In this document: positions 1-64,000 of the stretch, piece by piece
Layout of the letters: each line of letters begins with the position of its first letter
Position numbering within the stretch: position 1 is the first letter of the stretch
Source: Brevundimonas sp.
GTDB taxonomy: Bacteria; Pseudomonadota; Alphaproteobacteria; Caulobacterales; Caulobacteraceae
Assembly (NCBI RefSeq): GCF_016742135.1
Contig: NZ_JACVCG010000001.1
Coordinates: forward strand, 248,001 to 312,000
Reading direction: 5' to 3'
Length of the DNA: 64,000 nucleotides
Translations under genes and position numbers: made by a program
Notes under the pieces: generated by a model
Told to the model about the DNA's origin: nothing
Database searches by the model: none
Seen by the model: the letters and a program-made list of their open reading frames with translations, nothing else

Positions 1-975
1 GTGATCGTCCAGCATATCCGCATCCGCCCCGGCTCGGCCGATCAGGGCTGGATGAGCGGCTGGGACGAGGACGGCATCGCCACCGTCGGCGCCTGGAATG
101 TCATCATCGACCACTGCAGCCTGACCTGGGCGACCGACGAGAACCTGTCCGCCTCCGGGCCCCGCTTCACCGGCTCGACGCCCGAGGAATGGCGGCGCGG
201 CACCAGCCACAACATCACCTTTTCGAACAACATCATCGGCGAGAGCCTGGCCTACTCCAGCCACTCCAAGGGCGAGCACTCCAAGGGATCGCTGATCCAC
301 GACAACGTCACCGGCCTGCTGATCATCGGCAATCTCTATGCCCACAACTATGAGCGCAGCCCCCTGTTCAAGGGCGGGGTGCACGGCGTCATCGTCAACA
401 ACCTGATCTACAACCCCGGGCCGCGCGCCATCCACTACAACCTGGCCCCCGAGGAGTGGGGGGATGTGCCGTTCGAGGTCGGCAAGATGACGGCCATCGG
501 CAATGTGCTGCGCGCCGGCCCGTCGACCCCGACCGAGCGCCTGGCCTTCCTTATGATCGGGGGCGCCGGCGACCTTGAATATTATGGCCGCGACAACATC
601 GCCGTCGATCAGGTCGGTGAGCCGATCCGCATGTTCGGACGCTATACCACCAGCCCGGCCCGCATCATCGAGGTGTCCCGCCCGCCCGTCTGGTGGGAAG
701 GCCTGACCCCCATGCCCGCCGTCGATGTGCAGCGCTCGGTGCTGTCCACCGTCGGTGCCCGTCCGTGGGACCGCGACATGCGCGACGTCCTGCTGATCGC
801 CGAGGTGGCCGAGGGCCGGGGCGAGATCATCGACCATGAGCGTCAGGTCGGCGGCTATCCCGCCGTGGGCGAGCCGACCCGCAAGGCCTTCAATCCCGAC
901 GACTGGAACCTGCACGACATGACGCCGAAGCGCGACGATGTTCTGGATCGGCCCGCCAACCGCCGGGGGACCTGA
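1..975 (+). CDS. Pectate lyase-like protein, 3' part (5' end outside window)
   Basis: This is the C-terminal 324 residues of a right-handed beta-helix polysaccharide lyase of the pectate lyase family 1 type. It is probably exported and cleaves polygalacturonate by beta-elimination. The first codon here is probably internal: the segment VIVQHIRIRPG aligns by eye with the interior VIVRHIRSRLG of the complete lyase at 5525-6940. Both proteins then share an IIDH/ILDH strand, a W-x-x-DE segment, and an ESL..S.HSKG / ESL..SAHAKG segment, so they are homologues. The gene lies upstream of a LacI-family regulator on the same strand and opens a pectin-use locus. The family is fairly clear, but the exact substrate is inferred from context. 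Confidence 0.8.
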   Translation: MIVQHIRIRPGSADQGWMSGWDEDGIATVGAWNVIIDHCSLTWATDENLSASGPRFTGSTPEEWRRGTSHNITFSNNIIGESLAYSSHSKGEHSKGSLIHDNVTGLLIIGNLYAHNYERSPLFKGGVHGVIVNNLIYNPGPRAIHYNLAPEEWGDVPFEVGKMTAIGNVLRAGPSTPTERLAFLMIGGAGDLEYYGRDNIAVDQVGEPIRMFGRYTTSPARIIEVSRPPVWWEGLTPMPAVDVQRSVLSTVGARPWDRDMRDVLLIAEVAEGRGEIIDHERQVGGYPAVGEPTRKAFNPDDWNLHDMTPKRDDVLDRPANRRGT

Positions 976-1050
976 GGTTCCTGAACATCGGTATGCAGGC
1001 CGGGACGAATTGGCCTATTACGGACGGATTACCTCAGCAGGAATTCTGGC

Positions 1051-2094
1051 GTGACGGATAACAGGCGGACAGGCGGCAAGCCCGTAACCATCAACGATGT
1101 CGCGCGTCTGGCCGGGGTGTCGAAGAAGACGGTCTCGCGCGTCATCAACAACTCGCCCCTGCTCCGGGCCGAGACGCGCGAAAAGGTGCAAAAGGTCATC
1201 GCCGAATCCGGCTTTGCCCCCGATCCCCAGGCGCGCGGGCTGGCCTTCCGCCGGTCGTTCCTGGTCGGCATGATCTACGACAACCCCAGCCCCAACTATG
1301 TGGTCAACATGCAGCAGGGGGTGCTGGACGCCGTGCGCGGCTCAGGGCTCGAGCTGGTGGTCCACCCCTGCAACCGCGCCAGTGACACCTTCCTGTCCGA
1401 TGTGCGCGGCTTCATCGTCCGGCAAAAGCTGTTCGGCGTGGTCATGCCGCCTTCGGTGTCCGAGGACGAACGGGTCGTCGCCATCCTGAAAGAGGCCGAA
1501 TGTCCCTATGTCCGGATCGCCTCGGTGTCCCTGGACGAGCCCCGGCACATGGTGGTGACCAACGACAGCTCGGGCGCGGCGGAAGCGGCCCGCCATCTGG
1601 CGGCCCTGGGTCACCGGCGCATCGCCTTCATCTCGGGCCCCGACAGCTTCCGCTCCTCGCACGAGCGGCGCCGGGGCTTTGCCGAGGGGCTGGCCGAGCA
1701 CGGCCTGACGCTGGATCCCGCCTACACGCGCGTCGGCGCCTATACGTTCGAGTCGGGTGTGGAGGCCGCCCGCGACCTGCTGGCCATGGCCGACCGGCCG
1801 ACGGCCATCTTCGCCGGCAATGATGAAATGGCCATCGGCGTCATGAAGGCCGCGCGTGACGCCGGCCTCGACGTGCCGTTTGATCTGTCGATCTGCGGGT
1901 TTGACGACCTGCCCATGGCCTCGCGCGTCTGGCCGAACCTGACCACCGTCCGCCTGCCGATCCGCGACATGGGCCGCATGGCCGCCGAAAAGCTGACCGC
2001 CTCGATCCGCGGCCTCGACGCCGCCACCCTCACCCAGCCCGAAGTCCGACCGTCGCTGGTCGTGCGAGACTCGACGGCACCGCTTCAGGGGTGA
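1051..2094 (+). CDS. LacI-family transcriptional regulator (probable regulator of the pectin locus)
   Basis: A 347-residue LacI/GalR regulator. Residues 12-35 form the typical helix-turn-helix (TINDVARLAGVSKKTVSRV) followed by the hinge helix near residues 56-68. The rest is a periplasmic-binding-protein-like effector domain ending in the expected IRDMGRMAAEKL region. The start is GTG. The gene sits between two pectate lyases and the isomerase/dehydrogenase pair. The CCGG-centred palindromes at 4695-4714, 6970-6983 and 7005-7018 have the symmetry expected of LacI operators, so this protein is the likely repressor of the locus. The inducer is probably a pectin breakdown intermediate, by analogy with other uronate regulators; this is inference. 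Confidence 0.9.
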   Translation: MTDNRRTGGKPVTINDVARLAGVSKKTVSRVINNSPLLRAETREKVQKVIAESGFAPDPQARGLAFRRSFLVGMIYDNPSPNYVVNMQQGVLDAVRGSGLELVVHPCNRASDTFLSDVRGFIVRQKLFGVVMPPSVSEDERVVAILKEAECPYVRIASVSLDEPRHMVVTNDSSGAAEAARHLAALGHRRIAFISGPDSFRSSHERRRGFAEGLAEHGLTLDPAYTRVGAYTFESGVEAARDLLAMADRPTAIFAGNDEMAIGVMKAARDAGLDVPFDLSICGFDDLPMASRVWPNLTTVRLPIRDMGRMAAEKLTASIRGLDAATLTQPEVRPSLVVRDSTAPLQG

Positions 2095-2154
2095 GGCCGC
2101 CCGGCCACAGGTCGTGTGCTAGGGTTCCCTGAACCAGAGGGGGAGGGGACCACC

Positions 2155-2856
2155 ATGCTGGGACTGCTCAAGCTTGTCCGGCGGACGATCGAGGGGTCGG
2201 TCTTGTCGATCGTGCTGCTGGCCATCGTTGCCGCCCTGGGCGTCTCCAGCACGGTCAATTTGCTGGTCCGGGAGCCTTCGGCGGCATCGCTGCTGTTCCT
2301 GCTGGTGCTGGCCATCGTACTGGCCGACCTGATCGGCAAATTCCTGTCGATCCTGTCGACGACCTTTCCGGACCTGATCCCGGCCTTCGACGACGAGGAC
2401 CTGAAGCGCGCCTCCCTGATCCAGCGCCTGCGCCCCGGCCAGACCGTCGCCCTGTTGTCCGGTGCCTATGCGGCGCGACTGGTCATGTTCCTCGTCATCT
2501 TCGCCCTGCTGGGTGCCAGCTACGCCTGGGCGCCATCGGCCGTGCAGGACACCCTGGTCGGTCCGCTCGGCACGATGGAGGCGATCACTGTCTTCATCCG
2601 CGAGGGCATCGCCGGCTCGATCGGCTATTTCCTGTTCTTCCTCGGGCCGGACAACCTTGCGCCCGTCACCCGCGCCATCCTCGACCAGCCGCTGACCCCC
2701 GCCACGCCCAGCGGCGACGCCTTCCTCGTCGGCATCCGCATCTATGGCCTGGCCTTCATGTTCTCGATCCTGCGGACGCTGGCCACGCCCATCACCTACT
2801 GGCGCGCCCGCAGACGAGCCCGGAAGCTGGCGAAGGTGGAAGGAGCGACGGCCTGA
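2155..2856 (+). CDS. Integral membrane protein of unknown function
   Basis: A 233-residue protein with about four hydrophobic segments (near residues 14-36, 43-65, 105-125 and a weaker one around 140-160) and a basic C-terminus rich in Arg/Lys. I chose ATG 2155 because a strong purine-rich ribosome-binding site (gggggagggga) lies just before it; a GTG 39 bases upstream lacks one. I do not recognise a family. Its stop overlaps the start of the next gene (TGATG), so the two are probably translated together. Confidence 0.75.
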   Translation: MLGLLKLVRRTIEGSVLSIVLLAIVAALGVSSTVNLLVREPSAASLLFLLVLAIVLADLIGKFLSILSTTFPDLIPAFDDEDLKRASLIQRLRPGQTVALLSGAYAARLVMFLVIFALLGASYAWAPSAVQDTLVGPLGTMEAITVFIREGIAGSIGYFLFFLGPDNLAPVTRAILDQPLTPATPSGDAFLVGIRIYGLAFMFSILRTLATPITYWRARRRARKLAKVEGATA

Positions 2857-3848
2857 TGCGGGCTCGTTCGGCGCCGACAGGCTGGGGTGTTCTGGGGGCC
2901 CTCCTGCTCACATTCGGGGCATCGGCCTGCAAATCGGACCGGCTGGATCAGTCCGATGTCGACCGCTTTGAAGCCAACGTCAGGCTACCAGCCGGCGCCT
3001 ACCGGCTGGAATCCTACGCCCGCTTTTACGCGCAGCCCCGGGTCCATACGCTGGACGAACTGCCGTTCACCACGATACTGGACCCGGCCCCGGGCTGGCC
3101 TGAGCCCCGCAGTAAGCCTGTCGTCGCCGCAGTCTTTGTCCAAGCGGACGGCCTGTTCGGAGAAGATTGGCCGACGGCGCATATCGTTGAAGAATCCCGG
3201 TTGCCGAGTGAGGTGCATGGCGGCTGCGGCGTCATCAACCTGATCCTTGATCCGGCCACGGGCGAAACTCTCGAGTCTTGGTGCAACGCCCGCGACCCAT
3301 CGGTCAGCAAATGGCCCGCATGGGATGAAGCCGCTCCGCCCCTGACGGCCACTGCCCGGGACTGCGAACTGTTGCGGGTGGTCGTGAGAGAAGAGGGCCT
3401 CGATCTCAGCAGCAGTGACTTCATGTACATCGACCCTGAGGGATGGGTGCGCCCCTACAGCACGGACCGGCACGGGCGACGGTCGGTCATCACGCCCGAC
3501 GACTTGCGCTCGACGGTTCCGGGGCTTGATGTCGAGGCGGCTACCCTGTTTTCCGCCTATTTCGACGTCGGTCCCCGTTACGCGCCGAACTGTGACTGGC
3601 AGGACCTGCCGGTCGAGACCGCCCGATCATCCTTTGTCGACCAGCCGCCGGACCGCAGCGCCCATCAATATCCCCGCATCGGCCTGACCGAGCCGTGGTT
3701 CTCCGCGGACGGCCAGTGGGCCGTCGTGAGCTATTACTGGCACGCCGTCCCGGCTTATGGCTTTAACGATACCTGCTTTTACCGTCGCGCGCGTGGTCAC
3801 TGGACGGCGGTACAATGTGTCCTGCATCCTCGTGATGGCACGGGGTAG
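2856..3848 (+). CDS. Hypothetical lipoprotein
   Basis: A 330-residue protein with an N-terminal hydrophobic stretch and a possible lipoprotein cleavage site before Cys25 (FGASAC). It is therefore probably anchored in an envelope membrane. The mature part is rich in Trp, Tyr, Pro and Cys and has no repeat or catalytic motif that I recognise. It starts within the stop of the upstream membrane protein gene (TGATG overlap). Function unknown; nothing ties it to pectin metabolism except position. Confidence 0.75.
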   Translation: MRARSAPTGWGVLGALLLTFGASACKSDRLDQSDVDRFEANVRLPAGAYRLESYARFYAQPRVHTLDELPFTTILDPAPGWPEPRSKPVVAAVFVQADGLFGEDWPTAHIVEESRLPSEVHGGCGVINLILDPATGETLESWCNARDPSVSKWPAWDEAAPPLTATARDCELLRVVVREEGLDLSSSDFMYIDPEGWVRPYSTDRHGRRSVITPDDLRSTVPGLDVEAATLFSAYFDVGPRYAPNCDWQDLPVETARSSFVDQPPDRSAHQYPRIGLTEPWFSADGQWAVVSYYWHAVPAYGFNDTCFYRRARGHWTAVQCVLHPRDGTG

Positions 3849-3935
3849 CTGCTGTGATCGTCTCTGAGGGCGTCACCCGACCATGGGGTAAGGCCGAATG
3901 CCAAGCCGTGCTCAGTCGGCCGAAGCCTGAGGGGC

Positions 3936-4577
3936 CTAACCCTCAACCACCCCCCTGATGTAGTCCTTGATCGCCTCGTCCGTGGCATTGGCGAAGAACA
4001 GGTCCTGGAACCGCTCACCGGCGACGGCGGCTTTCAGCAGGTCCTGATCTACAGTCTTCAGGACCGTCAGCATGTCGTGGCAGGTGACGGCCTTCAGGTC
4101 CTTCAGGATGCCACGGTTCCTGCGCATGATCTCGGCCCGCTCCTTGGGATAGCCCAGACCGCGTTCGCCCTCGAACAGCTTGCGATAGCAGTCCTGCAGG
4201 TTCAGCTCGGCCGCCCAGCCAAAGCCCTTGGCATAGGGCATGGCGATGGCGTTGCCGTCATTGATCTGGCCGAACAGGAAGGCGTCGGTGGGGTCGATGA
4301 TCAGGCCACAGAACACGCCCGGCATGGCATTGGCGGCCAGCATGGAGCCCGTGCCCGTGCCACACCCCGTGACCACGAAATCCGCCGCGCCGGAGTTCAG
4401 CAGCAGGCCGGTCAGCAGCCCGTTCATCACATAGGTCAGCGAGGCCTTATCCTCGGGCGTATACATGCCATAGTGGAACACCTCATGGCCCAACGGTTCA
4501 GCCACGGCGGTCAGGGCCGAGTGCACGATCTCGCTCTTGGCGGCCTGGCTGTTCTCGATGATCAGGGCGATTTTCAT
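3936..4577 (-). CDS. RpiB/LacA/LacB-family isomerase, probable 4-deoxy-5-keto-uronate isomerase (DhuI-like)
   Basis: A 213-residue member of the RpiB/LacA/LacB sugar isomerase family. The family's active-site Cys is visible at residue 72 in GCGTGTG (71-77), followed by SMLAANA. It is longer than ordinary RpiB (about 150 residues) because of a C-terminal extension. It is divergent from a KduD-type dehydrogenase. In streptococcal glycosaminoglycan metabolism an RpiB-family enzyme (DhuI) isomerises 4-deoxy-L-threo-5-hexosulose uronate and works with an SDR (DhuD). The same pairing here suggests that this protein replaces KduI, of which I see no gene in the window. Family assignment is firm; the substrate is inferred. 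A GAGGAA ribosome-binding site precedes the ATG. Confidence 0.85.
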   Translation of the reverse strand: MKIALIIENSQAAKSEIVHSALTAVAEPLGHEVFHYGMYTPEDKASLTYVMNGLLTGLLLNSGAADFVVTGCGTGTGSMLAANAMPGVFCGLIIDPTDAFLFGQINDGNAIAMPYAKGFGWAAELNLQDCYRKLFEGERGLGYPKERAEIMRRNRGILKDLKAVTCHDMLTVLKTVDQDLLKAAVAGERFQDLFFANATDEAIKDYIRGVVEG

Positions 4578-4694
4578 GGTATTCCTCAGGGTCGCGAGCG
4601 GGCAGGGCGAAAGGGGTATCCCGATGTCCGGATGTCATATTCGGGAAGGACGACGAAAGGGCAGCATCGCCCCTTCCTCGTTTGCATGGAACTA

Positions 4695-4714
4695 TGACAC
4701 CGGTTACCGGTATG
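4695..4714. promoter_or_regulatory. Putative operator in the isomerase/kduD divergent promoter region
   Basis: The sequence TGACACCGGTTACCGGTATG has two ACCGGT cores seven bases apart. Its first ten bases equal the left ten of the perfect palindrome at 7005-7018. It lies in the 192-base gap between the divergent isomerase and dehydrogenase genes, so one site could control both. It is probably bound by the LacI-family protein encoded at 1051-2094 (inference). Confidence 0.6.
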
Positions 4715-4769
4715 TTCAATCTGAAGCCTTCAATCCGCCCCCTCATAACTCATTCCAAGGCCACCCCGC

Positions 4770-5528
4770 ATGACCCCGTCATTTGATCTTTCCGGTCGCA
4801 CCGCCCTTGTCACCGGGGCCAATACGGGCCTCGGCCAGGCCATCGCCGTGGGGCTGGCCGGGGCGGGGGCCGACATCGTCGCCGTGGGGCGCTCGGCGCC
4901 CACCGAGACAGCGGAAAAGGTCGCGGCCCTGGGCCGGGCCCTGCATGCCATCCCGGCGGACCTGTCGACCACGGCACCGCTCGCCGATGTGGTCGCCAGG
5001 GCCCGCGATGCGGTCGGTGACATCGACATTCTGGTCAACAATGCCGGCATCATCCGCCGCGCCGACAGCCTCGACTTCTCCGAGGATGACTGGGACGCCG
5101 TCATCGACACCAACCTCAAGACCGCCTTCTTCCTCAGCCAGGCCGTGGCCCGCACCTGGGTCGGGGCCGGCCGCGGCGGCAAGATCCTGAATATCTGTTC
5201 GATGCTGAGCTTTCAGGGGGGCATCCGCGTGCCCTCCTATACGGCCTCCAAGAGCGGACTTGCGGGCCTGACGCGGCTGCTGGCCTGCGAATGGGCGGCA
5301 AAGGGCATCAACGTCAACGGAATCGCGCCCGGCTATTTCGCCACCAACAACACCGAGGCCCTGCGCGCCGACGAACAGCGCAACCGCGACATCCTGGGCC
5401 GTATTCCCGCCGGTCGCTGGGGCGACCCGTCGGACCTCGCCGGGGCCGCCGTGTTTCTGGCCTCGGATGCCTCGGCCTATGTGCACGGCACCATCCTGAC
5501 CGTCGACGGCGGCTGGATGGCGCGCTAG
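4770..5528 (+). CDS. kduD: 2-dehydro-3-deoxy-D-gluconate 5-dehydrogenase (KduD-type SDR)
   Basis: A 252-residue classical short-chain dehydrogenase. It has the nucleotide-binding TGANTGLG (residues 15-22), NNAG (90-93) and the catalytic set Asn115, Ser144, Tyr157 and Lys161 (YTASK). The N-terminus (SFDLSGRTALVTGANTGLGQ) and C-terminus (HGTILTVDGGWMAR) match the KduD group. It would reduce 3-deoxy-D-glycero-2,5-hexodiulosonate to 2-keto-3-deoxygluconate in the cytoplasm, after the isomerase encoded divergently upstream. Its stop codon is interlocked with the stop of the convergent pectate lyase gene through a shared CTAG. Confidence 0.88.
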   Translation: MTPSFDLSGRTALVTGANTGLGQAIAVGLAGAGADIVAVGRSAPTETAEKVAALGRALHAIPADLSTTAPLADVVARARDAVGDIDILVNNAGIIRRADSLDFSEDDWDAVIDTNLKTAFFLSQAVARTWVGAGRGGKILNICSMLSFQGGIRVPSYTASKSGLAGLTRLLACEWAAKGINVNGIAPGYFATNNTEALRADEQRNRDILGRIPAGRWGDPSDLAGAAVFLASDASAYVHGTILTVDGGWMAR

Positions 5529-6940
5529 CAGCCGCTACTCCCCGCCGCCAGGGCGTTCAGCCAGTCTTCCAGAAGGGTGTATCCGTCTCCGTCCGGGTCG
5601 GTCGCCCCGTCGGCGGGGTTGGAGGGGTCCGAGCCATGCGCGACCTCCCAGTCGTCGGGCAGGCCGTCGCCGTCGCGATCGACCCAGGGCACGCCGGCCT
5701 CGATCTCACCCAGCCCGCCGACCTCTTCGGGGCTGTCGATGATCCGGCCCGTCCGGTCGCGGACGCCTGCGACGATCCGGGCATCCACTGCGTCGCGGGG
5801 CAGGGAGGCCCCCGCCGTCGCCAGGACCTGTTCCTGCCACAGCTGCGGATCCTCCGGCGGGGCACCGGCCCAGTCGGGCCGCGCCGTCAGTCGCGTGCCG
5901 GGGCCGCCGTCGTCCTTCACCAGGCTCCACGGATCAGGGGGCAGGGCGCCGTCCATGCGGTTGGCCTCGAACCACGCCGCGGCCAGCGGGTCGGAGTCCT
6001 CGAACGCCCAGTGCCCGGTCGTATCGGGCCCGGGCAAATAGGCATTGCCGATGAAGGCATAGGTCGAGACGCTGCGGGTATCGGCATTATACCCCGCCTG
6101 CTCCCCGCCCCAGTTGTAGAAGACATTGCCCCGGAACTCGAAATAGGGGCCCTCGGGATCGACCTCCGGCGGATTGTAGTTGCCCGGTCTGGGCATGCGG
6201 GCCCGGTGGCTGGCCCACAGATTGCCGATGAAGCTGATCCGCGCGCCGTATCCGCCCCGCACCAGCGAGCCATAGCCGTGATCCCCCTTGGCATGGGCCG
6301 AGGCGTTCAGCGATTCGGCGATCACCGAGTTCTGCACGGTCACATCATAGATGCCGCGTTCAGGCGGATCATATCGGCTGCCGACCGACAGGGTCTCATC
6401 CACCGACCAGGACGCCGAGACATGATCCAGAATGATGCGTCGACCGCGCGTGATCGAGATGGCGTCCTCCTCGACCGCCTGTTCCGTACCCAGCCGCGAG
6501 CGGATATGGCGCACGATCACATCGTCGGCCGAGACGATCAGGGGCTGACCGATCAGGGTGATTCCCCCGCCAGGCGCGGTCTGGCCCGCCACGGTCACGC
6601 GGCCCCGGCGAATGACCAGCGGGCTCTCCAGGCGGATGACGCCCCCGGTGTCGAAAACAATGGTCCGGGGGCCCTCGGACTCGACGGCGGCGCGCAGGCT
6701 GCCCGGGCCCGAATCGCCCGTATGTGTGACCCGCAGCACACGCCCGCCGCGTCCGCCGAGGGCATGGCGGCCCGCGCCCTCCGCCCCCGGAAAGGCCAGT
6801 ACCGGGGTCGGCGTCTCCTGGGCGAAGGCCGAGTCTGCCGGGCCCACCGCGCCCGCAAGCGCCAGCAGGGCGGCGAGCGCTGCCCCGCACGATGAGGCGA
6901 TAGCGGCCCATGACCTGCGCTGCGACTTGGGGCTTGCCAT
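5525..6940 (-). CDS. Secreted pectate lyase-like protein with calcium-binding-type tail
   Basis: A 471-residue exported right-handed beta-helix lyase. From ATG 6940 it begins MASPKSQRR, then a long hydrophobic signal peptide ending near SAFAQ. The mature start VLAFPGAEGAGRHALGGRGG and the later VIVRHIRSR, IILDH and S.AHAKG segments are typical of family 1 pectate lyases. The last 50 residues contain two D-x-D-G-D-G units (DRDGDGLPDDWE, DPDGDGYTLLEDW), a thrombospondin-3/dockerin-like calcium-binding pattern. Starts at 6952 or 6997 are possible, but the latter would put coding sequence through the operator at 6970-6983. The gene is divergent from the TonB-dependent receptor gene. Confidence 0.85.
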   Translation of the reverse strand: MASPKSQRRSWAAIASSCGAALAALLALAGAVGPADSAFAQETPTPVLAFPGAEGAGRHALGGRGGRVLRVTHTGDSGPGSLRAAVESEGPRTIVFDTGGVIRLESPLVIRRGRVTVAGQTAPGGGITLIGQPLIVSADDVIVRHIRSRLGTEQAVEEDAISITRGRRIILDHVSASWSVDETLSVGSRYDPPERGIYDVTVQNSVIAESLNASAHAKGDHGYGSLVRGGYGARISFIGNLWASHRARMPRPGNYNPPEVDPEGPYFEFRGNVFYNWGGEQAGYNADTRSVSTYAFIGNAYLPGPDTTGHWAFEDSDPLAAAWFEANRMDGALPPDPWSLVKDDGGPGTRLTARPDWAGAPPEDPQLWQEQVLATAGASLPRDAVDARIVAGVRDRTGRIIDSPEEVGGLGEIEAGVPWVDRDGDGLPDDWEVAHGSDPSNPADGATDPDGDGYTLLEDWLNALAAGSSGC

Positions 6941-6969
6941 TTCGACGATCATCGGGTTACGCTGGCCAT

Positions 6970-6983
6970 TGATACCGGTGTCA
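6970..6983. promoter_or_regulatory. LacI-type operator 1 between pectate lyase and receptor genes
   Basis: TGATACCGGTGTCA, a palindrome with one mismatched pair centred on CCGG. Its centre is 35 bp from the centre of the perfect site at 7005-7018. It lies in the divergent promoter region of the lyase and TonB-receptor genes. Confidence 0.7.
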
Positions 6984-7004
6984 TTCACTTTGCGCATCTA
7001 GTCA

Positions 7005-7018
7005 TGACACCGGTGTCA
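7005..7018. promoter_or_regulatory. LacI-type operator 2 (perfect palindrome) upstream of the receptor gene
   Basis: TGACACCGGTGTCA is a perfect 14-bp palindrome with the central CpG and CCGG core typical of LacI-family operators. It lies 83 bases before the receptor start codon and shares its half-sites with 6970-6983 and 4695-4714. Confidence 0.75.
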
Positions 7019-7100
7019 AAGCAAGGTTCAGGATTGAACCTCAATAAAAGATCGACCGGGGCTAACCTCCGGCGTCCTGTATGTCCTTGGGAGGAGGCAT

Positions 7101-10067
7101 ATGTCACACGTTCAAAAATCGGGCGCGTCCCTGCGCCGTTATCTGTTCGCCGGTGGATCGGGGATGGCGCTCGCGCTGTGCCTGGGTGTCGGAGGTGTCG
7201 CCGCCCAGAACGCGGGTGAGCCCACGACCGAGGTCGATGAGATCATCGTCACCGGCTATCGCGGCAGCCTCGCCGCCGCCCTGGACATCAAGCGCAACGA
7301 GGCCGGAATCGTCGATGTCATCCTGGCCGAGGACATCGCCGACTTCCCGGACACCAATCTGGCCGAGGCCATCCAGCGTATTCCGGGCGTCTCGATCGAC
7401 CGCGATGCCGGCGAGGGCCGCCAGCTGACCGTTCGCGGCCTAAGCTCGGACTTCACCCGCACCCGCATCAACGGCATGGAGGCCCAGGCCACCACGGGCG
7501 GCACCGACTCCTCGGGCGGGGCGAACCGCGGGCGCGGCTTCGACTTCAACGTCTTCGCCTCCGAACTCTTCAACTCGATCAAGGTCCGCAAGACCGCGGC
7601 CGCCGAGACCGAGGAAGGCTCCCTGGGCGCCACCATCGATCTGCAGTCGGCCCGCCCGTTCGACTTCCGGGGCCCGCGCATGGCCTTCTCGGTCCAGGCC
7701 GGCTACAACGACCTGTCCGAAAACTGGAACCCGCGCGCGGCCTTCCTGGTCAGCAATACCTTCGGTGACCGCGACCAGTTCGGGGCCCTCTTGTCGGTGG
7801 CCTACAGCGAAAAGGACTCCTTCGAGGAAGGCTTCAGCTCGGTGCGCTGGGCCCCCGCCGTCGGCACCAACAGCTCGGGCGGTTTCTGTTCCCCGCTCGG
7901 CTTCACCCCGCAGAACCCGGGCAACAGCGGCGCCAATGGTTCAAACGCGGCCAACTGCGCCACCGGCCTGCCGCGTCCGGCCAATACACCGGCCAATGTC
8001 ACCGCCTATCAGACCGCCAACCAGGCCAATGTCTTCATTCCCCGCCTGCCCCGCTACGGTCGCCTGACCCACCATCAGGAGCGTCTGGGCCTGACCGGCG
8101 CGCTGCAGTGGCGTCCGGCGGACTCCACGACCATCAGCCTGGACGTGCTGTACTCCCAGCTCGACTCGACCCGGAAGGAAGACTTCCTCCAGGCCATGTC
8201 CTTCAGCCGCAATGCCGCGGCCGGTGGCCAGACCCAGGTGATCGTCCGCGACGCGGTCGTCGAGAACAACACCCTGGTCTATGGTCTGTTCGACAACGTC
8301 GATGTCCGCTCCGAGTCCCGCTACGACCAGCTGGAGACCCAATTCCTGCAGGTCGGGCTCACCGTCGAGCATGACTTCTCGGACAATGTCCGGGGTCGGT
8401 TCTTCGCGGGCCGGGCCGAGTCCAACTACGAAAACCCCTATCAGACGACCGTTACCCTCGATCGTCAGAATACCGCCGGCTATTCGTTTGATTTCCGGGG
8501 CAATCCCAATACGCCGCTGATCAACTACGGATTTGACGTGGCGAATCCGGCGGCCTGGGGCTGGCTGCCGATCGGCTCCAGCGTTCCGCGCTCCGAAATC
8601 CGCATCCGGCCCCAGGGCGTGGACACCATCTTCGAGTCCCTGCAGGCGGATCTGGAGTTCGACGTCACCCCGTTCGTGACCCTGCGCACCGGCGTCAACT
8701 GGAAGACCTTCTCGTCGGAATCCTACGAGTTCCGCCGCACGGACGAGACGGTCGTTCCGGCCCTGCCGGGCGGCGTCACCATGGCGGACATCACCATCCT
8801 GCTGACCGGCTTCGGCAATGGTTTCGCTCCGAACGGCTCGCCGACCAGCTGGGTCATCCCTGACCTGAATGCCCTGGCCGACCTGTTCAACATCTACTGC
8901 AACTGCAATACCGGCCTGCCCGGCGGGGACTTTACCCTCGGCAGCATCACGGTCGGCAACGCCCGGGGCGGCAACCGCTTCCTCGAGGAAGAAGACTTCG
9001 CCATCTACGCCCAGGCGGACTTCAATGCCGATGTCTTCGGGCGTCCGTTCCGCGGCAATGTCGGCCTCCGCCACGTGTGGACCAGCCTCTATGCCGAGGG
9101 CTACAGCTCTACGGGCGGCGGCACCCTGGTGTTCGACACCCATGAGTATCAGGACAGCCTGCCGTCGCTGAACCTGACCTATGAGCCGATCGACGATGTC
9201 CTGGTGCGCTTCGGTGCCGCCAAGGTCATGGCCCGGCCCCAGATCAACAACTCCATGTCCGGGGCCAACTATCTGGTGCCGACCACGTCGCTGAACGCCA
9301 CGGGTCCGAACTATACCGCCACCATCGGCAATGTGGAGCTGGAGCCCTTCCGCGCCACCTCCTACGACTTCGCCGTCGAGTGGTACTTCGCGCCGGAAAG
9401 CCTGATCTCCTTCGCCTACTTCTACAAGGACATCGACACCTACATCCAGGTGATCCGTCAGGACCTGCCGTATTCGGCCCTGACCGCCCTCAACCCGTCG
9501 GCGTTCGACCCCAGCTTCTGCTTCGGCACCTGCTCGTCCAGCACCATCTTCCAGCTGACCAGCGCGGTGAATACGGATGGCGGACCGCTCAAGGGGTATG
9601 AGATCAGCTTCCAGACGCCGTTCAGCTTCCTGCCGGGGCCGTTCTCGAACCTCGGGATCCAGCTGAACTACACGAAGGTCGAGTCCGAGATCGATTACTG
9701 CACCAATGCCCTGTGCACGACCTTCGTGACCGACGACCTCGCGCAGCTGTCGCCCACGGCCTACAACGGCACCCTCTACTATGAGGACAGCCGCTTCTCG
9801 GCCCGGGTCTCGGCCTCCTACCGGGATGCCTATCTGCAGAACGTCCCGGGCCGCAACGGCAACGCCCTGGAAGGCAAGCAGGACACGCTGAACATCGACT
9901 TCTCGTCGTCGTTCAGGCTGAATGACAATGTCCGGCTGACCTTCGAAGGTATCAACTTGACCGACGAGGAAAACCACCAGTGGGTCGGCGACGAGGACCG
10001 CCAGTCGACCTCCGTCTATCATCACACGGGACGGCAGTTCTTCATCGGGGCCCGCTACACCTTCTGA
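7101..10067 (+). CDS. TonB-dependent receptor, probably for pectin oligosaccharides
   Basis: A 988-residue outer-membrane receptor. It has a signal peptide (about residues 1-36, cut near VAAQ), a TonB-box-like EIIVTG at 47-52, and a plug domain containing FPDTNLAEAIQRIPGVSIDR and the LTVRGL segment. A long beta-barrel ends in the required C-terminal Phe (GARYTF). Length and plug style fit the Caulobacter/Xanthomonas carbohydrate receptors. The start ATG 7101 follows GGGAGGAGGC. With twin operators upstream and a secreted lyase divergent to it, it is likely to import oligogalacturonides. The substrate is inferred from context only. Confidence 0.9.
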   Translation: MSHVQKSGASLRRYLFAGGSGMALALCLGVGGVAAQNAGEPTTEVDEIIVTGYRGSLAAALDIKRNEAGIVDVILAEDIADFPDTNLAEAIQRIPGVSIDRDAGEGRQLTVRGLSSDFTRTRINGMEAQATTGGTDSSGGANRGRGFDFNVFASELFNSIKVRKTAAAETEEGSLGATIDLQSARPFDFRGPRMAFSVQAGYNDLSENWNPRAAFLVSNTFGDRDQFGALLSVAYSEKDSFEEGFSSVRWAPAVGTNSSGGFCSPLGFTPQNPGNSGANGSNAANCATGLPRPANTPANVTAYQTANQANVFIPRLPRYGRLTHHQERLGLTGALQWRPADSTTISLDVLYSQLDSTRKEDFLQAMSFSRNAAAGGQTQVIVRDAVVENNTLVYGLFDNVDVRSESRYDQLETQFLQVGLTVEHDFSDNVRGRFFAGRAESNYENPYQTTVTLDRQNTAGYSFDFRGNPNTPLINYGFDVANPAAWGWLPIGSSVPRSEIRIRPQGVDTIFESLQADLEFDVTPFVTLRTGVNWKTFSSESYEFRRTDETVVPALPGGVTMADITILLTGFGNGFAPNGSPTSWVIPDLNALADLFNIYCNCNTGLPGGDFTLGSITVGNARGGNRFLEEEDFAIYAQADFNADVFGRPFRGNVGLRHVWTSLYAEGYSSTGGGTLVFDTHEYQDSLPSLNLTYEPIDDVLVRFGAAKVMARPQINNSMSGANYLVPTTSLNATGPNYTATIGNVELEPFRATSYDFAVEWYFAPESLISFAYFYKDIDTYIQVIRQDLPYSALTALNPSAFDPSFCFGTCSSSTIFQLTSAVNTDGGPLKGYEISFQTPFSFLPGPFSNLGIQLNYTKVESEIDYCTNALCTTFVTDDLAQLSPTAYNGTLYYEDSRFSARVSASYRDAYLQNVPGRNGNALEGKQDTLNIDFSSSFRLNDNVRLTFEGINLTDEENHQWVGDEDRQSTSVYHHTGRQFFIGARYTF

Positions 10068-10116
10068 CGAAGACCTGATCCCCAACCGAACGTCCGCTCC
10101 TGGACGCGACTTCCAA

Positions 10117-10149
10117 GGCCGCCGGTTCATCCCGGCGGCCTCTTCTTTT
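10117..10149 (+). terminator. Rho-independent terminator of the receptor gene
   Basis: Nine-base-pair GC stem (10117-10125 with 10132-10140), a six-base loop TTCATC, then TCTTCTTTT. It lies 50 bases after the receptor stop and just before the end of the convergent efflux operon. Confidence 0.85.
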
Positions 10150-10150
10150 G

Positions 10151-11602
10151 TCAGTTCTGCAGGTCTACCGGGGCCCAGCCACCCGCCAGCGCCTTGAACA
10201 GCTGGATCTGCAGGTCCGCCACCTCGGCCTCGGCCTGGGCCAGGGCGGCGTCGGTCTGGGCCAGGGTGCGCTCGGCGTCCAGTACGCTGAGGAAGCTGTC
10301 GGCCCCGGCGTCGAACCGGGCCCGGGCCAGCCGCGCCGCCTCGGCCGCCGCATCGCGCGAGGTCATAAGGGCCTGCCGACGATCCAGCGCATGGCCATAG
10401 GCCGACAGCGCCGTCTCGGTCTCCTGCAGGGCGACCAGCACCGCCTGGTCGAACCGCGCCAGCGCCGCCTGGGCCAGGCCGCCCGCCGCCTCGATCCGCG
10501 ACCGGGCCACCGCCACATTGGGAAAGGACCAGCTGATCAACGGGCCGACGCTGAAGCGCAACGCGCCATCGTCACCCAGTTCGCCCAGGTCCAGCGCCGT
10601 CGCCCCAACCGACCCGCCCAGACGGATGCTGGGATAGAGGCTCGCGGTCGCCACATCGACGCGGGCTGTGGCGGCGGCCAGATTGCGCTCGGCCTGACGC
10701 ACATCGGGGCGACGGGCCAGCAGGGCGGCCCCGTCCCCCACCGGGATGGGCTGGCTGAGAAGCGGCGGGGCGGCACAGTCCACGACCGCCTGTGACACCT
10801 CGCGCGGGGTCACCCCCGTCAGGGTCGCCAGCCGGAACACGGCAGCGTCCTTGCGGGCCCGCAGCGGCGGCAGGGCCGCCTGGCTCGAGGCGACGGCCGA
10901 ACGCGCGCGGGCGACATCCAGTCCTGTGCCCGATCCCGCGCCCAGCAGCCGCTCGGTCAGCTCCAGCGTCCGCGACTGCAGGTCGATGGTCTGTTCGGCC
11001 ACGGCGATCTGCACATTGGCGGAACAGATCTCGGTATAGGCCCGGGCGGTTTCGGCCGCGACGCTCACACGCACCACGTTCAGCGCCGCCTCGGCGGCAT
11101 CAGCATCGGCGCGCGCGGCGGCGATGGTCGAGCCGACCCGGCCGAACAGGTCGACCTCATAGGCGACGTCCAGCCCGATGTCGTACGTCTCGGACTCGTC
11201 CAGCGGCTGACCGCCCGAGCCCGGTACTGTGGTCGCGGCGACCCGGCCATAGCTTCCGGCGCCGGTCACCGTCGTCGACGGCAGGCGCCCGGCCCGGGCT
11301 TCACCCAGCGACGCACGGACGACACGCAGATTGGCGACGGCGGCCTCCAGCTCCTTGTTGTTGCCCAGCGCCTGCAGCACCAGGGCATCCAGCATTGGAT
11401 CGTCGTACAGCCGCCACCAGTCGTCGCGCGCAGGGGCGCTGACCGTGCCCTGACCCCTGTCGGCGATAAAGCCGCCGGCGGTCGCTTCGGGCAGGATCTG
11501 CGGGGTGCCGACCGGCGCGGTGGCGCAGGCCGAGACCGTCAGCCCCAGCGCCAGCGCCGAGGCCGCGACGCGTCCCTTCAGCAGGAAGGACAGGCGGATC
11601 AT
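10151..11602 (-). CDS. RND efflux outer-membrane factor (NodT/OprM type lipoprotein)
   Basis: A 483-residue TolC-superfamily outer-membrane channel. The N-terminus has a signal peptide and lipobox (LTVSAC, Cys near residue 26), as in OprM/NodT proteins. The body has the two homologous helical repeats with Ala/Arg-rich stretches such as ARADADAAEAALN and AARLARARFDAG. It is the last gene of the three-gene efflux operon. Its start overlaps the permease stop by four bases, so translation is coupled. It provides the exit duct for the inner-membrane pump and periplasmic adaptor. Confidence 0.93.
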   Translation of the reverse strand: MIRLSFLLKGRVAASALALGLTVSACATAPVGTPQILPEATAGGFIADRGQGTVSAPARDDWWRLYDDPMLDALVLQALGNNKELEAAVANLRVVRASLGEARAGRLPSTTVTGAGSYGRVAATTVPGSGGQPLDESETYDIGLDVAYEVDLFGRVGSTIAAARADADAAEAALNVVRVSVAAETARAYTEICSANVQIAVAEQTIDLQSRTLELTERLLGAGSGTGLDVARARSAVASSQAALPPLRARKDAAVFRLATLTGVTPREVSQAVVDCAAPPLLSQPIPVGDGAALLARRPDVRQAERNLAAATARVDVATASLYPSIRLGGSVGATALDLGELGDDGALRFSVGPLISWSFPNVAVARSRIEAAGGLAQAALARFDQAVLVALQETETALSAYGHALDRRQALMTSRDAAAEAARLARARFDAGADSFLSVLDAERTLAQTDAALAQAEAEVADLQIQLFKALAGGWAPVDLQN

Positions 11603-14600
11603 GCGATTTCTCCCTGGGCGGTCGCCGGGGTTTGGGGTTCAGGCGTGGCCCTGGTTCGGGCACCGGGCAGCCTTGACGCCACCCACCGCATGAAGACGTA
11701 AAAGGCCGGGGTGAAGATCAGGCCGAAGAAGGTCACCCCGATCATGCCGGACACCACCGCGGTTCCCAGCGACTGGCGCATCTCGGCCCCCGGACCCGTC
11801 GCCAGCATCAGCGGCAGCACGCCGAAGATGAAGGCGAACGAGGTCATCAGGATCGGACGCAGGCGGGTCCGCGCGGCGCGCACGGCGGCGTCCCAGCGAT
11901 TCAGCCCCTCGTCCTCGGCCTGTTTGGCGAACTCCACGATCAGGATGGCGTTCTTGGCCGCCAGCGCGATCAGGACCACCAGCCCCACCTGAACCAGGAT
12001 GTTGTTGTCCAGCCCCGCCAGATTGACCCCGACCATGGCGGCCAGAATGCACATCGGCACGATCAGCACGACCGCCAGCGGCAGGGTGAAGGCCTCATAT
12101 TGCGCCGCCAGCACCAGGAAGACGAACACCACGGCCATGATGAACACCAGCGTGGCCCCGCCCGACGACTGCTTCTCCTGCAGCGCCAGCCCGGTCCATT
12201 CGTACGAGAAACCGGGCGGCAGGGTGGCTTCTGCCAGCGCCTCCATCCGTGCGATGGCCTCCCCCGACGACACGCCCGGGGCCGCCTGTCCCTGCAGCTC
12301 GGCGGCCGGGAACAGGTTGTAGCGCACGATCCGCGACGGGCCGGATTCCTCGCGCAGGGTGGCGATCGATCCGATGGGCACCATGGCGCCCGAGGTCGAC
12401 CGGGTCTGCAGCGCGGCGATGTCGGCGATGTCGTCCCGGGCCGAGGGCTCCGCCTGTGCCGTCACCCGGAAGGTGCGGCCCAGATAGTTGAAGTCATTGA
12501 CATAGGACGAGCCCAGATAGACCCCCAGCGTATTGAAGACGTCGCCGGGCTGGACCCCCATCATCAGCGCCCGGTCGCGATCGACGTCGGCGGCGATGCG
12601 GGGCGAGCCGGTGTTGTAGGTCGAGAAGACCTGATTGACGGCATCGGGGGCCTGTGCCGCAGCCCCCATCATGGCGAAGGTCGCGCCCTCCAGCGGCACA
12701 TAGCCCGCGCCGGAGCGATCCTGCACCATCATCTGGAAGCCGTTGCCGTTGCCGAGGCCCTGTACGGCCGGCGGGGCGATGACAAAGATGTTGGCGTCCT
12801 GGATGCCCATGGTCGCGCCGGTGATGGCTCCGGCCAGCGCTGCCGCCGCCTGTTCGGCCGACTTGCGTTCCTCAAAGGCATCGAGACGCACAAAGATGGT
12901 CGCGGCATTGGACCCGAACGAGAAGCTCGTCCCGTCCAGCCCGGCGAAGGAGACGACGCCGTCCACGCCTTCGGTATCGCGGATAATCTGCGAGGCGCGG
13001 GCCATGACCTCCTGCGTCCGGTCCAGCGAGGCCCCGGGCGGCAGTTGCACCACTCCGATCAGAAAGCCCTGATCCTGCTCCGGGATAAAGCCGGACGGCG
13101 TGTTGAACAGGGTGAAGCCCGTACCCACCAGCAGCAAGGCATAGACGCTGAACACCAGAACCAGCTTGCGGATCAGTCGCGCCGTCAGCCGCCCGTAGCG
13201 GTCAGACAGCCAGTCAAAGCCCTCGTTGAACTTGCGGCCGGCAAAGCCGAGGTAGTGGAAGGCACTGCCCAGCACCCCGGGCTTGCGCGCATGGGCGTCG
13301 TGCGCCTGGTGCGGCTTCAGCAGCATGGCGGCCATGGCCGGCGACAGCGTCAGCGACACCAGCAGCGACACGACCGAGGCCGTGGTGATGACGATGGCGA
13401 ACTCGCGATAGAAGATGCCGGGAATACCGGGCACGAACATGGTCGGCACGAACACCGAGACCAGCACCAGCCCGATCGAGATCAGGGCACCCGACACCTC
13501 CTGCATGGAGCGATAGGCCGCCTCCTTGGGCGCCAGACCCTCGCGGATATAGCGTTCGACATTCTCGACGACGACGATGGCGTCGTCGACCACGATGCCG
13601 ACCGCCAGCACCAGGGCGAACAGGCTCAGCGAGTTGATTGAATAGCCCAGCATCAGCTGCACGGCGAAGGTCGCCACCAGCGCCACGGGGATGGCCACGA
13701 TCGGGATGATCGCCGCCCGCCAGGTCTGCAGGAACACGACCACCACCAGCACCACCAGCAGGATGGCTTCCATCAGGGTGTGCTGCACCGCCTCGACCGA
13801 GGCGGCGACGAATTCCGTCGGATTATAGGGGATGGAGACGTCCATGCCGGCCGGCAGCTCGGCCCGGATGGCCTCGACCTCGGCCATGACCCGATCCGCC
13901 GTGCCCAGCGCATTGGCGCCCGGCTGCTGGATGATGGCCATGCCGACGCCGCGCTCGCCGTCGAAAAAGCCCCGGATGCCGTAATCCTGCGCCCCCAGCT
14001 CGACGCGGGCGACGTCGCGGATGCGGGTCACCCGGCCCTCGGCGTCGGTCTTGATGACGATGTTCGAGAATTGGTCGGGATCGGTCAGGCGGCCCTCGAC
14101 CTGCACCGGCAGCTGGAAGGCCGCGGCATTGGTGTCGAACGGCGGCTGGCCGATGGCCCCGGCGGCGGCCTGGACGTTCTGGGCGCGCAGGGCGGCGACG
14201 ATGTCCGGTCCGGTCAGGCCGCGCTGGGCGGCCTTGGCCGGGTCGATCCAGACCCGCATTGAATAGTTGCCGCCGCCGAAGATCTGGACGGCACCGACGC
14301 CCTCGATCCGCAGCAGCCGGTCGCGCAGCGTCGAGTTGGCATAGTTGCCGACATAGTCGTTATCCAGCGACTGGTCCGGGGACGTCAGCCCCAGGATCAT
14401 CAGAAAGCCGCTCTCCTGCTTGTTCACCGTCACGCCAATCTGGCGCACCTGTTCGGGCAGGCGCGGCTCGGCCAGCGCCACCCGGTTCTGGACCAGTACC
14501 TGGGCGGCATCCAGGTCCGTGCCGGGATTGAAGGTGACGGTGATCGCCACCGTCCCGTCCGAGGTCGAGGACGACGAGATGTAGAGCATCCCCTCGACGC

Positions 14601-14817
14601 CGTTGACCTCCTGTTCGATCGGGGCGGCGACCGTCTCGGCCACCGTTTCGGCCGAGGCCCCCGGATAGGCGGTGTTGATGGTGATCGTCGGCGGGGCGAT
14701 CTCCGGATACTGCGACAGCGGCAGCAACGGATAGGCGAAGGCGCCCATCAGGGTGATGAACACGGCGATCACGGTGGCGAAGATCGGCCGGTCGATGAAG
14801 AAGCGAGAGATGTTCAT
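11599..14817 (-). CDS. RND-family multidrug efflux permease (HAE1 type)
   Basis: A 1072-residue inner-membrane proton/drug antiporter of the AcrB/MexB class. The start MNISRFFIDRPIF and the following TVIAVFITLMG are typical of the first transmembrane helix. The proton-relay helix GIVVDDAIVVVENVERY carries the paired Asp residues. The expected second-half helices and a charged C-terminal tail are present. Length is normal for the family. It lies between the adaptor (20-base gap) and outer-membrane factor (ATGA overlap) and should export hydrophobic or amphiphilic compounds. The real substrates cannot be read from sequence. Confidence 0.95.
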   Translation of the reverse strand: MNISRFFIDRPIFATVIAVFITLMGAFAYPLLPLSQYPEIAPPTITINTAYPGASAETVAETVAAPIEQEVNGVEGMLYISSSSTSDGTVAITVTFNPGTDLDAAQVLVQNRVALAEPRLPEQVRQIGVTVNKQESGFLMILGLTSPDQSLDNDYVGNYANSTLRDRLLRIEGVGAVQIFGGGNYSMRVWIDPAKAAQRGLTGPDIVAALRAQNVQAAAGAIGQPPFDTNAAAFQLPVQVEGRLTDPDQFSNIVIKTDAEGRVTRIRDVARVELGAQDYGIRGFFDGERGVGMAIIQQPGANALGTADRVMAEVEAIRAELPAGMDVSIPYNPTEFVAASVEAVQHTLMEAILLVVLVVVVFLQTWRAAIIPIVAIPVALVATFAVQLMLGYSINSLSLFALVLAVGIVVDDAIVVVENVERYIREGLAPKEAAYRSMQEVSGALISIGLVLVSVFVPTMFVPGIPGIFYREFAIVITTASVVSLLVSLTLSPAMAAMLLKPHQAHDAHARKPGVLGSAFHYLGFAGRKFNEGFDWLSDRYGRLTARLIRKLVLVFSVYALLLVGTGFTLFNTPSGFIPEQDQGFLIGVVQLPPGASLDRTQEVMARASQIIRDTEGVDGVVSFAGLDGTSFSFGSNAATIFVRLDAFEERKSAEQAAAALAGAITGATMGIQDANIFVIAPPAVQGLGNGNGFQMMVQDRSGAGYVPLEGATFAMMGAAAQAPDAVNQVFSTYNTGSPRIAADVDRDRALMMGVQPGDVFNTLGVYLGSSYVNDFNYLGRTFRVTAQAEPSARDDIADIAALQTRSTSGAMVPIGSIATLREESGPSRIVRYNLFPAAELQGQAAPGVSSGEAIARMEALAEATLPPGFSYEWTGLALQEKQSSGGATLVFIMAVVFVFLVLAAQYEAFTLPLAVVLIVPMCILAAMVGVNLAGLDNNILVQVGLVVLIALAAKNAILIVEFAKQAEDEGLNRWDAAVRAARTRLRPILMTSFAFIFGVLPLMLATGPGAEMRQSLGTAVVSGMIGVTFFGLIFTPAFYVFMRWVASRLPGARTRATPEPQTPATAQGEIA

Positions 14818-14837
14818 GGCTGGGCCGGGTCTTTCGC

Positions 14838-16040
14838 TTAGCGGCTCTGCGACAGGGCGCCCGCCGAGGTGGCGGTGGCGGCGGGCGGGGCGCGGGTCAC
14901 CGGCGCCTGGCTATCGGTGGGGGTACGGGCGATCTCGACCGTCTTCGGCGTCACCGGCTGACCGGGACGGGCGCGCAGCTGGCCGTTGACGATCACCCGG
15001 TCGGTCGGCTCGATCCCCGAGCGGATGACGCGCAGGCCGTCGGACAGCGGTCCCAGTTCGACCGGACGGGCGACGACCGTATTGTCGGCATCGACCACAT
15101 AGACGACGCGGCGGGCCTGATCTGTGGCGACGGCGGCGTCGGGCACCAGCAGAGCCTGATAGGGGGCGGCCCCCGCGACACGCGCCTGACCGAACAGGCC
15201 GGGCTTCAGGAAGCCGTCGCCGTTCTGCACCACGGCGCGCAGGCGGATGGTGCCCGAGGCGGGGTCCACCACATTGTCGGAAAAGTCGACCGTGCCGCTC
15301 CAGCGGAAGCCGGTCTCGTCCTGCAGGCGGATGCGGATCGGCGCCGAGGTGCCGTCGCGGGCATCGCGCTGATAGCGCAGCATCACCGATTCAGAGGCCT
15401 CGAATACGAAGTGAATGGGGCTGGAGGCGACGATGGTGGTCAGCACATCGGCGGCCGACGATCCCCCTCCGACCAGATTGCCGGCATCCACCCGGCGGTC
15501 CGAGACGCGGCCGGAGATGGGGGCGGTGACGCGGGTAAACTCCACGTCCAGTTCCCGTCCGCGCACGGCGGCCCGGGCCGCGGCGACGGCGGCCTCGGCG
15601 GTCTGGACGGCGGCGCGCTTCTGGTCGACCTCGGCGCGGGACACGGCCTGGATTTCCAGCAGGGATTCGACGCGGGCCAGCTCACTGCGCGCCAGGGCGA
15701 CCTGGGCTTCCGCCTGGGCCGCCTGGGCCCGGGCCGAGGCCAGCGCCGCCTGGGCCGGACGCGGGTCCAGGGTGAACAGCAGCTGCCCCTTCCTCACATA
15801 CTGTCCGTCGCGGAAATGGACCGCCTGGATGTAGCCGCCGACCCGGGCGCGCACGTCCACGCTCTGCGGTGCTTCGAACCGGCCGGTGAACTCGTCCCAG
15901 TCGACGACCTGATCGACCAGCGGCGTGGCCACCGACACCTCGGGCGCCGGGGGCGGGCTCTCCGCTTCGCTCGAGGCGGTGCAGCCGTACAGCAGGCTGG
16001 TGATCAGCACGGCCACGGTCATGATCTTGAAATGGCGCAT
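14838..16040 (-). CDS. RND efflux periplasmic adaptor (membrane fusion protein)
   Basis: A 400-residue AcrA/MexA-type adaptor. It has a lipoprotein-like N-terminus (LLYGC, Cys near residue 20), a barrel-sandwich strand (DVRARVGGYIQAVHFRDGQYV), an alanine-rich coiled-coil hairpin around residues 90-165, and the returning lipoyl half (VTAPISGRVSDRRVDAGNLV). It links the inner-membrane pump to the outer-membrane channel. It is the first gene of the operon and is divergent from the TetR regulator gene. Confidence 0.94.
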   Translation of the reverse strand: MRHFKIMTVAVLITSLLYGCTASSEAESPPPAPEVSVATPLVDQVVDWDEFTGRFEAPQSVDVRARVGGYIQAVHFRDGQYVRKGQLLFTLDPRPAQAALASARAQAAQAEAQVALARSELARVESLLEIQAVSRAEVDQKRAAVQTAEAAVAAARAAVRGRELDVEFTRVTAPISGRVSDRRVDAGNLVGGGSSAADVLTTIVASSPIHFVFEASESVMLRYQRDARDGTSAPIRIRLQDETGFRWSGTVDFSDNVVDPASGTIRLRAVVQNGDGFLKPGLFGQARVAGAAPYQALLVPDAAVATDQARRVVYVVDADNTVVARPVELGPLSDGLRVIRSGIEPTDRVIVNGQLRARPGQPVTPKTVEIARTPTDSQAPVTRAPPAATATSAGALSQSR

Positions 16041-16120
16041 CTGCGCAGTCTCCGGGGAGCCGGGCGGGCCGGCTGGATCAGATGGAAAGCGGCACGGCGC
16101 GAACGGGGAGGAAGCGCAGT

Positions 16121-16136
16121 GTCAACGACGGGTGAC
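16121..16136. promoter_or_regulatory. Degenerate second TetR-type operator half-site pair
   Basis: GTCA and TGAC separated by eight bases (16121-16136). This is the same half-site sequence and spacing as the stronger palindrome at 16159-16178, and it lies in the same divergent gap. Centres are about 40 bp apart. Confidence 0.45.
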
Positions 16137-16158
16137 TTAATGGTGATATCGGTTTCGC

Positions 16159-16178
16159 TTGTCAACAGCTGATGACAA
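16159..16178. promoter_or_regulatory. TetR-type operator between efflux operon and its regulator
   Basis: TTGTCAACAGCTGATGACAA is a 20-bp palindrome with nine of ten arm positions matching. It lies in the 176-base divergent gap between the adaptor gene and the TetR gene, where autoregulation and operon repression usually occur. Confidence 0.65.
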
Positions 16179-16216
16179 AGCCATATAGGTCGTGGGGACA
16201 TTAACCGGAGATCCGA

Positions 16217-16792
16217 TTGGCCTTCCCGACCTGCGGACCACGCCCACGCAATGCCGCCGCCACCCGCGCCTCGATCCTCGAGGCCGCGCAAAGTCGTTTC
16301 TCGCGCGAGAGTTACGATGACGTCGGCATGCGCGACATCGCGGGGGACGCGGGCGTCGACCCGGCCCTGATCGTGCGCTACTTCGGCTCGAAGGAGGGCC
16401 TGTTCCGCGCGGCCCTGGATCACTGTCACGAGGGGTCGACCCTGCTCGAGGGGGATCGCGCCACCTTCGGCACCCGAATCGCCCACGAGATCGTCTACGG
16501 CACCAAGAGCCCCAAAAAGATGCAGGGCCTGCAGATCATCCTGCGCTCGGCCTCGTCGGCCAAGGCCATGGAGGTCATTCAGCAACAGTCGTGCGAGCAG
16601 TTCATGAACCCGCTCACCGCCTGGATCGGGGGCGATCACGGCGCCGTCAGCGCCCGCATGGCGGCGGCCCTGATGATGGGCATGACGGTCTCAAAGGAGA
16701 TCACGGGCGGCCTTGCCCTCAGCGAGGCGGAATGTCGCTCCCTGGAACAACGACTGGCCCGCATCCTTCAGGATATCATCGACGGCGCTTGA
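16217..16792 (+). CDS. TetR/AcrR-family transcriptional regulator of the efflux operon
   Basis: A 191-residue regulator with a TetR helix-turn-helix at about residues 15-60: RASILEAAQSRFSRESYDDVGMRDIA, then the VDPALIVRYFGSKEGLFRAAL recognition region. The C-terminal part is the variable ligand-binding domain. I use TTG 16217, the start that keeps a full family N-terminus. It is divergent from the RND operon with a palindromic operator between them, so it probably represses the pump and itself until a pump substrate binds. Confidence 0.88.
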   Translation: MAFPTCGPRPRNAAATRASILEAAQSRFSRESYDDVGMRDIAGDAGVDPALIVRYFGSKEGLFRAALDHCHEGSTLLEGDRATFGTRIAHEIVYGTKSPKKMQGLQIILRSASSAKAMEVIQQQSCEQFMNPLTAWIGGDHGAVSARMAAALMMGMTVSKEITGGLALSEAECRSLEQRLARILQDIIDGA

Positions 16793-16851
16793 GCCCGACG
16801 GCCCTGTCGGTATAAGGGCCGCACACCAGACCTTCCGACCGGATGATCCGC

Positions 16852-17103
16852 ATGGCCACCCCCGAGACCGAAACCGCCCACGGTGACTATCAAAAGGGCA
16901 CCCAGCCGATTCACGAGCAGCAGGCGACCTATGACCTGTTCATGAAGCTGTCGAAATGGGGCTCGCTGGTCCTGGCGGTGATCATCACCTTCTTCGTGCT
17001 GTGGCTGCAGCCGGGCGGCAGCATCGTCTTCGGCTTCTTCGCCGCCGTGGCCCTGGCCGTGATCGGCTACTTCGCGCTCAAGTCAAAGCCCGCGAAGCAC
17101 TGA
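16852..17103 (+). CDS. aa3-type cytochrome c oxidase subunit IV
   Basis: An 83-residue protein of the small alphaproteobacterial aa3 oxidase subunit IV family. It has a hydrophilic N-terminus with H-x-QQATYDLFMKL, one long hydrophobic segment (about residues 31-54) and a second (about 57-75). ATG 16852 gives the family-like start MATPETETAHG; another ATG nine bases upstream is possible. It is thought to be an accessory membrane subunit of the respiratory oxidase. The core subunits are not in the window. Confidence 0.8.
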   Translation: MATPETETAHGDYQKGTQPIHEQQATYDLFMKLSKWGSLVLAVIITFFVLWLQPGGSIVFGFFAAVALAVIGYFALKSKPAKH

Positions 17104-17121
17104 CCCGGAAGCATTGAGAGG

Positions 17122-17143
17122 GGGCCGTTTTCGCGGCCCTTCC
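17122..17143 (+). terminator. Possible weak terminator after the oxidase subunit gene
   Basis: Six-base-pair stem GGGCCG/CGGCCC (17122-17127, 17134-17139) with loop TTTTCG, followed by only a short TTCC. It lies 20 bases after the stop codon; efficiency is doubtful. Confidence 0.4.
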
Positions 17144-17222
17144 ACACAAAACCAGCGCTTTACCGTGGGGGACCTGACGGCCTAGGCTGTCGCATAACAG
17201 TCCACCCCACGGAGGGATTCGC

Positions 17223-18356
17223 TTGGCCGTCACTATCGCCGTGACCCGCGAACGCCGAGATGGCGAGACGCGCACTGCCCTGACCCCTGACACGGTCAAG
17301 AAGCTGGTCGGCATGGGCGCCGCCGTGGTCGTCGAGACCGGCAGCGGTCTGGGCTCCTCAATTCCCGATACGGCCTATGCCGAGGCCGGGGCGACGGTCG
17401 CCCGTGATCTGAAAACCGCGCTGGCGGGTGCCGACATCCTGATGAAAGTGCGCGGCCCGACCGCTTCCGAGATCAGCGCGCTTCGGCCCGGCGCGGTGGT
17501 GGTCGCCCTGCTGGATGCCTGGCGCGAGAAGGAAACCGTCACGGCCCTCGCCGGCGCGGGCGTCACATCCTTCGCCATGGAGTTCGTGCCCCGCATCACC
17601 CGGGCCCAGGTCATGGACGCCCTGTCGTCCCAGGCCAACCTCGCCGGCTACCGCGCGGTCATCGAGGCGGCGGCTGCCTATGGTCGTGGCTTTCCCATGA
17701 TGATGACGGCGGCGGGCACGGTGGCTGCGGCCAAGGTGTTCGTCATGGGCGCGGGCGTCGCGGGGCTGCAGGCCATCGCCACCGCCCGGCGTCTGGGCGC
17801 CGTCGTCACCGCTACCGACGTCCGCCCCGCCGCCAAGGAACAGGTCGAGTCGCTCGGCGCCAAATTCGTCGCCGTCGAGGACGAGGAGTTCAAGGCCGCC
17901 GAGACCTCGGGCGGCTATGCCAAGGCGATGTCTGATGAGTATCAGGCCAAACAGGCCGCCCTGACTGCCAGCCACATCGTCAAACAGGATGTGGTCATCA
18001 CCACCGCCCTGATCCCGGGCCGTCCGGCCCCGCGTCTGGTCACCGCCGCCCACGTCGCCTCGATGAAGCCGGGCTCGGTCATCGTCGACCTGGCCGTCGA
18101 CAACGGCGGCAATGTCGAGGGCATCAAGGCGGGCGAACTCGCCACCACCGCAAACGGCGTCACCCTGGTCGGCTGGACCAATATGGCGGGCCGCATCGCG
18201 TCGGACGCCTCCAGCCTCTACGCCCGCAACCTCGTCGCCTTCGTCGCCCTGATGCTCAAGGACGGCACCCTCGCCGTCGACCTCGACGACGAAATCCTCA
18301 AGGCCGCCGCCGTGACCCACGGCGGGGCCATTGTCCATGAAGGAGTGAAGGGCTGA
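17223..18356 (+). CDS. pntAA: NAD(P) transhydrogenase subunit alpha 1 (PntAA), NAD-binding domain I
   Basis: A 377-residue protein matching the soluble dI component of split proton-translocating transhydrogenases. It binds NAD(H) and passes hydride to NADP+ on PntB. Visible family segments are the alanine-dehydrogenase-like N-terminus (VTRERRDGETRTALTPDTVKKL), the nucleotide-binding VMGAGVAGLQAIATARRLGA, and VIVDLAVDNGGN. The start is TTG. It overlaps pntAB (TGATG), the next gene of the operon. Confidence 0.93.
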   Translation: MAVTIAVTRERRDGETRTALTPDTVKKLVGMGAAVVVETGSGLGSSIPDTAYAEAGATVARDLKTALAGADILMKVRGPTASEISALRPGAVVVALLDAWREKETVTALAGAGVTSFAMEFVPRITRAQVMDALSSQANLAGYRAVIEAAAAYGRGFPMMMTAAGTVAAAKVFVMGAGVAGLQAIATARRLGAVVTATDVRPAAKEQVESLGAKFVAVEDEEFKAAETSGGYAKAMSDEYQAKQAALTASHIVKQDVVITTALIPGRPAPRLVTAAHVASMKPGSVIVDLAVDNGGNVEGIKAGELATTANGVTLVGWTNMAGRIASDASSLYARNLVAFVALMLKDGTLAVDLDDEILKAAAVTHGGAIVHEGVKG

Positions 18357-18694
18357 TGGAACACGTCGACCCCACCGTCTTTCGTCTGGCCATCTTCGTG
18401 CTGGCCATCTTCGTCGGCTATTATGTGGTCTGGAGCGTCACGCCCGCCCTGCACACACCGCTGATGGCGGTGACCAATGCTATCTCCAGCGTCATCATCG
18501 TCGGCGGCCTGATTGCAGCCGCCGCCGTGTCCGAGGCCTCGGGCCTGAACGGCTGGATCGCCAAGGGGGCCGGGGTCGCCGCCGTGACCCTTGCCAGCGT
18601 CAACATCTTCGGCGGCTTCATGGTCACCCGCCGCATGCTGGCCATGTACCGCAAGAAGGAACGCCCCGCCGCCGCTCCGAAACCGGCCGCCTGA
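18356..18694 (+). CDS. pntAB: NAD(P) transhydrogenase subunit alpha 2 (PntAB), membrane part
   Basis: A 112-residue membrane protein with three to four hydrophobic segments and the conserved TPALHTPLMAVTNAISSVIIVGG stretch (given here across residues 29-51), ending in FGGFMVTRRMLAMY. It forms part of the proton channel with PntB. It starts inside the pntAA stop codon. In most alphaproteobacteria pntB follows directly; here three extra genes intervene. Confidence 0.93.
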   Translation: MEHVDPTVFRLAIFVLAIFVGYYVVWSVTPALHTPLMAVTNAISSVIIVGGLIAAAAVSEASGLNGWIAKGAGVAAVTLASVNIFGGFMVTRRMLAMYRKKERPAAAPKPAA

Positions 18695-18697
18695 CGC

Positions 18698-18982
18698 ATG
18701 ATGCAGCCCGACCCCGTCCGCATTGCCGAAGTCGGCGCCTGGATCGCCACCGGGCTGGGCGCGGGCATGTGGATCTGGATGTTCGTCAAGGAACGCGACC
18801 CGATCCGCCGCGTGCGCCTGAATGACTGCGGCGTGGTGCTGATATTTTCCGCAATCCTGACGCGGGTGGTCATCGACGGCAGTCCGCTGGACCCGATCGA
18901 CTGGGCCCTGCTGATCCTCAGCCCCCTGTTCATCGCCGCCGCCCTGTGGCGCCTCGCCCGCACCCAGGGGATGGGGCGGTGA
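18698..18982 (+). CDS. Small membrane protein of unknown function in the pnt operon
   Basis: A 94-residue protein with three hydrophobic segments (about residues 10-30, 44-60 and 66-84) and a positively charged middle (KERDPIRRVR). It starts three bases after pntAB, and its stop overlaps the next gene's GTG start (GTGA). No family recognised. The tight spacing shows it is co-transcribed with pnt and the MNT/HEPN pair. It could be a transhydrogenase accessory protein or part of the inserted module. Confidence 0.7.
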   Translation: MMQPDPVRIAEVGAWIATGLGAGMWIWMFVKERDPIRRVRLNDCGVVLIFSAILTRVVIDGSPLDPIDWALLILSPLFIAAALWRLARTQGMGR

Positions 18983-19314
18983 CCGGCCCCGGCGTTCAGG
19001 AGGGAGCGGCGGCCTTCGAGGGTGCGCCCCTTCTGGATCAGGTGCTTGCTGTGCTGCGCGATTATCAGGCTGCGGCCCATGCGGCGGGGGCCGAATTTGT
19101 GGGCGTCGTCGGCTCGGTCGCGCGCGGCGAGGCAACCGCCGAAAGCGATGTCGATGTGGTCTTCGACGTAGTAGGTCAGCTGGACTATTGGCGGCTCGGC
19201 GGCCTTCAGCAGGATTTGCAGGACGCGGTCGGCCGCAAGGTCGATCTTGTGGACCGCGCGATGATGGTTCCTGAGCGATGGGCCTGGATGTCCCGGGACC
19301 TGGTATCGCTGTGA
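18979..19314 (+). CDS. mntA: MNT-domain nucleotidyltransferase antitoxin (MntA-like)
   Basis: A 111-residue minimal nucleotidyltransferase. The catalytic signature G-S-x10-D-x-D is complete: Gly45-Ser46, Asp57 and Asp59 in GSVARGEATAESDVDVVFD. In known MntA/HepT pairs the antitoxin transfers AMP from ATP to a tyrosine of the HEPN toxin and so silences it. GTG 18979 overlaps the stop of the preceding gene; an in-frame GTG at 18946 is possible but would overlap more. Its stop overlaps the hepT start (TGATG). The pair lies between pntAB and pntB. Confidence 0.85.
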   Translation: MTGPGVQEGAAAFEGAPLLDQVLAVLRDYQAAAHAAGAEFVGVVGSVARGEATAESDVDVVFDVVGQLDYWRLGGLQQDLQDAVGRKVDLVDRAMMVPERWAWMSRDLVSL

Positions 19315-19658
19315 TGAACCCCGCAGTCCGTTTCCTGCTTGAAGATATCGTCGCTTACGGCAGCGAGGCGCTCGATTTTGTCGGCGAACGCGACGCCGAG
19401 GCCATTCTCGCGGACCGCCTTCGCGAGCATGCGGTGTTGCGAACGGTCCAGATTGTAGGTGAGGCGGCCGCCCAGGTCCTGAAGATACAACCTGAAAGGA
19501 TCGCGGCTCTCGAACTGCGAGATGCTGCCGGCTTCAGAAATGTCCTTGTTCATGGCTACGCAAAGGTCCGCATGGAGCGCGTGGTCGACATTGTTCGGCG
19601 ATCGCTACCGCCACTGATCGCGGGTGCTCGCACCGTTCTGGGGGAAGAAATCGAATGA
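19314..19658 (+). CDS. hepT: HEPN-domain toxin, HepT-like putative RNase (DUF86)
   Basis: A 114-residue all-helical HEPN protein. The RNase and modification motif R-x4-H-x-Y is present at Arg75, His80 and Tyr82 (RNVLVHGY). Arg and His act in RNA cleavage; Tyr is the residue AMPylated by MntA in characterised pairs. ATG 19314 overlaps the mntA stop and gives the usual HepT start (NPAVRFLLEDI). An upstream in-frame GTG at 19278 is less likely. The stop overlaps pntB's ATG (ATGA). Both toxin motifs are intact, so the module looks functional. Confidence 0.87.
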   Translation: MNPAVRFLLEDIVAYGSEALDFVGERDAEAILADRLREHAVLRTVQIVGEAAAQVLKIQPERIAALELRDAAGFRNVLVHGYAKVRMERVVDIVRRSLPPLIAGARTVLGEEIE

Positions 19659-21070
19659 CCGCATCCCTTGCCGCCTTGGCCTATCTGGTCTCCGGTGTCC
19701 TGTTCATCCTGTCCTTGCGCGGTCTCTCCAGTCCCGAGACCAGCCGGCGGGGCAACACCTTCGGCATGGTCGGCATGGGCCTCGCCATCGCCGTGACCCT
19801 CGCGACGCTGGGCATCACCGGCGCGCTCGATCCGCTGACCCTCGGCCTGATCGCGGGCGGGGTGATCGTCGGTGGCGGGGCAGGGGCCCTGATCGCCGCG
19901 CGGGTGCAGATGACCCAGATGCCCCAGCTGGTCGCCGCCTTCCACAGCCTGGTCGGGATGGCCGCCTGTCTGGTCGCCGTGGGTGCCGTCTATGCGCCGG
20001 TCTCGTTCGGCATCGCCACGCCCGACGGCGGCATCAAGATGCTGTCGATCATCGAGCTGGGCCTCGGCCTCGCCATCGGCGCCATCACCTTCACCGGCTC
20101 GGTGATCGCGTTCGCCAAGCTGAACGGCAATATGTCGGGCGCGCCGATCCTGCTGCCCGCCCGTCACCTGATCAACATAGGACTGGCGCTGGGGCTGGTG
20201 TTCCTGATCGGCATACTGATCGGCACCGGCGGCACGGCCACCTGGGCCTTCTGGGGTGTCTTCCTGATCGCCCTGATCCTTGGCGCCACCCTGATCATCC
20301 CCATCGGCGGGGCCGACATGCCGGTCGTGGTGTCGATGCTCAACAGCTATTCCGGCTGGGCCGCGGCCGCCCTCGGTTTCACGCTCGAGAACATCGCCCT
20401 GATCATCACCGGGGCTCTGGTCGGCAGCTCCGGCGCCATCCTCAGCTACATCATGTGCAAGGGCATGAACCGCAGCTTCATCTCGGTCATCCTGGGCGGC
20501 TTTGGCGGCGACAGCGGCCCGGCGGGCACAGGCGTCGCCGAGACACGCCCCGTCAAACAGGGCTCGGCCGAGGACGCCGCCTTCATCATGAAGAATGCGT
20601 CGAAGGTCATCATCGTCCCCGGCTATGGCATGGCCGTCGCCCAGGCTCAGCACGCCCTTCGCGAAATGGCCGACAAGCTCAAGGAGGAAGGCGTCGAGGT
20701 GAAATACGCCATCCACCCCGTCGCCGGTCGCATGCCCGGCCACATGAACGTCCTCCTGGCCGAGGCCAATGTGCCGTACGATGAGGTCTTCGAGCTGGAG
20801 GACATCAACGCCGAGTTCGCCTCCTGCGACGTCGCCTTCGTCATCGGCGCCAACGACGTCACCAACCCCGCAGCCAAGACTGACCCCCAGTCGCCCATCT
20901 ACGGCATGCCCATCCTCGACGTCGAAAAGGCCGGCACCGTCCTGTTCATCAAGCGCGGCATGGCGGCCGGCTATGCGGGCGTCGAGAACGAACTCTTCTT
21001 CCGCGACAACACCATGATGCTGTTCGCCGACGCCAAGAAGATGGTCGAAGGGATCGTGAAGGGGCTGTGA
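19655..21070 (+). CDS. pntB: NAD(P) transhydrogenase subunit beta (PntB)
   Basis: A 471-residue protein with about nine N-terminal transmembrane helices and a C-terminal NADP-binding domain III. The latter contains VIIVPGYGMAVAQAQ, the family GYGMAV segment, then HPVAGRMPGHMNVLLAEANVPYD (across residues 352-374) and VIGANDVTNP. It couples hydride transfer from NADH to NADP+ with proton inflow and so supplies NADPH. Its ATG overlaps the hepT stop, so its translation appears coupled to the toxin gene, which is unusual. Confidence 0.95.
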   Translation: MTASLAALAYLVSGVLFILSLRGLSSPETSRRGNTFGMVGMGLAIAVTLATLGITGALDPLTLGLIAGGVIVGGGAGALIAARVQMTQMPQLVAAFHSLVGMAACLVAVGAVYAPVSFGIATPDGGIKMLSIIELGLGLAIGAITFTGSVIAFAKLNGNMSGAPILLPARHLINIGLALGLVFLIGILIGTGGTATWAFWGVFLIALILGATLIIPIGGADMPVVVSMLNSYSGWAAAALGFTLENIALIITGALVGSSGAILSYIMCKGMNRSFISVILGGFGGDSGPAGTGVAETRPVKQGSAEDAAFIMKNASKVIIVPGYGMAVAQAQHALREMADKLKEEGVEVKYAIHPVAGRMPGHMNVLLAEANVPYDEVFELEDINAEFASCDVAFVIGANDVTNPAAKTDPQSPIYGMPILDVEKAGTVLFIKRGMAAGYAGVENELFFRDNTMMLFADAKKMVEGIVKGL

Positions 21071-21519
21071 GGGTGCCGAACCCACTGCGCACATGGGCGG
21101 TCGGATTGCTGGCGCTGCTGACGGCGGGGTGTTCGGAAAGCCGTCATGTCCGGATCACGGGCGATCTCGACCGGCCGACCGTTTCAGTGCGCCGCACGGA
21201 TGCGGGCGGGGCCGTGCGGGCCTGCGTCGACTGGATTGCCGTGTTCGACAGTGCGCGGGGGAACGGTCTGGACGGCGCGGTATGGCGGGTGCGCAGTGCC
21301 GATGGTCGATGTGTCGATCTGGAGTCGATCACCTATGGTCAGACTCCGGATGGCTTCGTGGTCGATACACCGCCCCAGACGCTTCGCGCAGACGTGATCT
21401 ATGAAGCGGGCGGCCACGGGTGGACCGGCGGCTTTGCCTCAGTGCCTTGGTACGGCGGCGGGAGGTACATTTTCACGGATGGCACCTGGCAACCGGCGGC
21501 GGGTTCGTCCCGGCCCTGA
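21067..21519 (+). CDS. Hypothetical lipoprotein
   Basis: A 150-residue protein with a signal peptide and a clear lipobox (LLTAGC, Cys22), so it is probably a small envelope lipoprotein. Its GTG start overlaps the pntB stop by four bases. The mature part contains two Cys and a Trp/Gly-rich C-terminus (GHGWTGGFASVPWYGGGRY). No family recognised. Its link with transhydrogenase is positional only. Confidence 0.7.
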   Translation: MRVPNPLRTWAVGLLALLTAGCSESRHVRITGDLDRPTVSVRRTDAGGAVRACVDWIAVFDSARGNGLDGAVWRVRSADGRCVDLESITYGQTPDGFVVDTPPQTLRADVIYEAGGHGWTGGFASVPWYGGGRYIFTDGTWQPAAGSSRP

Positions 21520-21521
21520 GG

Positions 21522-21944
21522 ATGCCGCTCCTCACCGACACCTACGTCCGCTTTGTCTGCTTTGAGACGGTCGAGCGACAGCGCAACCGGCTGGGCGTGT
21601 TTCAGGCGCTGGAGATCGCCGAGCAGAGCGAAGTTGCCGAGGACTGGGCGCTTAAGGAGTTGGCCGCTCTTGATCGCTGGTTCACCACTCACTTGGCGCG
21701 CCCCGAAAAATTCGCCTCGGGACGCGCGCGCCTTCATGGTGGCGAGTACGTTGTGGAGGGTCAGACCGGCCTCTCCTGGTTCAAGCCCGGGGCCACCGAA
21801 CACATTCGCCGCATGCACCGGCTCAAGGCCGCGCTGGAGGCCTGCGGCATCCACGTCGACATCCTGACCACCCGCGACCCCGGCCGCATCATCTGGCAGG
21901 ATGACCACCAGATCGTCGCCGAGCCCGGCCACCGCAGGTTCTGA
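21522..21944 (+). CDS. Conserved-looking hypothetical protein
   Basis: A 140-residue soluble protein rich in charged and aromatic residues, with no signal peptide or membrane segment. ATG 21522 lies two bases after the preceding stop and has GAGG just before it. Segments such as LKELAALDRWFTTHL and EHIRRMHRLKAALEACG look helical. Family not recognised. It is three bases from the next gene, so these small genes form one transcript with pntB. Confidence 0.65.
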   Translation: MPLLTDTYVRFVCFETVERQRNRLGVFQALEIAEQSEVAEDWALKELAALDRWFTTHLARPEKFASGRARLHGGEYVVEGQTGLSWFKPGATEHIRRMHRLKAALEACGIHVDILTTRDPGRIIWQDDHQIVAEPGHRRF

Positions 21945-21947
21945 ACC

Positions 21948-22361
21948 ATGACCCCCGCCGACATCATCGCCCTGCTGGACCTCGCCCCGCACCCCGAGGG
22001 CGGGCATTACCGCGAGACCTTTCGCGATCCGCGCATGGTCGACGGGCGCTCGGTCGGCACGGCCATCTACTTCCTGCTGACGGCGGGCGAGCGGTCGAAA
22101 TGGCACCGCGTCGACGCCACCGAGATCTGGCACCACTATGTCGGTGCCCCGCTGGCGCTCGACATCGACGGTATCGGCCGCCTGATCCTCGGCCCGGATA
22201 TCGGGGCGGGCCAGCAGCCCCAGATCATCGTCCCGACCGGCAAATGGCAGGCCGCCGAAAGCCTCGGCGACTGGTCCCTCGTCGGCTGCACCGTCGCCCC
22301 GGGATTCGAGTTTGCCGGATTCGAAATGGCGGAGGATGATGCGCCGCAGGGGAGGGCCTGA
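21948..22361 (+). CDS. Cupin-fold protein of the DUF985 family
   Basis: A 137-residue protein with the DUF985/Cupin_5 pattern: an N-terminal helix, LAPHPEGGHYRETFRD, then SVGTAIYFLLTAGERSKWHRVDATEIWHHY (across residues 35-65), G-x-PL.L and VPTGKWQAAE, ending with VAPGFEFAGFEMA. Conserved His residues suggest a small-molecule or metal pocket in a beta barrel. The biochemical role of the family is not settled. It sits three bases after the upstream gene. Confidence 0.88.
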   Translation: MTPADIIALLDLAPHPEGGHYRETFRDPRMVDGRSVGTAIYFLLTAGERSKWHRVDATEIWHHYVGAPLALDIDGIGRLILGPDIGAGQQPQIIVPTGKWQAAESLGDWSLVGCTVAPGFEFAGFEMAEDDAPQGRA

Positions 22362-22364
22362 CCC

Positions 22365-22802
22365 ATGTCCGAGCTGAAGACGCTGCCGAACGATGCTTCG
22401 GTCGAGGAATTCCTCGCCGCCGTGCCCCATGCGGGCCGGCGCGCGGACAGTATCGAGTTGGACGCCCTGCTGCGCGCGCGCACCGGCTGCGACCCGGTCA
22501 TGTGGGGCCCGTCGATCGTCGGTTATGACCGCTATACCTATGTCAACACGACCAAAAAGCCCGCCGACTGGCCGATCATCGGCTTTTCGCCGAGGAAGGC
22601 GAACCTCACGCTCTACATCATGCCGGGCTTTGCCGAGCGGCCCGATCTGATGGAGGGGCTGGGCAAGTGCAAGACGAGCGTCTCCTGCCTCTATCTCAAC
22701 CGGCTGGCCGATGTGGACCGCGAAAAGCTGACCGCCCTGATCGACTGGTCCATCAAGACGATGCGCGAACGTTACGGCGTGTCCCAGAGCCTGATCGGTT
22801 GA
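22365..22802 (+). CDS. DUF1801-domain protein
   Basis: A 145-residue cytoplasmic protein of the YdhG/DUF1801 type, with WGPSIVGYDRYTYVNTTKK, WPIIGFSPRKANLTLYIMPG and CLYLNRLADVDREKL segments. The fold is related to frataxin-like/YdhG proteins and the function is unknown. It is the last gene of the plus-strand run, followed by a hairpin and an inverted repeat before the convergent sulfotransferase gene. Confidence 0.85.
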   Translation: MSELKTLPNDASVEEFLAAVPHAGRRADSIELDALLRARTGCDPVMWGPSIVGYDRYTYVNTTKKPADWPIIGFSPRKANLTLYIMPGFAERPDLMEGLGKCKTSVSCLYLNRLADVDREKLTALIDWSIKTMRERYGVSQSLIG

Positions 22803-22827
22803 GGTGGAATCGCTTCGCGATTCCGCC
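22803..22827 (+). terminator. Hairpin at the end of the pnt-DUF1801 transcript
   Basis: An eleven-base inverted repeat (22803-22813 with 22817-22827, one mismatch) around TTC, directly at the stop of the last gene. There is no T-run, so it is a stable 3' hairpin rather than a canonical terminator. Confidence 0.45.
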
Positions 22828-22860
22828 GAAGCCGTGAATCAGGCTCTCGAATAACACTGG

Positions 22861-22910
22861 ACCGAAATCTGAGCCCAGTCAGACATGCGTCCAACTGAAC
22901 CGATTTCGGT
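22861..22910. repeat. Inverted repeat between convergent genes
   Basis: Perfect nine-base arms ACCGAAATC (22861-22869) and GATTTCGGT (22902-22910) flank 32 bases that contain a further CAGT/ACTG pair. It ends at the stop of the convergent sulfotransferase gene. It may be a bidirectional processing or termination structure. Confidence 0.5.
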
Positions 22911-24404
22911 CTAGTCCACACCCGGCCCGTAATAGGTGTCGAAGAACGGCTTCATGTGCGTCTCATACCGCTTCCACGCAGCTTTCGATGAGGCGTAGAG
23001 CGGCTGGCGCACCTGGGCGAAGCTGGCGGTGGTCACGGCCCGGTCGGTGGCGTGGAAGTCGCGCACCTGATCTTCCCAGTCCAGTCCGGCATGATCCAGA
23101 ATCCGCCGCATCCAGGTGTCGGGATCATCGACCAACTGCTCATAGGGCACGGTCAGCAGGGTCTCGGGCGGCAGCACCTTCGTCCAGTGCTCATGCAGCC
23201 GGTCCTCGCCCTTGAAGTGCCGGGCGATGTCGGTCAGCGACCGGGTCCAGTCGGCCCCCTTGACGAACCGGGTACGAAAGCATGACCAGGCGATCCCCGC
23301 CGGATGGCGCCTCAGCCAGATGAATTTCGCATTCGGCAGGCACTGGTGGATCAGGCCCAGAAACCGCGTCTGGTTGAGCGTCTTGTCGATCACCCGGCCG
23401 TAGGGGCCGAAGCGCTCGTCCATCAGGTGCAGATAGGCCCGGCCGATCCGCGTGGCCAAAGTCTCTCCGCCCGGCTGGGCAAAGGCGGCACGCACGGCGT
23501 CGGGCGTATAACCCTGCACCGACATGGCCGCATGGCGGAACAGATTGACCTCGGCCCCGTCATGGACCGCCGAATGGCTGACCAGAATCTGCTCGACCAG
23601 GGTCGTGCCCGAACGCGGCAGGCCCAGGATGAAGATCGGCCGGTCGCTGTCGACCTCGCTCTTCGGCAGGCTGTCGATGAAGGCGCGATCATAGCCCTTG
23701 ACCACCTGATCCACGAACAGGTCGGATTGGTCGGCGTTGAAGGTGCTGTCCGGCATCTGCAGGCGCCCGGCCTCGGCAAAGGCGGCGAACGCCTTGTCCG
23801 TCTGGCCGGTGTCGTCATACGCCTTGCCCAGCGCATACAGCAGCACCACCCGGTTCAGGCGGCGCTCCGGCGCATGGCCGATGCGAACGGCCAGGGCCTC
23901 CATCGCCGGAATGTCGGGATCGTCCGCCGTGAACTTCTTGATGCCGGCCAGCACCGCCCAGGCGTTCTCGGCCCCCAGCGCCACGGTCGGCAGGTCGAGG
24001 ATCCGCCGCAGATTGGCAATCGCCGCGTCATTGTCCCCGAACTGCACCTGACAGGTGGCCAGAAAATGCAGCGCCGCCGGATCATTGGGCCGTTCGCGCA
24101 CCAGCGCCTGGGCCTCGCGCAGGGCCTCTTCCGAGCGTCCGTTCTGGCTCAGCAGATTGGCATAGGCCTGCCGCGACTCCGCCGTCGGCGCCGCAGCGAT
24201 GTTCCGCCGCGCGGCGGCCAGCGCGATCGACACCTCGCCCATGGTCGCCGCCAGTCGCGAGACCGACGCCCATTTCGTGCCGATCGGCGGATCGGCCTTG
24301 ATCGCCCGGGCCAGCTTGTCGGCCGTGGTGTCGCGGTCGCGGGCCTTAAAGGCCTCCACCGCCTCATTGATCAGGCGCGCGCCGTCCTGGTGGGCCGTCG
24401 TCAT
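22911..24404 (-). CDS. TPR-repeat sulfotransferase
   Basis: A 497-residue protein. Residues 1-240 are helical tetratricopeptide-like repeats (e.g. SRQAYANLLSQNGRSEEALR, NRVVLLYALGKAYDDTGQ). Residues about 255-480 form a sulfotransferase domain with the 5'-phosphosulfate loop ILGLPRSGTTLVEQIL and the 3'-phosphate region WLRRHP. It would move sulfate from PAPS to an unknown carbohydrate, peptide or lipid acceptor. This TPR-sulfotransferase layout is common in Caulobacterales. It has no signal peptide, so it should act in the cytoplasm. Confidence 0.88.
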   Translation of the reverse strand: MTTAHQDGARLINEAVEAFKARDRDTTADKLARAIKADPPIGTKWASVSRLAATMGEVSIALAAARRNIAAAPTAESRQAYANLLSQNGRSEEALREAQALVRERPNDPAALHFLATCQVQFGDNDAAIANLRRILDLPTVALGAENAWAVLAGIKKFTADDPDIPAMEALAVRIGHAPERRLNRVVLLYALGKAYDDTGQTDKAFAAFAEAGRLQMPDSTFNADQSDLFVDQVVKGYDRAFIDSLPKSEVDSDRPIFILGLPRSGTTLVEQILVSHSAVHDGAEVNLFRHAAMSVQGYTPDAVRAAFAQPGGETLATRIGRAYLHLMDERFGPYGRVIDKTLNQTRFLGLIHQCLPNAKFIWLRRHPAGIAWSCFRTRFVKGADWTRSLTDIARHFKGEDRLHEHWTKVLPPETLLTVPYEQLVDDPDTWMRRILDHAGLDWEDQVRDFHATDRAVTTASFAQVRQPLYASSKAAWKRYETHMKPFFDTYYGPGVD

Positions 24405-24473
24405 ACAGGTCTGTCCTCCGTAAGCCGACGAGGGCTAGCGGCCCCGGCCCCGGATCGCAAGCGCGCTCGCGGA

Positions 24474-24719
24474 TCAGGCGGCCATGGCCGGGATCCAGCT
24501 GTCCTGATCGCTGATGCCGGGGGTCCAGCGCGCCTCGTCCCACAGCTGGTCCTCGACCGTATAGCCCGCGGTCGCCGACAGGTGGATCACATCGACCACC
24601 TGTTCCTCCAGCCGGTCCCAGATGACGGCCAGATCGCTGCAACCATCGGCGTCGCACGGCACGGTCAGATAGCGGTCGGCCAGGCGGGTCGGGCGAGGGG
24701 CGGGGGCGGTGTGGAACAT
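24474..24719 (-). CDS. Small hypothetical protein divergent from the WYL regulator
   Basis: An 81-residue acidic, Trp-rich protein (five Trp) with no signal peptide, for example AVIWDRLEEQVVDVIHLSATAGYTVEDQLW across residues 31-60. ATG 24719 has an AGGA ribosome-binding site nine bases upstream. The longer open frame beyond it runs antisense into the WYL gene and is not credible. It is divergent from the WYL regulator with 105 bases between, so it may be that regulator's target. No family recognised. Confidence 0.6.
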   Translation of the reverse strand: MFHTAPAPRPTRLADRYLTVPCDADGCSDLAVIWDRLEEQVVDVIHLSATAGYTVEDQLWDEARWTPGISDQDSWIPAMAA

Positions 24720-24824
24720 GGGTCTGATCCTCGTTTGGCGGGGCCGGATCGCTCCGGCGCTTGATGACAAGGATAGAATGGCGCACACATACGTCAGAAA
24801 CGGTCGTAGGCATCCGGAGCCCCC

Positions 24825-25802
24825 ATGCGTCACGACAAGGCCGCGATGATTCTGGACCTGGCCCGCCGTCTGGCGGCCAGCTCCGAAGGCCTGTCGCTGG
24901 ACGACATGGCCCGCGACCTCGCCGTCAGCCGCCGCACGGCCGAGCGCATGCGCGACGCCGTCCTGATGATGTTTCCGGCGGCCGAGGAGGTCTCCGATCC
25001 GCCGCACAAGCGCTGGCGCATCCGCGGTGGCCTGTCCGCCTTTGAACAGGCGCCGACCGCCGCCGAACTGGTCGAACTGGCCAAGGCCGCCTCGGCGCTC
25101 CGCCTGTCGGGCGAGCCATCCCGAGCCACTGCGCTGGAGTCGCTGGAGCGAAAGATCAAATCGGCCATGCGCTCGACCACCCTCAACCGTCTGGCCCCGG
25201 ATCTCGAGGCCCTCGTCCGGGCCGAGACCATCGCCGTCCAGGCCGGCCCGCGCCCCACGGCGGACGAGGCCGAGCTGACCCCCATCCGTCACGCCGTCCT
25301 GGCCGAGCGTCCGCTGGGTTTTGTCTACAGCCGCCCCGGCGCCCCCTCGCGCCGGCGGATCGTCACCCCCTGCGGCCTGATGTTCGGCCGGGCCAACTAT
25401 CTGGTCGCCGCCGACCGCGATAGCGGCCGCATCCAGACCTTCCGCCTCGACCGGATGAGCGCCATCACGGTGGAAGAGGGCACCGCCCGCCCGCCCGAAG
25501 GCTTTGACCTCCAGGCCTTCGCCTCCCGCTCCTTCGGCATCTATCAGGACGAGGTCGAGAACGTGGAATTGCTGATCACGCCCGAGGGCGCGGACGAGGC
25601 CCGGGCCTGGCGCTGGCACCCCACCCAGTCGCTCGAGGACCTGCCCGACGGCTCGGTGCGCGTGCGCTTTACCGCCTCGGGCATGCGCGAACTGGCCTGG
25701 CATTTGTTCACCTGGGGCCATCAGGTCCGCATCCTCGCCCCCGACCGCCTCAAGACCGCCATGGCCGAGGCGCTGGACGCGGCGAGGGGGGCGTTGAGCT
25801 AG
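24825..25802 (+). CDS. WYL-domain transcriptional regulator
   Basis: A 325-residue regulator with an N-terminal DeoR/HTH_11-like winged helix (residues about 5-60: KAAMILDLARRLAASSEGLSLDDMA... VSRRTAERMRDAV). A WYL ligand-sensing domain (about 150-230) follows, with FGRANYLVAADRDSGRIQTFRLDRM. A C-terminal WCX-like region ends it. WYL proteins often sense nucleotides or nucleic acid fragments and control DNA repair or defence genes. No such genes are adjacent, only the small divergent protein. Confidence 0.9.
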   Translation: MRHDKAAMILDLARRLAASSEGLSLDDMARDLAVSRRTAERMRDAVLMMFPAAEEVSDPPHKRWRIRGGLSAFEQAPTAAELVELAKAASALRLSGEPSRATALESLERKIKSAMRSTTLNRLAPDLEALVRAETIAVQAGPRPTADEAELTPIRHAVLAERPLGFVYSRPGAPSRRRIVTPCGLMFGRANYLVAADRDSGRIQTFRLDRMSAITVEEGTARPPEGFDLQAFASRSFGIYQDEVENVELLITPEGADEARAWRWHPTQSLEDLPDGSVRVRFTASGMRELAWHLFTWGHQVRILAPDRLKTAMAEALDAARGALS

Positions 25803-25894
25803 GCTTTCCCATTGCAGACCCGGGCCCGGCCACTACTGTTGGATCAAGGACCATGCGGGATTCGAGTCTCCGCGACGGATGTCAGGGGAATCCC

Positions 25895-26272
25895 ATGTCG
25901 ATCTCCTTCGAATTGGATCAGGCGCGTCGCAGGGCCATCGCCACCGTGCCGCCGGGGACTTCCTGGATCAAATTCGAAAAGGCGGTCCTCGCTGCCGTGG
26001 CCGGCGACCCCGACCTGACCGACTGGAACTGGATCATCGATGATCAGGGCCCGATCGACGATGTCGACGTGGGTGGCATGGTGCGCATCGGCGAGACCTT
26101 CTGCCGACTGGCCAGCGCTGCCGGTCGCAACACCTACACCGTTGTCGTCACCACGGACCGCTTCTTCGATACATGGGCCCGTGTGATCGATCTGAACTAC
26201 GGGGAACGCAGGCACCACGGGGCTCCGACCCTTGCGGCCGCCATCGCCCTGCTGGACAGGCTGGAGACGTGA
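25895..26272 (+). CDS. Hypothetical protein
   Basis: A 125-residue soluble protein beginning MSISFELDQARRRA. ATG 25895 follows a GGGGAA ribosome-binding site and is preferred to an ATG 42 bases upstream. The alternating hydrophobic pattern (ATVPPGTSWIKFEKAVLAAV, then NTYTVVVTTDRFFDTWARVI, then LAAAIALLDRL) hints at a small alpha/beta fold like STAS/SpoIIAA-type proteins, but I cannot confirm this. No catalytic motif seen. Confidence 0.6.
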   Translation: MSISFELDQARRRAIATVPPGTSWIKFEKAVLAAVAGDPDLTDWNWIIDDQGPIDDVDVGGMVRIGETFCRLASAAGRNTYTVVVTTDRFFDTWARVIDLNYGERRHHGAPTLAAAIALLDRLET

Positions 26273-26298
26273 GGCTGACATCGCCGCCCCCTCCGTCA

Positions 26299-26340
26299 CG
26301 ACGCTTGCGCGTCGCGCCACCTCCCCATGACATGGGGAGG
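26299..26340. repeat. Paired inverted repeats in a 239-base intergenic gap
   Basis: Two stems: CGACGC/GCGTCG around TTGC (26299-26314) and CCTCCCCATG/CATGGGGAGG around a single A (26320-26340), followed on the plus strand by AGATAAAAAA. The latter resembles other CCTCCCC-type hairpins in this window (30871-31006 and 52957-52977). The rest of 26273-26511 shows no gene. Confidence 0.5.
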
Positions 26341-26511
26341 AGATAAAAAAGGGCGGCCCGGGCCCTTGAGCCCCCGCCGTTGACCCCCGCACCCCCTCGC
26401 TGTGGTCTTTGTGGCTTCTCTTCGCTGTGGTCTCTGTGAAGAACCCCTGACGGTCAGCCCCCTACCACCCCCCGTCCGTTTCTGACGCACCCGCGTGCCA
26501 GCCTCCCTGGC

Positions 26512-27120
26512 ATGACCCACGCCGCCCCATCCCCATCCCCCGCCCCCGACGACGTCTGGACGGTCGCGCGCGAGGCCTATCTGGCGGGGTCGACCGCCGC
26601 CATGGTCTGTCGCGAGCTGGCACTGTCGCCGTCCACCTTCTGGCAACGCGCCGCGCGTGAAGGGTGGTTGCGCCGCGACCATCCGCGCCGGGCCGACACC
26701 CTGCCGCCCCTCGCGCCGGTCAATCTGGATGACCCCGTCGATGATCTGTGGACCGCGCTCGACAAGGTCTGGCACCGCATCTGCGCTGCGCTGGATGCCG
26801 GGGATGCGGCCGGGGCCGTGCGCTGGACGCGGGTCCATGCCCAGCTGAAGGCCACGGCCACCGCCGAGAACCAGGCCCGGGCCGCCGAGCGCCGCCGCGC
26901 CGCCCATCAGCAAAGCCTCGATGCGCTGCGCGAAAGCGAGGCCATCGTCCGCGCCGCCGAGGCCCAGCTGGCCGCCCTCCACGCCCAGCAGGCCGTCTCG
27001 GAAGTGGAGAAAGTGGAGTCTGTTTTGCGGGACTCCACTCCACCCCCGGCGCAACAGCCCCAACCACCCCTCAACCGCGCCCAGCGCCGCCGCCTGCAGA
27101 AGCGGGGGAGCGGCCCCTGA
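26512..27120 (+). CDS. HTH and coiled-coil protein of unknown function
   Basis: A 202-residue protein. Residues 15-55 look like a helix-turn-helix of the terminase-small-subunit or homeodomain type (AREAYLAGSTAAMVCRELAL, then FWQRAAREGWLRRDHP). Residues about 85-165 are an Ala/Gln/Arg/Glu-rich predicted coiled coil. The tail is Pro-rich and ends with basic AQRRRLQKRG. No phage genes lie nearby. A ten-base-loop hairpin with nine-base arms lies inside the coding region (27012-27039). Function unknown; DNA binding is inferred. Confidence 0.6.
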   Translation: MTHAAPSPSPAPDDVWTVAREAYLAGSTAAMVCRELALSPSTFWQRAAREGWLRRDHPRRADTLPPLAPVNLDDPVDDLWTALDKVWHRICAALDAGDAAGAVRWTRVHAQLKATATAENQARAAERRRAAHQQSLDALRESEAIVRAAEAQLAALHAQQAVSEVEKVESVLRDSTPPPAQQPQPPLNRAQRRRLQKRGSGP

Positions 27121-27123
27121 GCC

Positions 27124-27774
27124 TTAAACGCCGCCGGACTGCCCTTGCGGGCCCGTCACGGATACCAGCGTCAGTCCCAGCATGGCCCCCACCGCCGCGA
27201 TCAGCGCATTGGCGCCGAACAGCGCGAATCCGGCCGCGCCCATCACGGCCCCCGCCAGAAGCCCCAGCCACAGCAGCAGGAACGGCACCCATCCGAACCG
27301 CTCCCCGCCCCACAGCGCCACGGTGATCCGCTTGCCCAGCTTCACCAGGGTGCCGGTCATATAGGTCAGGCCGACCCGGACCTCGCCATTCTCGGCAAAG
27401 ACGGTGTTCTGCGCCCCCATCGCCAGCGCCAGCGGGATCGCCGCCAGAACCCCGAGGTCCAGCCAGTGCGCCACCAGCGACAACGCCAGAAGGCCGGTCA
27501 CCAGTCCCAGGATCGCCGACTCCTTGGACGCCCGGGCCAGCCGGCCGACGCTGGCGCCCACGACCACCCCGATCACAAAGGCCAGGATCAACCCGCCCGC
27601 GACGACAGCGGTCCAGTTCCCGCCCGCCAGGCCGACCCCCAACCGCGTCGAATTTCCACTCATGAACGACACGAAAAACCCGCCCGTCATCAGAAATCCA
27701 ATGACATCGACAAACCCGGCCACCGCCGAAAAGGCGGCCGCCAACAGCTTGGCGCGCGGGTCGAGCTGCAGCAT
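27124..27774 (-). CDS. YoaK/DUF1275-family membrane protein
   Basis: A 216-residue integral membrane protein with six hydrophobic segments and the family's N-terminal GFVDVIGFLMTGGFFVSFMSGNSTRL and the later MGAQNTVF and TYMTGTLVKLG segments. DUF1275 proteins are six-helix membrane proteins of unknown transport role. ATG 27774 (MLQLDPRAK) is chosen; an alternative start at 27792 would overlap the upstream regulator gene. It starts four bases after the stop of the ScfR-type regulator and is probably co-transcribed with it. Confidence 0.85.
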   Translation of the reverse strand: MLQLDPRAKLLAAAFSAVAGFVDVIGFLMTGGFFVSFMSGNSTRLGVGLAGGNWTAVVAGGLILAFVIGVVVGASVGRLARASKESAILGLVTGLLALSLVAHWLDLGVLAAIPLALAMGAQNTVFAENGEVRVGLTYMTGTLVKLGKRITVALWGGERFGWVPFLLLWLGLLAGAVMGAAGFALFGANALIAAVGAMLGLTLVSVTGPQGQSGGV

Positions 27775-27778
27775 GGGG

Positions 27779-29200
27779 CTACCCCGCCTCAAACGGATAA
27801 GGACTGACCGACTTGGCCCAGTCGTCTACGGCCAGCGGCCGGTCCAGCGGCGGGGCGGCGCGCTCGGCGCAGGGGTGGCGGTGGCACAGCCGGCAGGCCG
27901 GGCCGATCGGCGTGACCTCCGGCGCGGTCAGGTCCAGCCCCCGGCTGTAGACCAGCCGGGGCGCATGCTTCAGCTCGCACCCCAGACCGATGGCCAGATC
28001 CTGCCCATCCTCGGCCCCGTCGCCCTGCCGCCCGACCGTGCGCGCCAGGGTGAACCAGCGCCCGCCCTCCGGCGTCTCGATGATCTGGGTGACGATCCGC
28101 CCGGGCGTCCGGAAGGCCGCATGCAGCCGCCAGCGCGGGCACGCCCCGCCGAACCGCGAGAACGGAAACGCGCCCGAGGCATAGCGTTTGGAGATATTGC
28201 CCGCCTGATCGACCCGCATCAGGAAGAAGGGCACCCCCCGCGCCGTGGGCCGGGACAGGGTGGTCAGCCGGTGTGCCGCCTGCTCGAACGAGACGCCGAA
28301 CCGCGCCGTCAGTCGCCCGAGGTCATAGGCTGTGTCCTCAGCGGTTGCCTGAAACGGGCTGTAGGGCATCAGGGTCGCGGCCGCGAGCGTATTGGTCAGC
28401 GACACCTTCAGCAGCCGCCGGGTCGCCTCATCCGGGGGCCGGGCCGCCCCGGTCATCGCCTCCAGCTCGGCCCCGTGCTCGCTCAAGGCCAGCTGATAGG
28501 CGACGGCAAAGGCCCGCGACGACGGCCCCAGCGTCTCGGACAGCAGCAACCGTCGCCGGTGCGGATCGAACCGCCGCGTCCACTCGACCATCACCTCGGC
28601 CGGCATCACCTTGACGGTCAGGTGGTGGCGGCTGACCAGTCGCGCCCGCGCCGCAGCCTCGAAGCTGTCGTGCACCCCGCCCGCCGGGTCGAACAGGGCG
28701 GCATGAAGCGCCTCGCCCAGCGTATCCAGCTCGGCGAAATGGTTGTTCCGCGACTGGATGTGGTCGCGCACCCAATCCGAAGGCGTGCCGGTCTCGACCC
28801 CGCCGTGCTCGGCCTCGATCCGGCTGCGGCTGCGCTGTTCGGCCAGCGACCGGTAAAGGCGGATCAGGGCCTCGGCCGCCCCCGGCAGGTCCTCGCCCAG
28901 CTGCAGGATTTCATGGCGCGGCACGCTGATGCCGGAAAACAGGGGGTCGGCGAACACCTCGGTCAGCTCGGCCTCGCCCACCCCGCCCTGGTTCAGGGCG
29001 CGCAGATCGACGTCATAGGTCTCGGCCAGCCGCAGCAGCAGCTGCGCCGTCACCGGCCGCTGGTTGCGTTCTATGTGATTGAGATAGCTGGGGGAAACCC
29101 CCAGGTCGGCGGCCATGGCCGTCTGCGTCAGGTCCAGCTCACGCCGCAGCCGCTTCAGCCGCCCCCCCAGAAACAGCTTGCGATCCGGCGCCTGATCCAT
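27779..29200 (-). CDS. ScfR/RamB-type XRE regulator of acyl/acetate metabolism
   Basis: A 473-residue regulator with an XRE helix-turn-helix at residues about 12-70 (RLKRLRRELDLTQTAMAADL, GVSPSYLNHIERNQRPV). An IrrE/ImmA-like region lacking an evident HExxH follows. The C-terminal short-chain fatty-acid regulator domain (DUF2083) has Cys pairs (CPRWRLHAAF, CELKHA, CRLCHRHPCAERAAPP). RamB, the actinobacterial relative, controls isocitrate lyase. Here the gene is divergent from aceA with repeated palindromes between them, so the same control is likely. Effector unknown, probably an acyl-CoA or metabolite of C2 growth. Confidence 0.9.
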   Translation of the reverse strand: MDQAPDRKLFLGGRLKRLRRELDLTQTAMAADLGVSPSYLNHIERNQRPVTAQLLLRLAETYDVDLRALNQGGVGEAELTEVFADPLFSGISVPRHEILQLGEDLPGAAEALIRLYRSLAEQRSRSRIEAEHGGVETGTPSDWVRDHIQSRNNHFAELDTLGEALHAALFDPAGGVHDSFEAAARARLVSRHHLTVKVMPAEVMVEWTRRFDPHRRRLLLSETLGPSSRAFAVAYQLALSEHGAELEAMTGAARPPDEATRRLLKVSLTNTLAAATLMPYSPFQATAEDTAYDLGRLTARFGVSFEQAAHRLTTLSRPTARGVPFFLMRVDQAGNISKRYASGAFPFSRFGGACPRWRLHAAFRTPGRIVTQIIETPEGGRWFTLARTVGRQGDGAEDGQDLAIGLGCELKHAPRLVYSRGLDLTAPEVTPIGPACRLCHRHPCAERAAPPLDRPLAVDDWAKSVSPYPFEAG

Positions 29201-29211
29201 GGTCGCACTCT

Positions 29212-29224
29212 GTCATATTGTGAC
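29212..29224. promoter_or_regulatory. Operator 1 in the regulator/aceA divergent region
   Basis: GTCATATTGTGAC, a palindromic GTCA-N5-TGAC site starting 12 bases upstream of the regulator start codon. It is repeated 25 bp away at 29237-29249. Confidence 0.6.
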
Positions 29225-29236
29225 GGGCTTGCAAGT

Positions 29237-29249
29237 GTCATGATGTGAC
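29237..29249. promoter_or_regulatory. Operator 2 in the regulator/aceA divergent region
   Basis: GTCATGATGTGAC matches the site at 29212-29224 in 11 of 13 positions with the same GTCA-N5-TGAC symmetry. Between them lies CTTGCAAG (29228-29235), which resembles the core of the known RamB site. Confidence 0.6.
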
Positions 29250-29359
29250 TAACTGTCAGGATTACGGCCTGTCCCTGTGTATCAATCGTGACTGTCGCGT
29301 GTTTCCTTCCTCGCAACCGGTGGCCGCGCGCCGCCTGCATCCAAGACGAGGGACTACCC

Positions 29360-30640
29360 ATGACCACTTTCGCCGATCTGGTGCCGTCGCCCAAGGGCCG
29401 CTTCGACGGGATCGAACGCCCCTACACGCCGGAAGACGTCCTGCGTCTGCGCGGTTCGGTGCCGATCACCCACACCCTGGCCGAGCGCGGCGCCAATCGC
29501 CTCTGGGAACTGCTGCACAGCGAGCCTTACATCAATGCCCTGGGCGCCGTGACCGGCAACCAGGCCATGCAGATGGTCCGCGCGGGCCTGAAGGCCATCT
29601 ATCTGTCCGGCTGGCAGGTCGCCGCCGACGCCAATACCGCCGGGGCCATGTACCCGGACCAGTCGCTCTACCCGGCCAATGCCGCGCCGGAACTGTGCCG
29701 CCGCATCAACCGCACCCTGCAGCGCGCCGACCAGATCGAGCATGCCGAAGGCGGGGCGAAACGCGACTGGTTCGCCCCGATCGTCGCCGACGCCGAGGCC
29801 GGCTTCGGCGGGCCGCTGAACAGCTTCGAGATCATGAAGGCCTTCATCGAGGCGGGCGCTGCCGGTGTCCACTTCGAGGACCAGCTGGCCAGTGAGAAGA
29901 AGTGCGGCCACCTCGGCGGCAAGGTGCTGATCCCGACCCAGGCGCATGAGCGCAATCTGGTCGCCGCCCGTCTGGCCGCCGATGTTATGGGCACGCCGAC
30001 GATCACCGTTGCCCGCACCGATGCCGAGTCGGCCCAGCTGATCACCTCGGACATCGACGAGCGCGACCACCCCTTCATCAACCGCGAGGACCGCACGCCC
30101 GAGGGCTTCTTCCGCCTCAAGCCCGGCACCGGCCTTGACCACTGCATCGCCCGCGGCCTAGCCTATGCCAACATCGCCGACCTTTTGTGGTGGGAGACCT
30201 CCCACCCCGACCTCGACGATGCAAAGAAGTTCGCCGAGGCCATCCAGAAGGAGCACCCCGGCAAGCTGATGGCCTACAACTGCTCGCCCTCCTTCAACTG
30301 GGAGGCCAGGCTGGACAAGGAGACCATCGCGAAGTTCCAGCGCGAGCTGGGCGCCATGGGCTACAAGTTCCAGTTCGTGACCCTGGCGGGCTTCCACAGC
30401 CTGAATAACGGCATGTTCGAGCTGGCCTCCGGCTACCGCGACCGCGGCATGGCGGCCTACTCCGAGCTGCAACAGCGCGAGTTCGCCAACGAGGCCGCCG
30501 GCTACACCGCCACCCGCCACCAGCGCGAGGTCGGCACCGGCTATTTCGACCAGGTCGCCACCGTCATCTCGAACGGCCAGTCCTCGACCACGGCGCTCAA
30601 GGACTCGACCGAAACCGCCCAGTTCGTCGCTGCCGAATAG
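29360..30640 (+). CDS. aceA: Isocitrate lyase
   Basis: A 426-residue isocitrate lyase that cleaves isocitrate to glyoxylate and succinate in the glyoxylate shunt, allowing growth on acetate and fatty acids. The catalytic loop KKCGH is at residues 180-184. [29 protein letters not shown] (across residues 62-90), [20 protein letters not shown] and the C-terminal [15 protein letters not shown] are standard. ATG 29360 is the family start; an upstream in-frame GTG would add a non-conserved leader. No malate synthase gene lies next to it. Confidence 0.97.
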
Positions 30641-30654
30641 GAAAGGACCCCACC

Positions 30655-30864
30655 ATGGAACCCATCAAATCCACCGACGGCATCATCGACTTCTGCCTCG
30701 CCCCGCTCAGCCTCGACACGGGCTCCGAGGCCGAACGCGAGGTCCGCCGCCGCATGACCCACGTCATCCGCACGCTTCAGGCCAAACTGGCGGCGCCCGT
30801 CGCCGTCGACTTCTCGAACATGCCCTCACAGGTCATCAACGAAGCCGCCCACGGGTACGAATAA
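30655..30864 (+). CDS. Small hypothetical protein downstream of aceA
   Basis: A 69-residue protein starting 14 bases after aceA with an AAAGGA ribosome-binding site. It has no signal peptide or membrane segment. A basic amphipathic helix (EREVRRRMTHVIRTLQAKL) forms its centre. Position suggests co-transcription with aceA, followed by a strong palindromic terminator element. Function unknown. Confidence 0.6.
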   Translation: MEPIKSTDGIIDFCLAPLSLDTGSEAEREVRRRMTHVIRTLQAKLAAPVAVDFSNMPSQVINEAAHGYE

Positions 30865-30870
30865 GGAAAT

Positions 30871-31013
30871 CCTCCCCCGACGCGAAGCTTCGGGGGAGGG
30901 GGACCACGGAGTGGTGGAGGGGGTGGAAACCGGACACCGGCGGCTGGAGGTCGCCCCCTCCACCCCCCTTCGGGCGGTCCCCCTCCCCCGTGAAGGACGG
31001 GGGAGGATCTTTT
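30871..31013. repeat. Extensively palindromic intergenic element acting as terminator
   Basis: Two GC hairpins bound a central inverted repeat. The first is CCTCCCCCGA/TCGGGGGAGG (30871-30880, 30890-30899). The second is CCTCCCCCGT/ACGGGGGAGG (30982-30991, 30997-31006), followed by ATCTTTT. The middle contains GGTGGAGGGGG facing CCCCCTCCACC. It fills the gap between convergent aceA-side and L,D-transpeptidase genes and resembles a REP/BIME-type element. Confidence 0.7.
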
Positions 31014-31704
31014 AGCTGAACGCGAACAGCAGGCGGCCCTCGCCCATCCGCTCGCGCAGGCCCGGCAGGTCGGCGTGGGCGACCGAGAAGCAGCCGTAGG
31101 ACCGGCCCAGCTTGCCCTCGCGCTCCAGGAATTCCGGATCGGCGTAGTCAGCGCCGTGGACGATGATGGCCCGCTCGCGCGCCTTGTCGTTGGAATACTC
31201 CAGCCCGTCCAGCAGGACATTCGGCCCCTGCTGCGGACCCCAGTTCGGGCCTGCGGTCACATAGGACCCGACCGACGACATGTAGCTTTCCGGTGTGTTC
31301 GAAAAGGTGCGCGGAACCCCCGTATGCTCGGGATCCGATCCCCGGCCGTGGCTGGTCCGAAGCGCGGTCACCGTCCCGGCCAGCAGGTCGACCTCATACA
31401 GGCGCGGCTGGGACGAATGGACCTTGAAATCGACCAGATACATCCGGTCCCGCTGCGGGATCCGGCGGTGGTGGATGTCCAGCGCGGCCATGGCCCGGTC
31501 CATCACTTCCTTGCGCACCAGACCCTTGGGGTCCAGGGGCGCGGGGTCTGCACTGGCAAGCACCGTCGGCTCAATCAGCGGGGCCGGCACCGGCTCGGGC
31601 ATGACCAGCGGTGCGGCCAGCTCAACCGTGCTGGCGGTGGCGGACGAGCATCCGGCCAGAAGCGCGGAGCCCCCCAGGATCAGTCCTCGTCTCGATATCC
31701 GCAT
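31012..31704 (-). CDS. L,D-transpeptidase catalytic-domain protein (YkuD_2 type)
   Basis: A 230-residue envelope protein. From ATG 31704 it begins MRISRRGLILGG, with twin Arg and a lipobox (LLAGC, Cys near residue 19), so it may be a Tat-exported lipoprotein. The catalytic region has HGADYADPEFLEREGKLGRSYGCFSV (across the last 50 residues), with the nucleophile Cys in S-x-GC and the His before it. This is typical of the murein L,D-transpeptidase catalytic family that includes YkuD_2. It may cross-link peptidoglycan or attach proteins to it. A longer start at 31749 is possible. Confidence 0.82.
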   Translation of the reverse strand: MRISRRGLILGGSALLAGCSSATASTVELAAPLVMPEPVPAPLIEPTVLASADPAPLDPKGLVRKEVMDRAMAALDIHHRRIPQRDRMYLVDFKVHSSQPRLYEVDLLAGTVTALRTSHGRGSDPEHTGVPRTFSNTPESYMSSVGSYVTAGPNWGPQQGPNVLLDGLEYSNDKARERAIIVHGADYADPEFLEREGKLGRSYGCFSVAHADLPGLRERMGEGRLLFAFS

Positions 31705-31830
31705 GCGACGCCCTGTTTGCGGTTCAACGATGATGTCGACTTGTTTCAAATCCGCACGGCCATATCAACCTGAGCCTTGGCGAAACCCCACATCGGCCTA
31801 TGGTGCAAACCTCGTACCGGGGAGGGGAAG

Positions 31831-33147
31831 ATGCGTTCGATCCTGATGGCGATTGGCCTGTGGCTGCTGTCGACGGTGCCCAGCCTGGCACAGCAAGCGG
31901 CGGTCCCGACTGGCCTTTCTCCTGATGGGGGAACGACGTTCCTGCAGGTCGGTCGTCTGCTCGCCGACCCGGGAACCGGCAGAATTCTTACGGATAAAAC
32001 TGTCGTGATCACGGGTGGCCGGGTGGTCGAGATCCGCGACGGCTTCGTCGGCGAGGGCCGGGTCATCGACCTGCGGGACGCCTTCGTCCTGCCCGGCCTG
32101 ATCGACAGCCACGTCCATCTGACCAGCCAGCAAAGCCCGACCGGCCGCCTGGACGCCGTCACCCTCTCGACCTCCGACCGGGCGCTGATCGGGGCCCGCC
32201 ATGCCCGGCTGACCCTGATGGCGGGCTTCACCACCGTGGCCGATCTGGGCGGAGCCAATGAAGCGGTCTTCGCCCTGCGCGACGCCATTCGGCGCGGCGA
32301 TGTGATCGGCCCCCGCATCATCGCCTCGGGCTCCTCTGTGTCCATCCACGGCGGCCACGGCGATGCCAACGGCTATCGGGATGAGGTCCTGCACGTGCTG
32401 TCCTCGCCCAGCGTCTGCTCGGGCGTCGACGACTGCATGCGGGCCGTCCGCGAACAGGTCCGGGCCGGGGCTGACGTCATCAAGATCACCGCGACCGGCG
32501 GCGTCCTGTCGAACACGGCCGCCGGTCTGGGCCAGCAGTTCACCGAGGCCGAGCTGGCCGCCATCGTCGAGGCCGCCCACCGCATGGGCCGCCGCGTCAC
32601 CGCCCACGCCCACGGCACCGACGGCATCAACGCCTTCCTCCGCGCCGGGGGCGACTCGATCGAGCACGGCACCTACCTCGATGACGAGTCGATCCGGCTG
32701 ATGCGTCAGAGCGGTGCCTGGCTGGTGCCGACCCTGATGGCCGGGGACTATGTCGCGCGCGTTGCCTCGGGCCCCGACAACTTCTTCACCCCCGCCCAGA
32801 CGGAGAAGGCCCTGCAGGCCGGACCCCTGATGCTGGACATGGCCGGTCGCGCCCACCGGGGCGGCGTGCGGATCGCGTTCGGCACCGACTCCGGGGTCTC
32901 GGCCCACGGCGACAATGCGCAGGAGTTCGCCCTGCTGGTTCGCGCCGGCCTGACCCCGCTGGAAGCCATCCAGACCGCCACTGTCAACGCCGCCGAACAC
33001 CTCGGCATCGCCGATCAGGCCGGCCGCATCGCGCCGGGCATGCCCGCCGACCTGATCGCCGTACGCGGCGACCCGCTCAGCGACGTCACCGTGCTGGAAC
33101 GCGTCACCTTCGTCATGAAGGGCGGGGTGGTCTACAAGTCGGAATAG
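31831..33147 (+). CDS. Exported metal-dependent amidohydrolase (Xaa-Pro/Xaa-Lys dipeptidase type)
   Basis: A 438-residue amidohydrolase with a signal peptide (MRSILMAIGLWLLSTVPSLAQ). The metal ligands are visible in order: DSHVHL, the carbamylated Lys in ADVIKITATGG, HAHG, EHGTYLD and the final Asp in FGTDSGV. Several caulobacterial members of this group hydrolyse L-Xaa-Pro or L-Xaa-Arg/Lys dipeptides, so a periplasmic dipeptidase role is plausible. ATG 31831 follows GGAGGGGAAG; an upstream start at 31777 lacks this and would break the signal peptide. Confidence 0.88.
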   Translation: MRSILMAIGLWLLSTVPSLAQQAAVPTGLSPDGGTTFLQVGRLLADPGTGRILTDKTVVITGGRVVEIRDGFVGEGRVIDLRDAFVLPGLIDSHVHLTSQQSPTGRLDAVTLSTSDRALIGARHARLTLMAGFTTVADLGGANEAVFALRDAIRRGDVIGPRIIASGSSVSIHGGHGDANGYRDEVLHVLSSPSVCSGVDDCMRAVREQVRAGADVIKITATGGVLSNTAAGLGQQFTEAELAAIVEAAHRMGRRVTAHAHGTDGINAFLRAGGDSIEHGTYLDDESIRLMRQSGAWLVPTLMAGDYVARVASGPDNFFTPAQTEKALQAGPLMLDMAGRAHRGGVRIAFGTDSGVSAHGDNAQEFALLVRAGLTPLEAIQTATVNAAEHLGIADQAGRIAPGMPADLIAVRGDPLSDVTVLERVTFVMKGGVVYKSE

Positions 33148-33150
33148 GCC

Positions 33151-34161
33151 TCAGCCGCCGCAGGCCCGGGCCAGCAGGGCGTCCAGCGCCGCCGCGTCCT
33201 CGAAGCGGGCGCGGACGGGCCAGGCGGTGACGCGGGCGCGCCAATCGGGGGGCAGGCGCACCCAGTCCTTTTCGGTCGTCACCAGACCGGCGTCGAACAC
33301 CGCCGCCCGCTCGGCCAGGGCCTTCAGTTCGCCGTCGGAATAGGCGGCGTGGTCGGCGAACGGGGCAAAGTCGACCAGATTGCAGCCCGCAGCCTTCAGC
33401 GACCGCTCGACCTTCCACGGCTTGGCGATGCCGGCAAAGCCCATCTGCGGTCCGGTGGGAGGAGGGCCAGCCGGCTCCAGCCGGGCGATCAGCACGGGCA
33501 GGGCACCGAAGGTCGTCACCAGCTCCGGATCGGGGGCCTCGAGGTCGGCCGGCATCAGGATGACGACCGCGTCGGCCCGGGCCAGCCCCGTCGCCAGCGG
33601 CTCGCGCATCGGGCCGGAGGGAAACACCGCCCCGTCGCCGAATGGCCATTCGTCATCGCGGGTCTCGCCGTCGACGATGACAAGGCTGAGGGTCTTGGTC
33701 AGCGTGGGGTTCTGGTGGGCGTCGTCCAGCACCAGGGCTTCAGCCCCGCCTGCCACGGCGGTATCGGCCCCGGTCGCCCGGTCCCGCGCGATCCAGGCCG
33801 GGGCGACCTGCGCCAGCATCAGCGGCTCGTCGCCGACATCCTCCGCCGTGTGCGCAGCGGGATCGACCTGCACGGGCCCTGCCAGCCTGCCGCCATAGCC
33901 GCGCGACAGGGCGTGGGCCACGACCCCCCGCGCCTTCAACCGCTCGAGGATCGCCAGCGCAATCGGCGTCTTGCCCGAGCCGCCGACCGTCAGATTGCCG
34001 ATCGAGATGACCGGCACGCCCGGATCATGCGGCACCGTCCGCGCGATCCGCCGCGCAGTCGCCGCCGCCCAGATCCACGAGACCGGCTTCAAAAGCAGCC
34101 GGGGCAGCACGCCGTATTTGCGGTCGCGGCGGTACCACCAGCGGGGGGTCGAGATCTTCAT
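33151..34161 (-). CDS. lpxK: Tetraacyldisaccharide 4'-kinase
   Basis: A 336-residue kinase that phosphorylates the 4' position of the lipid A disaccharide at the inner face of the inner membrane. Features are an N-terminal basic/hydrophobic anchor (MKISTPRWWYRRDRKYG), a P-loop in ISIGNLTVGGSGKTP (residues about 53-66), LSRGYGG, and a DEPLMLA segment. ATG 34161 overlaps the waaA stop by four bases. It is the last gene of the msbA-DUF374-waaA-lpxK operon. Confidence 0.95.
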   Translation of the reverse strand: MKISTPRWWYRRDRKYGVLPRLLLKPVSWIWAAATARRIARTVPHDPGVPVISIGNLTVGGSGKTPIALAILERLKARGVVAHALSRGYGGRLAGPVQVDPAAHTAEDVGDEPLMLAQVAPAWIARDRATGADTAVAGGAEALVLDDAHQNPTLTKTLSLVIVDGETRDDEWPFGDGAVFPSGPMREPLATGLARADAVVILMPADLEAPDPELVTTFGALPVLIARLEPAGPPPTGPQMGFAGIAKPWKVERSLKAAGCNLVDFAPFADHAAYSDGELKALAERAAVFDAGLVTTEKDWVRLPPDWRARVTAWPVRARFEDAAALDALLARACGG

Positions 34162-35444
34162 CGGCGTCCTCCGGCCGGGGGCAGCAGGGGCACCATCGCC
34201 TGCCACAGGACCTCCAGCCCGCCGTCGGCGCCGGCGGCGGCCTGTTCTGCCTGCCGCCCCAGCTGGCGCGCCTGATCCCGATCGGCCAGCAGTTCGCCCA
34301 CCCGGGGGGCCAGACGGGACAGGTCGGTGATGATCTCGAGGCCGCCCGCCTCGGCCATCGCCCCGGCGATGCTCCAATTGCTCATGTCCGGCCCGGTCAG
34401 GGTCGGCCGGGCCAGCCGCGCGGGCTCCAGCGGATTGTGGCCGCCGACGGGGGCGCGCCCGATCAGCGGCCCGAAGGCCCCGCCCAGCACCACCACCTCG
34501 GCCAGCCTCAGGAACAGGCCCATCTCGTTCAGGGTGTCAGCCAGATAGACCTGCGAGTCCGCGCCCGGCGTCTCGCCCCGGGACCGGACCGCGACCGTCA
34601 GGCCCAGCGCCGCCATGTCCGCCTCGATGGTTCCCGCCCGCTCCGGGTGGCGCGGCACGACGATCAGGAAGGGCAGGGGGTCGAGCGCCTGCAGCCGCTG
34701 GACCAGCGCGGCTTCCTCGCCGTCATGGGTGCTGGCCAGCACCACCACCGGCCGGTCGCCGATGGCCCCGCTCAGCCGGTCGAATTCCTTGCGGTCAAAG
34801 GGCAGGGGCGCGCCCACCAGCTTCAGATTGACCCGCCCGCCCGTCCGTCCGCCCAGATCGGCGATCCGGCTCGCCGAGGCCTCATCCTGCGGCAGGATGC
34901 AGGCAAAGGCCTCCAGCAGCGCCCGCGCCGCCGCCGGGCGCTTCTTCCAGCCCGCCGCGCTGTGCCCGGTGATCCGCGCGCTGGCCAGCATCAGCGGAAT
35001 GTCCCGCGCCCGCGCTTCAAGGATCAGGTTCGGCCACAGCTCGCTCTCGACAAACAGGCCCAGCGACGGTCGCCAGTGGTCGAGGAACCGCGCCACTGCG
35101 GCCGGCACATCGACCGGCGCATACTGGTGGATCACCCCCTTGGGCAGGCGCTGGGCCATCATCCGGGCCGAGGTGGTCGTGCCGGTCGTTACCAGCACCG
35201 ACAGGTCCGGCCGCCGCTCGGCCAGCAGGGTAATCACCGGCAGCAGCGACAGGCTCTCACCCACGCTGATCGCATGCATCCAGACCAGCGGCCCGTCCGG
35301 GCGAGCCACTCCGGCCTGCCCCAGCCGCTCGTCCAGCCGTGCCGGGTCTTCCTTGCCCTTGCGTGCCCGGTGCGCCAGCACCCGGGGCGCTAGCGGCTGC
35401 AACAGCCGGGTCAGCAGGCGGTAGCTGTGCAGCAGCAGGCTCAC
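34158..35444 (-). CDS. waaA: 3-deoxy-D-manno-octulosonic acid (Kdo) transferase
   Basis: A 428-residue GT30-family glycosyltransferase that adds Kdo to lipid A precursor. It shows WMHAISVGESLSLLPV, the catalytic-region VTTGTTTSARM and VESELWPNLI. The C-terminal domain has VVLGGAFGPLIGRAPVGGHNPLEPA (across the NPLEPA sugar-nucleotide site). GTG 35444 overlaps the stop of the acyltransferase gene (GTGA), and its own stop overlaps lpxK. Longer starts extend into the neighbouring gene and are unlikely. Confidence 0.95.
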   Translation of the reverse strand: MSLLLHSYRLLTRLLQPLAPRVLAHRARKGKEDPARLDERLGQAGVARPDGPLVWMHAISVGESLSLLPVITLLAERRPDLSVLVTTGTTTSARMMAQRLPKGVIHQYAPVDVPAAVARFLDHWRPSLGLFVESELWPNLILEARARDIPLMLASARITGHSAAGWKKRPAAARALLEAFACILPQDEASASRIADLGGRTGGRVNLKLVGAPLPFDRKEFDRLSGAIGDRPVVVLASTHDGEEAALVQRLQALDPLPFLIVVPRHPERAGTIEADMAALGLTVAVRSRGETPGADSQVYLADTLNEMGLFLRLAEVVVLGGAFGPLIGRAPVGGHNPLEPARLARPTLTGPDMSNWSIAGAMAEAGGLEIITDLSRLAPRVGELLADRDQARQLGRQAEQAAAGADGGLEVLWQAMVPLLPPAGGRR

Positions 35445-36133
35445 GCCGCGTCCCTGCTCAAACCCGTCAGCCGGTCGGCGCGCGCCTCGACCGCGTTCAG
35501 CCGGTCGGTCCACTCGGCGGTGACGGCCTCCATGTCACCATCCCCGGGCCAGTCGACGCGGTCCCACACCACCGCCCCCTTGCCGAACGGCAGGGGCAGG
35601 ACCGCCCGGTCCCAGCTGTTCAGCCGAATGGCGGGGCTGCACGACACCCCGATCAGCAGCACCGGCGCGCCCGACATCCGGGCCAGGGTCGGCAGGCCGG
35701 GCGCCATGACATTGGCCGGGCCACGCGGCCCGTCCGGCGTGATCGCCAGCCCGCCGGTCTTCAGCTGCCGAAGGCCATCGCGCAGGGCCTGCGCCCCGCC
35801 CTTGGCACGGTCGGCCTTGTCCTTGTTGGCCGAGGACCCCCGTATGGCTGGAAACCCCAGCCGCGCCACGGCCCGCGCGATGAACTGACCGTCCGGCGAC
35901 AGCGAGATCAGGGCCTTGGTCGGTTGCGCCCGGTCCAGGGGCCAGCTCGCGGGCGACAGGGCGATGCGCGAATGCCAGAAGACCGCCAGCACCCCGCCGC
36001 CCTGGTCCCAGACCGCCTCGGCCACGCCCTCATTCTCGCGCTGCCAGCGGATGGTGGCGAAGCAGAAGGCCATCCACCGCGCCAGCAGCCAGGCCAGCAG
36101 GCCCTGGATCAGAGGATTGCGCAGCGGCCTCAT
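35441..36133 (-). CDS. DUF374 lysophospholipid acyltransferase-like protein
   Basis: A 230-residue membrane-associated acyltransferase-like protein (DUF374). It has a hydrophobic N-terminus, FWHSRI with the likely catalytic His, LISLSPDGQFIARAV, and ITPDGPRGPA. These proteins are routinely found between msbA and waaA in alphaproteobacteria and may acylate lipid A or a related lipid. The precise acceptor is unknown. Both ends overlap neighbouring genes (ATGA with msbA, GTGA with waaA). Confidence 0.88.
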   Translation of the reverse strand: MRPLRNPLIQGLLAWLLARWMAFCFATIRWQRENEGVAEAVWDQGGGVLAVFWHSRIALSPASWPLDRAQPTKALISLSPDGQFIARAVARLGFPAIRGSSANKDKADRAKGGAQALRDGLRQLKTGGLAITPDGPRGPANVMAPGLPTLARMSGAPVLLIGVSCSPAIRLNSWDRAVLPLPFGKGAVVWDRVDWPGDGDMEAVTAEWTDRLNAVEARADRLTGLSRDAA

Positions 36134-37956
36134 GCCACAACACCGGCGGGCTGTCCGTCCAGCGCCTGACTGCGCGCCAGCCGGGCATACAGGCCCTTCT
36201 GTGCCACCAGATCGGCGTGGCGGCCCTGTTCGACCACCCGCCCGGCCGAGATCACATAGATGCGGTCGGCGTTCTGAACCGTCGACAGCCGGTGGGCGAT
36301 CATCAAGGTGGCGCGGCCCTCCATCAACCGCTCCAGCGCGCCCTGCACCAGCGCTTCGCTCTCGGTGTCCAGCGCACTGGTCGCCTCATCCAGCAGCAGG
36401 ATCGGCGCATCCTTCAGAAAGGCCCGGGCGATCGCCACCCGCTGGCGCTGACCGCCCGACAGGCGCAGGCCCGCCTCTCCCGCCCGGGTCTGATAGCCGT
36501 CCGGCAGGGCGGTGATGAACTCATGGGCCGCAGCCGCCCGGGCCGCATCCTCGATCTGGTCCTGCGTCGCGCCCGGCCGGCCATAGGCGATATTGGCCGC
36601 GAGCGTGTCGTCGAACAGGAAGGGCTCCTGCGTCACCAGGGCGATGCGGTCGCGCAGGTCGGGCAGCTTCAGCTCCCGGATGTCGCGGCCATTGATCGTC
36701 ACCTTGCCCGCCGTGACGTCATAGAAGCGCGGCAGCAGGCTCAGGATGGTGCTCTTGCCGCCGCCCGACGGTCCGACCAGCGCCACCGTCTCGCCGGGGC
36801 GGACCACCAGATCGACGTCGGAGAGGGTCGGGGCGCTGTCTTCGTTCAGCGGACCATAGGCGAACGACACGCCCTCCAGCGCCACCGTCACCGGTCCGTG
36901 CGGCAGGGGGGCGGCATCGGGTGCCTCGCGGATCTCGGGCTGGATATCCAGCGCCCCGAACAGCCGGTCGGCCGCGGTCAGGCCCTCGGACATGACGGTC
37001 TGCAGATTGGTCACCTGACGCAGCGACTGCCCCGCCGCCATCAGCAGGCCGATGTAGGCGGCAAAGGCCCCGACCGTCATCGCCCCGTCGCGCGCCTGCC
37101 AGCCGGCATAGGCCATGACGGCGGCGACGATCATCATGGCCACGAGGTTCGACATCGGACCAGCAAAGGCGCGGGAATCGGCGCTCTTGATCACATGGCG
37201 CTGGCGCCGCCCCACGACCTCGCCCACGCGGGCCTGTTCGGCGTCCTCGCGGTTCTCGATCTTGATCAGCCGCACCCCGTCCAGATTCTCCATCAGGGCG
37301 GTCGACAGATTGCCGGTCTCGACCATGGCGCCGGTCGTGGCCTTCTTCATCCGCTTGCCGAACCGGCGGATCACCAGGGCGATCAGCGGCGCGCCCAGCA
37401 GCACGATCAGCGTCAGCCGCCAGTCGGTCCAGGCCATATAGGCGATCACCGCAATCAGGGTCAGCGCATGCTGGGTATAGTTGACCATGCCGTTGGTGAA
37501 GGCTTCCCGCACCAGATTGGCGTCGAACAGCACGGACGAGACAAAGCCGCCCGAATGCTGCGCCCGCAGCCGCGCCAGATCGGCCCGGATCATCGCCCCG
37601 AACAGCTTGATCTGGATGTCGCCGACGATGCCGTGGCCCAGCCGGTTGACCAGCGCCGCCTGTCCCAGCGCCGCCACCGTCCAGATCAGGCCGGCCCCCA
37701 CGATGATCAGGGGAATCCACACCAGCGCCCGCCCGGGCGGCACGGTGATCACGCCCCAGATGGTCACCGCCTCGCCGAGGAACAGGCCGTCGATGGCCGG
37801 CTCCAGCAGCTGCAGCACCGTCGCCGCCATGATCCCGACCACCGCCGCGCAGACCAGCGACAGGGCAAGCGCCGCCTTGTGCCGGGACAGATAGTCACGC
37901 CAGATCCGGCCCAGCAGCGGGCGGGCAGGTCGGGTGGGTGCGTCGGACGCGGACAT
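36130..37956 (-). CDS. msbA: Lipid A/glycerolipid flippase-like ABC transporter
   Basis: A 608-residue half-transporter fused to its ATPase. Residues about 25-320 hold six transmembrane helices. Residues about 360-600 hold the nucleotide-binding domain with Walker A GPSGGGKST, the LSGGQRQRVAIARAFLKDAP signature and LLLDEATSALD. In this operon it is best read as MsbA, which flips lipid A core to the periplasmic face. ATG 37956 (MSASDAPTRP) is chosen; an earlier start at 38010 would bring it within 35 bases of the divergent gene. It is the first gene of the lipid A operon. Confidence 0.92.
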   Translation of the reverse strand: MSASDAPTRPARPLLGRIWRDYLSRHKAALALSLVCAAVVGIMAATVLQLLEPAIDGLFLGEAVTIWGVITVPPGRALVWIPLIIVGAGLIWTVAALGQAALVNRLGHGIVGDIQIKLFGAMIRADLARLRAQHSGGFVSSVLFDANLVREAFTNGMVNYTQHALTLIAVIAYMAWTDWRLTLIVLLGAPLIALVIRRFGKRMKKATTGAMVETGNLSTALMENLDGVRLIKIENREDAEQARVGEVVGRRQRHVIKSADSRAFAGPMSNLVAMMIVAAVMAYAGWQARDGAMTVGAFAAYIGLLMAAGQSLRQVTNLQTVMSEGLTAADRLFGALDIQPEIREAPDAAPLPHGPVTVALEGVSFAYGPLNEDSAPTLSDVDLVVRPGETVALVGPSGGGKSTILSLLPRFYDVTAGKVTINGRDIRELKLPDLRDRIALVTQEPFLFDDTLAANIAYGRPGATQDQIEDAARAAAAHEFITALPDGYQTRAGEAGLRLSGGQRQRVAIARAFLKDAPILLLDEATSALDTESEALVQGALERLMEGRATLMIAHRLSTVQNADRIYVISAGRVVEQGRHADLVAQKGLYARLARSQALDGQPAGVVA

Positions 37957-38045
37957 GCCCTCTCGGTCGTCTGATGCCCCCCGCAAGTCAAGCGTCTGGC
38001 GAAATTGCATTGCTGCCCTTCCCGGCGAAAGGCTATCTGCCCCCC

Positions 38046-38711
38046 ATGTCGCGCCATGATCTGTCCACGCGCCTGGGCCGCTTCAAGACCCACCTGTCCT
38101 ATTGGCTGGACGACCATGCCTTCCTGCGCGTGGCCTTTTCGAATGCCCACTGGCTGGGCCCCGACTTGGTCCGCACCAACCAACCCTCACCGCGCCAGCT
38201 GGCCCGCTGGAAGGCGAAGGGCATCAAGACCGTCATCAACCTGCGCGGCGCGCGCGACCAGGCCTACTACTGGCTGGAGAAGGACGCCTGCGAGCGGCTG
38301 GGCCTGACCCTGATCGATGCGCCGCTGGACTCCCGCGACGTGCCGGGTCCCGACCGTGTGCACCGGGCCAAGGCCCTGTTCCAGACCATTGAGTATCCGG
38401 TGCTGATCCACTGCAAGTCCGGCGCCGACCGGGCCGGTCTGATGGCCGTCTTCTATCGCCACTTCCATCTGGGCGAGCCGATCTCCGAGGCCATGAGCCA
38501 GCTGTCGAAAAAGTACCTGCACAGCCGCGAGGGCCTGACCGGCGTGCTGGACTTCTACCTCGAGAAATACGTCCACGAGATCGAACCGCAGGGCATCGGC
38601 TTCCTCGAATGGGTCGACAGCCCCGGCTATGATCCGAAGGCCATTCGCGCCGAGTTCAAGGCCGGCTGGTGGGGCACCTTGCTGACCGAACGCCTGCTCA
38701 AGCGGGAGTAG
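38046..38711 (+). CDS. Tyrosine/dual-specificity phosphatase-like protein
   Basis: A 221-residue protein with the P-loop H-C-x5-R (HCKSGADRAGL) of cysteine phosphatases and an upstream general-acid region (DAPLDSRDVPG). INLRGARDQ in the middle fits the DSP/PTPase fold found in bacterial lipid-related phosphatases. It is divergent from msbA by 89 bases, beside the lipid A operon. In Caulobacter the tyrosine-phosphatase homologue CtpA affects envelope integrity and lipid A, so a similar role is plausible here. That link is inference. ATG 38046 gives a compact N-terminus. Confidence 0.82.
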   Translation: MSRHDLSTRLGRFKTHLSYWLDDHAFLRVAFSNAHWLGPDLVRTNQPSPRQLARWKAKGIKTVINLRGARDQAYYWLEKDACERLGLTLIDAPLDSRDVPGPDRVHRAKALFQTIEYPVLIHCKSGADRAGLMAVFYRHFHLGEPISEAMSQLSKKYLHSREGLTGVLDFYLEKYVHEIEPQGIGFLEWVDSPGYDPKAIRAEFKAGWWGTLLTERLLKRE

Positions 38712-38721
38712 GGCTTACCCC

Positions 38722-39480
38722 CTAGTCAGCGATAACGCGGCCATCGGCCCACCCCCACATCACGCTCACGGCGCTCGGAGGGCGGAGCTCAGAGAGTTCG
38801 ATTTTGAGGATCCACAAGTCTCCATCACTACGGAGCACCAGTGCCCAGCAGTCATAGGAATACCCGCTTCGGCATTCGCCCTCGGCGCTTCTTACGCGCT
38901 CTAGATCGCTCGGCTTGAGAATCGCCAGCCCCTGATCGCGGGTGGGGCAACGTTCAATATTCTCGCAGCCCCATCTCACGCGCTGATCGGTCCGCGCGTC
39001 GAGCGCGAGTGCCTCGATAATATGCCCTGCCAGCCAGACGGCGCCGTCATGCTCTGCGTCTATATAGGCCAAGTTTCCCTGCTGGCCCCAGTGATAGCAG
39101 GCGATGTCATGGGCGATGTCCCTCTCCCACTCCTCCTCAACGGTCTCATTCCCGCGTTCGAGTTCGACGGCCATGATTCCGTAACTGGTCTGGACATGAG
39201 CCTCCGTCGCCCGCGGGACGCCTTCGCCCCGATCAGGCCCCATGCCGATCCAGAAACTGTCCTGCTCGCAGATGCCGGGGCTTCCCTCTGACGCCCGCAT
39301 CCTTGTTTCGCCCTTAAGAGCAATGCCTTCCCCCATGAGGAACCAGTCTTGGGGCCACAGGGTGGTGTTGTCTTGAAGGGCTTGCAGAACCTCATCTGTC
39401 GACGGGTCGAGGACAGCATCCTGGGCCTGAGCGGCGGTCGCCAGCAGAGGGATGGAAAGCAGCAGGGCGCGTAGCAACAT
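38722..39480 (-). CDS. Hypothetical exported protein
   Basis: A 252-residue protein with a clean signal peptide (MLLRALLLSIPLLATAAQAQ, cut after AQA). The mature protein is acidic, Trp-rich and contains several Cys (SPGICEQ, IACYHW, GCENIERCP, GECRSGYSYDCW) that may form periplasmic disulfides. The region is somewhat lower in GC than its neighbours. No family recognised. It stands alone between the phosphatase-like gene and a small membrane protein gene. Confidence 0.7.
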   Translation of the reverse strand: MLLRALLLSIPLLATAAQAQDAVLDPSTDEVLQALQDNTTLWPQDWFLMGEGIALKGETRMRASEGSPGICEQDSFWIGMGPDRGEGVPRATEAHVQTSYGIMAVELERGNETVEEEWERDIAHDIACYHWGQQGNLAYIDAEHDGAVWLAGHIIEALALDARTDQRVRWGCENIERCPTRDQGLAILKPSDLERVRSAEGECRSGYSYDCWALVLRSDGDLWILKIELSELRPPSAVSVMWGWADGRVIAD

Positions 39481-39534
39481 GGCAGGATCCCGTCAGCGAG
39501 CGGTGGGTCACTATTGCCGTCTAGCCGATCGGGC

Positions 39535-39741
39535 TCAACCCCACGGACCGCCCGATCCGCCGCCGCCCTCGGCGCGGTCCTGGGCCTCGCGCCTCGCCTT
39601 GCGGTCGGCTTCCCAGCGCTTGAACCAGCGGTGATAGCTGCGCTCGCCCCGCATGACGAACACCCAGTAGATCAGGCTGGCGCACAGCAGCACCAGGGCG
39701 AACACCTGCTGCGTATCAAAGGTCTGGCCGAACAGGGTCAT
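39535..39741 (-). CDS. Small single-pass membrane protein
   Basis: A 68-residue protein with one transmembrane helix (about residues 12-30: VFALVLLCASLIYWVFVM), followed by a strongly charged, basic region (YHRWFKRWEADRKARREAQDR) and a Gly-rich tail. It is 45 bases downstream of the DUF4170 gene and probably the last gene of that transcript. Function unknown. Confidence 0.65.
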   Translation of the reverse strand: MTLFGQTFDTQQVFALVLLCASLIYWVFVMRGERSYHRWFKRWEADRKARREAQDRAEGGGGSGGPWG

Positions 39742-39786
39742 GGGCTCAGCATCTCACGGTCCGCGCCACTGCACCAGACAGGGGCC

Positions 39787-40044
39787 TCAGTGGGCGTCGC
39801 CGCGCGGGTCGATCATCCGGTGCGCGTGCAGGATGAAATAGCGCATGTGAGCGTTGTCGACCGTGGCCTGGGCCTTGGCCTTCCACGCCTTCTTGGCCTC
39901 TTCGTAGTTCGGGAAGGCACCGACGAAGTCGATCTTCGACAGGTCGCGGAACACCGGGGCGTCCAGGTGACGCAGCTCTCCGCCGATCACCAGATGCAGC
40001 AGCTGCTCGGGTTCCTGGCCGGGGGTCTTGGGGGTGTCGGTCAT
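39787..40044 (-). CDS. DUF4170-domain protein
   Basis: An 85-residue soluble protein typical of the alphaproteobacterial DUF4170 family. It has HLVIGGELRHLDAPVFRDLSKIDFVGAFPNYEEAKKAW (across residues 17-54), the conserved TVDNAHMRYFILHAHRMIDP and a short C-terminus. It usually lies beside a CysQ/inositol-phosphatase-like gene, as here. Role unknown. Confidence 0.88.
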   Translation of the reverse strand: MTDTPKTPGQEPEQLLHLVIGGELRHLDAPVFRDLSKIDFVGAFPNYEEAKKAWKAKAQATVDNAHMRYFILHAHRMIDPRGDAH

Positions 40045-40087
40045 GGGCGGCTGGCCTGCGGGCAGGCCTCCTGATGGAGGGGAGGGG

Positions 40088-40882
40088 TCAACTGGCCCGG
40101 GGGATAGCCCCGGTTCGCTCCAGGATCAACGGGTGCAGGGCCGGTGCCGAACAGATCAGGCTGGTTTGACGCGGGTCGGGCCGGTTGAAGCGCCAGTCCC
40201 CGCCGAGGTGATCGGTGACGATCGCCCCGGCCTCGCGCGCGATCAGGGCGCCTGCCGCGACGTCCCAGTCCCATTTGGGGGTCAGGGCGACCGTGGCATC
40301 GAACGCCCCGCCTGCCACCAGCGCCATGCGGTAAGCCAGGGCATTGCGCTTCTCGAACCGCATGGGCGGCCAGGGCGTGACCCACTGCGGGCCCTGCAGC
40401 ATCTGGGCGCTGGCCAGCAGGGAGGCATCCTCCAGCGCATCGGTGTCGCTGGCCCGGATCGCCCGGCCGTTCAGCCGGGCACCGGTGCCGAGCGTGGCCT
40501 CGAACGTGTCGCCCAGTTCCGGCACGTGGATGACGGCGGCAACGGGCTGGCCGTCCTCGACCACGGCGATCGGAATGCACCACCACGGCCGGTTGGCGAT
40601 AAAGGCCTGGGTGCCGTCGATCGGATCGACCACAAAGATCCGCCGGTGCTTCAGCCGCTCGGGGCTGTCCGGCGTCTCCTCCGACAGCCAGCCATAGTCG
40701 GGGCGGGCCGACCGCAGGCGCTCCTTCAGAAAGGCGTCGACGGCATGGTCGGCGCTGGTGACCGGCGAGCCGCCGGGCTTGCGCTCGATCTCCAGCCCCT
40801 TGACCCGCTCGGCCTCGGCCAGAATGGCGCCCTCGCGCGCGGCCTCGATGATCAGGGCCAGATCGGCGGCGAGGTCGGTCAC
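40088..40882 (-). CDS. Inositol monophosphatase/CysQ-family phosphatase
   Basis: A 264-residue metal-dependent phosphatase. The metal-binding motifs are present: SEET (residues near 67), VVDPIDGTQAF and WDVAAGALIAREAG. Sequence and context fit 3'(2'),5'-bisphosphate nucleotidase (CysQ), which recycles PAP from sulfotransferase reactions; inositol-1-phosphatase activity is the alternative. GTG 40882 overlaps the stop of the upstream pmbA-like gene (GTGA), so the genes are coupled. A TPR-sulfotransferase occurs 16 kb away. Confidence 0.87.
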   Translation of the reverse strand: MTDLAADLALIIEAAREGAILAEAERVKGLEIERKPGGSPVTSADHAVDAFLKERLRSARPDYGWLSEETPDSPERLKHRRIFVVDPIDGTQAFIANRPWWCIPIAVVEDGQPVAAVIHVPELGDTFEATLGTGARLNGRAIRASDTDALEDASLLASAQMLQGPQWVTPWPPMRFEKRNALAYRMALVAGGAFDATVALTPKWDWDVAAGALIAREAGAIVTDHLGGDWRFNRPDPRQTSLICSAPALHPLILERTGAIPRAS

Positions 40883-42228
40883 TTGCCGGCCACCGCCACC
40901 CCGTCGATCAGCAGCGACGGGCTGTTGAACGACGACCGGAACTCCAGATCGCGGCCCGCCACCATCCGCTTCCACAGCGCACGCAGGTTTCCGGCCACGG
41001 TCACCTCGCTGACCGGATGGGTGATCTGGCCGCCCTCGAAGAAGAAGCCCGACACCCCCGCCGACCAGTCGCCGGTGTTGGGGTTCAGCGACGGGCCGAA
41101 CATGGAGGTCACCAGCAGGCCCGTGCCCGCCTGACCCATCAGACCCGCCAGATCGGCCTCGCCCGGGGTCAGGTGCAGATTGTGGGTCGAGACGCCCGAC
41201 GGGCCCGCGAGACCGCGTGAGGCATGGCCGGTGCTGGCCAGCCCCAGCTGTGCCGCTGCCGCCGTATTCATCAGCCAGGTGGTCAGGACTCCGTGGTCGA
41301 CCAGCGAGCGTTCGATCACCTCGACCCCCTCATCGTCGAACGGGGTCGAGCCCAGACCGCGGACCCGGAAGGGATCATCGATCAGCGACAGATGGGCGGG
41401 CAGAACGGCCTCGCCCAGGGCGTCCTTCAGGAAGGAGGTGCCGCGCGCAATCGACGGGCCGGAGATGGCGCCCAGCAGCGGCGACAGCACCTGGGTCGCG
41501 ACCCGGTTCTCGAAGATCACCGGCAGGGTCTGCGAGGCGATCTTGCGCGCCCCGACGCGGGCCACGGCCCGACGTCCGGCCTCCAGCCCCAGCGATTCCG
41601 CCGACGGCATGTCCGACAGATGGCGCAGGGTGCGGTGTTCTCCGCCCCGCTCCATCGCCCCGTCCTTCTCGGCGATGACGCCCGCGCCCAGCGAAAAGGC
41701 GGTGCCGCGATACTGGCCGTCGAACCCGTGCGAGGTCACCAGCCGCCAGGCGCTGCGCGAGGCCGAGGCATGGCCGCCTTCGGACCGGGCCACGCCCTCG
41801 ACGCCCAGTGCGGCCGCTTCACAGTCGCGGGCCGCCGCCTCCAGCGCCCTGGGTTCGGGGAATTTGTCGTCGTAGAGATCCAGCTCGCGAAACGGTGCCC
41901 GGGCCAGCCGCTTTTCGGGGGCCAGCGTCGCATAGGGGTCTTCGGGGGCCAGCCGCGCCATGGCCACGGCCCGCTCGATCAGCCGCGCCCGCGTCGGTGC
42001 CGACAAGTCGGAGGTCGACACCGTCGCCTGTCGCCGTCCGATAAAGACCCGGAGGCCGAGATCGTGCGACTCCTCGCGCTCGACATCCTCCAGCGCCCCG
42101 TCGCGCACGCCGACCGACAGCGAGGTCCGCTCGGAGGTCACGACCTCAGCCGCATCGGCTCCGGCCCTGAGCGCGGCGGTCAGGACATCATGGATCAGGT
42201 CAGGGGAGGGAGAGGAGGAATCGGCCAT
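40879..42228 (-). CDS. pmbA: TldD/PmbA-family metallopeptidase
   Basis: A 449-residue TldD/PmbA family protein, the PmbA-type partner lacking the TldD HExxxH. Family hallmarks are an N-terminal VVTSERTSLSVGVRDGALEDVEREESHDLGLRVF (across residues 29-62) and a middle LPVIFENRVATQVLS. The C-terminal NLHLTPGEADLAGLM and SGFFFEGGQITHPVSEVTVAGNL follow. With TldD it forms a heterodimeric protease that processes peptides such as microcins and unfolded substrates. TldD is not in the window. Confidence 0.92.
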   Translation of the reverse strand: MADSSSPSPDLIHDVLTAALRAGADAAEVVTSERTSLSVGVRDGALEDVEREESHDLGLRVFIGRRQATVSTSDLSAPTRARLIERAVAMARLAPEDPYATLAPEKRLARAPFRELDLYDDKFPEPRALEAAARDCEAAALGVEGVARSEGGHASASRSAWRLVTSHGFDGQYRGTAFSLGAGVIAEKDGAMERGGEHRTLRHLSDMPSAESLGLEAGRRAVARVGARKIASQTLPVIFENRVATQVLSPLLGAISGPSIARGTSFLKDALGEAVLPAHLSLIDDPFRVRGLGSTPFDDEGVEVIERSLVDHGVLTTWLMNTAAAAQLGLASTGHASRGLAGPSGVSTHNLHLTPGEADLAGLMGQAGTGLLVTSMFGPSLNPNTGDWSAGVSGFFFEGGQITHPVSEVTVAGNLRALWKRMVAGRDLEFRSSFNSPSLLIDGVAVAGK

Positions 42229-42282
42229 GCCCCGATATGGCGACAGCGGCTCTCAGGGGCAACCGTCCGCGCCTGTCCGACC

Positions 42283-42711
42283 TCAGCCGACGGCCTGCCC
42301 GATCAGGAGCCCTGCCGCAAACAGCAGCACCGCATAGGTCAGGGCCATGCCCAGGATCCGGCCCAGCGACGGCCCCTTCTGGAACAGCAGGCCACCCGCA
42401 TGGATCACCCGCCCGATCAGCAGGGTCGCCCCCAGCGCATGGATCAACAGCGGCGTGGCCCCGGTCAGGGCCAGCAGCAACAGGGCGATCAGCCCGGCCG
42501 GCACATATTCCGCCGCATTGCCGAACGCCCGCCCGGCCGCCGTCAGCGACACATGGCCCCCGTCGCCGAAGGCCACCTTCAGCCGTCGCCTCTGCCCGAC
42601 CACACCAAACGACAGCACCACCAGCCACAGCACCAACAGGCCGACCCACAGCGACAGGGCGTCCAACGCTCCGGGCAAGGCCTCGGGCCCGATGAAATCC
42701 GACAGGGTCAT
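42283..42711 (-). CDS. MAPEG-family membrane protein
   Basis: A 142-residue four-helix membrane protein of the MAPEG (eicosanoid/glutathione metabolism) superfamily. It shows a conserved RAFGNAAEYVPAGLIALLLL region (residues about 60-80), plus ALGATLLIGRVIHAGGLLF. Bacterial members may be glutathione-dependent transferases or peroxidases. ATG 42711 overlaps the stop of the upstream M14 peptidase gene (ATGA). Confidence 0.87.
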   Translation of the reverse strand: MTLSDFIGPEALPGALDALSLWVGLLVLWLVVLSFGVVGQRRRLKVAFGDGGHVSLTAAGRAFGNAAEYVPAGLIALLLLALTGATPLLIHALGATLLIGRVIHAGGLLFQKGPSLGRILGMALTYAVLLFAAGLLIGQAVG

Positions 42712-44567
42712 CAGCGTGTCTCCCGCGCGACCGGATACAGGTTGAAGCGGTCGTCATAGAAGGGCGTCCGCTGATAGAACCAGGCCAGCCGCGCATCGCC
42801 GTTCGCGGCAAACTCCGGCTCGGCGGCCAGCTTCGCCTCGAACTCGGCCTTCAGCGCCGGATCGGCCGCGAGCATGGCCTCGGCCAGCGGGGCGATGGCA
42901 TAGGCTTCCATATATTCGACGCGGTTCAGCACCTCGAGGAACATCCCCCAGGCAAAGAAACTCTCGCTCGACTGCGGCTCCAGCAGCAGCACTACGACAT
43001 CGCCCAGCGGCTGGTCGGTCGACACCCGCACCGATCCGGCGGGGAAGGTCCAGTCGCGGGCCTCGGGCGTCACCCCGCCCACCCGCACCGGCACATGGCC
43101 CTCATTGGTGCGCGGCGACAGGCGGATGTCATCCAGCCTCAGCATCTCGACGGACACGGTGCGCGCCTCGGTCAGGGTCTCCATCTCGATGCCGTGCATC
43201 CGCAGCCGCTCGATGATGTCGGCCCGGTGCGCGGGCACCCAATAGGCCTCGGGCCGCGTCAGCTCCAGCGTCGGCACCGAGCCATAGAAGGGCATCTGCC
43301 ACAGCTCGGGATCGGCCACGCCCAGCCAGCGCACCTCCTCGCGGCCCGACGCCGGGCTCACCCAGGTCTCATAGCGGATGCCCTTGAACGGGCGGATCGA
43401 CACCGGTTCCTCGGTCGGCACGAAATTGGTCGGGATGGTCGCGGGGCGCAGGGCCCGGTCGGCCTCGACCGCCGCGCGCAGGTCGCTGCCCCCGTCCGCC
43501 AGCACGGTCAGCGCCGTCTCAAGGAAGACATAGGTGCCCAGCACCCGCTGCTCATAGGGTTTCAGGCTGTGGTTCTCGATCAGAATGGTCGGCACATGGG
43601 CGGCCGAGCCCCAGCCGTTCGAGAAGCGCTCGCCCAACCCGCCGTCCGACAGGCCCGCGCGCGGGTTCCGGTCGTCGATGCCGAACACCAGCTCGCCCGG
43701 AATGTGGCCCTGGGCCTCCAGCGCGTCGTTCATGGCCGGCTTGAAGGCCCGGTCCAGCCAGCGGGCCGTCTCCGGGCTGCGGCTCCAGATGCCGTTCTCG
43801 CCGTTGTAGCCATAGGTCACGTCATATTGATAATCGAGACCGTCGGTGACGTGGATGTCCAGATACAGATCCGGCTGGTACTTCAGGATCAGCCCCCGTA
43901 CCGCCCGCATCTCGGCCTGGTCCAGCTTCATGAAGTCGCGGTTCAGGTTCTGGTTGGTCGCGGTATTGCGCCAGCCCTGAATGCGCGGCCCGCGCTGGTT
44001 CGGCCGGGAATACGCACTGGCCCGCTCATGCCCGTCGACCGACAGGATGGGGATCAGGATCAGATTGGCCCCGTCCAGCAGGTCATCCCGTCCGTAAAAG
44101 GCAATGTCGCGCAGCAGCATCATGCCCGCGTCCTTGCCGTCGATCTCGCCGGGGTGGATGCCGGCCTGCGCCAGGATCACGGGCTTGGACGGATCGAAGG
44201 TCGCCCCATCCTTTGACGCGATCACCGCATAGATCGGTCGCCCCTCGGGCGAGGTGCCGAACTGCTCGATGCGGATCCAGTCCGATGCCGCATCCAGCCG
44301 GTCGAACCAGGCGCGGGTGTCGTCATAGTTCGGGCTGAAGTCCAGCTCGGGGTCGCGCTCGAAGTCCGTGGCCCACGTGTCCGAGGCGGGCCGCAGCAGC
44401 GACCGGCTGGCGCCGTCCCACGCCGGTGCCGGCGGCAGGAACCCCTGCGGATCATACAGGGCCTGATTGGGCAGGGACGGCGAGGAGGTCTGGGCCATGG
44501 CGAGGGCTCCCGTAAACAGCTGGGCCGACGCCGCAATGAGACTGATCAGGATTAGGCGACGCATCAT
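42711..44567 (-). CDS. Exported M14-family metallocarboxypeptidase
   Basis: A 618-residue zinc peptidase with a signal peptide (MMRRLILISLIAASAQLF, cut near AMAQ). Residues about 85-350 form the carboxypeptidase A-like domain: zinc ligands in AGIHPGEIDG (His, Glu) and DIHVTDG (His), and the catalytic-region ILIENHSLKPYEQRV. About 250 C-terminal residues form an extra domain. ATG 44567 has an AAAGGGAGC ribosome-binding site; the upstream ATG 44720 is not credible. It should remove C-terminal residues from peptides in the periplasm or outside. Confidence 0.9.
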   Translation of the reverse strand: MMRRLILISLIAASAQLFTGALAMAQTSSPSLPNQALYDPQGFLPPAPAWDGASRSLLRPASDTWATDFERDPELDFSPNYDDTRAWFDRLDAASDWIRIEQFGTSPEGRPIYAVIASKDGATFDPSKPVILAQAGIHPGEIDGKDAGMMLLRDIAFYGRDDLLDGANLILIPILSVDGHERASAYSRPNQRGPRIQGWRNTATNQNLNRDFMKLDQAEMRAVRGLILKYQPDLYLDIHVTDGLDYQYDVTYGYNGENGIWSRSPETARWLDRAFKPAMNDALEAQGHIPGELVFGIDDRNPRAGLSDGGLGERFSNGWGSAAHVPTILIENHSLKPYEQRVLGTYVFLETALTVLADGGSDLRAAVEADRALRPATIPTNFVPTEEPVSIRPFKGIRYETWVSPASGREEVRWLGVADPELWQMPFYGSVPTLELTRPEAYWVPAHRADIIERLRMHGIEMETLTEARTVSVEMLRLDDIRLSPRTNEGHVPVRVGGVTPEARDWTFPAGSVRVSTDQPLGDVVVLLLEPQSSESFFAWGMFLEVLNRVEYMEAYAIAPLAEAMLAADPALKAEFEAKLAAEPEFAANGDARLAWFYQRTPFYDDRFNLYPVARETR

Positions 44568-44611
44568 GGGCTCCCTTTGACCATGCCGGATAGAGGGCCG
44601 CAACGTCTGGT

Positions 44612-45229
44612 CTAGCTTCCCGTCAGCGACCAGCCCCCGGCCTGGACCAGCGCGGTCAGCGCCCGTCCCGTGGTGAAAACGTGATAGGCGACCAGCACGC
44701 ACAGCGCCCCGATCACCCACCTGCGACCCGGCGCAAAGGCCCCGATCGAGGTCCCGCCGATGAAGATCGCCAGTCCGATCCAGAAGATCGGTCCCAGCGC
44801 AATCTGACCGATCTCGCCGCTCAGCCCGGTGACGAGGAAGAAGGTCGCGGCCACGATCAGATTGGCGGCCAGTACACAGGCGAACACGATCCGCCGGTGC
44901 GCCCAGAAATGGTCGTCCAGATCCAGCTTCTTCCCTTCGGTCGCCACCCGCGGAAAGGTCACGCTGGCCGCAACATAGAAGGTCCCGGCGACCACCAGGC
45001 CCAGCACCAGCAGGGCAAAGTTGAACGGCGCCCCGCGAAAGATCACCCAGGCCTGATTCCAGAAGGTGGCGATGTCGATGGCCACAAAGATCGCCAGCAG
45101 CGGCGTCAGCCAGCCGAACCGGATCCGCTCCCGCTCATGCAGGACGCGCGAAAACCCGCCCACCAGCTCCGCAACCGACAGCCCCAGCAGCAGGCCATAG
45201 AAGCTGAAAAAGAACTCGAACGCGCTCAT
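44612..45229 (-). CDS. Integral membrane protein of unknown function
   Basis: A 205-residue protein with six hydrophobic segments: near residues 6-26, 42-60, 68-92, 110-132, 140-160 and 170-188. It starts MSAFEFFFSFYGLLLGLSVAELVGG, a pattern shared by uncharacterised proteobacterial membrane proteins. It is 44 bases upstream of the M14 peptidase gene and may be co-transcribed with it. No transport motif seen. Confidence 0.75.
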   Translation of the reverse strand: MSAFEFFFSFYGLLLGLSVAELVGGFSRVLHERERIRFGWLTPLLAIFVAIDIATFWNQAWVIFRGAPFNFALLVLGLVVAGTFYVAASVTFPRVATEGKKLDLDDHFWAHRRIVFACVLAANLIVAATFFLVTGLSGEIGQIALGPIFWIGLAIFIGGTSIGAFAPGRRWVIGALCVLVAYHVFTTGRALTALVQAGGWSLTGS

Positions 45230-45355
45230 GCGGCCCCCCCCGACCGTGACCGGCGCTGAAGCCTAGAGGGAGATTGCCTGTTCGTCACCACATCCCCGCG
45301 AGACGTCGCCAGACCGGGGTGGGTCGCTCACCTGACACCTCTCCAGTTCGTCGGG

Positions 45356-45670
45356 CTATTCCTCGAACATCTCGCGCAGCACCGCCAGCGTGGCGCTCAG
45401 AATACCGGCTTCAGCGTCTCCGATGCGACGGCCCAGCCGCGCGTGATCAATCATCCGCACCTGATCCACGGCTGCCGCGCCCAGCTTTCCGGAAATGGAC
45501 GTGGTGACGCGATAGCGCCGACCCCGGCTGCTGGTCAGAGGCACGACGATGCAGGTGCCGTGCCGATTGATCTCGTCCGGCGAGACGATCATGCACGGGC
45601 GGGTCTTGCGGATTTCGTGTCCAACGGTGGGATCCAGCTTTACCCACCACACCTCGCCGCGCTTCGGCAC
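45356..45670 (-). CDS. mazF: MazF/PemK-family mRNA interferase toxin
   Basis: A 104-residue endoribonuclease toxin. It begins MPKRGEVWWVKLDPTVGHEIRKTRPCMIVS, with the typical GEVWWV strand and the K-TRP-C segment (Arg and Thr at the active site). The later strand DQVRMIDHARLG is also typical. It cleaves single-stranded mRNA when free of antitoxin. The GTG start shares one base with the antitoxin stop (TAGTG), so translation is coupled. A complete, non-decayed reading frame. Confidence 0.93.
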   Translation of the reverse strand: MPKRGEVWWVKLDPTVGHEIRKTRPCMIVSPDEINRHGTCIVVPLTSSRGRRYRVTTSISGKLGAAAVDQVRMIDHARLGRRIGDAEAGILSATLAVLREMFEE

Positions 45671-45999
45671 TATGACTTCACCACGCCGTCGGCAAGCAGT
45701 TCAGCCTCAACGCGTTCCATGTCTGCCTCGGTATAGGCATCCCAGGCGTCGGGGGCATCGTCCGTCAGATCGGCGTCGATCCACTCGCGCTCCTCATCGG
45801 TCAGACCTGCGGCCGCGATCGCTTTGGCGTCTTCTTCCCATCCCTCGCGAACAGGACGTCGCGCGGGGACGATACTGATCTTGCCAGGCTCATAGACGAA
45901 CTCTACCGCGCCGCCTTCCGCGACGCCGAGCGCCTGAAGCGCGGGCTTGGGCAGGATGACGCCCTGCGAGTTGCCGATTTTTCGGATCGAGGTGACCAT
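45670..45999 (-). CDS. mazE: AbrB/MazE-type antitoxin
   Basis: A 109-residue antitoxin with an N-terminal AbrB/SpoVT swapped-hairpin DNA-binding domain (TSIRKIGNSQGVILPKPALQALGV, residues about 3-26) and an acidic C-terminal tail that should wrap around MazF. It normally represses its own operon. ATG 45999 is preferred because it starts the domain directly; an upstream start at 46017 is possible. Two short palindromes (46010-46019 and 46022-46029) lie in the promoter region. Confidence 0.9.
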   Translation of the reverse strand: MVTSIRKIGNSQGVILPKPALQALGVAEGGAVEFVYEPGKISIVPARRPVREGWEEDAKAIAAAGLTDEEREWIDADLTDDAPDAWDAYTEADMERVEAELLADGVVKS

Positions 46000-46009
46000 G
46001 GCCGAACTC

Positions 46010-46029
46010 CGTTGCAACGAAGTTATAAC
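46010..46029. promoter_or_regulatory. Putative mazEF promoter/autoregulatory site
   Basis: CGTTGCAACG (46010-46019) and GTTATAAC (46022-46029) are perfect palindromes just upstream of mazE. On the minus strand the second contains TATAAC, a good -10 hexamer. A MazE-binding operator is plausible. Confidence 0.45.
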
Positions 46030-46041
46030 ACGGCCGGGAAG

Positions 46042-47571
46042 TCACCTCCAGATCGGCGTTCCGTCACCGGGCAATCCCAGCCGGTCCCACATCTCGCTGA
46101 CCCGCTCGACCACGGTCTCGTCCATGCGGATTTCCTCGCCCCATTCGCGTTTGGTCTCGGGCTCCCATTTGTCGGTGGCGTCGAGGCCGATCTTGGAGCC
46201 GAGGCCGCTCTCGGGCGAAGCAAAGTCCAGATAGTCGATCGGGGTGTTCTCGATGACGGTGATGTCGCGGGCCGGGTCCATCTTGGTCGAGATGGCCCAC
46301 ATCACGTCCTTCCAGTCGCGGGCGTTGATGTCGTCGTCCACCACGATGATCCACTTGGTGTACATGAACTGCCGCAGATAGCTCCAGCAGCCCATCATCA
46401 CCCGCTTGGCGTGGCCCGGATAGGCCTTCTTCATCGACACCACGGCGATGCGGTAGCTGCAGCCCTCCGGCGGCAGCCAGAAGTCGGTGATCTCGGGAAA
46501 CTGCTGTTGCAGCAGGGGGATGAAGACCTCGTTCAGCGCCTCGCCCAGCACGCTCGGCTCATCCGGCGGGCGCCCGGTGAAGGTGGTCAGATAGATGGGG
46601 TCGCGGCGCAGGGTGATGGCCGACACCTGAAACACCGGGAAGGTCTCGACCGAGTTGTAATAGCCCGTGTGGTCGCCGTACGGCCCCTCGGGCGCGTGCT
46701 CGTCCAGCAGGACATGGCCTTCCAGCACGATCTCGGCGGTGGCGGGCACCATCAGCGGCACGGTCTTGCAGGGAACCAGTTCGGCCTTGGCCCCGCGCAG
46801 CAGGCCGGCGAACTGGTATTCCGAAAGGGTGTCCGGCACCGGCGTCACGGCCGCCAGAATGGTGCCCGGATCGGCGCCCAGAACCACGGCGCAGGGCAGG
46901 GGCTCGCGCTTTCCGGCCTTCTTGTGCCGGGCATAGTGTTGCGCCCCGCCCCGGTGGGCCAGCCAGCGCATGATGGCCTTGTCCTTGCCCAGCACCTGCA
47001 TGCGATAGATGCCGAGGTTGAAGTCGTCCTCGCGGTCGTCGGATGGGCCTTTGGTGACGACCAGACCCCAGGTGATCAGCGGCGCGGGCTCGCCCGGCCA
47101 GCAGCCCTGAACCGGCAGGGATGTCAGGTCGATCTGGTCGCCCTTCAGCACCACCTCCTGCACCGCGGCCTTTTTCACCACCTTGGGCCGCATCGCCATG
47201 ACGGTCCTGGCCAGCGGCAGCATCTCCATGGCGTCGGCCAGGCCGCGCGGCGGGGTCGGATTCTTCAGGAAGGCCAGCAGCTCGCCGACCTCGCGCAGTT
47301 CGGCGGCGGTGGTGCGGCTCTTGCCTTCCAGCGTCACCCCCATGGCGACGCGCTTTACCGTGCCGAACAGATTGGCCAGACAGGGGATGGGGCTGATGGT
47401 GCCATCCGGCATGACCGGTTTTTCGAACAGCACCGCCGGGCCGCCGTTCCTCAGCAGCCGCGTCTGGATCTCGGTCATCTCGAGCTGGGTCGACACGGGC
47501 TCGCGCACGCGCACCAGCTCGCCCTCGGCTTCCAGCAGATTGATGAATTCGCGCAGGGACTTGTAGGCCAT
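46042..47571 (-). CDS. ubiD: UbiD-family prenylated-FMN decarboxylase
   Basis: A 509-residue (de)carboxylase of the UbiD family, normally removing the carboxyl group of polyprenyl-4-hydroxybenzoate in ubiquinone synthesis. It has the N-terminal [22 protein letters not shown] and the cofactor/metal regions [29 protein letters not shown] and [18 protein letters not shown]. It needs prenylated FMN from UbiX, which is not in the window. ATG 47571 is preferred over 47607. An XRE-like gene lies upstream. Confidence 0.93.
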
Positions 47572-47623
47572 GCGAAAACGCTTAGGCGGCGAGGCGGCGT
47601 CTGTCACGCGGACAGGCTGTCGC

Positions 47624-47872
47624 TCAATACGCGGGGGTGTCCGACACCAGGGCCCAGACCGGCAGATGCAGATGCCGGGTGGCGACGGCCATCTGGGTCG
47701 AGTCCATGCGGGCCTGACCGCTTTCCAGCCGACGGACCGCTTCGGGCGTCAGTTTCAGGGCGCCTGCCAGCGCATCGACATCGCATCCGCGTCGGTCACG
47801 CCAGTGTTTCAGCCGTCGTCCGACCGCGACATCAACCGGGTTCGTTCCCGGAAATTCCAGGACCCTGCCCAT
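47624..47872 (-). CDS. Small helix-turn-helix (XRE-like) protein
   Basis: An 82-residue protein. Residues 15-60 fit an XRE-type helix-turn-helix ([23 protein letters not shown], then [16 protein letters not shown]). A short C-terminal tail ([16 protein letters not shown]) follows. It is probably a DNA-binding regulator. It lies 21 bases downstream of the aldo/keto reductase gene and 52 bases upstream of ubiD, so it may belong to that transcript. Target unknown. Confidence 0.75.
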
Positions 47873-47893
47873 CTGCGAACCTCCCCAGGTTCA

Positions 47894-48739
47894 TTATTGT
47901 CGGGAAGTATCCTGATCCCATTCAAAGGCCGGATCAATCCAGTCGCCCAAGCGACCGCCCGGATGGGCCAGGCCGTGGATGCGCGCCATCTCCTCATCGG
48001 TCAGGGAAAAGTCGAAGATGTCGAGGTTCTCGGCCGCACGGCTTTCCTTCGACGTCCTGGGAATGGCGATCACGCCCTGCTGTACGATCCAGCGCAGGGT
48101 CACCTGTCCGACCGACCTGCCATGGGCCTCGGCGATGGTGCGGAGGGTGGCGTCCTCCGCGATCTTGCCCTGGGCCAACGGCGACCAGGCCGTGATCGAC
48201 GCGCGGAGGTCGCGGGCCGTGTCGATCAGCGTCTTTTGCGACAGATAGGGGTGGTACTCGACCTGATTGGTCACCAGCCGCGCCTCTGACAGCTGCTGGG
48301 CCTTTCGCCATTCAGCGGAGGGATAGTTGGACAGGCCGATCGAGCGGGTCAGGCCGCGCGCCTTCGCCTCGTTCAGGGCAGCGATGGTCTCTTCCAGCGG
48401 CGGCGTGGCCTTGGGCCAGTGCAGCAGCAGCAGGTCAGGCGCCGTACCCAGACTGTTGGCCGACTCCTCGGCCTGTTTCAGCAGGGCGTCATGGCTGAAA
48501 TGGTCGACCCAGATCTTGGTCGTCAGCCAGAAGCTGTCCCGCGGCACACCGGCGTCCCGGATGCCCTGGCCGACACCGTGTTCGTTTCGATAGATCCAGG
48601 CCGTGTCGATGTGGCGATAGCCGTTCGTGAGGGCATGGCCGACCATGCGCCGCGCATCGTCGGGCTCCAGCTGCCATGTGCCGAGGCCGATAAGGGGAAT
48701 GTCATGTCCGTCGACGGTCAGCGTATCGGTCCTGGCCAT
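47894..48739 (-). CDS. Aldo/keto reductase
   Basis: A 281-residue NADPH-dependent oxidoreductase of the (beta/alpha)8 AKR family. The catalytic tetrad is visible as Asp and Tyr in YRHIDTAWIYRNE, Lys in LTTKIW and His in LLLLHWPK. Cofactor-binding segments IPRTSKESRAAENLDIFDF and SLTDEEMARI are near the C-terminus. Similar to DkgB-type 2,5-diketogluconate/methylglyoxal reductases. The physiological substrate is unknown. Confidence 0.92.
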   Translation of the reverse strand: MARTDTLTVDGHDIPLIGLGTWQLEPDDARRMVGHALTNGYRHIDTAWIYRNEHGVGQGIRDAGVPRDSFWLTTKIWVDHFSHDALLKQAEESANSLGTAPDLLLLHWPKATPPLEETIAALNEAKARGLTRSIGLSNYPSAEWRKAQQLSEARLVTNQVEYHPYLSQKTLIDTARDLRASITAWSPLAQGKIAEDATLRTIAEAHGRSVGQVTLRWIVQQGVIAIPRTSKESRAAENLDIFDFSLTDEEMARIHGLAHPGGRLGDWIDPAFEWDQDTSRQ

Positions 48740-48794
48740 GGGAGATCCTTCAGCACGGGGGAGGGGGCCTTAGCTGGGGCCGATCCCGCCCGGA

Positions 48795-49664
48795 TCAAGG
48801 GCGGGCAGCGCCCTCCAGCCAATTGGCGATCTCATCCCAGAGGGGCTCCATCCCGCGCCGGAAGGCGCCCTCATGGCCGATGCGCCGGACGCCATAATCT
48901 CCGGGCGACCGGACGATGATCTCACGAGGGGCACGCGGATAGACCTTGAGCAGGTCCGCCCCCGTACGCGGCGTGGCGATCGGATCGTCGGTGAAGATCC
49001 ACGAGCGGATGGGGGCAGTCACCGCCTCGAAATGATGCGGCTTCAGGGTGGTGGCGAGCTCGTTGGAGAAATAGGCGGGCTTCAGGCACCAGCGTTTCCA
49101 CGTCTCAAACACACCCCGCGGCAGGTCGGTCCCGGCCCACAGGCCTCCACCTTTCACATAGCCGTGCCGCCTCAGGCTCAGCGGGCCAAAGCCGAACCAG
49201 AAGAACAGCTCCAGCGGATTATAGGCACGATGGTGCCGTCCCCAGTAGCCGGTACCGACCGACACGAAGGCATGGCGGGCGAACCGGTCATGATTGGCCA
49301 TGAAGCCGAGGAAATGCCCGCCAACACTGTGACCCAGATGGCTCAGCGGCAGGCCCGGGGCCGCGTCGGCCAGCGCCTCGAGCGCCGCGGGCATGTCCAG
49401 CCGGCCCCAGTCGGGATAGTCCATCTGCAGCGCCGCCAGATCGTCGGGTCGCGACCCTGCGATACCCCGGAAGTCATAGGTCAGCACCACGGCCCCGCGT
49501 CCGGCCAGATGGCGGGCGACCCGGTCATAGAAGCCCTTGGGAAAGCCGGTGCCCGAGCTGATCAGCACCGACATGTGCGGATCGGCGGGCCGGTACAGCC
49601 GCATCGACAGCGGATAGCCGTCGGAGGCGCTGACGGTCAGGTCCTCGATAGCCGGCTCGGTCAT
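48795..49664 (-). CDS. Alpha/beta-hydrolase family protein
   Basis: A 289-residue alpha/beta-hydrolase. The nucleophile elbow is GHSVGG (Ser near residue 119), with VLTYDFRGIAGSRPDD before it and a terminal His region (GHEGAFRRG). It lacks a signal peptide. ATG 49664 has an AAGGACG ribosome-binding site. Substrate unknown; related proteins are annotated as lysophospholipase- or YbgC-like hydrolases without firm function. Confidence 0.85.
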   Translation of the reverse strand: MTEPAIEDLTVSASDGYPLSMRLYRPADPHMSVLISSGTGFPKGFYDRVARHLAGRGAVVLTYDFRGIAGSRPDDLAALQMDYPDWGRLDMPAALEALADAAPGLPLSHLGHSVGGHFLGFMANHDRFARHAFVSVGTGYWGRHHRAYNPLELFFWFGFGPLSLRRHGYVKGGGLWAGTDLPRGVFETWKRWCLKPAYFSNELATTLKPHHFEAVTAPIRSWIFTDDPIATPRTGADLLKVYPRAPREIIVRSPGDYGVRRIGHEGAFRRGMEPLWDEIANWLEGAARP

Positions 49665-49714
49665 GGGGTTCGTCCTTATTTGCAACGAACCTGGCAGATT
49701 TCCGCGAGGTCAGG

Positions 49715-50074
49715 TCAAGAGGGCGCTGCGGCCCCGGCCAACTCCGGATGCGCCTTTCTCAGTTTCGCGGGCGCGACCTTCCTCCAGCGGCTGGCCAGTT
49801 CGGCCTTCAGCCAGTCCGGATCGACCCCTTTGATACGGATCAGCACATAGGCGTAGGCGCGATAGTGGTCGGTGATGTGGAACACTTCGGGGTCGACCTC
49901 GACCAGCATGTCTCGCCGTTCGATCGAGCCGACATCCAGCGCCAGGCTGTCATCCTCGGCCCGCAGCCGCGTCAGGAATTTGCCCGCGACCCGCCAGCAG
50001 GGCTGGCCATAGGCGGTTCCATGTTCGGCCCCGGGCAGGGCCATGATCAGGGCATCGACCTCATCCTCGGTCAT
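49715..50074 (-). CDS. MmcQ/YjbR-family protein
   Basis: A 119-residue protein of the MmcQ/YjbR DNA-binding-like family. It begins TEDEVDALIMALPGAEHGTAYGQPCWRVAGKFLTR (across residues 2-36) and ends with DPDWLKAELASRWRKVAP. The fold is CyaY-like and often assumed to bind DNA, but no function is established. Lies between ExbD and the alpha/beta-hydrolase gene. Confidence 0.88.
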   Translation of the reverse strand: MTEDEVDALIMALPGAEHGTAYGQPCWRVAGKFLTRLRAEDDSLALDVGSIERRDMLVEVDPEVFHITDHYRAYAYVLIRIKGVDPDWLKAELASRWRKVAPAKLRKAHPELAGAAAPS

Positions 50075-50091
50075 CGCACGCGCTCCGAATT

Positions 50092-50125
50092 GAAAAGGGC
50101 CGCCCCGGACGGGAGCGGCCCTTTC
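50092..50125 (-). terminator. Rho-independent terminator of the exbD gene
   Basis: GC-rich stem with arms GAAAAGGGCCGC (50092-50103) and GCGGCCCTTTC (50115-50125). On the minus strand the hairpin ends in CCCTTTTC, 25 bases after the exbD stop. Confidence 0.75.
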
Positions 50126-50149
50126 GGTATCAGGCGGTTGGCCCGATGC

Positions 50150-50593
<444 letters not shown>

Positions 50594-50749
50594 GGGGTCG
50601 TCTCCGTGTCATGCCGCCGCTCGGGGCGCGCGTGTGGATCAGCTTCAACCGTCTCATGGCGATCCTGACGGCGCTTGTAAAGCGGTCAGGGGCCCTGAAG
50701 GGTTCCGATTCTGAGGATTACGCCTGAGGGGCGAACCGCAAGGGGCGTC

Positions 50750-51373
50750 TCAACCTTTCGCCAGCTTCAGGAACCGCTCCATCTGCGCCGGATCGCTCCT
50801 GAAAACGCCCGTGAAGCGGGTGGTGATGGTCGAAACATGACGGTGGTGGACGCCGCGGGTGGTCATGCACTGGTGCTCGGCATCGATCAGCACGGCCACG
50901 CCGGCCGGCTTCAGGTGCGATTCGATGGCCCCGGCGATCTGGTTGGTCAGCACTTCCTGGGTCTGCAGCCGCTTGGAGAAGATCTCGACCACGCGGGCGA
51001 TTTTGGAGATTCCAACGACCTTCTCGGTCGGCACATAAGCAACATAGGCCTTGCCCAGGAAGGGGGCCATATGGTGCTCGCAGTGGCTCTCGACCTCGAT
51101 GTCGCGCAGCAGCACCATGTCGTCATAGCCCTGCACGTCCTCGAAGGTGCGCGATAGCTCCCTGGCCGGATCGGCGTGATAGCCTTCGAACCATTCGGCA
51201 TAGGCATCGACCACGCGTTTCGGCGTATCGACCAGACCCTCGCGGTCCGGATTGTCACCAGCCCAGGCCAGCAGGGTCCGCACGGCCTGCATGGCTTCTT
51301 CACGCGAGGGACGGACCAGGGCGTTGGCGTCGGGGTCGGCGATCAGGCCGGGCGTTTGCACGATGGCATCCAT
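50750..51373 (-). CDS. folE: GTP cyclohydrolase I
   Basis: A 207-residue enzyme converting GTP to dihydroneopterin triphosphate, the first step of folate synthesis. Zinc ligands are in [12 protein letters not shown] (Cys, His) and the later QCMTTRGV (Cys). The catalytic core has [17 protein letters not shown] and [26 protein letters not shown] (across residues 118-143). The length is standard. It is convergent with nothing and divergent from cysS. Confidence 0.96.
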
Positions 51374-51536
51374 ATCGATGTAGGCGACGAAGTTGCGCCG
51401 GAACGAGGGTTCCGGAAATGACGCGCGCCGCTCTCCCTTTTTTCTGCGGGGACGAACTGTGTGGTTGGACGCGCCCCGTCCCGGCTATATGGGATGATCC
51501 CCTTTCCCCGCAAGCAAGCCGGACCGGCCGCCCGTC

Positions 51537-52946
51537 ATGCCTCTCGTGATTCACGACACCCTGACCCGCTCCAAGAGGGTCTTTGAGCCCCGCGATGAGA
51601 AGCGCGTGACCCTCTATGTCTGCGGGCCGACGGTCTATGACTATGCCCACATCGGCAATGCGCGGCCGCCGGTGGTGTTCGATGTTCTGGTCCGGTTGCT
51701 GCGCCGCCGGTACGGGGCCGAACACGTCGTTTATGCCCGCAACGTCACGGACGTGGATGACAAGATCAACGCCAGGGCCGCGAAAGAGGGCGTGCCGATC
51801 GGCGAGATCACCGCGCGCTATGAGGCCGCTTACCTTGAGGATATGGCGCGGCTGAACGTCACACCGCCCGACATCGCGCCCCACGTCACGGATCACATGG
51901 ACGCCATCGTCGCCCAGATCCGCGCGATACTGGACCACGGCTGCGCCTATGAGGCCGAGGGTCATGTGCTGTTCGACGTCTCGGCCTATCAGGCCTATGG
52001 TGCCCTGTCGGGCCGTAACCTGGACGACATGATCGCCGGTGCCCGGGTCGAGGTCGCTCCGTACAAGAAGAACCCCCACGACTTCGTCCTGTGGAAGCCG
52101 TCAAAGCCGGGCGAGCCGGAATGGCCGTCGCCCTGGGGGCCGGGCCGTCCCGGCTGGCATATCGAATGCTCGGCCATGATCGAGGAGGTGCTGGGCCTGC
52201 CGATCGACATTCACGGCGGCGGCATTGATCTGGCCTTTCCCCACCACGAAAACGAGATCGCCCAGGGTGTCTGCGCCCACGGCCATGCCCATGGCGAGCG
52301 CCCGCACGATCATTATGCGCGCTACTGGATGCACAACGGCTTTCTGACGCTGGATGCGGAAAAGATGTCCAAGTCGCTGGGGAATGTGCTGCTGCTCCAT
52401 GACCTGGTGCAGGCCATCCCGGGCGAGGTCGTGCGTTGGGCCCTTCTGTCCGCCCACTATCGCCAGCCGCTGGACTGGACCCCGAGCCTGCTGGATCAGA
52501 GCCGCAAGTCGCTGGACCGGCTGTATGGCGCGCTGGCCCGTTCGGCCGGCGTCGCGGTTTCGCCCAGCGAGCCGCCCACTGAATTCCTCAAGGCCATTGA
52601 GGACGACCTGAACACACCAGGAGCCATGGCCGTTCTGTTTGCCCTGTCCGGCGAGATCGAGCGCGCCCTGACCGCAGGCGATACAGGGGCGGTTGCCCGG
52701 GCCAAAGGGCAATTGGTTGCCTCGGCAAACCTTCTGGGTGTGCTTCAGTCCGATCCGGCCGACTGGCTGAAGGGTGACGCTTCCGACGCCCTGACGACCG
52801 AGGTCGAGGCCTTGATCGAACAGCGGGCCGCCGCCCGGGCCGCGAAGGACTGGCCTGAGGCCGACCGCATCCGCGACCGCCTGGCCGAGCTGAATGTCGA
52901 GGTCATGGACGGCCCCGAAGGCGCCCGCTGGCGTCTCCGGTCCTGA
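51537..52946 (+). CDS. cysS: Cysteinyl-tRNA synthetase
   Basis: A 469-residue class I aminoacyl-tRNA synthetase. The HIGH-like motif is in VYDYAHIGNAR (residues about 34-44), the zinc ligand Cys in YVCGPT and WHIECSAM, and the KMSKS motif in AEKMSKSLGNV. A C-terminal DALR-like helical domain follows. Charges tRNA-Cys with cysteine. Standard length; ATG 51537 is the first good start. A terminator follows at 52957. Confidence 0.97.
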   Translation: MPLVIHDTLTRSKRVFEPRDEKRVTLYVCGPTVYDYAHIGNARPPVVFDVLVRLLRRRYGAEHVVYARNVTDVDDKINARAAKEGVPIGEITARYEAAYLEDMARLNVTPPDIAPHVTDHMDAIVAQIRAILDHGCAYEAEGHVLFDVSAYQAYGALSGRNLDDMIAGARVEVAPYKKNPHDFVLWKPSKPGEPEWPSPWGPGRPGWHIECSAMIEEVLGLPIDIHGGGIDLAFPHHENEIAQGVCAHGHAHGERPHDHYARYWMHNGFLTLDAEKMSKSLGNVLLLHDLVQAIPGEVVRWALLSAHYRQPLDWTPSLLDQSRKSLDRLYGALARSAGVAVSPSEPPTEFLKAIEDDLNTPGAMAVLFALSGEIERALTAGDTGAVARAKGQLVASANLLGVLQSDPADWLKGDASDALTTEVEALIEQRAAARAAKDWPEADRIRDRLAELNVEVMDGPEGARWRLRS

Positions 52947-52956
52947 ACGAGGGCAT

Positions 52957-52985
52957 TCCTCCCCCGATGGGGGAGGAGCTCTTTC
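52957..52985. terminator. Bidirectional terminator between cysS and lipoprotein gene
   Basis: Stem TCCTCCCCC (52957-52965) with GGGGGAGGA (52969-52977), loop GAT, then GCTCTTTCT on the plus strand. Serves convergent cysS and the lipoprotein gene ending at 52985. Confidence 0.7.
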
Positions 52986-53230
52986 TATCGCGTCCGGCTG
53001 GACGGCAGGCCGCTGATCTCGCAGACGTAGTCCCGCTCGGGTGAGGCGCTTTGCGCACCGGTCGGGGTCAGAATGCCGCCGCGGGCCTCACAGTCGGCCA
53101 TCAGGGCGTCCAGCTTCTGGGTATAGGTGCCTTCGCGGGCCCCCATGCCGGCGCAGGCGGCCAAGGACAGGGACAGGGCCCCCACCGCGAGGGTCGACAC
53201 AAGGGCGGGGCGGTTCAGACGGATGGTCAT
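52985..53230 (-). CDS. Small hypothetical lipoprotein
   Basis: An 81-residue protein with a signal peptide and lipobox (LSLAAC, Cys near residue 26), so it is a small envelope lipoprotein. The mature part holds two more Cys (MADCEARGG, YVCEISG) that could form a disulfide. Function unknown. Divergent from the symporter gene with a palindrome in between. Confidence 0.75.
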   Translation of the reverse strand: MTIRLNRPALVSTLAVGALSLSLAACAGMGAREGTYTQKLDALMADCEARGGILTPTGAQSASPERDYVCEISGLPSSRTR

Positions 53231-53252
53231 GGACTTCTCCAGTCAAGAGTGA

Positions 53253-53273
53253 GGGACAAGAATAGCTTGTCCC
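53253..53273. promoter_or_regulatory. Palindrome in the lipoprotein/symporter divergent region
   Basis: GGGACAAG and CTTGTCCC, perfect eight-base arms around AATAG (53253-53273). It lies in the 137-base gap between divergent genes. It may be an operator or a 5' hairpin; no T-run follows. Confidence 0.5.
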
Positions 53274-53367
53274 AGACTATGGCTAACCCGTGGCAAGGTC
53301 AGCCGTTCCGTTCGGGAATATGGCGGGGGGTGGACCCGATTGCGGCAACGCTGCTACCCCATGGCCT

Positions 53368-54888
53368 ATGGAAACCGGAACCTGGATCACCCTCGGCCTG
53401 TATTTCGCCCTGATGCTGGGCATCGGCCTCTATTCCTATCGCGAGTCCACCTCGGACGTGTCGGGATACATGCTGGGCGGGCGCAGGCTGGGACCGGCGG
53501 TGGCCTCCCTGTCGGCGGGCGCCTCGGACATGAGCGGCTGGATGCTGCTGGGCCTGCCGGGGGCCATGTATCTGTCCGGCCTGTCCTCGGCCTGGATCGC
53601 CATCGGCCTGTTCATCGGCGCGCTGGCCAACTATCTGATCGTCGCGCCGCGTCTCAGGACCTATACGGTCATGGCCCGGGACGCGATCACCATCCCGGAC
53701 TATTTCGACAAGCGGTTCCAGGACCGGTCGCGCCTGCTGCGGGTGATCTCCTCGCTGGTCATCGTCATCTTCTTTACCCTGTACACGTCGTCGGGTCTGG
53801 TCGCGGGCGGCAAGCTGTTCGAGAGCGCCTTCGGTCTCGACTATGCCTGGGGTCTCTGGATCACGGCGGGCGTGGTTCTGGCCTACACCGTGGTCGGCGG
53901 CTTCATGGCCGTCAGCCTGACGGACTTCGCGCAGGGGTGCATCATGTTCGTGGCCCTGGTTCTGGTCCCCATCGTGGCGCTGGGCGCGGTCGGCGGTCCG
54001 GTCGAGGCGGTCGAGACGGTGCGCGGTATCGACCCCGGCCTGCTGAACCTGTTCCAGGGGGCGACCGTCATCAGCGTCATCTCGGCCATGGCCTGGGGCC
54101 TCGGCTATTTCGGCCAGCCGCATATCATCGTCCGCTTCATGGCCGTGCGCTCGCTCAAGGATGTGCCGACCATGCGCAACATCGGCATGAGCTGGATGCT
54201 GATCACCCTGATCGGGGCGCTGGCAACCGGGCTGGTGGGTCTGGCCTATGCCACCCGCACGGGGCTGGAGGTCGCGGATCCCGAGACCATCTTCATCCTG
54301 CTGTCCGATGTGCTGTTCGACCCATTGATCACCGGCTTCCTGCTGGCGGCCATCCTGGCGGCGATCATGAGCACCATCTCGTCCCAGCTGCTGGTGTCGT
54401 CCAGCTCGCTGACCGAGGACTTCTATTCCATCTTCCTGCGCCGGAATGCGCCGCAGAAGGAACTGGTCCTGATCGGTCGCCTGGCCGTGCTGGCCGTGTC
54501 GCTGGCGGCGATCTTCCTGGCGTACGATCCCACGAACAACGTCCTGGGGCTGGTGTCCAACGCCTGGGCCGGCTTCGGCGCCGCCTTCGGGCCGCTGGTG
54601 ATCCTGTCGCTGACGTGGAAGCGCATGACCCGCAACGGCGCGCTGGCCGGCATGATCGTCGGCGCGGTGACCGTCCTGTTCTGGATCTATGCCCCGGTGC
54701 TCGCCGACGGCCAGACCCTGTCGCAGGGCAGCGGCGTCTATGAGATCGTGCCCGGCTTCATCCTCAGCGGGCTGGCGATCTGGCTGGTCAGCATGATGGG
54801 CAAGCCGCCGTCCGGGGACATCCAGTCGACCTTCGAGGCCGTCCGTCAGGCCCTGCACCGCAAGGGGGAACCCGCAACGCCCCGTTAA
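53368..54888 (+). CDS. putP: Sodium/proline-type symporter (SSS family)
   Basis: A 506-residue transporter with about 13 transmembrane segments. It has the SSS-family region GYMLGGRRLGPAVASLSAGASDMSGWMLLGLPG (across residues 35-67) containing Ser/Asp sodium-site residues and SSSSLTEDFY near residue 350. The sequence is closest in style to PutP sodium/proline symporters; other amino-acid or carboxylate substrates are possible. ATG 53368 (METGTWITLGLY) starts right before the first helix; an earlier start at 53290 adds a non-membrane leader. Confidence 0.9.
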   Translation: METGTWITLGLYFALMLGIGLYSYRESTSDVSGYMLGGRRLGPAVASLSAGASDMSGWMLLGLPGAMYLSGLSSAWIAIGLFIGALANYLIVAPRLRTYTVMARDAITIPDYFDKRFQDRSRLLRVISSLVIVIFFTLYTSSGLVAGGKLFESAFGLDYAWGLWITAGVVLAYTVVGGFMAVSLTDFAQGCIMFVALVLVPIVALGAVGGPVEAVETVRGIDPGLLNLFQGATVISVISAMAWGLGYFGQPHIIVRFMAVRSLKDVPTMRNIGMSWMLITLIGALATGLVGLAYATRTGLEVADPETIFILLSDVLFDPLITGFLLAAILAAIMSTISSQLLVSSSSLTEDFYSIFLRRNAPQKELVLIGRLAVLAVSLAAIFLAYDPTNNVLGLVSNAWAGFGAAFGPLVILSLTWKRMTRNGALAGMIVGAVTVLFWIYAPVLADGQTLSQGSGVYEIVPGFILSGLAIWLVSMMGKPPSGDIQSTFEAVRQALHRKGEPATPR

Positions 54889-54932
54889 CCGACACGGCGC
54901 ACCCTCAGGGCCCACGCCTTTGCGAGGCCGCC

Positions 54933-55319
54933 ATGTCGACGATCCAGACTTCCAGCTACCGGCGTACGCGGGACCATTTCGAGCCCCAGGACATCGATCC
55001 CCACGAGCAGCGCCGCCTGCGCGGCCTGATGGAGCATATCGACTACACCGCCTATGTCGCCAACCGCGAGGTGGTGGGCCAGATGCTGGCCTCGGTCGAC
55101 GCCGGTCATTTCCAGCGGCTGGCCGTCACGGTTGCGACGGCCCGGGCCAAGTGGGTGGCCGAGGCCCTGCGCCAGTCCGAATCCGGCGCCCCCTCCACCC
55201 CTGACCAGATCGCGCGTCTCACGGCCTGCAGGGTGGCCTTCGAGGAACTGTCCGAGGCCTATGAGGGCCTGCGACGCATGGTCGACCGCGGCTATGTGCC
55301 GATGAAGTCTCCCGGCTGA
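54933..55319 (+). CDS. Hypothetical helical protein
   Basis: A 128-residue soluble protein, predicted mainly helical (EQRRLRGLMEHIDYTAYVANREVVGQML, DQIARLTACRVAFEELSEAYEGLRRMV across its length). No signal peptide or known motif. It is 44 bases after the symporter gene and may be co-transcribed. Convergent with the ABC exporter permease gene. Function unknown. Confidence 0.65.
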   Translation: MSTIQTSSYRRTRDHFEPQDIDPHEQRRLRGLMEHIDYTAYVANREVVGQMLASVDAGHFQRLAVTVATARAKWVAEALRQSESGAPSTPDQIARLTACRVAFEELSEAYEGLRRMVDRGYVPMKSPG

Positions 55320-55326
55320 CGGTCGC

Positions 55327-56094
55327 CTACGCCTTCAGCCGGTAGCCCGTCCGGAACATCCAGCCGACGATTGCAAGGCAGGTGAAGAAGAAGCCCAGCG
55401 TCGCCGCGAGGCTGATGCCCACGCTGACGTCACCGACCCCGTAGAAGGCCCAGCGGAAGCCCGAGATCAGATAGACGACCGGGTTGAACAGCGAGATGGT
55501 CCGCCAGGTGCCCGGCAGCATGTCGATCGAATAGAAGGATCCGCCGAGGAAGGTCAGCGGCGTCACGACCAGCATCGGAATCATCTGCAACTGCTCGAAC
55601 CCCTGGGCCCATATGCCGATGATGAAGCCGAACAGGGAGAAGGTTGTGGCGATCAGCACCAGGAAGGCGATCATCATCAGCGGATGCTCGATCCGCAGAG
55701 GCACGAACAGGGCCGCCGTCGCCAGGATGATCAGCCCCAGCACCAGCGATTTGGTGGCCGCCGCGCCCACATAGGCCAGGACGATCTCGAAGGGCGAAAT
55801 CGGGGCCGACAGGATCTCGTAGATCGTCCCCGTGAATTTGGGGAAATAGATGCCGAAGCTGGCGTTGAAGATCGACTGGGTGAACAGGCTCAGCATGATC
55901 AGGCCCGGCACGATGAAGGCGCCATAGGCCACGCCGTCGATCTCGGTCATGCGGCTGCCGATGGCCGAGCCGAACACCACGAAATAGAGCGCCGTGGTGA
56001 TGACGGGCGTGACGATCGACTGCCAGAAGGTGCGCAGCGCGCGCGCCATCTCGAAGCGATAGATGGCCCAGACTCCGTAAGCATTGAAGCTCAT
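55327..56094 (-). CDS. ABC-2-type transporter permease
   Basis: A 255-residue inner-membrane permease of the ABC-2 type with six hydrophobic segments (e.g. [51 protein letters not shown]). The conserved [19 protein letters not shown] occurs before the fifth segment. It partners the ATP-binding protein encoded just upstream, whose stop overlaps its ATG. Such pairs export lipids, polysaccharides or drugs; the substrate is unknown. Confidence 0.9.
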
Positions 56095-57053
56095 GATGCG
56101 GCTCCTTCACCGGTGGCCTGCCGGGCCGGCTTGTCGCGGTGCACCAGGCTCACGAAAATGTCCTCCAGCGAGCTCTGGGCCGTGTTCAGGTCCTTGAAGC
56201 CGATGCCCAGATCGCTGACCGCGCGCAGCAGCGAGGGCACGCCGGTGCGCTCGGCATTGGCATCGAACACATATTCCAGCTCGTGGCCGTCGGCTTTCAG
56301 CTCGACCTTCCACTCGGCCAGTTCGGCCGGCACCGTCTGCATCGGGTCCTGAAGGTTCAGGGTCAGCGTTTTCTTGCCGAGTTTTTTCATCAGTTTGGTC
56401 TTGTCCTCGACCAGGATCAGCTCGCCGTTCAGGATCACCCCCACGCGGTCGGCCATCTCCTCGGCTTCCTCGATGTAGTGGGTGGTCAGGATGATGGTGA
56501 CGCCGCGCTCGCGCAGGCCCCGCACCAGGGCCCACATATCGCGGCGCAATTCGACATCGACCCCCGCCGTGGGCTCGTCCAGAAACAGGATGTCGGGCTC
56601 ATGGCTGAGGGCCTTGGCGATCATCACCCGGCGCTTCATGCCGCCCGACAGGGTCATCAGCTTGGCGTCCTTCTTGTCCCACAGGCTCAGGTCGCGAAGG
56701 ATCTGCTCGATGAAGGCCGGGTTCGGGGCCCGGCCGAAAAGTCCGCGGCTGAAGGTAACGGTCGCCCAGACGGTTTCGAAAGCGTCGGTGGTCAGTTCCT
56801 GCGGCACCAGGCCGATCCGTTCGCGGGCCTTGCGATAGTCGGACTGGATATTGTGTCCGTCGACCAGAACCGTGCCCGTGCTGGGGGTCACAATCCCGCA
56901 GATGGTGCTGATCAGCGTGGTCTTGCCGGCGCCGTTCGGACCCAGCAGGGCGAAGATCTCGCCCCTGGCAATATTCAGATCGACCTGCTTCAGCGCCTGA
57001 TGGCCACTGGCATAGGTCTTGGTCAGGCCGTTGATGGAAATGACCGGCTGCAT
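56091..57053 (-). CDS. ABC transporter ATP-binding protein (exporter)
   Basis: A 320-residue ATPase with Walker [10 protein letters not shown] (residues about 38-46), the Q-loop, the signature [15 protein letters not shown], Walker [12 protein letters not shown] and the switch His in [18 protein letters not shown]-terminal extension of about 90 residues is typical of ABC-2 drug/lipid exporters of the NodI/DrrA style. It is coupled to the permease gene by an ATGA overlap. Confidence 0.93.
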
Positions 57054-57145
57054 TCCGTCCCCCTCGTCTCAGGCCACGCAATTAGGGTTCCGATATCCCG
57101 CTCACAAGGCGGAGCCTGTCGCCGCGTCAGGAGTTGTTGTCGCCG

Positions 57146-58033
57146 ATGGACACAGGCTGGGCCGATCTCCGCACCGACAGGCTGGCCCGACGGGCCCGCA
57201 GGCTCTGGCAGCGACGGCCCGCCATGCCGGTACTGCTCGAGGCGCTGGCCCGCTTTGGCTACGGCGCGCGCGGCTTCGTCTATCTGTCGATCGGCGTGAT
57301 CCTGATGATGACGGCCCATGACCTGACCAGCCAGACGGCGGGATCGACGGGAGTCGTTGAAACCCTGGCGCGCCAGCCTTTTGGCCGGGTCTGGCTGATG
57401 ACCCTCGGGATCGGCCTCTGGGCCTTTGTGCTGTGGCGTGTGCTTCAATCGGTGTTCGATGCCGATCACGAGGGCCGCAGCCTCGCGGCCATCGGCAAAC
57501 GGGCGGGGCAGGCGGTCAGCGGTGTGGTCTATGGCCTGCTCGCCTCGACCGTCTTCGAGGTCCTCGATGAGGTCCATGCCAATCTCTCGGCCGAGGACAT
57601 CGCCGAGAATCAGGAAAAGGCCCGCGCCCTGATGGATCTGCCGTTCGGGCAGGCCATGCTGATCGGCATCGGGCTGGTGATCCTGGCGGTGGGGATGGGC
57701 AATGTCGTGCGCGGCATCCGCTCTGACTTTGGCCGCGATCTGCGCTGTTCGGAAAAGCTGTGCCGTCGTGTCGTGCCCCTGGCCCATATCGGCTATGTCT
57801 CACGCGGTCTCGCCTATTTCCCGCTGGCCGGCCTCGTCATGCTGGCCGGGTTCCGCGAGCGGTCCAGTGAGATCACCAGCTTCGGCGGCGCGCTGGAGGC
57901 GGTTGAGACCCTGCCCGCCGGACCCTGGCTTCTCAGCGCCACAGCGCTCGGGTTGATGGCATTCGGTGCCTTTGCCTTCGTCGAGGGCCGCTTTCGCCGC
58001 ATCCGTCCGCCCCGCGATCTGGACCTCGGCTGA
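57146..58033 (+). CDS. DUF1206-domain membrane protein
   Basis: A 295-residue integral membrane protein with six transmembrane segments arranged as three similar two-helix units, the DUF1206 layout. Each unit begins with a pattern such as ARFGYGARGFVYLSIGVILM (residues about 36-55), GQAVSGVVYGLLASTVF and AHIGYVSRGLAYFPLAGLV. Role unknown. ATG 57146 is chosen over an ATG 12 bases earlier. Divergent from the ABC exporter. Confidence 0.88.
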   Translation: MDTGWADLRTDRLARRARRLWQRRPAMPVLLEALARFGYGARGFVYLSIGVILMMTAHDLTSQTAGSTGVVETLARQPFGRVWLMTLGIGLWAFVLWRVLQSVFDADHEGRSLAAIGKRAGQAVSGVVYGLLASTVFEVLDEVHANLSAEDIAENQEKARALMDLPFGQAMLIGIGLVILAVGMGNVVRGIRSDFGRDLRCSEKLCRRVVPLAHIGYVSRGLAYFPLAGLVMLAGFRERSSEITSFGGALEAVETLPAGPWLLSATALGLMAFGAFAFVEGRFRRIRPPRDLDLG

Positions 58034-58096
58034 CGTCTGCGTCCGGGTGTGACGTCGCGGCGTATATCCTGCACCTGACCGATCGGAGCCCCGACC

Positions 58097-58639
58097 ATGC
58101 CGCCTGTCCGCCTGTTCGCCCTCGCTGCCCTGGCCCTGATGGTCAGCGCCTGCGTCACCGCGCCTTCACCTTCCGAATGGCGCGCGCCGGAGCCGCTCAA
58201 GCCCGTAGACGCCGAACGCCTCTATTCCGGTCGCTGGCTGGAGGTCGCGCGCCTGCCCATGTCGATCACCGACGGCTGCGTGGCCGGGGCCTCCAACTAC
58301 ACCCTGGTCAATGAAACCCGCGTCGATGTGCGCGACACCTGTCAGGTCGGCACCCCGGACGGTCGCGAAAAGGCCATCGGCGGGCGCGGCGAGATCCTCG
58401 ATCCCGGCACCAACACCCGCCTGCGGGTCCGCTATGTGGCGGGCTTCGTCACCTGGGACTACTGGATCCTCGATCGGGCCGACGACTATAGCTGGTTCAT
58501 CTCGGCCGACCCGACCTTCGAAAAGCTGTTCATCTACACACGCGCGATTCCGACGGATGCCGAGCTCCAGGCTCTGGTCCGGCGGGCGGCCGAGCTGGGC
58601 TATGACGTGTCGAAGCTGGAGTTTCCGCCGAACGAATAG
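58097..58639 (+). CDS. Lipocalin-family lipoprotein (Blc-like)
   Basis: A 180-residue lipoprotein. The lipobox is LMVSAC (Cys near 19). The mature part is a lipocalin with YSGRWLEVARLPMSITDGC (the G-x-W motif of strand A), internal strands such as RLRVRYVAGFVTWDYWILDR and DDYSWFISADP, and a C-terminal helix. Blc-like lipocalins bind lysophospholipids or fatty acids at the outer membrane. It lies upstream of an acyl-CoA synthetase gene, which fits lipid handling. Confidence 0.86.
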   Translation: MPPVRLFALAALALMVSACVTAPSPSEWRAPEPLKPVDAERLYSGRWLEVARLPMSITDGCVAGASNYTLVNETRVDVRDTCQVGTPDGREKAIGGRGEILDPGTNTRLRVRYVAGFVTWDYWILDRADDYSWFISADPTFEKLFIYTRAIPTDAELQALVRRAAELGYDVSKLEFPPNE

Positions 58640-58795
58640 GGCGGCCCGCGCCTGACCCTGCGTCACCGGGGCGCGCGCGCCACGCCCGGCCAGAAACCGT
58701 GCGGCGCCGGCCCCGGCGATTCCCCTCGCGGTTGACCTTACGCCTCCGGCCCGTCATCACCGATGAAACAGCCGCACAGGGAGGATCGGGCGATC

Positions 58796-60595
58796 ATGGG
58801 CTTGCTGGCCAACATCCGACGGGATCTGAAGTTTGCCGCCGGACTGCGTCGCCTGCTTTCGCGCATCAAGCCGATCGATCTGGACAGCCCGGTGCTGGTC
58901 TGTGACGACCTGGAGGAGGCCGTCGACCGCTTCCCCGACCGCATCGCCATCGAGGACGAGCACCGAAGCCTGACCTATCGCGAGTTCGATGGTCTGGCGA
59001 ACCGCTTTGCCCACTGGGCCCGGGGCCGGAACCTCAAGCGCAGCGACACGGTCGCCCTGGTCATGCTGAACCGCGCGGAATATCTCGCCGCCTGGTTCGG
59101 CCTGTCCAAGGTCGGTGTGGCCACCGCCCTGATCAACACCAATCTGACCGGCGCGGCGCTGGGCCACTGCATCGAAATCTCCGGCGCGTCGCAGATCATC
59201 ACCGATCAGGAATGCTGGCGCGCGGTCGAGGATGCCCGCCCGCACACGGACCGCAATCTGATGCTCTGGGTCCTGGGTCTGGCCGACGAGGACGAGGTCA
59301 GCGACCGCCGCGACCTCGACACCCCGCTGCGCAGCGCCTCCTCGGTGCGTCCGGCACCTGGCGCCCGTCAGGGCCTGACCAACCGCTCGACCGCCCTCTA
59401 TATCTACACCTCCGGCACGACCGGTCTGCCCAAGGCGGCCCGCGTGCCCCATTCGCGCGCCCGAACCTACATGCTCGCCTTCGCCGGCTGCACGGCGGCG
59501 ACCGAAAAGGACGTCACCTACAACGTCCTGCCCCTCTATCATTCGACCGGCGGCCTGGTGGGAATCGGCCCGGCCCTGCTGAACGGCGGCAAGCTGGTGC
59601 TGCGCAAGCGCTTCTCGGCGACCGCCTTCTGGCCCGATGTGAAGAGGACCGGTGCCACCATCTTCGTCTACATCGGCGAACTGTGCCGCTATCTGGTCAA
59701 CAGCCCCGCGAATGACGACGAGCGCGCCCACAAGCTGCGCCTCGCCTACGGCAATGGCCTGCGCCCCGACGTATGGGATGACTTCAAAAGCCGCTTCGCC
59801 ATTCCCGAGATTCTCGAATTCTACGGCTCGACCGAGGGCAATGTCTCGGTTTTCAATTTCGACGGAAAGTCGGGCGCGATCGGCCGCGTCCCCTGGTTCG
59901 TGAAGGGCAAGGTCAACATCCGCCTCGTGCAGTTCGACTTCGACACCGAAACCCCGGTGCGCGGCCCGGACGGGCGTTGCCGTCTGGCGGCGGTGGGAGA
60001 GGTCGGCGAGGCCATCGGCATGATCGGCGACGACACCCGCCATGACTTCTCGGGCTATGCCGACAAGTCCGCCTCGCAGAAAAAAATCCTCACCGACGTG
60101 TTCAAGCCCGGCGACCGCTGGTTCCGCACCGGCGACCTGCTGCGTCAGGACCGCGAGGGCTATTTCTACTTCATCGACCGTATCGGCGACACCTTCCGCT
60201 GGAAGGGCGAGAACGTCTCGACCGCCGAGGTGGAACAACTTCTGGCCGAGGCCCCGGGTGTCAGGGAAGTCATCGCCTATGGCGTCCCCGTCCCGGGTCA
60301 GGACGGCAAGGCCGGCATGGTCGCCCTCGTGGTCGAGGGCCGGTTCGGTGCCACCGCCTTCGCCGAATATGTCGAGGCCAATCTGCCCTCCTATGCCCAG
60401 CCCCAGTTCGTCCGCATCATGAAGGCCGTCGACACCACGGGCACCTTCAAATACCGCAAGGTCGATCTGGTCACCGACGGCTTTGACCCGGACAGGGTCG
60501 ACGGCCCCCTGTATGTGCGCGGCGGCAAGGCCGGCTACACCAGGCTGACCCCCGCCGCCCGCCAGGCCATCCTCGACGGCGAAACGCGGCTCTAG
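58796..60595 (+). CDS. Long-chain/very-long-chain acyl-CoA synthetase
   Basis: A 599-residue AMP-forming synthetase of the FATP/FadD6 type. The ATP loop is YIYTSGTTGLPKAARV (residues about 200-215), the AMP-binding motif EFYGSTEGN, the hinge GDRWFRTGDLLRQD and the C-terminal FRWKGENVSTAEVE, FKYRKVDLV. It activates fatty acids to acyl-CoA. ATG 58796 has GGGAGGA upstream; an alternative start at 58763 exists. Its stop is interlocked with the convergent gene through CTAG at 60592-60595. Confidence 0.9.
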   Translation: MGLLANIRRDLKFAAGLRRLLSRIKPIDLDSPVLVCDDLEEAVDRFPDRIAIEDEHRSLTYREFDGLANRFAHWARGRNLKRSDTVALVMLNRAEYLAAWFGLSKVGVATALINTNLTGAALGHCIEISGASQIITDQECWRAVEDARPHTDRNLMLWVLGLADEDEVSDRRDLDTPLRSASSVRPAPGARQGLTNRSTALYIYTSGTTGLPKAARVPHSRARTYMLAFAGCTAATEKDVTYNVLPLYHSTGGLVGIGPALLNGGKLVLRKRFSATAFWPDVKRTGATIFVYIGELCRYLVNSPANDDERAHKLRLAYGNGLRPDVWDDFKSRFAIPEILEFYGSTEGNVSVFNFDGKSGAIGRVPWFVKGKVNIRLVQFDFDTETPVRGPDGRCRLAAVGEVGEAIGMIGDDTRHDFSGYADKSASQKKILTDVFKPGDRWFRTGDLLRQDREGYFYFIDRIGDTFRWKGENVSTAEVEQLLAEAPGVREVIAYGVPVPGQDGKAGMVALVVEGRFGATAFAEYVEANLPSYAQPQFVRIMKAVDTTGTFKYRKVDLVTDGFDPDRVDGPLYVRGGKAGYTRLTPAARQAILDGETRL

Positions 60596-61044
60596 CTGCC
60601 GGACCAGCCCAGTCGGCCCTGCCACCACCAGACGGCGACCGAGGCCTGGCGTCGGCCAGTCTTCAGACCCTGAATGACTATCGATTCATTGTCTCCCGCC
60701 TGACAGGTCACCTCCACCGAACTCAGGGCCGTCAGATCGGCCAGCCAATAGTTCCAGCGCGCAAGATCTGTCTCCGAGGCCTGCCCCCCCGCACCCGAAT
60801 AAGCCGTTACCCTGACCCGACCTGGCCCGGACAGGCTCCAGCGTGCTTCGATCTCGAGATGAACCGGACCACTGGGACATTCATGACGATGAATGACTAG
60901 GCTCTGAAGTGGAGGCTCATACTCCACATGTGGGGGGGGCTGCCTGCTTACATTGGGTGGCGTATCCGACACTGACTGGGCACAGGCCTGCGTGGCGAAT
61001 GGCACGACAAGGAAGGCGAATACTCTTAGAATATTATGGGTCAT
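60592..61044 (-). CDS. Exported protein partnered with the JAB-domain protein
   Basis: A 150-residue protein with a signal peptide (residues about 1-22, RVFAFLVVPFATQAC|AQS). A Cys lies at the cut region, but the lipobox is not canonical, so it may be either periplasmic or a lipoprotein. The mature part is Trp-rich at the end (VAVWWWQGRLGW). It begins three bases after the JAB-domain gene, so the two are one transcript. It could be an immunity-type or accessory protein for the JAB protein (inference). Lower GC than its neighbours. Confidence 0.7.
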   Translation of the reverse strand: MTHNILRVFAFLVVPFATQACAQSVSDTPPNVSRQPPPHVEYEPPLQSLVIHRHECPSGPVHLEIEARWSLSGPGRVRVTAYSGAGGQASETDLARWNYWLADLTALSSVEVTCQAGDNESIVIQGLKTGRRQASVAVWWWQGRLGWSGS

Positions 61045-61047
61045 CGT

Positions 61048-61992
61048 TTAGCCTTCGCCACAGGTGTCTGCGTCATTGGTCGCAAGCCGGACACGGTTAT
61101 CATCATCTGGGGAATTTTCATAAAAATCATACTCGTATATGATGCCGTCGAAGTAGATGTATTGTGTAAAATTTGTACCGTCTGCACCTTCAGAGACTAG
61201 AAAGTCTGGCCATTCCCAGTCGCGGCTACTTGGCTGGAAATGTCCATCTGAGAGGTCTACATTTACAGAGTACCCATCATCGTGGAAACGGACATTGGGA
61301 TGGCTATGAATTATTCCAACTACTTGATTCCAAGACGTGAATCCAAAATCGGCTGGCACGCTGCCCGGGTTCAATCCGGTCAGAGAGTTGTTATCTCCCG
61401 AAATCATTGAACCAAGTTGCAGATCGCCATTCTCATCGCGGTAGATGAAAAATCCATACTCCCGAGTATCTATGTCTTCCAGTTGCGCTAACAAAGCCGC
61501 AGCGAGCGAGGCCAATCGATCAGCCTCTCGATCTTCACAAGCATTCCAACCATCTGGTCGATCAGGGTCTTGGGGTAACCCGCCACCACTTCCGCTACCG
61601 CCTCCCAGATCATCGAGTCCCCCTTGACTGTCATTGTCTCCAATTGTCACGCTGGTGGCTGAACCAAACCCGCCTCGTCCACCGACGACCTCGATATCAT
61701 CAACCGGGGTGCCCGGATCCTCATCGTCGGGACCCCCCGCGCCGAAAAGCACGAAATCTTCTCCGCCCTTGTCCAGTGAGAACGGGCGGAAGTCATGCCG
61801 CTCGGGTGGAAGCTCATCTTGTGGAAACGCCAATCCGGAGTCGAGTGCAGTCTGCCCGCGCAAGCTATGCAGCAGATCGGCGATGCTGGTCTGAGGTGCA
61901 TCATTGAGTTGGAGAAAAGGATCGGGGCTCAGGCCTAAACCGTCGCGGAATAACGTTTCATCAGTATGTCGAACAGCATGGCGGCCTCTCCC
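61048..61992 (-). CDS. JAB/JAMM metallopeptidase-like protein, start codon unresolved
   Basis: The open frame runs from a TGA at 61993-61995 to the stop at 61048, with no ATG or GTG start in frame. From the first usable TTG (61863) it gives 271 residues. These are an acidic Gly-rich linker (GGGSGSGGG), then a JAMM-type domain: Glu135 (REYGFF), His186 and His188 in VVGIIHSHPNV, and Ser212 and Asp215 in PSSRD. Protein-like sequence (QLNDAPQTSIADLLHSL) continues upstream of that TTG. A strong GAGGGAGAGG site precedes ATG 61979, but that ATG is in another frame that stops at 61935. So either a frameshift (real or assembly) or a non-standard start is involved. The region is AT-rich. Confidence 0.65.
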   Translation of the reverse strand, partial: GRGRHAVRHTDETLFRDGLGLSPDPFLQLNDAPQTSIADLLHSLRGQTALDSGLAFPQDELPPERHDFRPFSLDKGGEDFVLFGAGGPDDEDPGTPVDDIEVVGGRGGFGSATSVTIGDNDSQGGLDDLGGGSGSGGGLPQDPDRPDGWNACEDREADRLASLAAALLAQLEDIDTREYGFFIYRDENGDLQLGSMISGDNNSLTGLNPGSVPADFGFTSWNQVVGIIHSHPNVRFHDDGYSVNVDLSDGHFQPSSRDWEWPDFLVSEGADGTNFTQYIYFDGIIYEYDFYENSPDDDNRVRLATNDADTCGEG

Positions 61993-62005
61993 TCATTGCA
62001 ACTTT

Positions 62006-62024
62006 GGCTCACCCTGGGTGAGCC
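62006..62024. promoter_or_regulatory. Perfect palindrome upstream of the JAB gene and motA
   Basis: GGCTCACCCTGGGTGAGCC, nine-base perfect arms around one T. It lies in the divergent gap between the JAB-protein gene and motA. It may be an operator; no T-run makes a terminator unlikely. Confidence 0.5.
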
Positions 62025-62151
62025 TTGCGCTTGGGTCACCGACAGCCCCATGAAATTTCAGGCATTTGCGATCACCTTCTTGGCAACGCGGCTTTAAGCA
62101 TTAACGGGCAGGGTTGACGCCTCTCGTTCGCCACAGGTGTCGCCTCCGTCC

Positions 62152-63024
62152 ATGTTCCAGATCATCGGCATCGTCCTGCTGTTCGCCATGGTGTTCGGCA
62201 GCTACATCCTGGCGGGCGGCAAGATGGGGGTGATCATGCACTCCCTGCCGTATGAGCTGATGGCCATTCTGGGGGCCGGCGTGGCCGCCTTCCTGATCGG
62301 CAATTCGGTCGGGACGATCAAGGCGACCCTGGCCGGCTTCGGCAAGGTGTTCGTCGGCAACAAGTGGAAGCGCAAGGATTACATCGACCTCCTCAGCCTG
62401 CTGTTCCAGCTGACCAAGACGATGAAGTCCAAGGGCGTCATCGCCCTCGAAAGCCATATCGAAAAGCCCGCCGAGTCCGCGATCTTCCAGAAATATCCGA
62501 AGATCATGAAGGACCATTTCGCCACCGACTTCATCTGCGACACCCTGCGCATGATGACCATGAACCTCGAGGATCCGCACCAGATCGAGGACGCCATGGA
62601 AAAGCAGCTGGAAAAGCACCATCATGAAGGTCTGGCCGGTGCCCATGCGCTGCAGACCATGGCCGACGGCCTGCCGGCGCTGGGCATCGTCGCGGCCGTG
62701 CTGGGCGTGATCAAGACCATGGGTTCGATCACCGAGCCGCCGGAAATCCTGGGCGGCATGATCGGCGGCGCTCTGGTTGGCACCTTCCTCGGCGTGTTCC
62801 TGGCCTATGGTCTTGTCGGCCCCATGGCCGCGCGTCTGAAGGAGATCGTCGACAGCGACGGGGCCTTCTACAAGATCATCCAATCGGTGCTGGTCGCCCA
62901 CCTGCACGGCAATGCGGCCCAGATCTCGGTCGAGATCGGCCGGGGCGACATTCCCTCCGGGGCGCAGCCCTCGTTCAGTGAGATGGAAGAGAGCCTGGCC
63001 AACGCACCGATGGAAGCGGCCTGA
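62152..63024 (+). CDS. motA: Flagellar motor stator protein MotA
   Basis: A 290-residue stator subunit with four transmembrane helices. They include FQIIGIVLLFAMVFGSYILAGG and the C-terminal pair with ADGLPALGIVAAVLGVIKTM and GTFLGVFLAYGLVGPMAARL. The cytoplasmic loop with charged residues that contact FliG lies between helices two and three. It conducts protons together with MotB. ATG 62152 starts the first helix; an ATG 15 bases upstream is less likely. motB is not adjacent, as in Caulobacter. Confidence 0.95.
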   Translation: MFQIIGIVLLFAMVFGSYILAGGKMGVIMHSLPYELMAILGAGVAAFLIGNSVGTIKATLAGFGKVFVGNKWKRKDYIDLLSLLFQLTKTMKSKGVIALESHIEKPAESAIFQKYPKIMKDHFATDFICDTLRMMTMNLEDPHQIEDAMEKQLEKHHHEGLAGAHALQTMADGLPALGIVAAVLGVIKTMGSITEPPEILGGMIGGALVGTFLGVFLAYGLVGPMAARLKEIVDSDGAFYKIIQSVLVAHLHGNAAQISVEIGRGDIPSGAQPSFSEMEESLANAPMEAA

Positions 63025-63155
63025 CCGGACGGGGTTCGGTCGCTCACGGAAGATCACGAACCCGTGAGAATTCGCTTGCGAGTCGGCTCACATTTCCGTT
63101 ATCACCCTTTTGCGGGGATTCATGACCCCGTTGAACCTTCTGAAGGATGAAACAC

Positions 63156-63401
63156 ATGCGTATCGTTGCTCTGGTCGCCGCTTCGGCCGCCGCCCTGGCC
63201 ATCGCCGCCTGCACCCCCGCCGCCGAAGAAACCCCGGCTGCTGAAGCTGACGCCGCCGCCGAAACCGCTCAAGAAGCCGCCGTCGACGCCGAAGCCTCGG
63301 CCGCGGAAGCTGGCGCTGCGGCCGACGAAGCCACCGCCGCCGCTGGTCAAGCCGCTGCTGAAACGACCGCTCCGGTCGAAGCCGCTCCGGCTGCTCAGTA
63401 A
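63156..63401 (+). CDS. Ala/Glu-rich small lipoprotein
   Basis: An 81-residue lipoprotein with a signal peptide and lipobox (AIAAC, Cys near residue 19). The mature part is almost entirely Ala, Glu, Asp, Thr and Pro, for example AAETAQEAAVDAEASAAE, so it is probably an extended, acidic and highly expressed envelope protein. ATG 63156 has AAGGA at nine bases; the ATG nine bases upstream overlaps that site. A strong terminator follows. Confidence 0.8.
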   Translation: MRIVALVAASAAALAIAACTPAAEETPAAEADAAAETAQEAAVDAEASAAEAGAAADEATAAAGQAAAETTAPVEAAPAAQ

Positions 63402-63436
63402 GCCAAACGGATACGGTCCTTCGGGGCTGAATCGGG

Positions 63437-63467
63437 AAAGGGCCGCCCCCACGGGCGGCCCTTTTTC
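63437..63467 (+). terminator. Rho-independent terminator after the Ala-rich lipoprotein gene
   Basis: Twelve-base-pair stem AAAGGGCCGCCC (63437-63448) with GGGCGGCCCTTT (63453-63464), loop CCAC, then TTC. A text-book terminator 35 bases after the stop. Confidence 0.9.
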
Positions 63468-63550
63468 TGTTGCGCGGCGCAATCTCGCGCAGAAGCGGAG
63501 TCGGGCTAACCCCCGCGACACGCCCGGCTTCCCGCGCTAGGGCAGATGGC

Positions 63551-64000
63551 ATGACGCCCCCCTCCGACACCTCCCCCGATCTGGTCTGGGATGACGACGG
63601 CACGCCGCGATCGGGCCGGTTCGGCGACATCTATTTCTCACCCGAGGACGGTCTGGCCGAGACCCGGGCGGTCTTCCTCGACGGCTGCGGCCTTCCTGAC
63701 GCCTTTGCCGGTCGCGACCATTTCTGTGTCGCGGAACTTGGCTTCGGCACGGGCCTCAATATGGCGGCGCTGCTGATGCTGTGGCGCGAGCATGCCGCCC
63801 CCGGTGCCCGGCTCAGCCTGTTCTCCATCGAAGGCTTCCCCCTGTCGCGGGACGAGGCCGCCCGCGCCCTGTCCGCCTGGCCCGAGCTGGAGCCTGCCAC
63901 CCGCGCCCTGCTGGACGTCTGGCCCCCCTCCACACCCGGCATGCACCGGCTCGATCTGCCGGCCTTCAACGCCACCCTCGATCTGGCCATCGGCCCGGTA
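63551..64000 (+). CDS. mnmC: MnmC/MnmD-type tRNA 5-methylaminomethyl-2-thiouridine methyltransferase, 5' part
   Basis: The first 150 codons of a gene that runs off the window. The translation has RFGDIYFSPEDGLAETRAVFLDGCGLPDAF followed by the SAM-binding AELGFGTGLNMAALLMLW (residues about 60-78), the pattern of the MnmC methyltransferase domain (DUF752). It methylates the aminomethyl group at wobble uridine 34 of tRNA. Whether the FAD oxidase half follows cannot be seen. ATG 63551 is the first in-frame start. Confidence 0.85.
   Translation, partial: MTPPSDTSPDLVWDDDGTPRSGRFGDIYFSPEDGLAETRAVFLDGCGLPDAFAGRDHFCVAELGFGTGLNMAALLMLWREHAAPGARLSLFSIEGFPLSRDEAARALSAWPELEPATRALLDVWPPSTPGMHRLDLPAFNATLDLAIGPV

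Follow-up and report, generated by a model that had tools for sequence, protein, structure and literature searches.

The IclR-family protein KdgR of Dickeya and Pectobacterium is a single repressor that co-ordinates lyases, uptake, isomerase and KduD, and this system is not known to include a TonB receptor. Among proteins of the LacI family, CcpA is a global regulator that works with HPr and recognises the cre site, a TGNNANCG-type operator, and a central CG is common to the operators of the family. Several further descriptions come close to the locus considered here, which include six groups for glucuronate/galacturonate in a survey of the LacI family (PMC4052901), other uronate regulators (PMC5507952), KduI/DhuI clusters (PMC12838403), and the carbohydrate utilisation loci with TonB-dependent receptors of Xanthomonas and Caulobacter, among which a pectin locus is named (PMC1790865), each as given in the sections of these sources considered here.

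The window, meaning the whole 64 kb stretch of Brevundimonas DNA that was analysed (G000:C3:248001-312000, from a genome of 2.6 Mb in 8 contigs), contains a pectin locus in which palindromes are very probably the operators of a dimeric LacI-family repressor that is encoded at 1051-2094 and would control pectin use. The genes, predicted operators and candidate promoters are as follows.

1..975, plus strand: 3' part of a pelZ-like pectate lyase gene (NCBIfam NF041900 PelZ, E 1.3e-114, 383 bits, below the curated cut-off of 840)
1051..2094, plus strand: LacI/GalR-family regulator of 347 aa (Pfam PF00356 and PF13377; match with the motif in 131 genomes)
3936..4577, minus strand: DhuI-type (RpiB/LacA family, DUF3666) 5-keto-4-deoxyuronate isomerase gene (PF12408, PF02502)
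4682..4710, plus strand: candidate kduD core promoter TTGCAT-N17-TACCGG (conserved columns, up to 35 aligned regions)
4695..4708, plus strand: predicted operator C, TGACACCGGTTACC (exact in 34/34 dhuI-kduD regions of relatives, also labelled rpiB-kduD)
4770..5528, plus strand: kduD, 2-dehydro-3-deoxy-D-gluconate 5-dehydrogenase (TIGR01832, 400 bits, cut-off 338.85)
5525..6952, minus strand: secreted pectate lyase (PDB 9buj pectate lyase, E 9.1e-52)
6933..6961, plus strand: candidate receptor promoter CTTGCC-N17-GTTACG (conserved columns upstream of O1, 41 aligned regions)
6970..6983, plus strand: predicted operator O1, TGATACCGGTGTCA (window letters, genome pattern search, recurrence in relatives)
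7005..7018, plus strand: predicted operator O2, TGACACCGGTGTCA, an exact palindrome (window letters, genome pattern search, recurrence in relatives)
7101..10067, plus strand: TonB-dependent receptor, TonB-Xanth-Caul subfamily (TIGR01782, 674.6 bits, cut-off 310)

The genes of the locus extend beyond the left edge of the window, where the minus strand carries an acetyl-CoA-synthetase-like gene; a PfkB sugar kinase, whose matches to KDG kinases fall below the cut-off; dctM, dctQ and dctP, the genes of a TRAP transporter; and a 2-oxo-acid hydratase-like gene with a weak match only. These genes face pelZ and lacI on the plus strand. The pelZ gene begins left of the window, its whole ORF being present in L011, and is probably the first gene of a pelZ-lacI operon. 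The DhuI-type protein matches PDB 3c5y (E 1.4e-117) and 4u8e, which is gbs1892 (E 3.6e-82), and belongs by sequence with DhuI, the RpiB/LacA homolog known as S. agalactiae gbs1892 beside kduD/dhuD; here dhuI is divergent from kduD, and a dhuI-type gene, kduI or both were observed in all 74 of the 74 relatives' loci having kduD. The pectate lyase probably starts at the ATG at 6952, to judge from the letters, since the longest ORF, from 6997, would span the operator at 6970; an ATG near the equivalent place was observed in several relatives among the matches listed.

The regulator combines a LacI-type HTH (PF00356, 65.9 bits against a cut-off of 27) with a periplasmic-binding-like sensor domain having a sugar-binding core (PF13377, 144.1 bits against 26.5), and these two domains place it in the LacI/GalR family; Pfam gives LacI and periplasmic-binding domains only, with no IclR-type HTH of the KdgR kind. 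Residues 23-33 of the HTH (VSKKTVSRVIN) are invariant among the aligned homologs, and the best solved relatives are CcpA structures. The nearest named records by identity (97-98%) belong to Brevundimonas halotolerans, B. poindexterae, Brevundimonas sp. A19_0 and one MAG. Only two genes with a LacI HTH were found in the genome.

The initial annotation had reported TGATACCGGTGTCA at 6970, TGACACCGGTGTCA at 7005 and TGACACCGGTTACC at 4695, with 35 bp between the first two, and all three sites were found there with that spacing counted start to start. It had assigned them to two divergent promoters, whereas three regions were found, the third just outside the window on its left side, where GGAAACCGGTGTCA (reverse complement TGACACCGGTTTCC) lies at C3:247527 between the hydratase/TRAP genes and pelZ-lacI, 474 bp from the window edge. 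A site before pelZ-lacI implies that the regulator is probably autoregulated. Taken at its longest (from L011:7431), the pelZ ORF spans this site (L011:7527), so that its intergenic place presupposes a later pelZ start. Operator C consists of one perfect and one degenerate half; the 14-mer TGACACCGGTTACC proved to be conserved, but the longer 20-mer proposed for 4695 did not hold, as its second ACCGGT (4706-4711) occurs at that place in 0/34 of the relatives' dhuI-kduD regions. An unrelated ACCGGT lies further on in this region of L049. The 14-mer carries a central CG, and the palindromes stand before functionally related genes and are conserved together with the regulator, as in regulons of the LacI/GalR type.

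Conservation was assessed in relatives' loci; the regulator had retrieved 236 of these, and the best 80 were kept. Adjacent and divergent dhuI and kduD were observed in 34/80 loci, with exact TGACACCGGTTACC between them in all 34. Before the receptor, two operators were present in 46 of 50 regions and one in the other four, at start-to-start spacings of 34 (30 regions), 33 (10), 32 (2), 22 (2), 35 (1) and 80 bp (1, in L098). The selection of these sites demanded the core ACCGGT and allowed up to 2 mismatches, and an unvarying core is therefore a product of the selection; among the remaining positions, both sites of all 41 aligned receptor pairs have TG at 1-2 and C at 13, these pairs having likewise been picked at no more than 2 mismatches. 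Within 450 bp upstream of pelZ or lacI, a site was found in 71/80 loci, as GGAAACCGGTGTCA in 54 and as variants in 17, often GGTAACCGGTGTCA, which is the dhuI-kduD operator on the opposite strand; the program had counted 54 exact, 7 near, 11 with ACCGGT only and 8 with none, and visual inspection of its 26 misses gave 17 with a related site and 9 loci without a site in this interval (L038, L040, L041, L043, L079, L083, L087, L092 and L096). In L079, a site is present further upstream than 450 bp.

In the mechanism that we propose, when pectin products are lacking a dimer would occupy three divergent promoter regions, namely (i) that between the hydratase-like gene, TRAP transporter and sugar kinase on one side and pelZ-lacI on the other; (ii) that between dhuI and kduD, with the site at 4695; and (iii) that between the pectate lyase and the TonB-dependent receptor, with the sites at 6970 and 7005. 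The inducer would be a product of uronate breakdown inside the cell, either 2-keto-3-deoxygluconate, galacturonate or an unsaturated uronate; it would release the dimer, by which lyases, receptor, inner-membrane transporter and catabolic enzymes would be opened together, with the regulator subject to its own control. The promoter of receptor and lyase, with its two nearly perfect operators, would probably hold two dimers side by side, and the promoters of the regulator and the catabolic genes would be served by single operators of one perfect and one degenerate half; as a working hypothesis, induction may be graded between the two near-perfect sites and the single degenerate ones.

Repression rather than activation is assumed from the position of the operators, and occlusion is its simplest reading. 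Between dhuI and kduD the conserved columns read tTTgCat..g..TATGACACCGGTTACC, which would probably place operator C inside the spacer of the kduD promoter, with 17 bp between TTGCAT and TACC; O1 probably lies just downstream of the receptor motif CTTGCC-N17-GTTACG; and O2 overlaps a TTGACA on the minus strand, possibly the -35 element of the pectate lyase gene. A consensus scan of 4570-7110 found no sigma-70-type promoter, and the predicted overlap of operators and promoters is thus drawn from the conserved columns.

The spacing of the two receptor sites bears on how they would work together. Pairs 14-44 bp apart were observed in 82 Caulobacteraceae genomes, at 30-35 bp in 78, at 24 bp in 2 and at 42 bp in 2, and pairs with a gap of 31-60 bases were absent from all 299 Caulobacteraceae genomes searched; the 35 bp of the window lies at the edge of the main cluster. 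The clusters (24, 30-35 and 42 bp) are about one helical turn apart, a pattern into which the 22 bp of two loci fits and the 80 bp of L098 does not, and the spacing agrees with two dimers bound to about the same side of the DNA. The conserved spacing and the presence of two strong sites in one region, with the others 2.3 and 7.4 kb away, could also be read as repression by LacI-style looping between sites or promoters, a variant that is made distinctly unlikely by the end of the protein just 6 residues beyond LVVRDS (at LVVRDSTAPLQG) and by the mere 35 bp between the sites. The C-terminal tetramerisation helix of the E. coli LacI type is absent from the regulator's sequence, in which the LacI alignment stops at query residue 321, and the tails of the 8 homologs shown are short as well; moreover, 30-35 bp is the dominant spacing, and DNA loops that short are unlikely. 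The looping or cooperative binding offered at the outset is hence retained in its second half, cooperative or parallel occupancy by two dimers being kept as a possibility, and repression side by side or cooperatively fits better than looping. A further, tentative suggestion, and a rather doubtful one, is that the receptor promoter acts across Caulobacteraceae as a cooperative two-dimer switch of fixed helical phase, with half-degenerate single sites at the regulator and catabolic genes, and that the order and sharpness of induction are set in this way without a tetramer tail.

The distribution of motif and regulator was compared in 131 Brevundimonas genomes, in which an ortholog was defined by E < 1e-150 (77 genomes), and 6 genomes with weaker homologs only were scored as lacking one. 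The pattern TGACACCGGTTWCC was present in 77/77 genomes with an ortholog of the 1051 gene against 3/54 without (Fisher p 3e-33), its reversed control having 7 places in 7/131 genomes; the pattern TGAYACCGGTRTCA was present in 60/77 against 1/54 (p 3e-20), with 0 for its reversed control in the 131 genomes, and its exact form is missing from 17 of the 77 regulator-bearing genomes. Since the genomes are related, these p values overstate independence. Sites with no detected ortholog were found in G009, G059 and G092, among which G059, a 93% complete draft with an apparent receptor-type pair, is the sole ortholog-less genome with TGAYACCGGTRTCA.

In the 299 Caulobacteraceae genomes, pairs 14-44 bp apart occur in 80/151 genomes with a regulator homolog (E <= 1e-110) against 2/148 without, and pairs at a spacing of 32-36 in 68/151 against 2/148; pairs are present in 8/22 genera, and G348 and G349 have pairs with no detected ortholog. 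Pair loci were fetched from 30 of 70 pair genomes, and in all 30 a receptor homolog follows within 900 bp (tblastn E <= 1e-4), with 18 also adjoining a pectate lyase homolog. The reading offered in the initial annotation, one motif and one pectin regulon with the 1051 protein as the likely regulator, is backed by the match of this gene with TGACACCGGTTWCC, binding itself being predicted. The sites might instead be bound by some other regulator, for example the genome's second LacI-family protein (C5:167521), with the 1051 gene as a mere neighbour, and this second gene, present in 89/131 genomes, does track the motif weakly (63/89 against 17/42, p 0.001); this is very unlikely, as the association is far weaker than that of the 1051 gene, the second gene has a different near-palindrome of its own, TGTAACCGATTACA, about 120 bp upstream, and the site before pelZ/lacI is retained beside the 1051 ortholog in most loci (71/80).

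It is even less probable that the sites at 6970 and 7005 act in the receptor leader as RNA, by pairing as the arms of a hairpin, and not as DNA operators. Both are palindromes that could pair in a transcript, in 46 pairs 618 of the 644 cells are able to do so, and RNAalifold gives a stem of these arms in 26 aligned leaders, but such pairing already follows from the palindromes themselves. In 15 receptor pairs position 3 of O1 does not follow the palindrome, and of these 13 are unpaired with O2, one is Watson-Crick and one is G-U; the single sites at dhuI-kduD and pelZ-lacI have no second arm; and Rfam returned one sub-threshold miRNA match only, taken as chance.

The operator reading is further borne out by the rarity of the full patterns. 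Under a first-order Markov model with the composition of the window, the exact 14-mer palindrome is expected 0.0002 times per 64 kb and 0.0085 times per 2.6 Mb; TGAYACCGGTRTCA is expected 0.016 times and was observed twice in 2.6 Mb, at 6970 and 7005; and TGACACCGGTTWCC has two genome sites, 4695 and C3:247527, so that the four sites of both patterns in 2.6 Mb all belong to a single pectin locus, within its three divergent promoter regions. The initial annotation had called for a genome-wide search, random frequency being what would speak against the regulon, and the full patterns are not at random frequency. At up to 3 mismatches the window is not enriched (5 observed against 2.98 +/- 1.46 expected, with 16/100 shuffles reaching 5), and the site at 4695, itself 3 mismatches off the palindrome, is therefore not significant by mismatch count and is secured by conservation instead.

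With up to 2 mismatches allowed, the genome contains 10 places against 4 for the reversed control, which include 3 in the pectin locus, 1 before an isocitrate-dehydrogenase-like gene and 6 within predicted coding sequence, as judged by ORFs and GC3. The 10-mer TGACACCGGT is not restricted to the locus, since 8 of its 12 distinct places lie outside it, some of them in apparently non-coding sequence, and 4 inside; the control has 3 places. Three places were set aside: GGACACCGGTGTCA at C1:51817, with one mismatch, lies inside coding sequence, and TGATACCGGTGTGA before the isocitrate-dehydrogenase-like gene (C8:40814) and TGACACCGGT before a gene with a carboxypeptidase-regulatory-like domain (C5:58018) were left out of the putative regulon. 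That the motif is chance or a general feature, with ACCGGT as a modification site or repeat, has a negligible probability even though ACCGGT occurs 16 times in the window and enrichment is missing at up to 3 mismatches, since in this genome the full patterns are found nowhere outside the pectin locus, since from genome to genome their presence tracks that of the regulator, and since TGAYACCGGTRTCA occurs in 61 of the 131 Brevundimonas genomes against about 2.5 chance copies expected.

Published text was searched for the motif letters, and among the matches listed none contained TGACACCGGTGTCA, TGATACCGGTGTCA or TGACACCGGTATCA; TGATACCGGTATCA appeared in one paper on Aspergillus genomes, and the other matches listed were shorter cores, one of them in a CcpA paper. 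No paper on this regulon was recognised among the matches listed in literature searches, and RegPrecise may hold it; the gene switch is of a tidy, ordinary bacterial kind, and the regulon itself may be new unless it is in RegPrecise. The sections of PMC4052901 considered name neither a Caulobacterales pectin regulon nor this motif, some overlap being possible, and those of PMC1790865 contain no CCGG operator, nor CCGG as the start of a word. The locus thus offers a likely regulator, operator and gene set for pectin use in a widespread bacterial group; in related genomes, the operator could serve as a marker by which receptors and uronate genes are found; and the paired operators ahead of the receptor would be a clean case in which to study how a LacI-type repressor that is only dimeric comes to act sharply in the absence of loops.

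Compared with the known systems, the regulator shares sequence family, HTH and hinge with CcpA, which is global, whereas the regulon proposed here is local. KdgR of Dickeya and Pectobacterium is alike in that one repressor is set over lyases, uptake, isomerase and KduD, as proposed here, but it belongs to another protein family and has another operator. ExuR, KdgR, UxaR and UxuR of PMC4052901 are, like the 1051 protein, LacI-family regulators of uronate catabolic genes, although the members named in the sections considered are from Bacteroides and the present one is from Brevundimonas. GluR and BglR of Caulobacter, in the same sections, are LacI-family proteins of the same bacterial family with a palindromic operator as here, the GluR palindrome being 20 bp, and a site is placed before gluR itself as one is before pelZ-lacI; these two are predicted for central glucose or beta-glucoside metabolism. 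The loci described in the sections considered of PMC1790865 bring together receptor, degrading enzymes, inner transporter and regulator, as does the pectin locus described here.

Beside kduD, DhuI (RpiB family) and KduI appear to be mutually exchangeable, with dhuI present and kduI absent in 33/74 kduD-bearing loci, and a full kduI without dhuI observed in 31. The two genes occur together in nine of the 74, and one locus alone (L051) combines dhuI with a kduI fragment, while in L049 a KduI-like remnant, judged by eye, seems to lie upstream of kduD. The loci named for this exchange are as follows:

Window 3936-4577, minus strand, dhuI
Relatives' loci L049, L051, L058, L068-L074 and L076

The longest ORF of the pectate lyase (window 5525-6997) begins at 6997 and would span the predicted operator at 6970, and the ATG at 6952 is the more likely start. 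In the leader of the TonB-dependent receptor (window 7050-7100), a small CCGGGG...CCGG stem and likewise the GGGAGGAGGCATATG start region are kept in many of the 26 aligned leaders; no Rfam family matched this leader above threshold.

Elsewhere in this genome (G000), the palindrome with two mismatches, TGATACCGGTGTGA, was observed on contig C8 (G000:C8:40814; L013:4815), about 130 bp 5' of a gene resembling isocitrate dehydrogenase by eye. The near-palindrome TGTAACCGATTACA, located about 120 bp 5' of the other LacI-family gene (L159:1368, G000:C5), is perhaps that gene's own operator. Among the relatives, 10 loci exhibit an additional GGAAACCGGTGTCA upstream of a similar large ORF:

L049:14077
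L051:13995
L053:7425
L054:13829
L056:14004
L060:13850
L064:13837
L067:13801
L068:14633
L072:14702

The profile scan, which covered the large ORF of L054 alone among these 10 loci, returned a match to pectate lyase TIGR02474 at E 2.5e-25; its score of 89.7 bits falls short of the 189.8 that the profile requires. Such a lyase gene behind GGAAACCGGTGTCA would enlarge the regulon there.
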